64,000 bases of DNA. It comes from Darksidea phi. Lineage: Eukaryota > Ascomycota > Dothideomycetes > Pleosporales > Lentitheciaceae. Location: positions 1-64,000 of the forward strand of contig JASJFT010000239.1 in the NCBI GenBank assembly GCA_030770425.1, written 5' to 3'. Under the pieces are notes generated by a model, which saw nothing but the letters and a program-made list of their open reading frames with translations, made no database searches and was not told where the DNA came from. The position numbers were made by a program, and so were the translations under genes. This document shows, piece after piece, positions 1-64,000 of this stretch (its first letter is position 1; each line of letters begins with the position of its first letter).

Positions 1-350
1 AGTTTAGATACGATCGAGCCGGCGGTATTATACGACTAGAGCGAAGGACGTAGCGGGCGAGACGAAGACGACGAGCTGTGGAAGTCTTAGGACCTTTGGG
101 TATTATTAGGACCTAGGAAGAAAATAAAGAATAGGGCTTGGATACCCGTAGAGGGGGACGTTACCTACTCTTATACCTAGGTAAGGGGCGGAATAACTAG
201 GGTACCGGGCTAAGAAAAGAATTACTGGTGCGTGTACACGGGTTGCGGCGTAGTATGGAAAGAATTACCGGAATAATTAGGCTACTACTAAATAGGGTTA
301 CGAGAAAGGGAACGCGACTTCGAGGACGAAGCTTCGGAGGGGGGAGCGAG
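1..350 (+). mobile_element. Family A Gypsy element (A0), internal 3' end, cut by the window edge
   Basis: This stretch matches the sequence just before the 3' LTR of copy A1 (about 37,270-37,616), for example the purine-rich run and the segment resembling cgaggacgaagctt directly before the LTR. It is the last part of the internal region of a family A element lying mostly to the left of the window. It is less heavily RIP-mutated than the other copies: several TG and CA dinucleotides survive. No open frame remains. Confidence 0.75.
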
Positions 351-785
351 TATTACAACCCTACGCGAATTACAGGATACGGGGCATCCCGAGAAGGTTA
401 GAAGCTAAGATAAGGGCTTAGTTAGTAATCCAATATTACGTGATAATGATCTGGTTAATCTGTGTCTTAGCGAACAGAGCAAATAGAGTATGACCAACAA
501 TGATCTGGTTGATCTATATCTTAGCGAACAGAGTAAGTAGAGCAAAGTAAAGCGGGACAGATATAAGAAGATGGAGGATCTCTTAGGTTTTCTGTCTTGA
601 TTCTTTGTAGTTAATCTTTAGTTCTTTACCTAATACTTACGAATAAGATTGGATCTTTTCCTAAGTGGTTATTCTAGTAATAGAATTCGTTGACTTGATC
701 TTAACCTATCAGAAACCAACGGTGCGATAAACGTTCTATCGGCCCTAACCCGGATCCCGTATAAAGGTACGTACAACGCATAACA
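351..785 (+). repeat. Family A LTR, subtype I (3' LTR of A0)
   Basis: The 435-bp LTR starts TATTACAACCC (TGTTACAACCC before RIP) and ends GCATAACA, giving the usual TG...CA ends within a short TGTTA/TAACA inverted repeat. It is the least mutated copy and shows the ancestral bases. Subtype I carries two 54-bp direct repeats, starting near 445 and 499, built around aatgatctggtt and cttagcgaacagag. Subtype II LTRs instead carry short gaagttata repeats. The sequence after 785 is Helitron remnant, so A0 probably inserted into that Helitron; its other TSD lies outside the window. Confidence 0.88.
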
Positions 786-3720
786 ATATCCTTAATTAAA
801 TAGAAAGGATAGTAAAGTATTAGTATAACGCGAGTAAAGTCTTTAGTATATACTATAGGCGAATAGAGAGAATAGTACTTTAAGATACGTAGCTTTACTC
901 GAGCTTAATACTTAAAAGATAGATAGTAGATATAATAAAGAAGAAAGTTAAGATAGTTAACCCCCTTAAGTATAGCTAGTCGCTCTTTATATTTAGTAAA
1001 GAGTAATTAACCTTACTAAAAAGGAACTTAGTCGTTACTATCATCTTCGGGAGTATTAGATACCTCTTATTACTAATTTCGAAAGATAAAAGTAATTAGA
1101 TACTCTATCTTAGGATAATAATTAACGTTAATTACTACCCGAGAGTAGTAAACTAAGGGTAAGCTAAAGAGAATATAATAGACTTCTTAAGTACTATAGT
1201 CCCGTTAGCTAGTAGACCTATTTAGGAGCTTAAAAGTAAAAGAGAAGAGTATATTTTTATTATTTAAATAAGGAAGAACTTAGACTACTATCTCTTTATA
1301 TAATAGAGTTAATATTTCTTCCTTTATAGTATAAACCCCTATATACTCTATTACTCTAATAGTACTAGTATAGGGCTAGATATTCGTATTCGCGCGCTAG
1401 CTAAGGGCTATAACCCGGTTATATATATTAAGCTAGGGATAATTTTAATAAGGTTAAAGACGAAGGTAGATCTTTTCTAGAATCTTTTCAAATTATAGAC
1501 CTAAGTTAAGTAGCTATAGTACGTTAAAGTAATAAACCTCCTATTTAGTTACCTTATTTTTCTTCTTATAATACGAATTCTAATAATAATAGAGATAGTA
1601 GCGAGTAAAAATAGAGGCTAGCTCTCTAAAGTTAAATATTATCTACTTAAATAGTAACGATAATAGTAATCTATCTTCTAATATATCCTAAGTATTTAGT
1701 TTAAGGTAGATAGTATTAATATAATATTTTTAATACTAAGTAAGTCGGTTCCTTAAAAACTCTATACTCTAGCTATCTAGCTTATAGTCCGGGCTAGAAG
1801 TATAGTAATAGAAATAGAGACTATAATTATAAGTACTCCTACGTCCTTACTACTTATATTAATTCTACGAATTAACGACCTCGAACTTTAGCTTAATAAT
1901 ATATTTTTTAAATAGCTCGAATTATTAATAGAACTAGTATAATATAATATAAGGATAGTTCTAGATAAAGTCTTAGGTAAGTCGCGTATACTATATAAAA
2001 GTAGTAGTTTTCTACTCTTTAAACTAAGGTATAAATCGTAATAGATTATACTAATAATAATTTATAGTAGAGTATATAATAAAGAGATATAAAGAGGATA
2101 GCTAGCGAACCTATAATATAGTTAGTATTAGTCTCGGTATTAGTCTCTAATCTAGAAAGAGTTAAGATAGAATATACTATAACCTCGAGATTTTTACCCT
2201 TTTATACCTAATATATACGAGATCCCCGAATCGTAGTAAAGTAATAAATAATAGAATTAATTAGTCGTAGACTACTATTAAGGCTATTAAATACGGCCCT
2301 AATATCCTCCGTAGTAATAGGATTAATATCTATTATATAATTAATAAAGAAATTAGTCTTAACTATAGTCTACCTTCGTAGAAGGGTATTAAATATAGTA
2401 AATTAAAACTAAGAGTAGCGCGTAAATCGCCTATTCTTATAGTATATAATATAACGAATATACGTAAGGTAGTCTATTATATACTACTAGGGCCGTATAA
2501 AATTAGTAGTACTAATTAAATAGAGGATAGAAAAGATAAAACTAAGAAGAGGCTCCTAACTATTAAACTTTATAATAGGCGTCTAGTAGATAGAACCTAT
2601 AGTAAGATATATAGCTTCTCTTTAACCTTATATTTACTAGTAGAGAGTCTTAAACTCCCCTATATCTAGAAGGAGATTAGGTATAGCTAACGTATCTATC
2701 TCTATATCTTTATTATCCGAGCTAGTAAGATCTAAACTACTATAATTAGACTCTATATTATTAATAGACTCCTCTAGTATAAATTAACTTATATACGGTC
2801 TACTAGAATTAGTTAATAGAGAAGAGGATACTATAGAAGTACTACTAGTATTAGGTAAGATATTAGCTACGTTCTTAAGTAGGATAGATACGGTCTATAT
2901 AAGTAGGGTATCTATAGAAGTATAGAATAGACTAGAATAATCTACTTATATATTAGACCTAGTACCTAGCGCTAAGTATAGTCTATCGTTATACTTAATC
3001 TTAATAAATTAATTATTAATAAACGCGTCTATAGGAAGCTATTAAATAGCGTTATAATTAATTTCGATATCGTAGTAACTAGGGTAATTATACTTTAAGA
3101 AGAATAGCTACTAAAGTATAACTAATCGGCGTACCTTAAAGTCCTTCTTAAACTAACGGTCGATTATATCCCTATTATCGTCGTCTAATTAGGGTAGCTT
3201 AAGAATAATAATATTTAACTTAAAAGGTAAAAGAGGAAGCTTATAAAATATTCGACTAATATTTATAGTAAAATAGTAGATATAACCCCTATACTTTTAC
3301 TATAATCTATAATACTACTAAATTTCTATAAAGACGTATACTTAGGCTATTAGTATCTCCTCTACGTCCGTTAAAAGTAGAAGAGTAATTAGTAATAAAC
3401 TAGGGTCTATACTATTTATAGCCCCGTAAAGTAGAATCTAATTAAGGTCGTTAGAGTACTTAACTCTATTATTATAATATACTAGGTATTTATAGTTATA
3501 TACCCTAATCCGAAACTAGCGACGATTATAGATAGTATATATCTATATCTACTCTTTATTTAACTCCTTATAAAACTTACTAATTAGGGCTTTATTTAAG
3601 TCTAATATTACTTAGTCGTTTAGGTAGTCGTTCTTATTAAAGTCGATTTAGGGTAGAACGGGAGGGAGGTTATATATATAAGATTCGACTTCCCTAAAGT
3701 TATTAATAGTAAGGGTATAT
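786..3720 (-). mobile_element. Helitron coding remnant, RIP-degraded (N-terminal part of a Rep-helicase protein)
   Basis: Read on the minus strand with RIP-type stops (TAG/TAA from CAG/CAA/TGG) bridged, one frame runs from about 3,700 to about 1,400 and matches fungal Helitron proteins. The N-terminal domain is seen near 3,300-3,190 (RGYIYYF, KLPLLP, later KKDFKVRR and YDIEI). A Helitron_like_N-type region is near 2,600-2,180 (KFNSQEPLL, NFIRPQQY, RRFTRYSQF, IRGSRIYQ). A candidate Rep HxH motif is turned into Tyr-Phe-Tyr at 1,605-1,613 (RASLYFYS). No helicase domain is found, so the C-terminal half was probably separated by the A0 insertion at 786. Termini were not located. The family call rests on motif order and spacing that I recognise, not on a search. 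Confidence 0.7.
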
Positions 3721-3770
3721 TTATTAGGACTAATACTATAATTAATACCCGCGTCGTTACCCGAACCTAG

Positions 3771-4070
3771 TATAACGTACTAGATATTAGACTAAGTAGA
3801 GTATAATAGCTAAGAGAAAGATAGATCTAGAACGACGTACTAGAGATTAGACTAAGTAGAACGTAATAGCTAAGAGAAAGGTAGATCCCGTATAACGTAC
3901 TAGAGATTAGACTAAGTAAAGTATAATAACTAAGAGGAAGGTAAAACTAGTACGACGTACTAGAGATTAGATTAAGTAGAGTATAATAGCTAAGAGGGAG
4001 GTAAAATCAATACGACGCGCTAGAGATTAGACTAAGTAGAGCGTAATAGCTAAGAGGGAGGCGGATTATC
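3771..4070 (+). repeat. Five tandem copies of a 60-bp unit
   Basis: Five head-to-tail units of exactly 60 bp start at 3,771, 3,831, 3,891, 3,951 and 4,011. Each carries acgtactagagattag, then actaagtagag, then aatagctaagag. Differences between units are mostly RIP-type transitions. The period is 20 codons, and the repeat runs in frame into the degraded reading frame that follows, so it probably encoded a 20-residue protein repeat. It is not a CRISPR: there are no unique spacers and the genome is eukaryotic. Confidence 0.9.
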
Positions 4071-4640
4071 GCTCGCTTAAAAGGTCGATTAAGATAGCGG
4101 TAATAACTAAGTAGTAGAGTCTATCTATAGTATAAAGGGTACGCTCGGAATACTTAAGCTAGGTACTAGTATTAGTAATAGAAGTTAAGAAAGCGGACTA
4201 AGATTAAGCTACTTTAAGGGAGAAGAGGAAGTACTACCTTATATAAAAGGTTTATTATCGCGGCTAGTTCAAGCTCTCTTACGTCTAGCTAGGTAGTATA
4301 ATAAATACTAGCGCTTCTATCTACTATTCTTAAACTAATTACGAGAAGCTAGTAGAGCTTTATCGTATTAAGCGTAGAAGGGGCTAGTAGGTTATATTAA
4401 AGATATTAGTACTAGATAGGAGTATTCTTAGTAGAAAGGGTAATACCTATATAAAAAAAAAGTATTAGTCTAGGTATTAGTTACTATATTAGTTATTTAC
4501 GTAGTATAGCGGATTTTAATAGGATATAGTTAGAGAAGTAGCTAAAAAGTCTATAGCCTTCGTAATTAGATATAGCCCTATAGTAGTATAAAATAATTAG
4601 CTATTAGATATTTAAATATTATCTATCCGAATAGAGTAAT
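4071..4640 (+). pseudogene. RIP-degraded reading frame of unknown family after the 60-bp repeats
   Basis: With RIP-type stops bridged, a plus-strand frame continues from the 60-bp repeats to about 4,640. It is rich in basic residues and Gln/Glu-like positions, with segments such as KLVELYRIKRRRG and LDRSILSRKGN. I do not recognise the family. It could be the gag region of element C, whose pol follows from about 4,830, or an unrelated captured gene with an internal repeat. A short repeated motif (ctatcctagtaattt, three times near 4,650-4,720) separates it from the pol sequence. Confidence 0.35.
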
Positions 4641-4829
4641 ACCGCTAACCTATCCTAGTAATTTCTCTAATCTATCCTAGTAATTTCTCTAACTTATCCT
4701 AGTAATTACCGCTAACTACTTATAGAACTAATAGGGATATTTTACTTTAGTAGACCCGAATATATATACTACGCTCGTACCTCGCTCCGTAATAATTAAC
4801 TTTAGTACTTTAATTTTAAATTTATTAGT

Positions 4830-7800
4830 AAAATTACTCCTAACTTAAAATATAACTATATTATTAATCTTAAAGAGAAAAAGATACTATTAAATTTTCT
4901 TATTTATAATTTTTCTAAAAGAGAACTTAAGATTTTAAGAGAATACCTTAATAACTTTCTAAAGAAGAAATAAATTTAGCCTAATAAGTCTTTAATAAGA
5001 GCTCTAATACTTTTTATACCTAAAATTAATAATATACTTTAATTATATATTAATTATAAGAGTTTAAATAAGGTAATAATTAAAAATTATTACCTTATAC
5101 TCCTTATAAGTGAGATACTAGACTAATTATCTAGAGCTAAGATCTTTATAAAACTTAATTTTTATAAAGTATACTATTAGTTATATATTAAGAAGAATAA
5201 TAAGTAAAAGATAATATTTAAAATATACTATAACTATTTTAAATACTTAATAATATTATTTAGTCTTATAAATATATCTACTATATTTTAGTTATATATC
5301 TATAAAGTCTTAGATAACCTATTAAATAGAATATATATTATCTATTTAGACGATATCTTTATATACTTTAAAAAGAAAAAGAATTATAAATAATATATTT
5401 ATAAAGTTCTTAAGAGATTATATAATTAAGAACTCTATTATAAAATCTTAAAGTATATCTTTTCTATAAAGTTAGTAGAGTTTTTTAACTTTATTATAAC
5501 CCTCTATAGAGTAGTTATAGACCTAGTACAGGTCTAAATAATTAAAGAGTAATTAGAGTCTAAGAGCTATTAAATATTTAAGTATTTCTTAAGTTTATAA
5601 ACTTTTATTAATAATTTATTTATAACTACTTTAATATTATTTATTTACTTCTAAAATATATAATCTTAACGTAGAACCTAATACTAGTTTAATAGGATTT
5701 TAGTAAGAATATATTAGTAGAAAAGTTAAAGAAAATTAAGAAGGATTTTACGAAGTAGTATATCTTTTAATCTTAACTAAAGAATATATATAATATATTT
5801 CTTATACTTTATAAACTCTTTATAAAAGCTCTTATCTTCTAGTACTTTAATCTAGTAAAACTTATAATAGTTATTATTAATATTTCTAAGTTTACTATAA
5901 TAGCTATTCTATTATAGCTATAATTAATAGTACTCTTAATAAAGAAATACTAGAAACTAGTTATATTCTTTAGTTATAAGTTTACTAGACTATAAGTTTA
6001 ATAGAATACTTATAATAAAAAGTTATTTACTATTATAAAAATCTTTAAATAGTAGTAATACTATTTTAAGTATATTTTAAATACTATTCGTATACTATAT
6101 AATTATAATAATCTAAGATATTTTATAACTATAAAGGTACTCTTATCTAAATAAGTATACTAGACTAAAGAGTTAGTTTATTTTAATTTTAAGATCGAAT
6201 ATAAGTCTAGTATAAAAAATTTAATTAATATACTATTATAATAATCTAATTATATCGAAGGCTTTTAGCTTAAAAAGAGAAAAGTATTAAAAAATATTAT
6301 ACTTCCTATATTTTAAAATAAACTCTAGGTATAGGAACTTCGAAAGCCTATAGCTCTATATACTAAAGATTAAATAATATATAAATTTAATCTTATTAAT
6401 AAGAATTTATAAATAATCTATTAGGAATTTAAAGATAACGTAAATTATTCTACTATAGAATCCCTTAATATAATACTAGTTTTTAATAATATATCGTCTA
6501 TTAATCTTAATCTATCTATAGACGGGGACGATAAATCTAAAGAATAATTAAAAGGCTCGAATCTAGCTTTAATATTCTTTTAATATTATAAAGTATTTTT
6601 TACTTTTATATTATATAAGTCTTTACTAGAAGTTATAAATAATAACTTACCCTTTAGCTAGAAAACCCCTAGACTATTATCGAACTATATTTAAGAAGTA
6701 TAAAAATATAATATAGTCTATTATAAGAATATATAATATATATAAAAGTTCGAGAGTAAAGAAGAATAAAAGAATATATCTTTATAGATTATAGATTCGA
6801 AGGGCGTTTTTTAAAGAGTAGGAAAAGTATAGATTTTAAATAATAAAGTTCTTTATTAAGTTATTCTTATAAAGAATTATAATAACCCTCTAAAGGGCTA
6901 TTATAGAGTAGATAAGACTATTAAACTCCTATAAAGGAAGTACTATTAACTAAAGTTTTAAATAAAGATTAATATATATATATAAGACTAGGTAGCTTAT
7001 TAGATAAATAAAATATAAAGATATAAATTATAGGGGTTACTAGAACTAATTCCTCTATTATAAAAGCTATAGTATAATTACTTTCTAGACTTTATTACTA
7101 ATCTACTAGAATCTAAGAATTCTAAGGATAATATTTATAATATAGTACTAGTACTTATTAATTACTTCTCGAAGCTAGTCCGGTATCTATCTATAATAAA
7201 GAATATTATTATAAGTATATTAGTTAACTTATTATTTATAGAAGTATTTATAAAGGTCGGACCCCTATTATTACTAATCTTAAATTAAGACTCTATCTTT
7301 ACTAGTAAATTCTAGTTAAATATTTTTTTTATTTTAATATTAAATAATAAATAAGTATAGCCTTTTACTTATAAACGAATAGCTAAACTAAATATTAGAA
7401 TTAGGAGCTTAAAATATACCTATAGATATATCTAAACTATTAGTAGAATAACTAGTATTAACTACTTCTAATAATAGAATACGTATATAACTCTAAGATT
7501 TATTTAAATTATAATATATATTCTATTAAAATTATAATAAATATTAAACTTAAAAATTTTAATAATATAGAAGACGAGTATTAGCTTTATTAACTACCTA
7601 GTAATTAAAGTATAAACGAAAAGACCCTAAGTATATATTAAAGAGTTATTAACTTTCTAACTAGCTAGATATAATAGTTTTCTAATACTTAAAATATATT
7701 AACCTATACTTAAGAGAACTAATAATACTAATATAACTTAAAATAAATAAGTAAATATTTCGTTATTAGTAAAAAGATAATATTAAAGACTACTAATATT

Positions 7801-7936
7801 AAAACTAAGTATTTTTTAAAGAAGTTAAATATAAAGTACTTAGGACCCTTCGTTATTTAAATTAAATATAGGAAGCTAAACTACTAACTTAAGTTATTTT
7901 TATTAATATTTTAGTTATATTCTATTTTTTATATAT
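4830..7936 (+). mobile_element. Element C: Ty3/Gypsy pol remnant (RT, RNase H, integrase)
   Basis: A RIP-degraded pol reads on the plus strand. The reverse transcriptase runs from about 4,830 (YNYIINLKEKK, LREYLNNF, YKSLNKV) to about 5,500, with its catalytic motif YLDD still intact at 5,343-5,354. RNase H-like sequence follows to about 6,350, then integrase to 7,936. The integrase C-terminal signature (YLGPFVIQI, then LNYQLKL) is present and is interrupted at 7,936 by element B1; the frame resumes at 15,406 with the chromodomain. No LTR of C was identified on either side, so it is probably a truncated old copy. Confidence 0.75.
7932..7936. repeat. Left target-site duplication of B1 (tatat)
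   Basis: The 5-bp sequence tatat directly precedes the left LTR of B1 and is repeated at 15,401-15,405 directly after the right LTR. Removing B1 joins the integrase C-terminus of element C to its chromodomain. Confidence 0.85.
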
Positions 7937-8204
7937 TATTACGGCCCGTTCCCTAGGTAACCCGGTTATTTTACTTATTTCCTATTTCGGTTAGTAGATT
8001 AGGTAATCCCGAGGATTAGTCTAATAGTTAGTTAGCTTATTTAGCGCGCTAAGTCCTATTCGGGTATAAGAACCCCTTATTCTTATACCCTTATAGCGCT
8101 ATCTTAGAATAGCTTTAATATACCGATTTTACTATTAGTTAATTAGAAGGCTACCTTAGCTATTATAACTCCTAGTTAACTATACTTAGTCCTAGGGTCT
8201 TATA
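7937..8204 (+). repeat. Family B LTR (5' LTR of B1)
   Basis: 268-bp LTR starting TATTACGGCCCGTTCCC and ending GGGTCTTATA (TG...CA converted to TA...TA by RIP). It matches the LTRs at 15,134, 40,309 and 48,658. Confidence 0.92.
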
Positions 8205-11200
8205 TTATCCTAAGATCTCTAATTTTCGGCTAGAGATAATAGTTAAATATTAACCTCTATAATCCCTAGAGGTCTACGGTACTTAGGGTAGATAGTATAT
8301 AGTACTTCCTTAGGTAAGCCTTAAAACTAACTACTTTAAGCCTCGATATTACTAAAGTACCTAGTATCTCCCTTAGAGAGAAGAGACCTATAAAAGTATT
8401 ATATAGGGTTAGACTTATATTCTAAATTCTATAATTAACTTATCTTTATATAATTAATTAAATCGCTAAATTAGTATAATAATAAAATAATTAATTCTCT
8501 AAGCTAAGTAGGTCCTTCTAAGTCTACTTTACTAAATAAGCTACCCTCCCGTAAGACCTCCCTATAGAAGAAAGATAAAGAAAAGGATAAGACTATAAGT
8601 AAAACTATAAGTAGAGCTAAAAGTATATATTTAAGAAGCTAAAGATTTCTATCTAAAGATAGAGAGTATAAATACTAATTAGCTAATACGCGTACCCTAA
8701 CTTAGTTAGAAAGGTTTATTAATCTATAAATATAGATTAATCTCTAGTCCCTTTAAGCTATCTATTCTTACTAGAAAGATAATAGTATCTTTCTAAAGAA
8801 TATAGAGTAAGAAGTTAGCTACTATATATAGAGACTCTAATTATTTAAAAAAATAATCGACCTAGAATATCTTATTTAATAACTACTAAAGAATAAAAGA
8901 TTCCTCTTAATTATAATATAGTTCGAGAATTATTAAAAATCTAGAAAGACTTAGATCTTATAGTTAACGTTCTAATAGATAATAGTCTCCGTTTAGTTAT
9001 AATCTAAAGACTAGTAATTATACTTAGTACTAGTATTATTATTAGAAATATCTATATAAAATCCCTAACTAATAAGTACTTATAATATTAGAAAACTCTT
9101 AGTAATATAGTTACTAAGCTAAAGAAGAAGCTTTAATAGTACTAGAAGATTATAAATTAATAGTAGAGTTTAGAAGAAGATCTTAAGTAGTTCTTTCCTA
9201 CGGCTACTTATACTAAAGTCGGACTAGTAATCCTTCTCTAGTATAATACTCGCTTTACGTCTATTTTTAAGGCTTTACTATTATAGTATAATTCTAATAG
9301 TAGATAAGTTACTAGAAAGACGAGATACCTTCTTACTATAGTATTCTTAAATAATATAGATTCTAGTCTCTATAGAATCCTATAGATACCCGGACTATCT
9401 AGAAGATTCTAATAAGACTTAGTCTAATATTTAACCCTTAGATCGATTTTCTTAATAGAAGTATAAGAGATCGATTTAATTCTATTTCTACTACTAGCCC
9501 TATATAGTTCTCCTCTATTTAGTCCTTCTTACGAAGATCTCTATAAGTTATTAGTAAGCTTAGATAGACTATTTCTTATTAAAAGAAAGAAATAAACTAC
9601 CTCTATAAGGTCTTTATTAACTCTATTAAGATTTATAATTATTATCTTAGATAATAGAATATAAGTTCTTATTTAGAAAGAGAATATTATAGAGAATTAT
9701 TAAAGTAACTCTTTATAAATCTTTAACTCCTAGAAGACTATATTTTATCCTAATCCTATCTTATTTAAGAATAATAGAGAGTTTAAGTTAAAGAATAGCT
9801 CTATAATATAGAATAGAAACTTACTATTAATAAGAACTAGTACGTATAAGAAACCTCCTAGTAGATAGCTAAGATCTATTAAGTCTATATTATATCCTAA
9901 TTAGTAGGTCTAGTAAAAGATTATATTTAGATATAACTAAATTTTAGAAAAGAAGAAGTAGACTTTATATCTAATATAGACCTATTATAATATATTAAAA
10001 GCTATTATAAAGATTTTTATATAAAGAAGAAGATAAAAGTTAAATTCTATTAATTATATATAAACGTATTTAGTAAAGTTAGTAACTTTATTAAGAATTT
10101 TAAATATCTAATAATAGAGGTCTATCTATCTTATTACTAGTAGAATAAAGAATTTATAGATAAGCTCTACTTTAAGCTAAAAAATAAAATAGATTTATTT
10201 AATAATAGTAATTCTATCTTTAGTAAGCTTTATAAATATATAATTTTAGCTACTAAAATACTACTTAAGAATAACTAATACTAAAAGATCTAGCTTATCT
10301 AAAGTAACTAATTAGTTACTTTTAAGAGAAAGTAGTTAACTATAAGTAGACCCTTCTCTAATAAGTTAAAAAAGAAGTCTATTTACTTTAAAAATATATT
10401 TAAGCTTTATAACTACTCTTTTAAAGAGTATAAGAAGTAAGACTATTACTTTAATTATAGGAAAAGAAATAAGTAGTAAAACTACTCTAACTATATTATA
10501 TATAAAGTAATATAAAATACTATAAAAGTAAAAATTAATACTATCTTTTTTAATAATTTTAAAAAAGAAGTTTATTTAAACTTCCTATATAAAGAGAAAA
10601 GTAGTTTAGAGTATAACTCTAATACCTTCTTTATAGTATTAAAAAATAAAAGCTACTAAAAGAGGGCTTCTCCCTAGCGGCCTATATAGGAGTAATTAAA
10701 CCCCTTAATTATTAATAATTTATTAAAATACTATAACTTATTAATTTAAAATTATTTATACTTTCTATTTAACTTATAGTAAATAACCTAGCTATATAGC
10801 TAAAAGGATTAGTAAATAGTAGTACTAGCGCGTACCTATTAGTCTACTCTAAATATTTAAAGGTAGTAAAAAAAAAGCTAAAGTCCGTCTTCTATTAACT
10901 AAAGAAACTAATCCCTTTTAATAGGTTTAATAGAAAATATAGTTATTTAGTCGATATAACTATCTAAACTAATCTATTAATCTAAGAAAAGAATATATCT
11001 ACTTAGTTCTTCTTCTATAAATTTAGGTATTATAATATAATACTTAGAAGAAATTTTTTTAAGTAAATCTAGTCCTTAATTAACTATTATAACTAGACTT
11101 TATACTAATTAGATAATACTCTAAAGTAGATAAAATATAATCTAACTACTATAAAAAAGCTAGATCTAAAGCTAGAACTAGAATACTAGGACGATATTTT

Positions 11201-14200
11201 ATATCGCGACGACCTAATAAATTAGTAGATTAAAGTATAAAAGAAGGTCTACTTACTTAAAAAGAATTTAATACTTAGTTTAAAGATTTCTATTAAGACT
11301 CTTATAATTCTCTAGAACGAGGTCTATAAGTCTACTAAAGCCCTACTATAAATAATAAAGAACTAGTAAGCTACTTCTAAAGAAATATAAAGGAATATAG
11401 ATAGTAATATTAATAATAGTTTAAAAGATATTAAATCTAAAAAAAGCTAATAAGGTTACTAAAAAAATAATAGAAAGAAAAAAAAAGTAATATCTATTTT
11501 TAATAATCTACTAGAATAGACTACTAGTAATAAGTTTAATATATATTTTCTCGAATCTTCTAATATATAGAAGCTCGTAGATAAGAAAGAAGTTATACTA
11601 AAAACTATTAGTTTATATAAAGTTAACTTATTAATTAAAAATAGATAATTAAAAAACTTAATAAAATAGAATATATAAGATATAATAGTAGAGAAACTCC
11701 CTTATAAAAGTTATATAGGGGCTATTCTAGACTACTTCTTAAAAGTTAACTTAAATAAGCTACCCTTTAGAAGAGAGAGTATTAACTATAAAATTATTTT
11801 TAAAAATAATATAGATAAACTTAATATAAGCCTACTTTATAATATATCTCTTAAATATTTAAAATTAGTAAAAGCTTACTTAGAAGAGTACTTAAAGAAA
11901 GACTTTATTATAACTAGTAACGTTAACTTTACCTTATTTATTCTATTTACTAAAAAGCTAAAAGGAGGATAAAGATTCTATATTAATTACTAGAAAATTA
12001 ATATAGTTATAAAGAAGAATATTATAACTATTCTTTTAATTAAAGAAATACTAATATAACTTTTTAAAGTAAAGATATTTACTAAGCTAGACGTATATTA
12101 AGCCTTCTATTATATTAGACTAGACCTTAATATAGAAGATCTTATAACTTTTAAAATATAATATAGAAATTATAAATATTATATCTTATCTTTTAGACTA
12201 TATAATAGACTAGTAACCTTTTAGTACTATATTAATTAAGTACTTAAGAATAAAATTAATAAGATCTATACTATCTATATAGATAATATTTTAATCTACT
12301 TAAAAAACCCTCTTAAGTATAAGAAATATATACGTAAAATTCTAAATAAGTTTAGAAAGACTAGACTATAGGTTAATATTAAAAAGAGTAAGTTTATAGT
12401 TATTAAGATAAAGTTCTTAAATTTTATTATTAGTACTAAAGAGATTTATATAGATCTTAATAAGATAGTAGCTATTAAAAACTAAAAAAAATCTATAATT
12501 CTAAAAGGACTATAAGCTTATCTAGACTTCTATAACTACTACTATAAGTAGTTAAAAGACTACGGTTATATAGTCTACCTATTTATCTAACTATTATAAA
12601 AGAGAAAATTCTATACCTTTAGGTCTAAAGAGTAAGCTATATTTAAAAAAAGTAAGATATTATTATATTTAGACGTTATTATAAGATATTACTCGCCCTA
12701 CTATAGGACCTATATAGAAACTAATATAAGTAATAGTATTTTAGTAGATATCTTTATATAGCTTTAAGATAATAAAATCTAATAATCTATAGTCTACTTT
12801 ATAAAGATAATAAAGTCTATAGAAATAAACTATAAAATCTATAATAAGAAGATACTTATAGTTATAAAAGAATTAAATAAATAAAGAACTTAACTTATAA
12901 AATTATAACTAAATAAATTCTTTTAAGTTATTATTAATTACTAGATACTAAAGTATTTCTTAACTAAGTATAAAGTAACCTTATAATAGACTTACTAGAC
13001 TAAAAAGCTCGTAGATTACTACTATACTATTTATTATTACTCCGAAACTACTAATATTATTATAGATACTCTCTCTTAAAAATAAAAAGAGTTAAAAATT
13101 TAAAAAAAAAAGATAAAGCTATTAGGACTTATATCTTTATTCTTTCTAAATAGACTTTTACTATAATAGCTATCTTAATAATTACTACTAATACCTAGAA
13201 TCCTAAGTATAAAACTAAAGTTTACTCTTATTTACTTTTTAATTATATACTTTATAAAAATTATATATATATTATACTTAAACTAAAGTAAAAGTTAGCT
13301 TATTAAAGATATAAGTATCTATCTCTAACCCTATCTAGACTCCTCCTTTAAAAAGAGAAGTTAGTAGTATCTAAAGTAAGGTTCCTTAAGATTTATCTTA
13401 TCTAGATAATATATACTATATAGATTACTACTTATCTAGATATAAAGAAAACTATTAGACTCTTAAAAGACCTATATTCCTAGGGTATAATAAATAAAAA
13501 TATAAAATATTATATAAGAAACTATAAATAGTACTAATAGAGTTATAAGTTTTAAGATAAGACTCTAGATCTTCTTAAACTACTTTTTATACCTAAAAGA
13601 ATATAGAAAGATATCTTTATAGACTTTAAAAACTTTCTAAAGAACTATAAAAGATATAATAATATATTTATAATAATATATAGATTTAAAATATACTTTC
13701 TTATTACTCTACTTTAAGACTACTACTATTAAAGATATAACTACTCTTTACTATATATATATATAGTAAGTCTTTAGTCCTCTATATACTATAGTCTTAA
13801 ATTAAGATTTATAGTTTAAATTAGACTTTATAAAAGAATTATATAGATTTATAGAAATTAACTAACTATTATCTATAACTTACTATCTATAGACTAATAA
13901 TAATATAGAAGTTTTTAATTAATAGTTAGACTAATAATTATACCCCTTTATAAACTTCTATTAGGATAATTAGTCTAATCTTCTATTTAGTATAGACTAG
14001 GTCTAAGTAATTCTTTCGTATAATATAATAGGATTTTTTTTATTTAAAATCGAATTTAGTTATAAGACTTATTACTACTAGAATTAGTAAGAATATATCT
14101 ATAAACCTTCTAAATTACTAGATAATATAACTACGTAGGTAGTCCAAGAGTTTATAAAAATCTAAACTAATATAGTCTAATAGATTTACGACTACGTCTA

Positions 14201-14496
14201 AGCTAATATTATAATAGTTTAAAAAGCCTAGAGCTAATAAGCTAATAAAAAATACTACCTTCTAGATTTTATATTATTAAATAGAATAGATAGGCTATAA
14301 TCTAGACCTAATCTATTATCTAGTAAGTAAAAGAATTTTATAATAAGTATTCTAATAAGCTAGGTCTATCTAAACGATTAGTTTAGTAGTTAGAGACTAT
14401 ACTATAAGATAAGTTCCTTAACCCCTAGTCTAAAGACGAGGTACTAGTTAAGATAGAAACTTAAAAAAATCGCCGGTATTAAGTATAGGCCCTAGT

Positions 14497-14725
14497 CCTT
14501 TATAGCCCGTTGAAATAGATAGTATAATATCTAAAGCTTATAATAATTACTTCTAAGTCTAGAGTACCTTTCTTTTATAACCCGCCGAAACGGGTAGTAT
14601 AATATTTAAAGCTTATAGTAACTACCTCTAAGTTTAAAATACCTTTCCTTTATAGTCTACTAAAACGGGTAGTATAATATCTAGAGTCTATAGTAATTAC
14701 CTCTAAGCTTAGAGTATTTCTCTAT
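14497..14725 (+). repeat. Three copies of a 75-bp repeat in B1
   Basis: The motif agtataatatctaaagc recurs at about 14,520, 14,596 and 14,671, giving a 75-bp (25-codon) period at the 3' end of the B1 coding region. The equivalent place in B2 (about 41,000-41,090, minus strand) shows only one unit. The repeat lies after the integrase and before the 3' LTR. Confidence 0.75.
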
Positions 14726-15133
14726 AGCCTCGCTTTACTATAGGTAGAAACGTAGGAGGAGTAAGTCTTATCTTCTAATAGGGCTACGTATATATAACTT
14801 CTAGGTAATATAAAAAACTAAATTACTAGTATTCTCTTATATATTCTATAATACCCTTTAGATATATTAAGTACATTACGTAGTATATATATTAGAAAAA
14901 TATTTTTTAGACGATAATTTATATAGTAAAATAAGTAGATATACGTAGAGCTATATAACGTTAATATACTTTAAGAATAATCTAGAGGGTACTAGTTAAA
15001 TCGTTTTTCGAGTAAGGAGTAGTAGATATAGGTACCTATCTATCTCTCTCTTCTCCCCCCTAAAAGTATTTTTTCTTAATTATTTATTTACTAAGGCCCT
15101 TAAGAATAAGGTCTTATTCTAGAAGAAAGATAA

Positions 15134-15400
15134 TATTACGATCTATTCCCTAGGTAACCCGGTTATTTTACTTATTTCCTATTTTAGTTAGTAGATTAGG
15201 TAATCCCGAGGATTAGTCTAATAGTTAGTTAGCTTATTTAGCGCGCTAAGCCCTATTTAGGTATAAAACCCCTTATTCTTATACCCTTATAGTACTATCT
15301 TAGGATAGCTTCAATATACCGATTCTACTATTAGTTAATTAGAAGGCTACCTTAGCTATTATAACTTCTAATTAACTATACTTAGTCCTAGGGTCTTATA
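15134..15400 (+). repeat. Family B LTR (3' LTR of B1)
   Basis: 267-bp partner of the 5' LTR at 7,937. It starts TATTACGATCTATTCCC and ends GGGTCTTATA, followed by the tatat target-site duplication at 15,401-15,405. Confidence 0.92.
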
Positions 15401-15405
15401 TATAT

Positions 15406-15650
15406 CTCTTCTAAAGAAATAGATAGAGCTAAGAGAAGGTCTAAACTTTAAATTTAGGTCTATATAGTATCCGAAGCTTAATAATAGTAATTAATATAAA
15501 GTTAAAGCTATTCTTACTTATAAGATAGTATATAATAAAAAGCTCTTTTTTATAAAGTAACTAGGTTAATTATATAAAGATAGTATATAAAAGCCTAAGA
15601 TCTCTCTTAATAATTATAATAAGGTCTTTATAAAATATTAGATAAATGTA
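15406..15650 (+). mobile_element. Element C continued: integrase end and chromodomain
   Basis: Once B1 is removed, the element C frame continues as ISLLKK and then a chromodomain-like segment (KVKAILTYKIVY, KLFFIK, PKISLNN), in the order expected for the C-terminal chromodomain of chromovirus integrases. Aromatic and basic positions are partly lost to RIP. Chromodomains direct integration to heterochromatin, which fits this location; that link is inference. Confidence 0.6.
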
Positions 15651-17422
15651 AATAATTAAATATTAGATTATCTAAAGTAAAAAGTTATTAGAAAAGTATT
15701 ATAATCTCTATAAAAGAATAAGAATATATATAAGAAATTCTAAAGGAGTAGACTATATAAGTAATATTAATATAAAAGAAGAATTAAGAAATCTAATTAA
15801 AAGGTACCCTTAGGACTCTACTTAAGGGATATTATATAAGTAGAATAATTAGTTAAGAAAAGAGATATTATCTACTTTAGTAACGAGCTATAGCTTAAAG
15901 AATTTAGTAAGACTAGCCTTTATATATTATAATAATAAATAGACTAACTAGTAATAATAATATTAGAATTAATAAGTTAGATTTTTAATATAGGTATTTA
16001 TTCTATCTATATACCCTAGTAACTAGAAATCTTAGCTAAGTACTATATAGTCTAAGAATAACCTAAGTAAGCTATATATACTAGATAAAAAGTTCCTAAA
16101 GAAGCTTTATAACGCTCTCTTTTAAGAGGTAATAAATATTATATCTCTACTAATAATATTTCTATTAGAAATATTAGGACTATAATAGTACTAATAATAC
16201 TTATAATTAGTAGTCTTAAGAGGTATACTAGTTGAGGAATTATACTTAATAAAGTAAGTTTTATAAGTAGTAGAGGTTATAAAGTTAATAGATATTAGAT
16301 AACTAACGTTATCTAGTCTATATTAGAGGAATTAGTATAGGAAGTTATTAGAAAGATAGTAGAATATATTTAATAATACTAAAAGTTAAGCTTATACGTT
16401 ATAGCTAGAGCTCAGCGTAATTCTACCTTACTACTAGTATTCTTAATTAAATACTTCTACTTAATCTTATACTAGTTCTAACTAATATTAATATTAAAAG
16501 TATAAGATTATATATTCTACTAAATTTTCTTAAGTATATTAGAATTTATATCTTTATTATTATAAGTAGCTTAGACGTTATAGTATTAAATATACTTAAT
16601 AATAAAGATAAGAAGATTAAAGTAGTAATAGAAAGTAAGCTTAATTTATACGAATTATTAGTAAAACTATATTAATAAGAAGAGAGAAAGACTAGTATAT
16701 ACTACTAAGTAGATCTAATAGTAAGCTTTATACCTATTATAGATAGTATAAATATTAGCCTTCTAATACTAGTCGTTTAAAGTAATTTAGTAAAGCTTAA
16801 CTATATTAAACTCCCTTATAAACTAGAGGAGATAATTTATATACTAATAGTATATAAGGGGGGGCTAAGGTTCTAAATAGATAGAAAGAGTATAGATATA
16901 CTTAAGAAGGGTAGTATTACTATACTAGCTAGTAGAGATAATTATAATAAGAAATAAGATCTTAAGAGTATTAAGAAATAAAGTAGAGAAATCTAGAAAT
17001 AAATATACCTCCTTATACTTATATTAAGAGAGACTATTTTATATTTAAACTAATAATATCCTAAATACTTATTAGTAAAAATCTAGAGTATAAAAATAAA
17101 GGTACTTAAAGAGATATAATATATAATAATTTATTACTTTTTAAGTAAATACTTATAAAGATATAATAGAAATCTCTTTTACTAGAAAAGCTATAGATAA
17201 ATAAATAATTTAATAAAATTATAAGTTATAATAGGTAGTAGCTAGTAATTACTAAGTACTACTAGATTATATTATTATAATAGATATTAAAACTAGATTA
17301 TATAGAGTTCGGGCTAGTTCTAAAGCCTTTATAAGAATATTATAAGTAAATAAAGTAACTATAAAAGTTATACTTAGTAAATAGCTCTTATATAAAAATA
17401 TTAAGTATCTATTAGATAAAAG
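15651..17422. other. Unclassified RIP-mutated DNA between element C and A2
   Basis: About 1.8 kb of TA-rich DNA with almost no CA or TG. No LTR, conserved transposon domain or gene could be recognised on either strand. It may contain the rest of element C including its 3' LTR, or an older element. Confidence 0.5.
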
Positions 17423-17858
17423 TATTATACGTTATACGTACTTTAATACGAGATCTAGATTAGAACCGATAATATATTTATTATACTATTAGATTTTAAT
17501 AGATTAAGGTTAAGTTAACGAATTCTATTACTAGAATAACTACTTAGGAAAAGATCTAATCTTTATTTATAAATATTAGATAAGAACTAAAGAATTAACT
17601 ATAAGAAATTAAAATAGAAAGTTTAAAAGATCTTTTACTCTCTTATACCCGTTCTTATTCCTTAAGATAGTAATAGTAGTAGTAGAAGTAGTAACTTCTA
17701 TAACTTTTACTACTTTTATAGTAGTTATAGAAGTAGTTCTCTTAATAACTTCTATAACTTTTAAGTTATATAATATTAGATTACTAACTAAGTATAGCTT
17801 AGCTATTCTAGTTATATTAGAGCTTATCTTATATTCTTTTAGTCCTAGAGTTATAATA
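17423..17858 (-). repeat. Family A LTR, subtype II (3' LTR of A2)
   Basis: 436-bp LTR in reverse orientation, starting TATTATACGTTATACG and ending GAGTTATAATA on the plus strand. It contains the short repeats (acttctata and related) that define subtype II. Confidence 0.9.
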
Positions 17859-20800
17859 CTTATTCTCTCCTTCTAAGCTTTATTCTTAAAGATTTCGTTA
17901 TATTTATTATACTCTAGCTAGTAGTACCTATATTTAGTAGGTTTCTTTTTTTAAACTATACTATACTCTACGTATATATACTATATAGCCTATCTAATAC
18001 TATAGTTATTCTATCTTTTTAGTAATATATAAGAGTAATCGATCCGTTCTCTATATAGAATTAACTACCCTTTATCTTTAATTAACTTTTTAGATTTTAA
18101 CGATACCTAAGACTTCTATAATAATTTATTTTAAATATTATTATTATTTTATAGATTACTTATTTACTTATTCTTATTTTATACTAATACCTTATTATTA
18201 TTATTATACTATATAGCCTTCTTAAATTTATTATATTAATCTTTAGTCTAGTTTTTATATAGAGTATATCTACTATAGATTAAAGTATAATCTAATAGTA
18301 ACTAAAAAAGATTAGATAAAGGTAGATAAATAGAAATCTAATTTTTAGACTAAGCTAGATACTATATATTCTATCTATAATAAGACTTTTACTTAAATAG
18401 CTAAGCTTTATACTTATAAGACTTATCTTTTAAAATAACTTTAAGAACTAAAGTATTATAAGACTAAAATATATTATTATAAGCTTACGTCTCTTAAAGA
18501 GCTAGATTAATTAAAATAAGAGAAAGTTAAGTATTCTACCTCTTTTAACTTATTTAAGTTATTATAATAACCCTTACTATATAAGTCTACTAATTTTTTC
18601 TTTTTAAATAGTTAAAAGTCTTTATCTCTAGGTACTTCTAATAATATTATTTAACTAGTTTCTAGTAATCTTATAAATTCTTAATTAGTTTTTAAGTATT
18701 TTAGCTAATAGACTATTCTATCTATTTAACTAAATACTTTTATTAATAACTAAACTTTTATAGTTCTTAGATTTTCTTAACCTTATACTTCTTATCTTTA
18801 AGTTTAATATTAGTAGCTACTTTAGTATCTTCTAGTACTAGTTCTAGTAATAATACGTAGAATATTAAATATATTCTTATACCTTTAGCTAGCTTTAATT
18901 TATAATTAATTAGTTTTATTTTTTTTTAATTTTAAATAATTTAATTTATAAATTATCTAGTTTATTATATAGTTATTTAATTTTTAAATTTTATTATAAA
19001 AGAAAAACTTTATCCTTCCTCTTAAGGATTAGTTTTTTAAGTCTTCTTTTATTTACTATTTTAGTTATTATAAGATTTTTATATATTATTTATATACTAA
19101 GTTCTTTATATAACTCTTATATTAAATAGATTTTCTTTTTTACTTTAATAGATATACTCTTAATATCTTTTAAGTCTCTATAAGTTATTAGCTTATATCT
19201 ATAGTTTATATAATATAGTAAGTATTTAGTTATTATAAACTTCTTACTATTATATATTAGTTATATTATTAATAGTAATTTAATCTAGTTATTTTATAAC
19301 TTATTAATATAGAATCTTAAATACTTTTTTAGAATTTAGTTTATTTATTTTATCTAATTATCTATCTATAAATAGAAGTTAGTTAATAACTTCTTTTTAA
19401 TTTTTAGTTTTATAAGTAGTATACTCTAAAACTTCGAAGTAAATAGTTTATTCCTATTTATAAGGATTTATTTTAGTAATTTATAATTAGTAATAAGTAT
19501 TCTTTTAACCTTATAAGCTATACTTTCTACTATAATTACTTTATTTATTAGAATAAAGTATATTACTTTAGCTAATTAGTTTATAATTATTATAATTATA
19601 TTATATAATCTTTCTAATTTTAATTTTAATAATAGTAATAACTTTACTATAAAGTCTATTATAATATAAGTCTATAGTTATATAAATAATACTAATAGTT
19701 AAAGTAATCTATAAGACTTATATCTTTTAGATTTATTTTTAAAATATTTTAAATAGTTATTTATTACTTTTTAAACTTTCTCTCTTATATTAATAAGTAG
19801 GTATTCTCTATCTATATATCTAATTATTTTATTAATTTCTAAATATTCTAATATTTTACTTTTATAAATTTTCTATATTAGATCTCTTTTAAGACTTAGT
19901 AGTATATAGAATTTTATCTTTAAACTATTTCTTAAAGTAAAGTATTCTTTTTTATTAAAGAATATTTTATTTTCTTCTACTTCTTTATTACTACCTTAAA
20001 TAAGTTCTTAAACCCTTTTTTACTACTTTTCTTTAATATTTACTATTACTATAATTTTAACTAGTCTTATATAGTTATATATAAGAGTTCTATTAGATTT
20101 CTTTTATAGAACTAATTTATATATAATAGATTTATTAGTATCTTAAAGATTTAATCTTCTACTAAGAGTATTTATTACTCTATTTAGTATTTCTAGTTAA
20201 TAACTTATCTTAAAGTTATAATCTACTAATAATTCTAACTATTAAAATTATTATTAATTAAGTTTCTTTATAGTCGTAAAACTTATAAAATTTTAGTAGT
20301 TTATAATAACTTTAATTTTATACTTAGTTTCTATAAGCTATAGTCTTTATTATTTAAATACTAATATAATAGTACTAAGTCCCTTATTATAAATATTATA
20401 GTTTATCTTCTTTTTACTAAACTTATATAAATAGTAGAATACTAGTCTCTATTTTTTATTTTTCTCTTACTAGGTAAGTATTATATCTAGTATATAGTTT
20501 AATATATCTATTTCTACTTTAAGAGATTTTATTAAATTATATATTTATAATATAGATATTAATATAAATAGATTCTTAAGTTTATTAAAAGCTTTTTAAT
20601 ATTTTTAGTTTTATTAAAAAAAAAATTCTTTCTTAGTTACCTTTATAAGTAGAGCTATAGTCTTTAAATAGTTATTAATAAACTTCTAATAGAAGTTAGT
20701 AAATCTTAAAAAGAATTATATATCCTTAACTAATATTAGAGTTAACTATTCTCTTATAGTTTATACTTTCTTAGGGTCTATAAATACTTTTTCTTATAAA

Positions 20801-23800
20801 ATAATAAAACTTAAATATTTAGTTTTTATTTTATAGAATTTATATTTATTTAGATAAAGTAGTAATTTATTTTATTATAACTTTTATAGTACTTTCTTTA
20901 TATATTCTTTATATTCTTTTAATATTTCTTTATTATATATAAGAATATCGTCTAGATATACTATATAGAATATATTTAAGTATTTATTTAATATCCTATT
21001 AATAACTAACTAAAATATTACTAGTATATTTATTAGTTTAAATAGTATAACTTTATACTCGTAGAATTTATATTAGATTTTAAATACTATATACTCTTTA
21101 TATCCTTTTACTATTTAAATTTTATAGAATTCTTCTTAAATATTAAATTTTATAATCTATTTAATTTCTTAGAACTAGTCTATAAGTTCTCTAATTAGTA
21201 GTAATAGATATTAGTTTTTCTTTATAATATTATTTAAATATCTATAGTTTATATAAAGTTATAACTTTTTATTCTTTTTTAAAATAAATAGAACTAATAA
21301 TACTATAGAGTTTTAACTTTTTTTAATATATCTTCTTTTTAAGTTCTTTATAAGATACTTTTTTAATTCTTCTTATTAATCTACTATTAATAAGTATATA
21401 GGTCTAGGCTTAAGCTTTATATCTTCTTCTAGATATATCTTATAATTCTATTCCTAGTACTTTAATAAGTTTATATCTAGATATTCTTTAAATAACTCTC
21501 GGAATTCCTTATATTTCTAAAATATTACTAGTTATAATTCTTTCTATATAGTCGTAACTCTCTATATTATAATAATATTAACTCTTTATAGATTCTTTTT
21601 ATAGATTTTTATAATCTTATAAAATAAAATTAAGTTTATTCTTCCTTTCTAGGGTATATATTAGATTTTATAGCTAGACCTATTTAGTCTTTTAATTTCT
21701 ACGACTTAAACTATCTACTTATAATCTAGTACTTTATATAGCTTTTAATCTATTTATAAATTATATCTTACTAGCTAGTTATAACTAATAATTATATTAA
21801 TATTTCTAATTTCTATAATATTAAATCTACGATAGTCTCTAATATTCGCTATCTCTAGGGTTACTTCTTATATTTTAAAGTAAATTATATCTCCTTTATA
21901 TTCTATAGATAATCTATCTCTAAGTTCTACTTATATAGATTTTATTTTAATTTAATAGAGAATTTTATATTCCTCTATTATCTATAATAATAGAAGTATA
22001 AATTCTACTTTAATATTTATAATAACTTAGACTTTCTATTTATAAATCTATACGTCTACTTTTAATCTAGCTAGTTATTAGATACTATTTTATACGATTT
22101 ATAAAGTTATCTTTTAAATACTTTTATTAATATAACTCTTTTATAGTTAATAATAATCTAGTTTTTTACCTTATTATTATAGATAATCTAATCCTTATAA
22201 TTATTATCTAGTTCTTAAATTTTATTATATTACTTTTTTAACTTATATTAAAATATAGAATAATATTTATTAGGTCTAGGTTCTCCTTCTAATTAAGAGA
22301 GTAAGTCGTTTACTTATTTCTAATCTAAGTCTATTATCTTTCTAGCTTTAATAAGTAGTTTCTAGTTTAGTACCTCTTATAGCCCTTCTTTCTAGCTTCC
22401 CTCTAGTAATAGTACGTCTTTTTTACTAATTACTACTTTTCTTTTATTATTTTAAGTATTATAGTATCCTTACTATATATCTAGGACTCGTAGCTACCTC
22501 CTAGTCTCTAGATTATTCGGATTATTCTAATTCTATAGCTAGTAACTATATCTATTATACTATTTAATAAGATATTCTTATCTTTTAAGATTTAGATAGA
22601 AGATATCTTCTTTCCTTCTAGCTATAAGCTTTCTTTATACTAGGTATAAGATATATAATCTATTATAATATATCTAATATATTACTTTATAGTTAGATTT
22701 CTAATATATAATTCTATAGTTAGTATTCTATTTATACTTCTTAGTATCTATTTTAGTTAGTTCTTATAACTATCGTCTTATAGTATATTTTATTAGAAAA
22801 TACTTCTTATATTTATTATTATAGTAATTATTCTATTCTAGTTATTCTTACTTTTTATATACTATAACCTAATTTTTATAGTTATATATATAGTATTTAG
22901 TTATTAGATATTCTTTATTAAGAAGATATATATATAGGTAATCTCTTAGAAAAATTATTATATTCTTCTTCTATTATATATAGTATTTATATTATTCTAT
23001 ATAGTAAGTTTATAGTAAGATATTATAATCTTAATTTTTATAATTCTATATTATTTTATAGCCCTCTAGTTCTTAAAGCTTTAAAACTTATTCTATAGCT
23101 ATCTATTCTTAGTCGCTAGTAACGTAAATTAGTTCTTTTATTTTAATATAGTACTTAGTAATATATTAGCTACTATTATACCTTTAGTATTTATTATATA
23201 CTAATTATTAGAAAACTATTTTTATATTAACCTCCTCTAGCTTATTAAGTTTTAGTTCTTTAATTTTAAACTCTAGGTCTTCTTATTAATAAGGAATTTC
23301 CTCGTCTATATCTTCTATTACGTTAAACTATTCTTTTAAAAATAATTCTTAATTATCTATCTCTTAATAGATACCTCTAATTATATTAATATATTTAATA
23401 TTCTTCTAGTTATCTATATTTTTTTTTATTATTATATTCCTTAATAAAGTATTCCTATATTCTATAGTATAGATATACTTTCTTTTCTTAGTATTATTTT
23501 ATTTCGTCTATTAGAACCTTCTATAGTTTTCTACTTTAATTATATTTTTTATTTTTTAGATATTTTTTTTTAAACTATATTAATATTTATTTTATTATAA
23601 CCTCTATAAAACCTATACTTAGGAGCTAATTACTTCTTCTTATAGACTTTAATTAGTTCTATAGCTTTTTACTTTTTAAGTACTTATTTATATAGTTAGT
23701 TATTAATATATATTATTATCTTAATTAATTCTACTAGATTATTTAACTTTTTAAGTCTAAATAGTTCGTCTTTAATTACTTTCTTAAGTCTATTATAATA

Positions 23801-24432
23801 CGTAACTATAAGAGAAGTATTATTCTAATTAATCTTATACTATAGCTATTTAAACTTAGTAGTATAGACTTTTATTAATTTTATTTATTTTAACCTCTAA
23901 ATCTTATACTCTACTTATTAGACTTTATTAATATCTTTAAAAACTATATATATCTATTTCTTAAAGAAGTCCTAATCTTTAAATACTACTTTTATTTTAT
24001 TATATTATTTTATTAAAGTTTCTTTATTAGTTATATAATTATTAACTAAAAGTTATATCTATATTATTATCTTCTCTATTATATATATATACCTATTATA
24101 AGGATCTTATTCTAGTTACTAGTAAATATAGTAGAGTTAAACTAATAGTATAAATTTATCTATATAAGGAATAGCTTTAGATCTTTCTTATTACTATTAT
24201 ATTTCTTAAATATCTTAACTTTTACTTTACTATTAAGTTCTACTCTTACTTATTATAATACTTCTTATAATAATATTATAGCTTATTATATCTTTACTAT
24301 CTAAGCTACTTATTACTATATAAGAGTAGTTAGATTTATTATTAAAGCTTCTATTATACTTTCCCTAAAAGTATTATATAAGCTAGACGGAGTTACTATA
24401 TTTAATATAATCTAGATTTAAGATAGTTAATA

Positions 24433-24868
24433 TATTATATATTATATATACTTTAATATAGGATCTAAGTTAGAGCTAATAATATATTTATTATACTATT
24501 AAATTTTAATAGATTAAGGTTAAGTTAACGAATTCTATTATTAAAATAACTACTTAGGAAAAGATCTAATCTTTATTTATAAGTATTAGATAAGAACTAA
24601 AAAATTAACTATAAGAAATTAAAATAGAAAGTCTAAGAGATCCTCTACTCTTTTATACCTATTCTTATTCCTTAAGATAGTAGTAGTAGTAGTAGAAGTA
24701 GTAACTTCTATAGCTTCTACTACTTCTATAGTAGTTATAGAAGTAGTTCTTTTAGTAACTTCTATAACTTCTAAGTTATATAATATTAGATTACTAACTA
24801 AGTATAGCTCGGCTATTCTAGCTACGTTAGAGCTTACCTTATACCCTTTTAGTTCTAGAATTATAATA
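24433..24868 (-). repeat. Family A LTR, subtype II, shared by A2 and A3
   Basis: 436-bp reverse-orientation LTR. Internal 5' sequence of A2 lies to its left, and internal 3' sequence of A3 (compare 17,859 onward with 24,869 onward) lies to its right. It therefore serves as 5' LTR of A2 and 3' LTR of A3. Confidence 0.9.
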
Positions 24869-27800
24869 TTTACTCCCTTCTTTTAAGCTTCGTCCTCGAA
24901 GATTTTATTATACCTACTATACCCTAGCTAGTAGTACTTATATTTAGTAGATTTCTTTTTTTAAACTATACTATACTCTATATATATATACTATATAGCC
25001 TATCTAGTACTATAATTATTCTATTTTCTTAGTAATATATAAGAGTAATTAATCTATCCTCTATATAGAATTAACTATTCTCTATTCTTAATTAACTTCT
25101 TAGGTTCTAATAATACTTAAGACTTCTATAATAACTTATTTTAAATATTATTATTATTTTATAAATTATTTATTTACTTATTCTTATTCTATACTAATAT
25201 CTTATTCCTATTATTATATTATATAGCCTTCTTAAACTTATTATATTAATCTTTAGTCTAGTTTTTATATAAAGTATATTTACTATAGATTAAAGTATAA
25301 CCTAGTAGTAATTAAGAAAGATTAGGTAAAGGTAGATAAATAGAAATCTAACTTTTAGACTAAACTAGATACTACGTATTTTATCTATAATAAGACTTTT
25401 ACTTAAATAGCTAAGTTTTATACTTATAAGGTCTATCTTTTAAAATAACTTTAAGAACTAGAGTATTATAAGACCGAAATATACTATTATAAGCTTATAT
25501 CTCTTAAAGAGCTAAATTAATTAGAATAAAAGAAAGTTAAGTATTCTATCTCTTCTAATTTACTTAAATTATTATAATAACCCTTATTATATAAGTCTAC
25601 TAATTTCTTTTTTTTAGATAATTAGAAGTCTTTACTTTTAAGTACTTCTAGTAATACTATTTAACTAGCTTCTAGTAGCTCTATAGATTCTTAATTAGTT
25701 CTTAAGTATTCTAGCTAGTAGACTATTTTATCTATTTAATTAAATACTTTTACTAATAACTAAACTTTTATAGTCTTTAGATTTCTTTAATCTTATACTC
25801 CTTATATTTAAGTTTAATATTAGTAGCTACTTTAGTATCTTTTAGTACTAGTTCTAGTAATAATATATAGAATACCGGATATATTCTTATATCTTTAACT
25901 AGCTTTAGTTTATAGTTAACTAGTTCTATTTTTTTTTAATTTTAAATAATCTAATTTATAAATTATCTAGTTTATTATATAGTTATTTAATTTTTAGATT
26001 TTATTATAAAAGAAAAATTTTATTTCTCTTTTTAAGGGTCGGTCCCTTAAGTCTTCTTTTATTTATTATTTTAACTATTATAAGATTTTTATATATTATT
26101 TATATACTAAGTTTTTTATATATCTCTTATATTAAATAGATTTTCTTTTTTATTCTAGTAGATATACTTTTAATATCTTTTAAATCTCTATAAGTTATTA
26201 GCTTATATTCGTAGGTTATATAATATAATAAGTATTTAGTTATTATAAACTTCTTACTATTATATACTAGTTATACTATTAGTAGTAATTTAATTTAGTT
26301 ATTCTATAACTTATTAATATAAAATCTTAGATACTTCTCTAGAGTCTAGTTTATTTATTCTATCTAACTATCTATTTATAAATAAAAGTTAGTTAATAAT
26401 TTTTTTTTTAATTTTTAATTTTATAAGTAATATACTCTAAAACTTTAAAGTAAATAGTTTATTCCTATTTATAAAAATTTATTCTAGTAATCTATAGTTA
26501 ATAATAAGTATTCTTTTAACCTTATAAGCTATACTTTCTACTATAATTACTTTATTTATTAGAATAAAGTATATTACTTTAGTTAATTAGTCTATAATTA
26601 TTATAATTATATTATATAATTTTTCTAATTCTAGTTTTAATAATAGTAGTAATTTTACTATAAAGTTTATTATAATATAAGTCTATAGTTATATAAATAG
26701 TACTAATAGTTAAAGTAATCTATAGGACTTATATCTTTTAGATTTATTCTTAAAATATTTTAAATAGTTATCTATTACTTTCTAAACTTTTTCTTTTATA
26801 TTAGTAAGTAGGTATTCTCTATCTATATATTTAATTATTTTATTAATTTTTAAATATTTTAGTATCTTACTTTTATAAATTTTCTATATTAGGTCTCTTT
26901 TAAGACTTAGTAATATATAAGGTCTTATCTTTAAACTATTTTTTAAAGTAAAGTATTTTTTCTTATTAAAAAGTATTTTATTTTCTTTTACTTCTTTATT
27001 ACTACCTTAGATAAGTTCTTAGACTTTTTTTTACTATTTTTCTTTAATATTTATTATTATTATAATTTTAGCTAATTTTATATAATTATATATAAAAGTC
27101 CTATTAGATTTCTTTTATAGGACTAGTTTATATATAATAAGTTTATTAGTATCTTAAAAGTTTAATCTTCTACTAAGAGTATCTATTACTTTATTTAGTA
27201 TTTTTAGCTAATAATTTATCTTAAAGTTATAATCTACTAGTAATTCTAACTAGTAAAATTATTATTAATTAAGTTTCTTTCTAGTCGTAAAACTTATAAG
27301 ATTTTAATAGTCTATAATAATTTTAATTTTATACTTAGCTTTTATAAGTTATAGTCTTTATTATTTAAATACTAATATAATAGTATTAAGTTCCTTATTA
27401 TAAATATTATAGTTTATCTCCTCTTTACTAAACTTATATAAATAGTAGAATACTAGTCTTTATTTTCTATCTTTTTCTTATTAGATAAGTATTACGTCTA
27501 GTATATAGTCTAATATATTTATCTCTACTTTAAAAGATTTTATTAAATTATATATCTATAATATAGATATTAATATAAATAAACTCTTAAGCTTATTAAA
27601 AGCTTTTTATTATTTTTAGTTCTACTAAAAAAAAAATTCTTTCTTAGTTACCTCTATAAGTAGAGTTATAGTCTTTAAATAGTTTCTAATAAACTTCTAA
27701 TAAAAGTTAATAAATTCTAAAAAGAATTATATATTCTTAACTAATATTAGAATTAACTATTTCCTTATAGTTTATACTTTCTTAAGGTTTATAGATACTT

Positions 27801-29139
27801 CTTTTTATAAAATAATAAAATCTAGATATTTAGTTTCTATTTTATAGAATTCGTATTTATCTAGATAAAGTAATAACTTATTTTACTATAGCTTTTATAA
27901 TACTTTCTTTATATATTTTTTATATTCTTCTAGTATTTCTTTACTATATATAAGAACGTTATCTAGATATACTATATAAAATATATTTAAGTATTTATTT
28001 AATATTTTATTAATAATTAACTAAAATATTACTAGTATATTTATTAGTCTAAATAGTATAACTCTATATTTATAGAGTTTATATTAGATTTTAAATACTA
28101 TATAGTTTTTATACCCTTTTACTATTTAAATCCTATAGAATTCTTCTTAGATATTAAATTTTATAATCTATTTAACTCCTTAGAACTAGTCTATAAGTTC
28201 TCTAATTAATAGTAGTAGATATTAGTTTTTTTTTATAATATTATTTAAATATCTATAGTCTATATAAAGTTATAACTTTCTATTCTTCTTTAGAATAAAT
28301 AAAACTAATAATATTATAGAGCTTTAACTTTTTTTAATATATCCTCTCTCTAAGTTCTTTATAAGGTACTCCTTTAATTCTTCTTATTAATCTATTATTA
28401 ATAAGTATATAGGTCTAGACTTAAGCTTTATATCTTTTTTTTAGATATATCTTATAATTCTATTTCTAGTATTCTAGTAAGTTTATATCTAGATATTTTT
28501 TAAATAACTCTTAGAATTTCTTATATTCTTAAGGTATTACTAGTTATAGTCCTTTTTATACGGTCGTAACTCTCTATACTATAATAATACCGACTCTCTA
28601 TAGATTCTTTTTATAGATCCTTATAATCTTATAAAATAAAATTAAGTTTATTCTCTCTTTTTAGAGTATATACTAGATCTTATAGCTAGATTTATTTAGT
28701 CTTCTAATTTCTATAATTCGAGCTATCTACTTATAGCCTAGTACTTTATATAGCTTTTAATCTATTTATAAATTATATCTTACTAGTTAGTTATAACTAA
28801 TAATTATATTAATATCTTTAATTTCTATAATATTAAATCTATAATAGTCTCTAATATTTACTACCTTTAGGATTACTTCTTATATTTTAAGATAAATTAT
28901 ATCTCCTTTATATTCTATAGATAATCTATCTCTAAGTTCTACTTATATAGATTTTATTTTAGTTTAATAAAATTTTTTATATTTCTTTACTATCTATAAT
29001 AATAGAAGTATAAATTCTACTCTATTATTTATAATAGCTTAGACTTTCTATCTATAAATCTATACGTCTACTTCTAATCTAGCTAGTTATTAGATACTAT
29101 TTTATATAATTTATAGAGTTATCTTTTAAATACTTTTAT

Positions 29140-29714
29140 TATAAGGAATTAAGAAATTCCTAAGAAGTAACCTTTAATAGGTTATTTTCTATTTAGGTCT
29201 AGCCTATATTACTAAGCTATTATTATAGCTAGATTCTATAGGTTATTCCGAGTAGATTGGTATATAGCTCATTTAAATTGGACTAATATTAAGCTAGATA
29301 TTAGAGGATAAAGTTATTAGTAATCAGTTTAATTCTAGAAGGTTCTAGTAACTACTAGATTAACTAGTATTACTAGTAAGTATTAGAAATACTTAATTTC
29401 TAATACTTATATAATACTTACTAAGCTATTCTAGAATATTCTATTACTAATTAAGATTAGTAATAGATTTCTTAGCTAAAAGTATATAAGGAGGATAACC
29501 TACGTTGGATAGTTAGCTCTATAACCTAATAACCTAATTATTAAATAAGTTAATATATTATTATATTATCTTATTATCTTTTTACCTTATTTAGTTATAC
29601 TTCCGCCCTTCTAAATACTATTTATAGTATTCTATTAGATTCTACTATAAATAGAAAGAAAGCTAAGCTTATTAAGCGCTCCCCCTACTTATATAAGCTA
29701 CCTCTTTCTTTATA
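29140..29714 (+). repeat. Solo LTR (575 bp, probably Copia-type) inserted in A3
   Basis: The unit starts TATAAGGAATTAAG and ends CTTTCTTTATA, consistent with TG...CA ends converted by RIP. It is flanked by a perfect 5-bp duplication tttat (29,135-29,139 and 29,715-29,719). The uninterrupted site can be read in A2 near 22,110-22,130. No internal retrotransposon sequence is present, so this is a solo LTR left by LTR-LTR recombination. The Copia assignment comes only from the start sequence and is uncertain. Confidence 0.9.
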
Positions 29715-30090
29715 TTTATTAATATAACTCTTACGTAGCTAATAATAATCTAGTTTTTTAGCTTATTATTATAGATAATCTAATCTTTAAAATTATTATC
29801 TAGTTCTTAGATTTTATTATATTACTTTCTTAACTTATATTAAAATATAGGATAATATTTATTAGGTCTAGGTTCCTCTTCTAACTAAGAGAGTAAGCTA
29901 TTTACTTATTTCTAACCTAGATTTATTATCTTTCTAGCTTTAATAAGTAGTTTTTAGTTTAGTACCTCTCGTAGTCCTTCTTCCTAGCTTCCCTCTAGTA
30001 ATAGTACGTCTTTTTTACTAATCGCTACTTTTCTTTTATTATTTTAAGTATTATAGTACTCTTACTATATATCTAGAGCTCGTAGCTACC

Positions 30091-30525
30091 TATTATAACC
30101 CTAGAATTAAAGGGATACAGGGTAAGCTCTAATATAGCTATAATAGCCGAGCCTCGCTTAGTTAGTAATCTAATATTACGTGACTTAGAAGTTATAGAAG
30201 TTACTAAGATAGCTACTTCTATAACCTCTATAGAAGTTATAGAAGTTATAGAAGTTATTACTTCTACTACTATTATTACTATCTTAAGGGATAAGAATAG
30301 GTATAAGAGGGCGAAGAATCTCTTAGACTTTCTATTTTAATTTCTTATAGTTAATCTTTAGTTCTTTATTTAATACTTACGAATAAGATTAGATCTTTTC
30401 CTAAGTAGTTATTCTAGTAATAAAATTCGTTAACTTAATCTTAATCTATTAGAAACTAATAGTATAATAAACGTTCTATTAGTCCTAACCTAGATTCTAT
30501 ATAAAGATACGTATAATATATAATA
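30091..30525 (+). repeat. Family A LTR, subtype II (5' LTR of A1)
   Basis: 435-bp LTR starting TATTATAACCCTAG and ending ATATATAATA. It carries multiple gaagttata repeats at about 30,188-30,270 and a degenerate TATA-like element near its end. Confidence 0.92.
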
Positions 30526-33500
30526 TATTAACTACTATAAACTAAGATTACGTCGATATAATAACTCTATCTAGCTTACGTAATACCTCTAGAGAGAGTA
30601 TAACTAAGACTTTAGTAACGAATCTAGCGGCCCTAATCTAGTAATAAGTAGCTTAGATAGTCGAGTTATAATAGACTATAATATCGCTATAAGAATCGCT
30701 ATAATAGGTATAAGCGGGACTTAGAACGAAGTTAAAGATCCTAATATTAGAGAAATATAATAGTAGAAAGAAAGGCTTAAGGCCGTTTCTTATATAATTA
30801 GACCTATACTACTAGTTTAACTTTACTACGTTTACTAGTAACTAGGATAAGATTCTTACTATAGGTATATATATAATAGGGAAAGCCGCTATATAGATAT
30901 AGCTTCTAATTAATAATTATATAGCTAATAAAGATTCCTTATTAAAGTAATATAACGAAATAAAAATAGTATTTAAAGATTAGGATTCGTTTAAGGAATA
31001 AATATATATAGTCTTTAAGAATATTAATAAGGTCTAGTAGGCCGAACGTTAGATCTAAAGATTAAGGTAGACTAAATTAGTAAGTATATATACTACTAAA
31101 TTTAAATAGCTATAGTATAAGATCGACTAGAATAATATATCTCTTATAATCGTATACTATAATAGACTTAAGAAGCTAATTAAGGACGAGTTAGTCTAAT
31201 TTAAAAAATTAGACGACCTAGTAGAATTAATTAAAATAGTAATCTATATTAATAATCGACTATATAAATAAACGCTTAAGAAATAAAATACTATAAAACT
31301 AGTAAGAGTCTATAAAAAAGAGTAGGTAGTTTAAAAGTATAGGTTCTATAAGGATTATAACGAAATAGACGTTAGTATAGTCTAGGAAAAGAAATATCTA
31401 AAAAATAAGAAATATAAGTAAGATAAGAAGCTATAGAAAGTCCTAGTAGATAAAATAAAACGACGTTAAGACGAAAAAGTATATTTATACTATAGTATAT
31501 AGGGATACTTTACTAAAGAATATAATAATAAAAAGAAAAATATAGGAAGCTAGAATAGTACTAGATATATAAATATAATTAGGTATAGTAAGAAAAAGAA
31601 AACTAAGTTTAACTTAATACCTAAGATATAGTACGACGCTAGTAGGTAGAATAAAATTAAGAAAGTTTCTTAATAATAAGAAGACTTAGAGCTCGAAATA
31701 GAAGAATTAAGACTCTTAAAGCTAAAAGAAGTAGTTATAGAAGATATTTTCTAATAACTAATATATAACGAATATTAGATATACAGGACTAGCTAATATA
31801 TTATAAAATACTATATTAGAGAAGTAGAGCTAGTATACGTTACTAATAATTAAGACTAGTAGATAATAGACTAGGCCTTAAAATTCTAAGGGCCGGAAGG
31901 CTATAAGATAATATAAGATTAAGATAGTTTAGATTATAAGAACCTATTATTTATATAGTATATAGGGGAATATAAGTATTATAAATAATAAAAGAAGAAA
32001 GTTATAATATTTTCTAGGGATTATCTATATATATACCTTTAGAATAAGGAATACCTAATAGTAGGATACTATCTCTATAATTATAACAACTAGGTTAAAG
32101 AATACGAAGACTAAGAATAGCTAGAATAGAATAGCTACTATAATAATAAATATAAAAAGTACTTCCTAATAAAGTATACTATAGGGCGATAGCTACGTAG
32201 ACTAACTAGGGTAGATACTAAGAACTATAAGTAGGATATTAACTATAGGATTATATACGAGAAATCTAACTACGAAGTCTTATACTAGATATATTATAAA
32301 AGGGTATATATTCTATACCTAGTATAAAGAGAGCTTACGACTAGAAGAGAAAAGGATATCTTCTACTAAAATCTTAAAAGGAAGGAGTATCTTATAGAGT
32401 AGTATAAGTAATACGGCTATCTAATATAGAATAGGAATAGTTCCGAGAACCTAGAGATTAATAGATAGCTAAGGGCCCTAGGTATATAGTAAGGATACTA
32501 TAACGCCTAGAATAATAAGGTAAACGCGAAGCCTATTAATTAGAATATACTATTCCTAGACGAGGACCTAAAAATAAAACTATAATAGATACTAGACTAG
32601 AAAATACCTTATAGAATTAGGAGATAAGAAGATCTAAAGTTAGAATAGTTAGATAAGTTACCCCTCTAATAAAAAATTTAAGAACTAAAGAATACCCCTA
32701 AAGAATAGAACCTCTATAATAATAAATTAAAAAACTAGGTTATTATTAACTATATAAGAGTTATACTAATAAAAGTATTTAAAAAATAACTTTATAAATC
32801 GTATAAGAGAGTACCTAATAACTAGCTAGATTAGAGGTAGACGCGCGGATTTACGGACGAAAAGTCTAAGCTATTATAAATAGTAGAACTAAGTTTATAC
32901 TTCTATTATTAAGATTAATAGAGGAATACGAAATTCTCTATTAAATTAAAGAAAAATCTATATAAGTAGATCTTAGAAATAGATTATCTATAGAATATAA
33001 AGGAGGTATAATTCATCTTAAAATATAAAAAGTAACCTTAGAGATAGGAAATATTAGAGACTATTATAGATTTAATATTATAGAAATTAGAGATACTAAT
33101 ATAATTATTAGTTATAATTAACTAGTAATATATAATTTATAGATAGATTAGAAGTTATATAAAGTACTAGACTATAAGTAGATAGCTTAAGTTATAGGAA
33201 TTAGAAGACTAGGTAGATCTAATTATAAGATCTAGTATATACCCTAGAAAGAAAGAATAGACTTAATTTTATTTTATAAGATCGTAAGAATCTATAAGAA
33301 GAACTCGTAGAAAGTTAGTATTATTATAGTATAAAGAGTCGCGACTACGTAGAAAAAACTATAGCTAATAATATCTTAAGACTATAAGGAGTTCTAAGAG
33401 CTATTTAAAGAATATTTAAAAACTAATTTACTAGAGTACTAGGAATAGAATTATAAGATATATTTAGAGAAGGGTATAAAGCTTGAGCCTAGACCTATAT

Positions 33501-33945
33501 ACTTATTAATAGTAAATTAATAGAAAGAACTAAAAGAGTACTTAATAAAGAACTTAGAAAGAGAATATATTAGAAAAAGTTAAAGCTCTATAGTATTACT
33601 AGTTCTATTTATTCTAAAGAAAAATAAGAAGTTATAACTTTATATAAACTATAGACGTTTAAATAATATTATAAAAAAGAATAAATATCTATTACTACTA
33701 ATTAGGGAATTTATAGACTAGCTCTAAGAAGTTAAATAGATTATAAAATTTAATATTTAAGAAGAATTCTATAGGATTTAAATAGTAAAAGGATATAAAA
33801 AGTATATAACGTTTAAAACCTAATATAGACTTTATAAGTATAAAGTTATACTATTTAGACTAATAAATATACTAGTAATATTTTAGTTAGTTATTAATAG
33901 GATATTAAATAAATACTTAGATATATTCTATATAGTATATCTAGA

Positions 33946-34524
33946 TATAAAGAAAGGGGTAGCTTATATAAGCGGGGGGCGCTTATTAAGCTTAGCTTTC
34001 TTCCTATTTATAGTAGAACCTAGTAGAATACTATAAATAGTATTTAGGAGGGCGGAAGTATAACTAAATAAGGTAAAAAGGTAATAAGATAATATATAAT
34101 AGTATATATATTAAATTATTAACAAACTAGGTTGTTAGGTTGTAGAGCTAACTATCCAACAAAGGTTACCTTCCTTATATACTTCTAGCCAAGAAATCTA
34201 TTACTAATCTTGATTAGTAATAGAATATTCTAGAATAGCTTAGTAAGTATTATATAAGTATTAGAAATCAAGTATTTCTAATACTTATTAGTAATACTAG
34301 CCAATCTAGTAGTTACTAGAACCTTCTAGAACTAAACCGATTACTAATAACTTTATCCTCTAATATCTAGCTCAATATTAGTCCAATTTAAATGAGCTAT
34401 ACACCATTCTACTCGGAATAACCTATAGAATCTAGCTATAATAATAGCTTAGTAATATAGGCTAAACCTAAATAGGAAATAACCTATTAAAGGTTACTTC
34501 TTAGGAATTCCTTAATTCCTTATA
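33946..34524 (-). repeat. Solo LTR (579 bp) inserted in the RT active-site codons of A1
   Basis: Reverse-oriented copy of the solo LTR at 29,140, from TATAAAGAAAGGGG to CCTTAATTCCTTATA on the plus strand. It is flanked by a perfect 5-bp duplication ctaga (33,941-33,945 and 34,525-34,529). It is less RIP-mutated than its surroundings: several CA and TG pairs survive near 34,120-34,170, which suggests a later arrival or partial escape from RIP. The insertion splits the tat-cta-gat-aat codons that correspond to YLDD. Confidence 0.92.
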
Positions 34525-37500
34525 CTAGATAATATTCTTATATATAATAAAGGAACGCTAGAAGAATATAAAGAATATATAAAGAAAGTACTATAAAAGC
34601 TATAGTAAAATAAGTTACTACTTTACTTAAATAAATACGAATTCTATAGAATAGAAACTATATATCTAGATTTTATTATTTTATAAGAAGAAGTATCTAT
34701 AGATCCTAAAAAAGTATAGACTATAAGGAAATAGTTAATTTTAATATTAGTTAAGGACGTATAATTCTTTTTAAAATTTACTAACTTTTATTAAAAGTTT
34801 ATTAAAAATTACTTAAAGACTATATCTCTACTTATAAAGATAATTAAGAAGGAAAAAGAATTTTAATAGAATTAGAAATAATAAAAAGCTTTTAATAAGT
34901 TTAAGAACCTATTTATATTAGTATCTATATTATAGATATATAATCTAATAAAATCTCTTAAAGTAGAAATAAACGTATTAGACTATATACTAGGAGTAAT
35001 ACTTATCTAGTAAAAGGAAGATAAAAAATAGAGACTAGTATTCTACTACTTATATAAGTTTAATAAAGAAGAAGTAAACTACGACGTTTATAATAAGGAA
35101 CTTAGTACTATTATATTAGTATTTAAATAATAGAGATTATAGCTTATAGAAGCTAAGTATAAGATTAAGGTTATTATAGATTACTAGAACCTTATAAGTT
35201 TTACGACTATAAAGAAACTTAACTAATACTAATTCTAATAATTAAAATTACTAGTAGATTATAACTTTAAGATAAGTTACTAACTAGAAATATTAAATAG
35301 GACGGCGAATACTCTTAGTAAAAGATCGGACCTTTAGAGTACTAATAAACCTATTATATATAAATTAATTCTACGAAAAGAACTAGATAGAACTCTTATA
35401 TATAATTATATAAGACTAGTTAAGATTATAGTAATAGTAAATATTAAGAAAAAATAGAGAAATAAGACCTAAGAAACTATTAAGAATACTAATAGAATAT
35501 TAGAGAGAGATAATATATACTTTAATAAGGAAGAATACTCTACTTTAATAAATAACTTAGAGATAAGGCCTTATATACTACTAAGTCTTAAAGGAGATTT
35601 AATACGGGAAATTTATAAGAGTAAGATACTAGGATACCTAGGAATCGACAAAATAATTAAATATATAAGTAGAGAATATCTACTTACTAATATAAAAAAG
35701 AAAGTTTAAAAAGTAATAGATAACTATTTAAAATATTCTAAGAATAAACTTAAGAAATATAAGCCCTATAGATTACTCTAACTACTAATACTATCTATAT
35801 AACTATAGACTTACGTTATAATAAACTTTATAGTAAAGCTATTACTATTATTAAAACTAGGATTAGAAAGATTATATAATATAATTATAGTAATCGTAGA
35901 CTAATTAACTAAAGTAACGTACTTTATCCTAATAAATAAAGTAATTATAATAGAAAAGATAGCTTATAAGGTTAAGAGAATACTTATTACTAACTATAGA
36001 TTATTAGAATAGATCCTTATAAATAGGGATAAACTATTTACTTCGAAATTTTAGAGTACGTTACTCGTAAAATTAGAAATTAAAAGAAAGCTATCGACTA
36101 GCTTCTATCTATAAATAGATAGTTAAACGGAATAAATAAACTAAACTTTAGAGAAGTATCTAAGATTCTATATTAATAAGTTATAGAATAACTAGATTAA
36201 ATTACTACTAATAGTATAATTAATATATAATAGTAAAAAGTTTATAATAACTAAATACTTACTATATTACGTAAACTATAAATACGAACTAATAATTTAT
36301 AGAGATTTAAAAGATATTAAGAGTATATCTACTAGAGTAGAAGAGAAAACCTATTTAATATAAGAACTATATAAAGAACTTAGTATACGAATAGTATATA
36401 GGAACCTTATAATAACTAAAATAGTAAATAAAAAAAGACTTAAGGAACCGACCCTTAAAAGGAAGAATAAAGTTTTTCTTTTACGACGAAATTTAAAAAC
36501 TAAATAACTATATAATAAACTAAATAATTTATAAATCGGACTATTTAAAATTAAAGAAAAAATAGAACTAGTTAACTATAGGCTAAAGCTAGCTAAAGAT
36601 ATAAAAATATACTCGATATTCTACGTATCGTTATTAAAACTAGTACTAGAAGACGTCGAAGTAGCTACTAATATTAAACTCGAGGATAAGAAATATAAAG
36701 TCGAGGAAATCTAAGAACTATAGAAGTTTAGTCGTTAGTAGAAATATTTAGTTAAGTAGATAGGATAGTCTACTAGCTAGAATATATAGAAACTAATTAA
36801 GAATCTATAGGGCTACTAGAAGCTAGTTAAGTAGTATTACTAAAGGTACCTAGAGATAAAGGCTCCTAACTATCTAAAAAGGAGAAATTAGTAGACTTAT
36901 ATAGTAAGGGTTATTATAGTAACCTAAGTAAATTAGAAGAAGTAAAACGTTTAGCTTCTTTTAACTAATCTAGCTCTTTAAGGAACGTAAGCTTACGACG
37001 ATATATTTTAGTATCGCGATAATCTAGGTCCTAAAGCTACTTTAAAAGACGGGTCTTACGAATATAAAGCTTAGCTATTTAAATAAAAGTCTTATTATAA
37101 GTAGTATATATAGTATTTAGCTTAGTCTAAAGGTTAAATTTCTATTTATCTACCTTTACCTAATCTCTCTTAGTTACTACTAGATTATACTTTAACCTAT
37201 AATAAATATACTCTATATAGAAACTAGACTAAAGGTTAATATAATAGATTTAAGGAGGCCGTATAATATAATAATAAGAATAGGGTATTAATATAGGACG
37301 AAAATAAGTAAATAGATAATTCGTAAGACGATGATAATATTTAAAACGAGTTATTATAAAAGCCTTAGGTATTATTAGGACCTAAGAAGTTAATTAAAAA
37401 TAAAAGATAATTAGTCCCGTATAGACGGTAGATCGATTACTCTTATATATTATTAAAAAGATGGAATAACTATAGCTTTAAATAGGCTATATAATACGTA

Positions 37501-37616
37501 TATATAAGATATAGTACGGTTTAGAAAAAGGAACCTACTAAGCGCGGATACTACTAGTTAGGAAATAGTAGATATGATAGAATCTTCGAGGATAAAGCTT
37601 AAAAGAAGGGAGTAAG

Positions 37617-38051
37617 TATTATAACCCTAGGATTAGAGGGATATAGGGTAAGCTCTAATATAACTATAATAGCCGAGCCTCGCTTAGTTAGTAATCTAAT
37701 ATTATATAACTTAGAAATTATAGAAGTTATTAAGATAGCTACTTCTATAACCTTTATAGAAGTTATAGAAGTTATAGAAGTTATTACTTCTACTACTACT
37801 ACTACTATCTTAAGGGATAAGAATAGGTATAAAAGGATAGAGGATCTCTTAGACTTTCTATTTTAATTCCTTATAGTTAATCTTTAGTTCTTTATCTAAC
37901 GCTTACGAATAAGATTAGATCTTTTCCTAAGTAGTTATTCTAGTAATAGAATTCGTTAACTTAATCTTAACCTATTAGAAACTAATAATACGATAAACGT
38001 TCTATCGGCCCTAACCTAGATCTTATATAAAGATACGTATAACGTATAATA
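37617..38051 (+). repeat. Family A LTR, subtype II (3' LTR of A1)
   Basis: 435-bp partner of the 5' LTR at 30,091. Starts TATTATAACCCTAGG, ends CGTATAATA, and is followed by the ctacc duplication at 38,052-38,056. Confidence 0.92.
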
Positions 38052-40308
38052 CTACCTTCTAGTCTTTAGGTTATTTAGATTATTCTAGTTTTATAACTAG
38101 TAACTATATCTATTATACTATTTAACGAGATATTCTTATCTTCTAAAATTTAGGTAGAAAATATCTTCTTTTCTTCTAGCTATAAGCTTTCTTTATACTA
38201 GGTATAAGATATATAATCTATTATAATATATCTAATATATTACTTTATAGTTAAATTTCTAATATATAATTCTATAGTTAGTATTCTATTTATACTTCTT
38301 AGTATCTACCTTAATTAGTTCTTATAGCTATTATCCTATAGTATATTTCATCGGGAAATACTTCTTATATTTATTATTATAGTAACTATTCTATTTTAGC
38401 TATTCTTACTTTTTATATATTATAATCTAATTTTTATAGTTATATATATAGTATTTAGTTATTAAATATTCTTTATCGAGAAGATATATATATAGATAAT
38501 CTCTTAGAAAAATTATTATATCCTTCTTCTATTATATATAGTACTTATATTATTCTATATAGTAAGTTTATAGTAAGATATTATAATCTTAATTTTTATA
38601 ATTTTATATTATCTTATAGTCTTCTAGTCCTTAAAGCTTTAGAACTTATTTTATAGTTATTTATTCTTAGTTATTAATAATATAAATTAGTTCTTTTATC
38701 TTAGTATAGTATTTAATAATATATTAGCTACTACTATACCTCTAGTATTTATTATATACTAATTATTAGAAAACTATTTCTATACTAATCTTCTCTAGCT
38801 TATTAAGTTTTAGTTCTTTAATCTTAAGCTCTAAGTCTTCTTATTAATAAGGAATTTCCTCGTTTATATCTTCTATTATATTAAACTATTTTTTTAGAAA
38901 TAATTTTTAATTATCTATTTTTTAATAGATACCTCTAATTATATTAATATATTTAGCGCCCTTCTAGCTACCTATATTTCTTTTTTTATTACTATATTTT
39001 TTAGTAAAGTATTTCTATATTCTATAATATAGATATACTTTCTCTTTTTAGTATTATTTTATTTTATTTACTAGAACCTTCTATAGCTTTCTACTCTAGT
39101 TATATTTTTTATTCTTTAAATATTTCTTTTCTTAAACTATATTAATATCTATTTTATTATAACCCTTATAGAACCTATACTTAAGAGTTAATTACTTCTT
39201 CTTATAAACTCTAACTAGTTCTATAGCTTTTTACTTTTTAAGTATTTATTTATATAGTTAGTTATTAATATATATTATTATCTTAATTAATTCTACTAGA
39301 TTATCTAACTTCTTAAGTCTAGATAGCTTATTCTTAATTACTTTCTTAAGTCTATTATAATATATAATTATAAGAGGAGTATTATCTTAATCGATTTTAT
39401 ACTATAACTATTTAAACTTAGTAATATAGACTTTTACTAATTTTATTTATTTTAGTCTCTAAATCTTATACTCTACTTACTAGATATTATTAATATCTTT
39501 AAAGACTATATATATCTATTTCTTAAAAAAGTTCTAATTTTTAAATACTACTTTTATTTTATTATATTACTTTATTAAAGTTTCTTTATTAGCTATATAA
39601 TTATCGACTAAGAATTATATTTATACTACTATCTTCTCTATTATATATATACCTACTATAAAAATTCTATTCTAATTACTAGTAAATATAGTAGAGTTAA
39701 ACTAATAGTATAGATTTATCTACGTAAGAAATAGTTTTAGACCTTTCTTATTATTATTATATCTTTTAGATATCTTAATCTTTACTTTATTACTAAGTCT
39801 TACTCTTATCTATTATAGCGCTCTTTATAGTAATACTATAGCTTATTATATCTCTACTATTTAAGCTATCTATTATTAAATAAGAGTAGCTAGATTTATT
39901 ATTAGAGCTTTTATTATACTTTCTTTAAAAGTATTATATAAGTTAGATAAAGTTACTATATTTAATATAACTTAGATTTAAGATAGTTAATATATTATAT
40001 ATTATATATACTTTAATACGAGATCTAGATTAGGACTAATAGTATATTTATTATACTATTAGGTTTTAATAGATTAAGATTAAGTTAATAAATTCTATTA
40101 TTAAAATAACTACTTAGAAAAAGATCTAATCTTATTCGTAAGTATTAGATAAACTAAAGAGAATTAACTATAAAGAATTAAAATAGAAAGTTTAGAAGAT
40201 TCTCTACTTTTTTATATCTATTCTTTCCTATCTTACTCTACTTACTCTATTCGCTAAGATATAGATTAAGTAGATTATTATTAGTTATACTCTATTTACT
40301 CTATTTAC

Positions 40309-40576
40309 TATAAGACCCTAGGACTAAGTATAATTAACTAGAAGTTATAATAGCTAAGATAGCCTTCTAATTAACTAATAGTAGAATCGGTATATTAAAG
40401 CTATCCTAAGATAGTACTATAAGAGTATAAGAACGGGGGGTTCTTATACCCGAATAGGGCTTAACACGCTAAATAAGCTAACTATCTATTAGACTAATCC
40501 TCGGGATTATCTAATCTACTAACTAAAATAGAAAATAAGTAAAATAACTAGGTTACCTAGGGGACGGGTCGTAATA
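40309..40576 (-). repeat. Family B LTR (3' LTR of B2)
   Basis: 268-bp LTR reading TATAAGACCCTAGG to GGTCGTAATA on the plus strand. It is the reverse complement of the B1 LTRs apart from RIP-type changes. Confidence 0.92.
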
Positions 40577-43362
40577 TTATCTCTTTTTCGAAATAAGGCC
40601 TTATCCTTAAGGGCCTAGTAAACGAATAATTAAGAAAAACGCTTTTTTAGAGAGGGGGGGGGGAGAGAAGAAGTAAAGGAGATAGATAAGTACCTATATC
40701 TATTACTTTCTACTCGAAAAACGATTTAACTAGTACCCTCTAGATTATTCTTAGAGTATATTAATATTATATAGCCCTATATATATCTACTTATTTTATT
40801 ATATAAATTATTATCTAAAAAATATTTTTTTAATATATATACTACGTAACGCGCTTAATATATCTAAAGAATATTATAGAATATATAAGAAGATACTAGT
40901 AATTTAGTTTTCTATATTATCTAGAAGTTATATACGCGTAACCCTACTAGGGGATAAGACTTACTTCTTCTACGTTCTTACTCGTAGTAAAGCGAGGCTA
41001 TAAGGGGATACTCTAAGCTTAAAGGTAATTACTATAGACTTTAAGTATTATACTACTCGTTTTAGTAGACTATAAAGGATAGGGGTCTATACTTAATATT
41101 AGTAATTTTTTTAAGTTCTTATCTTAACTAGTACCTCGTCTTCTAACTAGGGGCTAAGGAACTTATCTTATAATACGGCTTCTAGCTACTAGACTAGCTA
41201 TTTAGGTAGACCTAGCTTATTAGGGTACTTATTATAAAACTCTTTTACCTTTTAGACTATATTTATAAAATTACTTATTAAATAATAGATTAGATCTAAG
41301 TTATAGCCTATCTATTCTATTTAATAATAGAGCTTACTATAAACGATCCGGCTATTAAGGATATAAACTATCGGCTACTCGAGATACCTATTTACTTCTA
41401 TAGCTAGTTCTTTAAAGAGTACTTAACTAGATAATAGATCTTATATAGCTTTATATAATCTATTTATATAGAAAATATTATATATCTTTATATAAAAGAG
41501 TAACTAGACTATATAGAAGTTATATCTTTAGCTAATAATAAAATAAGATTCGTATATTTACTAGTCTAATTTTAGACTTAGCCTTAAGGTAATAAATTCC
41601 TTAGGTATAATATAGACTTAATCTCCTATATTAAAATCTAGGAGACGATATTTTTTATTAGCTTATTAGTTCTAGGCTTTCTAAGCTACTATAATATTAG
41701 CTTAGATATAGTTACGAACCTATTAGACTATATTAGTTTAGATTTTTATAAACTCTTAGACTACCTATATAGTTATATTATTTAGTAATTCGGAGGGTTT
41801 ATAAATACGTTCTTACTAGTTCTAATAGTAATAAGTCTTATAGTCGAATTCGATCTCGAATAGAAAAAATTCTATTATATTATATAGAAGAATTACCTAG
41901 ACCTAGTCTATACTAGGTAGAAGATTAGACTAGTTATTTTAATAGAAGTTTATAAAAGGATATAATTATTAGTCTAACTATTAATTAAAAACTTCTATAT
42001 TACTATTAGTTTATAAATAGTAAATTATAGATAATAACTAGTTAATTTCTACGAATCTATATAATTTCTTTATAAAGCCTAATATAAACTATAAATCTTA
42101 ATCTAAGACTATAGTATATAGAGGACTAAAAACTCGCTATATATATATATAGTAGAGAGTAGCTATATCTTTAGTAGTAATAGTCTTAAAATAGGGTAAT
42201 AAGAAAGTATATTTTAATAATCTATATATTACTATAAATATATTATTATATTTCTTATAATCCTTCGGGAAGCTTTTAAAGTTTATAGAGATATTCTCTT
42301 ATACCCTTTTAGGTATAGGGAGTAGTTTAAGAAGATCTAAAGTCTTATCTTAAGACTTATAACTTTATTAGTACTATTTATAATTCCTTATATAATATTT
42401 TATATCTTTATTTATTATACTCTAGTAGTATAGGTCTTTTAAGAGCCTAATAGTTTTCTTTATACCTAAGTAAATAGTAATCTATATAGTATATATTACC
42501 TAGATAAGATAGATTTTAAGAAATTCTACTTTAGGTACTACTAACTTCTCTTTTTAAAGGAGGAGTCTAGATAAGATTAAAGATAGATACTTATATTCTT
42601 AATAGACTAATTCTTACTCTAATTTAAGTATAGTATATATATAATTTTTATAAAGTATATAATTAAGAAGTAAGTAAGAGTAAGCTTTAGTTTTATACTT
42701 AAGATTCTAGGTATTAGTAGTAGCTATTAAGATAGCTATCGTAGTAAAGATCTATTTAGAGAAGATAAAAATATAAGTTCTAATAGCTTTATCTTTTTTC
42801 TTCTAAGTTTTTAATTCCTCTTATTTTTAGAAGAGAGTATTCGTAATAATATTAGTAGTCTTAGGGTAATAATAAATAGTATAGTAGTAGTCTACGAGCT
42901 TCTCGGCCTAGTAAGTCTATCGCGGGGTTAGTTTATACTTAGTTAAGAAATACTCTAGTACCTAGTAATTAGTAATAACTTAGAAGGGTTTATTTAGTTA
43001 TAATTCTATAAACTAAGCTCTCTATTTATTTAAACCCCTTATAACTATAAGTATCTCTTTATTATAAATCTTATAGTTTATTTCTATAAACTTTATTATC
43101 TTTATAAAGTAGACTATAGATTATTAGATTCTATTATCTTAAAGCTATATAAAGATATCTACTAGGATACTATTACTTATATTAGTTTCTATATAGATTC
43201 TATAGTAGGGCGAGTAATATCTTATAATAATATCTAAATATAGTAATATCTTACTTTTCTTAAATACGACTCGCTCTTTAGACTCGAAGGTATAGAATTT
43301 TTCCTTTTATAATAGTTAGATAAGCGGGTAGACTATACGACTATAATCTTTTAATTATTTAT

Positions 43363-44251
43363 TTAATTTAGATTTATATAGTAGAAGTCTCTTTAAAAGG
43401 TTTATACGAAATATAGTAGAAGTTTATATATAGTAAAAATACTATATCTATACCTTATATATAATAATAGAGCTATAGAGCTATATATAGTAATACTAAT
43501 AAGGTAATATTTCGAATATTAAGATACTAGACGAGAAATAATATATAATACCGAACTATAAAGTCTAGTTAGGAGATTAATAGTAATAGCGAGGAGTTAA
43601 TATACTAATACTATCTATAGTATAAAAATTACCTATAATAATACTAGTATTCTACTTACTATATCTATCTCTTATTCTTAGCTAGCTTTCTTATATCTAT
43701 CTCTTATCCTTAGCTAGCTTCCTTATATTAATACCTACTAACTATATATCTTTACCAACGATTATTTATAGCTATTAGTAGTTATCTATATTATATTTCT
43801 ATCTAAGGCCTTATATAATAAGGATAGATATTTCGTCTAGAGGTAGTTATACTATCTACGTAGACTAGAGAAAAAGCTTATATAGGAAGGATTATTATAA
43901 ATAGAGAAATCGACCTTCTTAGTATACTATAAAAGGAGTAAATACCTAATATAGAAGATAGAGCTAGTATCTATAGTAGATATAATACGAATAATAGCGT
44001 AGAGATAGAGGATAATAGGGATACCTAGCTAGAGAGGGTAGAGGATTTAGTATTATTAGCGCGTTTAACTATCTATATATATTATTAGTAAATTAGAAGC
44101 TATTATTATCGTATAGTTATTATCTATACTATTATATAAGATATCGAAATATTAAAATATAATAAGATAATTAGAATTATAAAAAATATAGCTAGTCTAA
44201 AAGCTAACGTAACGTTACGCCGGGTAGTAGCCTAAGCTCCTAGAGGAGAGG
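43363..44251. mobile_element. S2: RIP-mutated insertion with 15-bp TSD inside B2
   Basis: An 889-bp segment interrupts B2 relative to B1 and is flanked by the direct repeat cttttaattatttat (43,348-43,362 and 44,252-44,266). B1 shows the empty site as a single copy near 12,540-12,555. The first 265 bp (43,363-43,627) match the clean element at 53,807-54,067; almost all differences are C to T or G to A in this copy. The remaining 624 bp have no recognised match here. They contain a 32-bp tandem duplication (about 43,662-43,725) and no TIR or LTR. The long TSD argues against LTR or cut-and-paste elements and favours a LINE-mobilised (SINE-like) insertion, but there is no clear poly(A) tail. Confidence 0.75.
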
Positions 44252-47200
44252 CTTTTAATTATTTATAATAGTAGTTATAGAAGTCTAAATAAGCTTATAG
44301 TCCTTTTAGAATTATAAGTTTTTTCTAGTCTTTAATAGTTACTATCTTATTAGGGTTTATACGGATTCCTTTAGTACTAATAATAAAATTTAAAAACTTT
44401 ATCTAAATAACTATAAACTTACTCTTTTTAATATTAACTTATAGTTTAGTCTTTTTAAACTTATTTAAGATTTTATTTATATATTTCTTATACTTAAAAG
44501 GGTCTTCTAAGTAGATTAAAATATTATTTATATAGGTAGTATAGATCTTGTCGATTTTATTCTTAAGTACTTAATTAATATAGTACTAAAAGATTACTAG
44601 TCTATTATATAGTCTAAAAGATAGGATATAATATTTATAATTCTTATATTATATTTTAAAAGTTATAAGATCTTCTATATTAGGGTCTAATCTAATATAA
44701 TAGAAGACTTAATATATATCTAGCTTAGTAAAGATCTTTACTTTAGAAAGTTATATTAGTATCTTCTTAATTAAAGAAATAATTATAATATCTTTTTTTA
44801 TAACTATATTAATCTTTTAATAGTCGATATAAAATCTTTACCTCCCTTCTAGCTTCTTAGTAAATAAAATAAATAAGATAAAGTTAGTATTACTAATTAT
44901 AATAAAGCCCTTTTTTAGGTACTCTTCTAAGTAAGCTTTTAACTACTTTAAGTATTTAAGAAATATATTATAAAATAGACTTATATTAAGCTTACTTATA
45001 TTCTTCTTAAGAGTAATTTTATAGTTAATACTCTTCCTTTTAGAAAGTAGCTTATCTAAGTTAATCTTAGAGAAGTAGTCTAGAATAGCTTCTACGTAAC
45101 CTTTATAAGGGAGTTTTTCTATTATTATATCTTATACGTCCTATTCTACTAAGTCTTCTATTAAGTCTTTCGACTATTTATTTTTAATTAATAAATTAAC
45201 TTTATATAGGCTAGTAGCTTTTAGTATAACTTCTTCTTTATTTATAAGTTTTTATATTTTAGAAGGTTTAAGAAAAAATATATTAAACTTATTACTAATA
45301 ATTTACTCTAGTAGGTTATTAGAAATAAATATTACTTTTTTTTTCTTTTTATTATTTTTTTAGTAACCTTATTAATTTTTTTTAAATTTAGTACTTCTTA
45401 AACTACTATTAGTATTACTATCCGTATTCCTCTATATTTTCTTAAAAGTAGTTTACTAGTTCTTTATTATCTATAATAGAACTTTAGTAAACTTATAGAC
45501 CTCCTTCTAGAAAATTATAAGGGCTTTAATAGAAATTTTTAAACTAAGTATTAGATTCTTTTTAAGTAAATAAGTCTTCTTCTATACTTTAACTTATTAA
45601 TTAATTAGATTATTATAATATAAAGTATTATTCTAGTATTCTAGCTTTAACTTCGGATCTAGCTTCTCTATAATAATTAGGTTATATTTTATCTACTTTA
45701 AAATATTATCTAACTAGTATAAAGTCTAGTTATAATAGTCGATTAAGAACTAGATTTATTTAAAGAATTTTCTTCTAAGTATTATATTATAATACCCGAA
45801 CTTATAAAAGAGGAACTAGGTAGATATATCTTTTTCTTAGATTAATAGATTAGCTTAAATAGTTATATTAACTAAGTAACTATATTTTTTATTAAACTTA
45901 TTAAGGGGGATTAGTTTCTTTAGTTAATAAAAGATAGACTTTAACTTTTTCTTTACTATCTTTAAATATTTAAAGTAGACTAATAGGTACGTACTAGTAT
46001 TACTATCTACTAATCCTCTTAGCTATATAGTTAGGCTATTTACTACGAGTTAAATAGGGAGTATAAATAATTTTAAATTAATAAGTTATAGTATCTTAAT
46101 AAGTTATTAATAATTAAAGGATTTAATTACTCTTATATAGGCTATTAAAGAGAAGCTCTTCTTTAGTAACTTTTATTTTTTAATATTATAAAGGAGGTAT
46201 TAGAGTTATACTCTAAACTACTTTCCTCTTTATATAAAAAGTCTAAATAAGTTTCTTTCTTAGAATTATTAAAGAAGGTAGTATTAACTTTTACTTTTAT
46301 AGTATTCTATATTATTTTATATATAATATAATTAAGATAGTCTTACTATTTATTCCTTTTTTTATAATTAAAGTAATAGTTTTACTTCTTATACTTCTTA
46401 AAAGAGTAGTTATAAAGTTTAAAGGTATCTTTAAAGTAAATAGACTTTTTTTTTAATTTATTAAAAAAGAATCTATTTATAGTTAGTTACTTTCTCTTAG
46501 AAATAACTAATTAGTTACTTTAGACGAGTTAGATCTTTTAATACTAGTTATTCTTAAGTAGTACTTTATTAGCTAAAGTCGTATATTTATAAAGCTTACT
46601 AAAGATAGAATTATTATTATTAAATAGATTTATTTTATTTTTTAGTTCGAAGTAGAGCTTATTTATAAACTCTTCGTTCTACTAGTAGTAAGATAGATAA
46701 ACCTCTATTACTAGATACTTAAAATTTTTAATAAAGTTACTAACTTTATTAAATATATTTATATATAGTTAGTAGAATTTAACTTTTATCTTCTTCTTTA
46801 TATAGAAATCTTTATAGTATTTCTTAATATATTCTAATAGATTTATATTAGATATAAAGTCTACTTCTTCTTTTTTAGAATTTAGTTATATCTAAATATA
46901 ATCTTTTACTAGACTTACTAGTCGGGATATAATATAGACTTAATAGATTTTAGCTATCTACTAGAGGGTTTCTCGTACGTACTAGTTCTTATTAATAGTA
47001 AGTTTCTATTCTATATTATAGAGTTAGTTCTTTAACTTAGACTCTTTATTATTTTTAAATAAAGTAGAATTAGGATAGAATATAGTCTTCTAGAAGTTAG
47101 AGATTTATAAAGATTTATTTTAGTAGTTTTCTATAATATCTTCTTTCTAAATAAAAACCTATATTTTATTATTTAAGGTAATAGTTATAAACTCTAGTAA

Positions 47201-48657
47201 GACTAATAGAGATCTTATAAAAAGGGCGCTAGAATAGAAAGTAATAGTATTTTCTATTTTCTCTATAGTAAAAAGTAGTATATTTAAATCTAATAGATAC
47301 TTATAATAGTCCTTATTAGATAGAGAAATCTATATTAGATTTAGAAATATAATTAATTTAGTAGTTAGCTCTTTTTATAAGAAGCTTAACTAAAAGATTA
47401 AATACTAGACTAAATCTTACTAAAACTTTTCTAAAAGCCCGGGGGTTTAAAGTAGAATATAATAAATAAGAAGAGTTCTTTAAAGGTCGATATTTAGACT
47501 ATTTAGTTATATTATTATAGAGGGGAGTCTTATCTCTTTTATATCTTATCTACTATTAGAATTATACTATAATAGTAAAGTCTTAAAAGTAGACTTAGAG
47601 TTATACTAAGAAAGAACTATAAGTCTAACCTTAGTATAGATAGCTATAGAGAAGGACTACTTAAGATCTTTCTCTAAATTCTACTACCTACTTATAGTTT
47701 TCTAGACTTATTAGAGCTTTTCTTATAGTTTTTTAACTTATCTTTTATAATTATCTCTTTTCTTAACTAATTAGTTAAACTTATTAGCTATAATATTTAT
47801 AAAGGTATTTCTACTAACTATACCTACTTTTATAGTATACGCTAGTCTTTTAGCTATAATAAGACGGAGATTATTATTTATTAAAGTATTAATAATTAGA
47901 TTAGATTTCTCTTAAATAGCTAGTATACTCTAAACTATATTATAGTCTAGGAGTTCTTTCTATCCTTTAGTATTTATTAAGTAAGGGATTTAAGGTCTAT
48001 TTTTTTCTTAGAATAATTTAATCCTTTTAGTATACTTATTAATTTCTTCTTTAAGACTATCTTTACTTATACTCTCCTTTTAAGAAGAAAAGATAGCTTT
48101 AAGGGTCTAGAGGTTAATATATATATCTTTATTAATAAATATCTTTAAGAGAATTAGTTTATAGACTTTAGTTAACTTTTATTAGTATACTTTCTCTTTA
48201 GAAGAGAGTATCTTACTTCTAGTCTAGCTTTAAGACCTAGTTTAAGTTTATATACTTCTTACCCTACTTAGAGTTTAGCTTAGAACCTTCTTTTTTCCTT
48301 TATCTTTCTTTTATAGGGAGGCCCTATAGAAAGATAGCTTTAAAGGGCCTACTTAGTTTAGGGAATCTACTATCTTATTATTATACTAATTTAGTAATTT
48401 AGTTAATTATATAAAGATAAGTTAGTTATAAAATTTAGAATATAGGTCTAATTCTATATAATACTTTTATAGGTCCCTTCTTTCTAAGGAAGATACTAAA
48501 TACTTTAGTAATATTAGGACTTAAAGTAGTTAGTTTTAAGACTTACCTAAGAAAGCGCCGTATACTACCTACTCTAAGTACTATAGACCTCTAGGAATTT
48601 TAGAGAGGTTAATATTTAACTACTATCTCTAACTAAAAGTTAGAGATCTTAGGATAA

Positions 48658-48925
48658 TATAAGACTCTAGGACTAAGTATAATTAATTAGGAGTTATAAT
48701 AGCTAAGATAGTCTTCTAATTAACTAATAGTAGAATTGGTATATTAAAGCTATTCTAAGATAGTACTATAAGGGTATAAGAATAGGGGGTTCTTATACCT
48801 AAATAGGACTTAGCGCGCTAAATAAGCTAACTATCTATTAGGCTAATCCTCGAGATTACCTAATCTACTAACCGAAATAGGAAATAAGTAAAATAACTAG
48901 GTTACCTAGAGGATAGGCCGTAATA
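48658..48925 (-). repeat. Family B LTR (5' LTR of B2)
   Basis: 268-bp partner of 40,309-40,576, reading TATAAGACTCTAGG to GGCCGTAATA, followed by the tttac duplication. Confidence 0.92.
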
Positions 48926-49049
48926 TTTACTAAGATATAGATTAAGTAGATTATTATTATATAATATTAGATTACTAACTAAGCCCTTATCTTAGCTTTC
49001 GATCTTCTTAGAATACCCTATATTCTATAGTTCGTATAGGATTATAATA

Positions 49050-52000
49050 TTAGATAGAACTATTAAATAAGAATTTAATATAATTATTACCTTTCTAATA
49101 ACTAATAATAAGTAAGACTATAGTCTATTAGATAATTTAGCTTAAGCCTATTATCTATAAGAAGAAATTAAACTATAGATACGAATATTATATATTATTA
49201 AATAGAATAACCTAGCTAAATACTTAAATAGAAGCTTAATTAAAAGAAGTTACTTAATAAGAATTATAGTAAATCTTTTACTAGCTCTTAGTTCTAAGAT
49301 TTATAGAATAGTAGTCTATTTACTTAATTAAATACTTATATAATTACTAAACTAGAAGATACTATTTAAAATTATATATTAGAAGAAGCTATTACTAGCT
49401 TATTTATATATTTATAGTTATAGAGCCTATATACTATATAAATAAATATTTAAAGATAATAAACTTAGCCTATAAGTATTAGTAGAATATCTAGTTAGTT
49501 ACGATTATATAATCTATATTACTTTTTTAATATAGTAGTAACTTATTTATTTCTTTTTATAGAAAGATCTTATATAAGATCTTTATAAAAGAAAAGAGAG
49601 ATTTTCTTAAGTTTAACTTCTTCTTTAAAGTAAGAACTTTCTAAATATCTACTCTTAAGATTATAAAGATATATAGTATATTACTTTTTTTCTTAAACCT
49701 TTATACTAAAATTATAAAGATAGATATTTCTATAACCTAGAACTTTATAATTAGTTTTTTTTCTTCTTTACTTTTTATTCTAACTTTAGTTAAGTATAAG
49801 TAAATAAATTTCTTTATAGAAGCTAGAGTTATATTATTTTTATTAATCTATAGTCTTTTTAAGGTTATATTATACTTATTATCTTTATTTAATATATATA
49901 ACTATACTTCTTTAGTATATTCTTTAATATTAATTTTTAGCTATACTACTCTTCGTATATATAATCTTTTTCTATTTATTCTTATAATAGATTAATTTTT
50001 AGATAATTTTATACTCTTTAGATTATTTCTTTAAATAAAGAATAAAAATATAAATTTAAATATAAAATAGCTAGAGTTAATTATAATAGATATAAGTATA
50101 ATTTTATTTATAAGTAAATATATTATTATTAGATTATTATTTAATTATTTTCTTTAAAACTTTATAAAATCCTTAACTATTCTTTCTAATTCTAAAGTTT
50201 TTAACTTTTTCTTTTAATAATAATTTTAGTTAAAAGACTTTAATTTTTTAAGTTCTCTTCTTCTAAAAACTTATCTTTTACTTAGGGTAATTTATATTCG
50301 GTTTTAATAAAGACTAAAAGAAATATTAAAGTAGATTAGTACTTCTTTAAAATATAATTACTCTTTTTAAAATAAAAGTATTTTTCTTTTTTTTTTTTTT
50401 CTTTTTTAGAGACTTAGTACGCCTTTTTCTTCTTTTTATTCCTTTAATATTTATTAGTCTTACTTAGTTAAGATATAAATATATAGGTTTCTAATCTATT
50501 ATATCTTTATACTAGTAGAAGGAATAAATAGATTAGATAATCTTATTTTTAAAGATATTCTTTTCGATTCTAACTATTTAATTTATAAGTTAGTTAATAG
50601 TCTAGTTCTAAGATAATTTTATTATAATTATTTAATTATAGAGATTTAGTTATAGAGTATATAAATAGATACTTTTTAAGCTATTATAGTTATCTATTTT
50701 TTTAATATTATTTACTAGATATATAAACTCGATATTAAAGATATATAGTAATATTTACTTTTATTAAAATATTTAAAACTTATTCTAAGCTCTTTTATTA
50801 ATAAGAGGATTAGAGAATTAGTTATTTAAGAACTTCTAAAATATTTCTATAATACTATAAGAATTCTTATCTATTTATAATATATTTATATTTAAGATAA
50901 TATTCTTTAATCTATTAAAAATATATTCTACTTTATAATCCTTTTTAGAATTATTATTTTATAGTTTATAATTTATTTATATTTTAAATTATTATTAATT
51001 CTATTAGGTTTCTTTAAAGTAATTAGAGTTAAGAATCTTAATTCTTTATCTTATTTATATAACTATTTAGAACGAAGTAGTAAAAGTTATTAGAAAAAAA
51101 GAAAAGAATATTCTTAGTAGAGAGGGGTATATAGATCTAGTAGTAGTAGTATTAAAAAATATAATAAAGATAAGGTTATAAATTACTTTAAGAATATTTA
51201 TATACTTATTTATATTTTTTATTATTATAAGAATCTTTTAAATAGTAGTATTAGAAGATTACTTTATACTAGACTAGTTTATTTATTTACTTTCTATTAT
51301 AACTTTTACTAAATATATTTTAACTTAAACTTTCTTCTTTATAAAGTATCTTTCTTATAAATATTCTATTAGAGTTTATTTAATCTAAGTATTATTATAT
51401 TCTTTATTTTATTAAGACTAGACTATATTAGTAAGTTCTAGTACTAGAATATTACCTAGATCTATTACTATAGAAGATTCTATATTTATTATATTATTTA
51501 ATTATAATATAAAGATATATTATAGTTATTTATTATAGTATTATATAGATTATATAATAGAGTATTATTCTCGTCTAATATTTATAGATCTTATAATCTA
51601 GTAGAGTTAATAAGAGGATTAATTAATTTAATATAAAAGTAAAATTCTAAGAATATATACTAGATAGAATATAGATAAATTAATAAGAAGTTATAAAAGT
51701 TCTAGATAAGAATTTTATATAATAAGAAGTCTACTTTATAATAGATTATTTTAAAGAAGTAATTTAAGATCTTCTATAATAAGAAGTTTTACTTTAAACT
51801 TAGTCTATTATATTAGACCAAAGTTTATTATAAAAAGAATATTAACTTTATTATCTTAAATTATATTAGTTTTATAATACGTTTTAGAAGTAATTAAAAA
51901 GAGTATATTCTTTTAATATACTAAAAATAGGTCTTAATTTAAAAGAAATATTAATTAATACTTTTACTTATCTATCTAAAGTAAAATTAAAGAAGTATTA

Positions 52001-52588
52001 CTAAATAAAAGAAATAATATAATACTTAGAACTTCTAAAATTATCTTACTAGTTTAAGTAATAGATTAATTAGTAAAAGTTATATTTATACTACTATAAT
52101 TATATACTTCTAATATAATATCCGGATTATTCTTAATAATTAAAGTAATTTATTAAAAATTTCTATTTATATAGTAATAGAGATATATACTTTAATATAG
52201 ATTCTAAATAAAAATATTATTAAAGGAATATTCTACGTTATTCTATAAGGTATTATACTAGGTATAATTAATAAATATAATAACTATAGAATTAAGAATA
52301 GTATATATATATTAACTTTAATTAAGTAGAATACTTAACGAACTTATTATATAATTATAGGTAAGACTAAAGGTTTATAGTAATATATTTATAAAAGATT
52401 TAAAATAGTAAAGTAATAAAGAATAAATTTTATAAGTAGACGGGTCTATATTATTTAAATATTAATAAGTATATAAGATATATAATAGTTTAATTTATAT
52501 AGGTTTAGCTTTCTTTCTCTCTTAGATAGCTAGAACTATTATAATAAAGGACGAGCTAAGCTTAGGCGATACTATTATCGCCGAACTA
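49050..52588 (+). mobile_element. RIP-degraded Copia-type remnant and unclassified RIP DNA
   Basis: At about 49,195-49,610 the plus strand reads, with RIP stops bridged, as a Ty1/Copia integrase C-terminal part: NNLAKYLNRSLIKRS, then IRIIVNLLLALSSKIYR, VVYLLNQ, FKIIYQKKLLLAYLYIY, and LVEYLVSYD. This corresponds to the NGxAERSxG ... YLxNRTPxxxLxWKTPFE ... GYLVGYDS pattern. The downstream 3 kb should hold reverse transcriptase and RNase H, but I could not recognise their motifs with confidence, and no LTRs were found. The end of the block has a 7-bp stem, 4-nt loop hairpin (GGCGATA/TATCGCC) at 52,565-52,582. Confidence 0.6.
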
Positions 52589-53806
52589 TAGTCAAGTCTT
52601 ACCTTTTCAGCCAGCCTAATTCTACAGTGTTTTCGACGCTATACAAATACTCTGAAAAAGAGCAAAAGGATATGAAAGTTTGTTAGAGGGAGAGACTACT
52701 CTACCAGCACGAAGTAGAAGATGCGATGTACTTCAGCCGTGTTAGACAAGCTAGTTGGCGAGCTAAGAACCTTAGAGGGCTGCCTGAACTGCTTCGTTGT
52801 CCTATCAGGTAGCAAGTGGCTCGATCGAGCGACGACCCCATTGGCTGGAGTGCTTTCAGCTATTCAGCCACGCCACTATAGTACCTGGCAACGAGTCTTG
52901 GACTTTCGATTTCTCTGGCACCTCTCTTTCAAGAATATTCACGCGAGCTACAGAAAAAAAGATGTTCTTCTGCCTCTTACTGCGGGATCCAATCCTACAA
53001 CCTTGGAACCGCCGCTATACTGGGTGAAGCTACAGGGATGGAGCCGCTGTGGCTAGGTTCAATAAACGTGATGCTGAAAGACTTTTAATCTATTAATCCA
53101 CCCGGTTCCATGCCATTTCTCTAAGATGTCGCACATATTTATCCCGTCAGAAGATATTGGATCGTAGCGATATGCAGCATACTGCATGGCCTGTATGATG
53201 TCATTATTGACGACGGCAGGCGAAAACGTTGCGGTAGCGGCAAGAAGCTGGAGACCGCACGAGTCGACCGTTTTCAGCTGCGCCACATGTGAAGTCTGAC
53301 CTCACTTATGCAAAGGATCGATCTGTTTCCCTTTAGCTACCTACCGAAGGAAAATCTCGCTTCACTCGTTCTAGGTTACTTGGGATAGGTTGACCTACTT
53401 GACAACGTGTTAGTCGGTGAAGGTGCGGAGAGCGGGGGTGGACCATGGTACGCGGTGCTTGTGGTTGTGCTACTGCACTCTTTCGCAGCTAGCCCCTCTG
53501 TGATTGCTGGTTTATGCGGCCGTGTTCGGCTCCAACTAGACGATCTCTTCGTCAAGACAGAATAACGAAGGGTTTCAGTCAGCCACCAACAGACGATGAT
53601 CCTCCTGGAAGCATATCAGACCAATGATTTCAGGATTTAGACGAGCTGAAGCGGACTTGCTTGCAAGACTCGTGAACGTGGTGAGCTGAATATGACGTGC
53701 AATTTCCAGCTGAAAAGCTTCACAGCTTAGCAGGGAGAGTCGTGATCGAGATTTTGGGTTCAGCCATAGGTCTATCAAGCAATTCAGCAGTCGAACACAG
53801 AGGTAT
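52589..53806. other. Normal-composition intergenic DNA after the RIP block
   Basis: CA and TG dinucleotides return abruptly after about 52,588. Short open frames exist, for example 111 codons on the plus strand at 52,721-53,056, 75 codons on the minus strand at 53,059-53,286 and 106 codons on the minus strand at 53,575-53,895. None has a recognisable domain or convincing splice context, and the last overlaps a mobile element. I see no supported gene here. Confidence 0.5.
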
Positions 53807-54067
53807 TTGATTTGGATTTGCATAGTGGTAGTCTCTTTAGAAGGTCCGCACGAAACACAGTAGGAGTTTGTACACAGTAGAGGTGCTATACCCACACCTT
53901 ATACACGATAATAGAGCTGTAGAGCTGTACACAGTACGACGAGGTGATGTTTCGAACATTGAGGCGCTGGACGAGAAATGACATGTGATTCCGAACCACA
54001 GAGCGTTGGGAGACCAACAGTGGTAGCGGGGAGTTAGCGCACCAACACTACCACCCACAGCATAAAA
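53807..54067. mobile_element. S1: clean 261-bp SINE-like element in the promoter of the 54.2-kb gene
   Basis: The element starts TTGATTTGGATTTGCATAG and ends CACAGCATAAAA. It is flanked by a perfect 14-bp direct repeat GAACACAGAGGTAT (53,793-53,806 and 54,068-54,081). It is homologous end to end with the first 265 bp of S2 at 43,363. It is not RIP-mutated, being shorter than the length RIP usually needs in well-studied fungi. It has no TIRs and no LTRs. Weak polymerase III-like boxes can be imagined (a tagtggtag motif near 53,824 and GTTTCGAAC near 53,949), but their spacing is larger than usual, so a SINE assignment rests on the long TSD and short A-rich end. Confidence 0.75.
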
Positions 54068-54078
54068 GAACACAGAGG

Positions 54079-54085
54079 TATAAAG
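54079..54085 (+). promoter_or_regulatory. TATA box of the 54.2-kb gene
   Basis: TATAAAG lies 107 bp before the start codon, followed by a pyrimidine-rich stretch (ctctccatctccc) typical of fungal transcription start regions. Its first three bases are the end of the right TSD of S1, so the element inserted exactly at this box. Confidence 0.55.
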
Positions 54086-54191
54086 TCGAGCAGCTCTCCA
54101 TCTCCCAAGATTTTCGTTGCAAGCTTCTCTGATACTCTCTTCGCTACTCGTACCGTTATACAGACTTCACCCGAAACTACCAGTCTCCAAA

Positions 54192-54914
54192 ATGGCCACA
54201 TTCAAGATTGTCGTTCACAACAAAAGCGCTTCAATCCAAAACTACATGTTCTTCAATGCCCCTCCCGAGCAGGTCTTTGGATCAAAGCTGTATTCCAACG
54301 TCTGGGTCACCAAAACTGACGTCGACACTCCCCACGGCACAGCGACCCTGACTGTCCAAGAAAAGATGTTCGCAGTCTGCGGCACCGCTCCCTCGCCTTT
54401 AGCCGAAGGCGTCACAGTCAGTTCGAGCGACTCTGCGGAGGTGCAGCTCACGCAAGGGTCCACCGGCGGCACCATCGCCGCAGCAAAGGCGGCCAACGGT
54501 GGCATCACGATCGGCGCCACGACTCAAACACTGAGCCCCCCAGTGACAGACGCATACGGCATCAACTTGAACTCCTTCGATGCCGCAGCTTATCGTCAGT
54601 CCCCTTCAAGCTCTATCATCAAAGCAAGCTGACATTTTTTAGCCACCATCTTCGTCGGACACGGCAAGGACGACGGGACCGGCAACATCGTTCCCGTCTC
54701 TACCTGGGTCCCAACCTCCTTGTCCGACTACACCGTCCAGCCCCAAGTCGTCTTCTACATTGCGACGGGAGACTCTCAGCAGGGCACCTGTGTCGATGTG
54801 ACTGGCCATGGTCCAGTGGGAAAGATTGATTTCGCCCAGGCCAAACCGGGCCAGCTCACCGCTGATATCACTCAAAACGCCGACAACAGCTGGGGAGAGC
54901 CTGTGTTCAGCTGA
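54192..54914 (+). CDS. Hypothetical protein, 224 aa, one intron
   Basis: The start ATG at 54,192 begins MATFKIVVHNKSA; no upstream in-frame ATG precedes it. Exon 1 is 54,192-54,594 and exon 2 is 54,643-54,914. The 48-bp intron has donor GTCAGT, branch CTGAC and acceptor TTTTAG. Splicing joins DAAAY to TIFVGHGKD and gives 224 residues in frame. There is no signal peptide or membrane segment. The protein is rich in Gly, Ser, Thr and Val with alternating short strands (FKIVVHN, SNVWVTKT, GTATLTVQEK, PQVVFYIATGD), suggesting a beta-sandwich fold. It resembles a family of uncharacterised fungal proteins I recognise only by its general pattern (NKS..QNY.FFNAPP near the start, YxxQPxxVFYxATGD near the end). 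Function unknown. An S1 element lies directly upstream of its TATA box. Confidence 0.8.
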
Positions 54915-56145
54915 AGGAGTGCTGAGGCCGTGCGACGCAAGATCTGACGTCTTGCTGAAGCCGAGGAGGGATGTGTGGGGTTTTCAATTTACTAACGACT
55001 CTCGTTTTCGACTTGCTTTGATCTTGTGAGGAGTGGGCAGAAGTATGGTGGTAGTCATGTCCAGGCCGATGATAGTTGAATGAATCTTGTCAGTTTCGGA
55101 GCCAAGCACCGCAACGTTGCTGATTTAAACGTATCGTGATGGTGTTACTGCTGCGGGACGGCAACAGCAAGTCACACTGGGGGCACAATCACCCAACCTC
55201 TACTGGAACTCCTATATACGACAGCAAGGACGCTTGACTCGGCGGCGGGGAAATTCCAGACCCCAGTCCGCCGACGAGAAATGACAGGGTCCTGCTGCAG
55301 GATTCCTGCAGGTGGTTGCCGCATCCACAAGCTCTTTGTCAAACGCGTCGTAAACGAGATGCCTCGAACGTAACGAACGCCTCTGGCTGTTCTTTTTTTG
55401 CGCCTCGGTCCGCATCAGTTCTAATCGCGGCTGGCGGGTCTTGCGGGGGGCTGGTCCGCTCCAACAGTCGATGAGGGGTCGCGACTCGAGCAATGACGCG
55501 TGCGAACACTGCCGTTTCTTTTGACGTTCCCTCTCCAGACTCCAGAACCGCTTCCTCGATGCTTCTTTTGCATCTGCAGTCCCGACGATCAGGGTCGGTA
55601 GCGCCTAAGCGATAGGATTCTGTGCGACTCGACTGCCGGAAGATACCGTGCAGCCTTTCCTCGTGTTTGCCTGACCCCATATCAGCTGAGGGCTGACGGT
55701 GGGCGCTCAGCATGGGCAAGAATTTGTTACAGTCTAAGCGTCTATAGCGTCGCGGACACGCAGCCGGTTACGGGACCCTAGCAGGTAGCTGATTGCTTGT
55801 TCTGGGCCCTCATCCCACGCCCCTAGCTAATCGTGTCAATAGCGTTGCTTTGTGCACAAACCAGAAAGTGGGACCTGCGATAACCCCAGCTTTGAGTGGA
55901 AACTGAGCACGGCATGCGCCGTTCGCTGATCCATTGGCGTCTAACAGTGGACGGCTCCCGGGGAAGCCACTGTCGTTTCTGGCTCCCTGCAGATATGCCT
56001 GGAACAAGCCGAAACGACCTCTTCCGCTGGTCTTTCGCGCACTCTTTTCATACTTTGTGGACCAGAACCCAAATGACTGCGCTGGATGCTTCACGATGCT
56101 GTGTCGCTTTGGCCGGGTATTCTCGTCGGTTGCTTCTGATTCTGA
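54915..56145. other. Intergenic region without a supported gene
   Basis: Open frames of 70-126 codons occur on both strands (for example 55,339-55,719 and 55,212-55,493, minus), but they overlap one another and show no recognisable domain. The part from about 55,900 is probably upstream sequence of the membrane-protein gene at 56,146. A palindromic cctgcaggattcctgcagg lies near 55,294-55,312. Confidence 0.5.
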
Positions 56146-57653
56146 ATGATCTGCCCCAACTGTTGTTTCTCCACCGTGTCCGGGGCCGGCGAGCTACCGC
56201 CCCTTCATCGCATCACTAAAGATGATCGTGGACCTATTCTTGTCATTGCTGCGTACTCCTGGATTGTCGTCACCGCTACTGTTGCGATTGTTCGCTTTAC
56301 ACTTGCTTGGAACCAGAGGTTGCGGTTCAAGGTTGACGATGCGACCTTTCTTCTCGGAGTGGTACGTGACGGATCGTTCTGGCTGGGATTGTGCTGATTC
56401 GTCCGCAGATATTGCAAGCACATGAACACTGTGGACGCAGCGGGGCTCGAGAAGTTCTACAAGGCAAGTTGCTCGACCTGCGCTGCAATGCACATCCAGC
56501 TAACTGCTGCCAGGCAACGTATACTGCCGAATTGATTGGCATTACAGCCATGACGGCCGCAAAGACCTCAGTTGTGTTTCTGAGCGATCGCATCGCTCCC
56601 AGGAAACGAGGGCCGTACTATTTCATGCTCGCATTGGTCGCTGTGTGGGCTCTCATACCTTCGCAATGCTCATCAGCTGCTGCCCTTGCGTACCCGATCA
56701 TCGTTTTGAATCTCGTGACGGATTTTGTGCTGGCAACCTGGATCCTTCCAACCCTTTGGAAGCTTCTGATGGATACGGACAAACGAATTACTGTCATGGT
56801 CCTATTTGGAGCGAGGTTAATGTGAGTCGCGACCACAAGGTACGCAATTTTAAAGCTAACTGTTCAGCGTATGCTGCTTCGAAACCGTCCAACTGATCTC
56901 GCTCGGGAGGCACTACCGAGACGAAGACATAACTTGTAGGTTCCTGAGTATCTGGACGAAACGGTGCTAACAACCCCAGATGCGTACTTTGGTCGGGTTT
57001 TGTGGGGGCTATGCGTGATGCACCTATCGGTGCCACTTGCCACTCTTCCTCGTACCAATCAGTTCATCGTGTCTCTGCAAGCGATGCATACATCCACACT
57101 TCTCACTGAATTCGAACTGTTGCATCCCCCAAACGGAATACCCCTCCCGATGCTAAAGCCATCGGTCGATCTTAGCACATCGGGCGGGATAACAGTGGTA
57201 CCATCCGAAGCGCACACTCGTTCCCGCTCGCCATCGCGGACAAGCGAGCGTTCGCGTGAGCACCTCGTCGACGTACCTTTACAGCTAACACCGAGCGCGG
57301 AACAAAACTACACCGCCCACGTCACATCCACGGTGGATGCGCAGGTCATCTATGACCACAGACGACAGCTCAAGAATGTTAAGTATGGAGTGAACGACTG
57401 GAAGAGATACATGACAAGAAGTGGGAAGAATGACCTGAGCTCAAATGCCAGTAGCATGTTCTCATGGAACTCGAGGGCGAGTTACGGCGAAAGAATATTG
57501 CAGACCAGGGAGGTGACTCAGGAGGTCGAGATCGTACAACCGAAGGAGTCGAGATGGGCCCTCTCGAAACTGCGACGGCTGAGCCGCGAGACGAGTCATA
57601 CACAGACATCGACCACGCAAACACTGAATACTCAGACGTCCGAGGGCCCTTGA
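56146..57653 (+). CDS. SAT4/PTH11-type integral membrane protein, five exons
   Basis: The proposed exons are 56,146-56,361, 56,419-56,463, 56,514-56,821, 56,868-56,935 and 56,980-57,653, giving 436 aa. Introns 2, 3 and 4 each contain a GCTAAC branch site. The pattern fits the fungal rhodopsin-like (SAT4/PTH11) family: ITKDDRGP before helix 1 (ILVIAAYSWIVVTATVAIV), KVDDATFLLG, GLEKFYKATYTAEL, a long pair of helices around PIIVLNLVTDFVLATWILP, VLFGARLIVCCFE, and a last helix near YFGRVLWGLCVMHLS. The tail of about 200 residues is Ser/Thr/Arg-rich and probably cytoplasmic. Some members are surface receptors, but no ligand is implied. Intron 2 starts with GC (GCAAGT). Intron 1 is uncertain: ending at 56,408 breaks the frame and ending at 56,418 loses part of helix 2, so the start region may be mis-modelled or decaying. 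Confidence 0.72.
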
Positions 57654-58287
57654 TTATGGCGGATGGCGCATCCCATTGTTGAAGGCGTTTGAGTGCTGTT
57701 TAAGAAGATACCCATGTTGTTTGTTAGAGGATGGGTCGGGTCATCTTAGGCCTTTTATATCGTTAACACTAGAGATGGATGCATACTAGACGGCAGATAG
57801 CGTTCAATTGCAATTATTCTATCGAGGGCGAATGTGTTGTGGAACGGCTGCCCCTTTTCGAGGCACGTCATGTCGGAGTTTTTCAAAACCTCCGCTAGAC
57901 CGCTGAGACAAGGACAGACTCGGTATTGCCTCGATTCGGAAGCTCCTATCACTCATGAGATCCGTTTGCGAACATACATTCCCATGCTCGTCTTTCCTTC
58001 CTATGTATATACATTGTAATGTACACCATACCCTATTCCTACATACCTGGGAGGGCATGCCTGCTTAAATCCTCCCAGGTTTGATCCCAGGTTCGATCCC
58101 ATGTTCAGTGCATCTCACTCGAGTAAATCAGCCAAGAAGTAACTTATATTTGCTAACAAAATCGAATGAATTGCTTGCAAATGCAGCGGCCGTCAAGACT
58201 TCGACGCCGCAGAATTAGCGCTTGTCTCAACAGCCGTGGGTTGGATGGAAATCTTTGCAGTGTACAAGCCCTTTCGGGTCTTCACCG
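57654..58287. other. Intergenic region with one perfect inverted repeat
   Basis: No gene is supported. A perfect 10-bp inverted repeat, ACCTGGGAGG at 58,045-58,054 and CCTCCCAGGT at 58,071-58,080, has a 16-nt spacer. It is followed by two related motifs (gatcccaggttc and gatcccatgttc). It lies between a plus-strand and a minus-strand transcription unit, so it may be part of the converging 3' ends. Confidence 0.45.
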
Positions 58288-58959
58288 TTAGAGCCTTTGG
58301 CCGTCTTCAGGTACCGCTTTCTCAAGCATCGCATTCTCAACATCCCCTTTCTTGGGTACCGTTTTTCTGGTTACATATTTAACCGCTCCAGACCCAAGCC
58401 CTAGACGATCCTTCTTCTCGACATCGCCTCTCAATCGTTCAGTGTCGTGATGAGGCTCGAGAACACTGGCGTCACTCTTGGATCGAAGTTCGAGCAGAAT
58501 GTGATCCTTCTCTTCAGCATCAGCTTCCAGCTTTCGGACATTGACCAGAAGATTTGCTATCATACTATCCTTCATTACGGCACCGCCCCTTAGCCTTTGA
58601 CGAAGTTCCCGAATTTTGCGATCCTTTTCGTGAAGTTCGGCTGTCTCGCGATCGCTTTTCAAGCCAAGGAGAGCCCTTTGGTCTCGCAAATCCTGCATTT
58701 CCCCACTCATCGCGATTCGCATCAGTTCTAATCTGAGCATGTGGTCATGCATGGAAATATAGGTCCTTCTGCAGCAGTCACGAGAGTAGCACCGGCCTTG
58801 GCGCCCTCGGTCAGATCGATCAACTGCAGCCAGTCTGTCAAGTATTTCCGACGCTGTAGGCCGTAGTTCTGGGTCTGCTGGAAGCATTTGAAAGGTTTCT
58901 GAAATTATATATCGGCGCTTAAGAGAACTCGAATGGCCAACGAGTGCAATCCATTGACC
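58288..58959 (-). pseudogene. Protein kinase C-terminal relic with coiled-coil tail
   Basis: The open minus-strand frame starts after a stop at 58,960-58,962 and ends at a stop at 58,288-58,290. Near its start it reads ETFQMLPADPELRPTASEIL, the pattern of the last helix of a protein kinase C-lobe (subdomain XI, with the conserved DPxxRPTA). The tail of about 170 residues is charged and heptad-like (RDQRALLGLKSDRETAELHEK, then KIRELRQRLRG), so it is a likely coiled coil, followed by a short Lys-rich end. A possible splice acceptor (atttcag) lies just before ETFQ. No catalytic loop (HRD), DFG or glycine loop was found in the 1 kb upstream, so the kinase domain is missing or very decayed. It could still be a 3' exon of a gene with a long intron, but a relic is more likely. 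Confidence 0.55.
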
Positions 58960-59780
58960 TTAGTGGTCGAGGTTTGTGTGGAAGGACCTTTTAGAGACAA
59001 CACTTTCATGCGGCGACAGGGGGGTATGACTGCACGGCAAGCTCGCCATGAGCGTGGCGCATTAAGATGGCATAGCACAGCCCTACCTGGCGGAAAAGAC
59101 CTTAGGGTATGCGGTCCAAATCGGGGAAACGGTTTCTAAGGGCCCAGCACATCGTGTGCAACTGTTCTTCTAGACAGACACCGCTATCATGGGCAGCCGA
59201 GACTGGGCACGAGGTGGTAGTCAAACTATTGCAATCGCAGGGCAGTTTTTCTCAATAGCTTGTATTTCCACCTCTTCTGTTTCATGCTTAAACAAATATG
59301 GAACAGGTGAAGTTGTGTAAGAATTTCCTCCTAATGTCTTAGCGGTGCGAAGAGTAGCTTTCCCCGTAGATATCGCCACCTTAGGGGAAGGTCGCTGACC
59401 CGCTCCGACTACCAGGTTTGTGGAAGCTTTTTTACTGTGTCTCGTAAACAGAAAACGCAGTAAGAATGTACAACTGTGGTTAGCTTTATGACTAATAGGA
59501 GATGACATGTCAGTGGCGAAACCAGCAGGATGTCACTTGAGGTACGTCTACGTGTATGTCAACAACCAGCCAACAGAGAGCGTACTATAGGTGGCGAACT
59601 AGTAGGGAGAACGGCCGACCCGCACCGGGACTGACCTTGTTGAGGAGGCGATGGTTTGTAGATTTGGCTGAAGAGAAGAGTGCTGTATGCAGCTCCTGGA
59701 TAGTGTAGGATCTTGCCATGCATGGCCACCACCACAGCTCCGCTAGTACTCATCCCTCACGAATATGAACGATCTAAATC
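58960..59780. other. No supported gene; contains one half of a diverged repeat
   Basis: Short frames only. The stretch at about 59,595-59,655, read on the minus strand (CCTCAACAAGGTCAG, then GTGCGGGTCGGCC and ACTAG), matches plus-strand sequence at about 62,405-62,465. This suggests two inverted copies of an old dispersed repeat. Confidence 0.45.
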
Positions 59781-59908
59781 CTCATGACCGTAGGAGGTCG
59801 TACTAAAGCACATCTCCACGGCCCTAACGATTGTAGTGCTTATGCAAGGAGCCGTCGGTTGTCTGACCGTGCGACAGCTGTATCACGTACAGTCCCGCAT
59901 CGCGACCA

Positions 59909-60013
59909 TGAAGCCGGCTACGATTCTTTTGTTTTGTCTACCTATGGTGGCGCCGAAAGCCATTCCAAACCCCAACAGCGAAGCGCTGCAAGACTCGGCG
60001 TTGAGCCTCTGAC
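59909..60013 (+). other. Possible first exon with signal peptide for the small-protein gene
   Basis: An ATG at 59,909 opens a 34-codon frame beginning MKPATILLFCLPMVAPKA, which looks like a secretion signal with an AxA-type cleavage site. It lies about 230 bp before the confidently spliced 3' exons of the small cysteine-containing protein. No consensus donor joining it in phase was found, so the connection is a guess. Confidence 0.3.
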
Positions 60014-60137
60014 AGGCCAATGACAACTCCGGGAAGTTGGACGCTCGCGGTGGTTGGATGCCGAGTGCATTCTGTGTACGCGCCATCTTGCAGGCTCCTT
60101 GGATGCTTTCTCCGATCAAGGCTAACCAATTATCCAG

Positions 60138-60485
60138 ACCGCTTGCATGGCATACTCTATGAAACAATATGGGGTAAACAATTTCCAGTTCAAGGTTAGA
60201 AGGCTGCACTTTTTGCAGGCGGCACAGTTTGCGCTGTAAGTCTGGCTAGAATGATGACCGGAAAACGTCTTGACATTTTTTTGTAGTTGTGGATCCAATT
60301 GCGTTTTGAATTCGCAGTGCTACGACAACCGCAAGTCCAACGGCGTCCAGTACCCCAAAGAGCCGGCCGAAATGTGGAATTATATGAAGGCGAATGGCTA
60401 CGTTGAGGGAATGGGTTCGTCCAGCCCCGTTGGGTCTGAGATCTGGGTCCCCGATGGTGCGGGTTATCCTGGCAGTCCATCATGA
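60138..60485 (+). CDS. Small cysteine-containing protein, 3' exons, including a 17-nt microexon
   Basis: The three exons are 60,138-60,173, 60,219-60,235 and 60,287-60,485. The first follows a GCTAAC branch and CCAG acceptor. Introns are 45 bp (GTAAAC...TTTTTGCAG) and 51 bp (GTAAGT...TTTTTTGTAG). Spliced in one frame they read TACMAYSMKQYG, then AAQFAL, then CGSNCVLNSQCYDN, and end GYPGSPS. The mature part has cysteines spaced C-x3-C-x6-C, and with the upstream signal-like exon (59,909) it may be a small secreted protein. The middle exon is only 17 nt; skipping it breaks the frame. I do not recognise the family. The 5' part of the gene is unresolved, so the entry is partial. Confidence 0.55.
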
Positions 60486-60659
60486 TCAAGGAGCGGTGGC
60501 TTTTGTGAGGAACTTGGAGGGAGCTGAGGCGGCAATGGATGGGGTGACCAGGGAGTCAATTTGATCAATCTACAGCGAATGACGAGTCTCATGTCTCTCT
60601 TATCACTCAGTTGTTGTATTTTCCGTATCGAGACCGCTATGAGACTGGGTGTTTTAAGC

Positions 60660-61928
60660 TTAACCATTCCAAGAATCTTTCCACAACCACAGCCAGCAAC
60701 CACGGCTAGTGTCCGTGTCTCCGAGTGTAGCAAATATGCCAAATGGTGTCATGATCCCCACCCAGGGCAGCCTCAGATCCATATCTTGAGATCTCTGGAT
60801 CAGTTGGAGGGCTCCTGAATTTTTCCAGACTTTTCCCGCGATTGCAAAATCGGTCATTGGACTGTCATGACTTGTTGATCTGAGGATAGTCGCGTCTGGG
60901 TCAGCTTCGCTGCGTGCGGTATGGAAACGAAGTCTGTGTATAGGTGTTTGAAAGGTGATTAGCGGTTTTGGCTGTGTTGACTCCTTTTGATGGTTCATGT
61001 ACCCAGACCACGATCCCTCCTCCAAAAATTCGGGGCTTGTCATTCGCAAAAGGTGACTGGTGTTGAAGTCGTGTGGATCGATGCCAACGGACTGGAAATC
61101 CAGCAACGAGAGGAGTGGAATATCGATAAAAGTCGGCGGATGAGGGAACGGCCGACCTCGCCGGTCGCTGAGGAAGCGCCAAGGTGATTTGGGGGCGAGA
61201 GCGGCTCGGAGTTCGATGCTAAAGGCGATAAGAGCGCGGTATGAATTGACGAAAAAGGCTGGAATATCTTGGATCCGCCAATCTGGCCGCGTATTACCTC
61301 GCAAAGCCACGTAAGACCAAATTCGGAGGCTCGATTGGGACATTTTCTGGACTTCTTCTCCAAGATCAAGCCCGTGTCGATGATGGAGAGCCGAGTAGAC
61401 GTGCTCCGCAAAGTTTTTAGAGATCTCCTTGGGGGAAAGCAATTGAGCCAAGATACAAAAGAGAAACGCTTGTTCCTCGGCCGGATTCATACGATCGAAT
61501 TGCTCCAGCAGCGAGTCGATATTTGCAACCAGCAGGAGTGGATCTGTCTCAGTGGTTAACATGCGTACGGCTCTCAGCGTGCAAGACTTGCGATGTTGCG
61601 CCATGAGGGCCGGCAACCACTGGACAATGCTCAGAGACTGGTCCGAGCAGATGGGATGGCCCACTAGTTCTCTCGAAAGATCGAGACGGTACCCCGTCCA
61701 AGGTAGTAGTCTCGATGGCGTCAAGACCTGGCTACAGCGGCATTTGATCGTGGACATTTCATGGCGGGCGTCGCATTCACTAAAATCGCAAAAGATGAAC
61801 CAATCGTGGCATGCGAGTCGGAGGGCGCGACTCGTCGCTTGGAGGTTTAGGACCGACTCGAACGGTCCATGGTGCGCAATTTGACGGATGATTTCCATCG
61901 GGAGATTCGCGAGAGTCGGCTCCGACAT
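60660..61928 (-). CDS. F-box domain protein, 422 aa
   Basis: An uninterrupted frame starts with MSEPTLANLPMEIIRQIAHH. The F-box lies at residues about 6-45 (LPMEIIRQI, then LNLQATSRALRLACHDW). F-box proteins link substrates to the SCF ubiquitin ligase through Skp1. The remaining 370 residues hold no leucine-rich or WD repeats that I can see, which is common in the large, poorly conserved F-box families of filamentous fungi. The frame extends 39 codons further upstream to 62,045, but a TATA box (62,019-62,026) lies inside that extension and the MSEP start sits at the expected place before the F-box, so I chose 61,928. There are no introns. The substrate is unknown. Confidence 0.85.
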   Translation of the reverse strand: MSEPTLANLPMEIIRQIAHHGPFESVLNLQATSRALRLACHDWFIFCDFSECDARHEMSTIKCRCSQVLTPSRLLPWTGYRLDLSRELVGHPICSDQSLSIVQWLPALMAQHRKSCTLRAVRMLTTETDPLLLVANIDSLLEQFDRMNPAEEQAFLFCILAQLLSPKEISKNFAEHVYSALHHRHGLDLGEEVQKMSQSSLRIWSYVALRGNTRPDWRIQDIPAFFVNSYRALIAFSIELRAALAPKSPWRFLSDRRGRPFPHPPTFIDIPLLSLLDFQSVGIDPHDFNTSHLLRMTSPEFLEEGSWSGYMNHQKESTQPKPLITFQTPIHRLRFHTARSEADPDATILRSTSHDSPMTDFAIAGKVWKNSGALQLIQRSQDMDLRLPWVGIMTPFGIFATLGDTDTSRGCWLWLWKDSWNG

Positions 61929-62018
61929 GTCGGCGACGTTGAGGTGTTGTGATGAGATGAACGAAGGGTGAGGCTGGAGAGGATGGACCAACCAGAGTAA
62001 AAACCAAAGCGAGCGGAC

Positions 62019-62026
62019 TTTATATA
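62019..62026 (-). promoter_or_regulatory. TATA box of the F-box gene
   Basis: TATATAAA on the minus strand, about 91 bp before the ATG at 61,928. It supports the downstream start codon rather than the upstream one at 62,045. Confidence 0.55.
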
Positions 62027-62045
62027 CCCCGACACCGAAAAACAC

Positions 62046-62805
62046 AACAGCGAGAACCTTAATTCTTGGAATTAACGCGAAATTTTGACCGCAAACATCT
62101 ACCCTAGACGTTAATTAAATAGCTAATACCTAGGCGTAGAAGCCTACTACGACTATAGCGTTATAGTAACGTAATAGCCTTAATAAGTAACGTATTCCAC
62201 AAGTGAGCTGTCAATACAAGCGAGTCGTCAGGTTACGCCAAGAAATCTATTTTACTTAATAACTGTAGCTATAATAGGCCTATTTAGATGATTTTTAGTT
62301 TAATATATCCCCTCAGCACGCACTTCTCACAGATCTGCGTCTCCGCTCTCAGTGGCAACCTATCCACACGTACACCCCATTACCATTCTTCAAAATTTCC
62401 AACACCCCTCAGACAAGGTCAGGGCAGGAGCGGGTCAGCCATCCTCACCACTAGCGCAGGCGAATTTAATAGACTGGTACATCGTCCTCTGTACCTGTAC
62501 TCAAATCCCGCCACTGTTGCCACTGAACGAAACTTCTTGTCGTTTCCTTCCTCAGTCACGATCGCTACTTGGTCTCGCTTACCAACTACGACTCGTCATG
62601 TGACGGTAACGCTTCTGGCTTAGCCTCCCTGCTGATGCCTGCCCCACTAATCTAACGCAACTCAGCTTAATCCTAGGAGTGCCTGCTCACCCACTGACAA
62701 CACCATATTTCTGTAATTCATTACATCACTCAATAACTCTGCTGAAAGCTGTACCACTTTTCTCATAGCTTACCCCGCATAACCTTCGCAAGCCGGTGTA
62801 TCCTC
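62046..62805. other. Intergenic region with a RIP-like island and an old repeat
   Basis: Between about 62,098 and 62,197 there are roughly 100 bp with no CA or TG dinucleotide, unlike the flanks, resembling the RIP-mutated block. Positions 62,405-62,465 match 59,595-59,655 in inverted orientation. Open frames of up to 111 codons at 62,288-62,623 overlap this repeat and have no recognised domain. The last 200 bp should hold the HET gene promoter. Confidence 0.5.
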
Positions 62806-64000
62806 ATGCGTCTTCTGCGGGCTGATGAAAGCGGCGAGCTCAGCCTCGTCGAACACACAGGCAGAGACACACCTCGATATGCGATCCTTTCGCATACCTG
62901 GGGAGCTGACGGTGATGAGGTCACCTTTAGAGACATAGTTGAAGGCGGAGGCAAGAGCAAACCGGGTTATCGCAAGCTTAGCTTCTGCGCGACGCAAGCT
63001 GCGAGCGACGGCCTACAGCTGTTCTGGGTGGATACCTGCTGCATTGACAAATCAAGCAGCTCAGAGCTTCAAGAAGCCATCAACTTGATGTACCAATGGT
63101 ACCATAAGGCTGATAAGTGCTACGTTTATCTATCCGATGTTACTACTGTTGGGTCGGCTGAGAGTGGCTTGTCAACCCAGCAGGCGTGGAAGGAAGCATT
63201 TCAAGACAGCAGATGGTTCTCTCGGGGATGGACGCTCCAGGAGCTCCTTGCCCCGATGTCCGTCGAGTTCTTTTCTACCAACGGCGAGCGCCTTGGCAGT
63301 AAGGTTTCGCTCCTATGGGAGATTCATACTGTTACAGGAATACCTCCAGAAGCTCTTCGGGGCGCACCTCTCCGTCAATTCAGTATCGAAACGCGACTGT
63401 CATGGGTAGGAGGACGCAAGACCAAACGTGAAGAGGACAGAGCGTACGCGCTACTAGGCATATTCGACGTCTATATGCCTCTTCTCTATGGGGAAGGGGA
63501 GAGCAACGCATTCAGACGGCTCCGAGAGGAGATCCAGAAGTCGCCAAGGTGTTTTTTAGAGCAGCAGGCTTCGACTCTGACCAATCATGCGAGGCCCAAC
63601 ATCGTCGGAGGTGTAGAACGGGTGTTCGAAGGTCCGTGAGGCTCTTTATTGATAGTGTTTATACAGCTATACGATTCTAATGGAGTGTGGATAGACTGGA
63701 TACTACACGTCAAGTGCTGACAACATATAGCGCCCTGGGTTGTTGCACTGCCACGACCACCGTCTTTCGTTGGACGAGAGACTGAGCTTGCTCGACTTCA
63801 TGCACATATCTCATCGGCAACTTCTCAACGGCTGGCGATATACGGCCTGGGCGGCTGTGGGAAGACTGCACTCGCTCTAGAAACTGCGTATCGCGTGAAG
63901 GAACACCAGCCCGCCTGCGCCGTTTTCTGGGTTCCGGCTGTCAGTCGCGAAAGTTTCGAGCAGTCGTACAAAGACATAGGGACGGCACTAAACATACCCG
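62806..64000 (+). CDS. HET domain / NB-ARC protein (fungal NLR-like), 5' part
   Basis: Exon 1 is 62,806-63,631; exon 2 starts at 63,731 and runs off the window. The 99-bp intron has donor GTCCGT and acceptor CATATAG, and restores the frame (VFE joined to APWVVALPRPP). The N-terminal HET domain covers residues about 25-165: AILSHTWG at 26-33, FWVDTCCIDK at 73-82, RGWTLQELLAP at 140-150, then DRAYALLGIFDVYMPLLYGEG at 211-231. The NB-ARC domain begins at FVGRETEL, with its P-loop GLGGCGKT at residues 314-321. HET domains trigger cell death in heterokaryon incompatibility, and the NB-ARC acts as an oligomerising switch. The usual C-terminal TPR, WD40 or ankyrin sensor would lie beyond 64,000. It is intact as far as visible. 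Confidence 0.9.

What the first reader, a model, noticed from the sequence alone, without database searches (positions are those of the whole stretch)
53793..54081. Undescribed-looking 261-bp element with 14-bp TSD inserted exactly at a gene's TATA box
The sequence 53,807-54,067 is bounded by a perfect 14-bp direct repeat (GAACACAGAGGTAT), and both ends coincide with the limits of homology to a second copy at 43,363. Removing the element and one repeat rebuilds a continuous promoter in which the last three bases of the target form the TATAAAG box, 107 bp before the ATG at 54,192. The insertion therefore moved the original upstream control sequence 275 bp away and put element sequence next to the TATA box. 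TSDs of 14-15 bp point to LINE-type retrotransposition (SINE-like), but no family is recognised.
Basis: partly seen in the sequence, partly recalled or inferred. Interest (0 to 1): 0.8.

Follow-up and report, generated by a model that had tools for sequence, protein, structure and literature searches.

The report
Truncated copy of fungal jumping element
The 261-base insertion in front of this fungal gene is real, but it is only the tail end of a roughly 1.1-kb jumping element that sits at hundreds of places in the genome and prefers to land in short TATA sequences, so its place at the gene's TATA box reflects that habit more than promoter targeting.

Summary
In detail: 53,807-54,067 is flanked by a perfect 14-bp repeat, and the right-hand copy ends in the TAT of a TATAAAG box before a conserved 146-aa gene. 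The interpretation needs three changes. (1) The 261 bp are not the element. They are a 5'-truncated copy, on the MINUS strand, of a 1.04-1.25 kb repeat with fixed ends (5' CCCCTCCCCCAGGAGC, 3' GCAAATCCAAATCAA). The "second copy" runs 43,363-44,251 and has its own 15-bp TSD. (2) The family is abundant: 285 RIP-tolerant 3' ends in the 51-Mb genome, control 0. TSDs of 13-17 bp were found for 26 of 54 distinct 3' ends. A nested insertion gives a clean empty site, a second a weaker one. (3) The TATA position fits the target preference: 26 of 26 sites read NAT^A, 20 of 26 TAT^A (38% expected), only 5 of 26 TATAWA. One fixed end, variable truncation at the other, a fixed nick motif and no RT/endonuclease frame point to LINE-driven target-primed reverse transcription of a non-autonomous element; no tRNA, 5S or 7SL part was found. 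No LINE locus that I could compare shares its 3' end. It carries a RIP-broken antisense frame of ~155 codons with one metagenomic homologue. New member of a known kind.

The parts
53807..54067 (-). 5'-truncated copy (3'-terminal 261 bp) of the element; element 3' end at 53,807, truncated 5' end at 54,067
53793..53806 (.). 14-bp target site duplication, copy next to the element's 3' end
54068..54081 (.). 14-bp target site duplication, copy next to the truncated 5' end; its last 3 bases (TAT) are the start of TATAAAG
54079..54085 (+). TATAAAG, probable TATA box of the gene at 54,192 and the NAT^A target site (nick between 54,081 and 54,082 on the + strand); intact after insertion
   Evidence: sequence; family target motif; promoter role inferred
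54192..54632 (+). gene of 146 codons, no Pfam domain, with homologues in other fungal or environmental sequence
43363..44251 (-). second, strongly RIP-mutated copy (889 bp) reaching the family's 5' end, lacking about consensus 486-706
43348..43362 (.). 15-bp target site duplication of the second copy (3'-end side)
44252..44266 (.). 15-bp target site duplication of the second copy (5'-end side)

Best explanation
53,807-54,067 is a 5'-truncated insertion of a multicopy, non-autonomous non-LTR retroelement whose RNA reads on the window's minus strand. Inferred mechanism: an endonuclease, presumably of a LINE, nicked the + strand at TAT^AAAG (family motif NAT^A); the freed 3' end primed reverse transcription at the RNA's 3' end (...GCAAATCCAAATCAA); synthesis stopped after 261 nt; the other strand was cut 14 bp away and repair made the 14-bp duplication. 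The TATA box survives in the right-hand TSD copy; upstream sequence is pushed 275 bp away. Shown: family, ends, TSDs, truncation, target motif, empty site by nesting. Inferred: the enzyme source, the RNA intermediate, any effect on the gene.
For: Of 26 copies with TSDs, all share the 3' end, 18 reach the same 5' end (CCCCTCCCCC) and 8 stop at eight different points, 219-550 bp from the 3' end; two more of 104 bp turned up among 20 sampled sites. TSD lengths 15 (13), 14 (10), 13 (2), 17 (1); 25 perfect, one with a mismatch. Sense strand: T before the nick 26 of 26; after it A 54 of 54, T 53 of 54, A 40 of 54; the motif sits at the fixed end, where target priming needs it. Other strand: NAT^A 26 of 26, TAT^A 20 of 26 against 132 of 343 NATA sites in the flanks, p = 7.6e-5. 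Nested copy on C470: taking out the insert and one 14-bp repeat leaves an older copy that aligns without a gap across the junction. 285 RIP-tolerant 3' ends, control 0. I saw no RT or endonuclease frame in the copies read.
Against: No LINE locus that I could compare shares the 3' end, though six contigs with LINE-like hits were not compared. 28 of 54 3' ends gave no TSD; many of those loci have only 400 bp of flank, too little to reach the 5' end. No relative's empty site was available for the window insertion, and the gene's DNA is single-copy here. The antisense frame of about 155 codons is not explained by this model.
Confidence: 0.92

Rival explanations
1. A MITE or other cut-and-paste DNA transposon with long TSDs.
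For: Short, multicopy, constant TSD length (mostly 14-15 bp).
Against: The two ends (CCCCTCCCCCAGGAGC and GCAAATCCAAATCAA) are not inverted repeats of each other (reading); truncation affects one end only, with TSDs intact.
Confidence: 0.02
2. A promoter-targeting element: its machinery finds TATA boxes of genes as such, for example through the transcription machinery.
For: The window insertion splits exactly at TATAAAG; 20 of 26 sites read TAT^A; flank GC 0.34-0.50, so these copies are mostly outside AT-rich repeats (25 copies).
Against: Only 5 of 26 sites match TATAWA. ORFs of 80 codons or more starting 20-400 bp from the site: 5 of 25 on the TATA side, 3 of 25 on the other, with unequal flank lengths. 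Copies also sit inside older copies of the family.
Confidence: 0.06
3. A true Pol III SINE with a tRNA- or 5S-derived head.
For: Loose A-box-like (consensus 825) and B-box-like (957) matches.
Against: No tRNA by ARAGORN in window or consensus; no Rfam match in the window at gathering score or in three full-length loci at E up to 1; TTTTT runs inside the element would stop Pol III; boxes are 132 bp apart and by my own arithmetic (no call) such a loose B-box is expected by chance about 0.3 times per strand.
Confidence: 0.04
4. The coding (+) strand of the antisense frame is the mobilised RNA, with truncation at its 3' end.
For: A frame of about 155 codons on that strand with a metagenomic homologue at 75%.
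Against: Nick motif and constant end lie at the opposite end from what that needs; no poly(A) at the GGGGGAGGGG end; no third-position excess of transversions in 25 copies (14/12/16 of 157 columns).
Confidence: 0.03

Closest known systems
Eg-R1 / BG_Non-LTR elements of Blumeria (PMC6022598, passages seen)
   Same: Non-autonomous fungal non-LTR element, high copy number, no genomic poly(A) tail, no A/B boxes according to the paper, possible small ORF.
   Different: According to the passages it carries AATAAA and the ROPIP1 peptide is read from its own transcript; here no AATAAA in the consensus and the ORF is antisense. The passages report no TSD (0 hits for 'target site'). Sequence not compared.
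Mg-SINE with its LINE MGL, and WEIRD/MINE chimeras, Magnaporthe grisea (PMC2104539, abstract and passages seen)
   Same: LINE-driven, 5'-truncated copies, direct repeats of 10-20 bp (12 and 14 bp in two cases).
   Different: Mg-SINE shares its 3' end with MGL; here no partner found among loci compared. Mg-SINE is tRNA-derived (PMC5063351).
AfuSINE families of Aspergillus fumigatus (PMC5063351, passages seen)
   Same: Non-autonomous, TSDs (4-14 bp), one family with a 3' end like a Tad1 LINE.
   Different: 140-493 bp, low copy, tRNA- or 5S-derived with Pol III boxes.
Tad1-clade LINEs (TSDs of 14-17 bp: recalled, no call)
   Same: TSD length; Tad-like LINE remnants exist in this genome (clade assigned by eye, not by a tree).
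   Different: The element has no EN or RT frame and no shared 3' end was seen.

Membership tests
LINE-mobilised (TPRT) retroelement | Constant 3' end with variable 5' truncation | tested here: met
   26 of 26 TSD copies share the 3' end (they were found by it); 8 of 26 truncated at eight points, 18 reach one 5' end; two more at 104 bp
LINE-mobilised (TPRT) retroelement | Target site duplications created by insertion | tested here: met
   26 of 54 3' ends; empty site by nesting on C470, weaker on L096
LINE-mobilised (TPRT) retroelement | Endonuclease motif at the priming end | tested here: met
   T|AT in 26 of 26 5' copies
LINE-mobilised (TPRT) retroelement | Partner LINE with the same 3' end | tested here: inconclusive
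   None in L048-L077 (+-1.5 kb), L053, L108-L112, LINE part of L113; C223, C126, C412, C99, C40, C83 not compared
SINE (strict) | Pol III head from tRNA, 5S or 7SL | tested here: not met
SINE (strict) | Length under about 700 bp | tested here: not met
   15 of 18 copies with TSD and full 5' end are 1,042-1,252 bp; the other 3 (539, 555, 889) lack internal parts
Non-autonomous element | No RT or endonuclease frame | tested here: met
   No such frame seen in the 9 copies (output partly cut) or the consensus; longest is the antisense frame, no Pfam match
MITE | Terminal inverted repeats | tested here: not met
   Ends read are not inverted repeats
Eg-R1-like Pol II non-LTR class | Pol II transcription, polyadenylated RNA | not testable with these tools
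   No RNA data; AATAAA absent from the consensus

The most novel reading that the evidence does not exclude
A fungal non-LTR element family whose borrowed endonuclease cuts TAT^A, so that it seeds TATA boxes with promoter-adjacent insertions while leaving the box intact, and which carries, antisense to its own mobile RNA, a protein frame kept in another genome: a two-way element whose antisense gene would be carried, and perhaps expressed, wherever it lands.
Probability: 0.08. Interest if true: 0.7.

Novelty: new member of a known kind. Interest (0 to 1): 0.33.

Why it matters
It shows how an apparently exact promoter hit can come from simple nick-site preference, gives a fungal non-autonomous family with readable ends, TSDs, truncations and nested empty sites, and offers a lead that short copies escape RIP, so that such fragments stay unmutated next to genes. 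The antisense frame is the one feature that I cannot place.

Tried and rejected
Whole-element reading of the 261 bp: rejected by longer copies. MITE, strict SINE, coding-strand RNA: see rivals. Partner LINE by shared 3' end: none found. Selection on the antisense frame: no third-position excess; structure model poor (mean pLDDT 49.9), so not searched; no Pfam or PDB match. Stops in that frame: 125 of 190 are TAG at columns where CAG or TGG is commonest, as RIP predicts; the 25 rows were chosen as near-full-length matches, which favours kept frames. RIP against length: copies under 450 bp 0.048 (n=5), 450-800 bp 0.115 (n=5), 800 bp or more 0.333 (n=22), p=0.003, but the short ones were picked by likeness to the unmutated window copy. 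A systematic sample of 20 (two list places near contig starts swapped for neighbours) gave 2 short copies at 0.12 and 0.0 against 17 others at 0.12-1.0, p=0.052; L116, cut by a contig end, was left out. So this stays a lead. F-box protein search for the species: no hit. Literature: seven searches ran, two of them empty; no listing named this family, but sequence cannot be searched there and species and family name are unknown, so absence from print is not shown.

Full report
Setting. The window is G000:C156:1-64000 of a 51.35-Mb, 477-contig genome. GC is 0.15-0.30 over most of 1-53 kb and about 0.5 from 53 kb on, with C-to-T/G-to-A changes at CpA/TpG sites that I read as RIP. The gene at 54,192 has a 93% match (74% of its length) in Westerdykella ornata, Pleosporales, Sporormiaceae, so the host is probably a relative; the species was not identified.

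Observation. The 14-bp repeat, TATAAAG and ATG are as described. Removing 275 bp (element plus one repeat) leaves a plausible promoter, with 63% C+T between TATAAAG and ATG.

The family. A DNA search with the 261 bp gave 41 matches (40 of 879 first-look candidates scored, so a lower bound). I fetched 39 places with 400 bp of flank. The left end is the same in nearly all; the right end is not: most copies run on past base 261. Longer loci showed homology over about 1.2 kb. TSDs then placed the true far end at CCCCTCCCCCAGGAGC. A search with the 5' 160 bp gave 40 matches, 40 of 207 candidates scored. In the 30 loci cut out, 32 5' ends were found, and 15 of the 32 had a TSD next to a recognised 3' tail; 12 had no tail in reach of my pattern and 5 had a tail but no TSD.

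Ends, TSDs and truncation. Over the loci held then plus the window there were 54 distinct 3' ends, 26 with a TSD: 15 bp (13), 14 bp (10), 13 bp (2), 17 bp (1); 25 perfect, one with a mismatch. 18 of the 26 begin at the CCCC end (15 are 1,042-1,252 bp; 539, 555 and 889 bp copies lack internal parts) and 8 are truncated (219, 248, 261, 299, 358, 510, 518, 550 bp). Many of the 28 without TSD have too little flank. The window copy is one of the 8; the 43-kb copy is one of the 18, with about consensus 486-706 missing.

Target. In the element's sense the base before the TSD is T in 26 of 26, and the TSD starts A (54 of 54), T (53 of 54), A (40 of 54). On the window's + strand this is NAT^A, TAT^A in 20 of 26 against 132 of 343 NATA sites in flanks of 25 copies (p = 7.6e-5), and TATAWA in 5 of 26. 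The two 104-bp copies and the nested copy also read T|ATA. Since the fixed motif is in the 5' TSD copy too, it belongs to the target, not to the element.

Empty sites. On C470 a full-length copy lies inside an older one. Its TSD is ATACACGATAATAG, and flanks joined with one TSD align to the family sequence without a gap across the junction. L096 is a second, weaker case with small gaps. The window's own site could not be tested: the gene's DNA is single-copy and no relatives are held for this genome.

Abundance and age. A RIP-tolerant 21-base 3' end pattern occurs 285 times, the reversed control 0 times (the pattern demands AT after the tail). Away from RIP sites, 48 of 53 copies differ from the inferred tail at 3% or less, so much of the family spread recently.

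What it is. No RT or endonuclease frame was seen; no tRNA, Rfam or 5S match; internal TTTTT runs. Fixed 3' end, 5' truncation, TSDs and a motif at the priming end are hallmarks of LINE-driven target-primed reverse transcription (described for fungal MGL in passages of PMC2104539). LINE-like loci are few: C323, C65, C433, C440, C223 and fragments on C126, C412, C99, C40, C83. Those compared share no 3' end; the C323 locus starts at the contig end, so its LINE 3' end may be missing. The partner is thus unknown.

The antisense frame. On the strand opposite the mobile RNA lies a frame of about 155 codons. It has 153 matches in this genome (150 of 296 candidates scored), most with several TAG stops, and one homologue in 5.8 billion proteins, P0001 from a 936-bp metagenomic contig, 75% identical to the longest open piece. 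Among 25 near-complete copies there is no third-position excess of transversions (14/12/16 columns). So a conserved frame between genomes is suggested, selection within this genome is not shown.

Effect on the gene. Inferred only: the box stays, 14 bp upstream of it stay, further upstream sequence moves 275 bp away and element sequence takes its place. No expression data.

Verdict. Real insertion, misjudged unit. A new member of a known kind, with a target habit that explains the TATA coincidence.

Noticed in passing
L004:1944-2363 (+) and homologous places in other copies: Frame of about 155 codons antisense to the element's mobile RNA; 75% identical metagenomic protein P0001; stops mostly TAG at CAG/TGG columns.
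   Followed up: partly
G000 contig starts C29, C42, C73, C80, C85, C88, C91: 7 of the 100 listed 3' ends lie within the first 122 bases of a contig, so this repeat probably breaks the assembly.
   Followed up: no
L128 and L135: Two unrelated insertions are both truncated at exactly 104 bp, with TSDs of 12 and 15 bp; a possible stop site of reverse transcription.
   Followed up: no
window 43363-44251: Second copy has all 34 of 34 scored RIP sites mutated, the window's 261-bp copy 1 of 33.
   Followed up: partly
L113 (C433:185500-190500): RIP-damaged LINE-like remnant directly downstream of a full-length copy of the element, without a shared 3' end.
   Followed up: partly
window 62806-63639 (+) and 60660-62045 (-): HET-domain gene (Pfam E 1.1e-14) and a weak F-box match below Pfam's cut-off.
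   Followed up: no
L083/L106 (C208): Two 5' ends of the element 471 bp apart on one strand, a tandem or nested arrangement.
   Followed up: no
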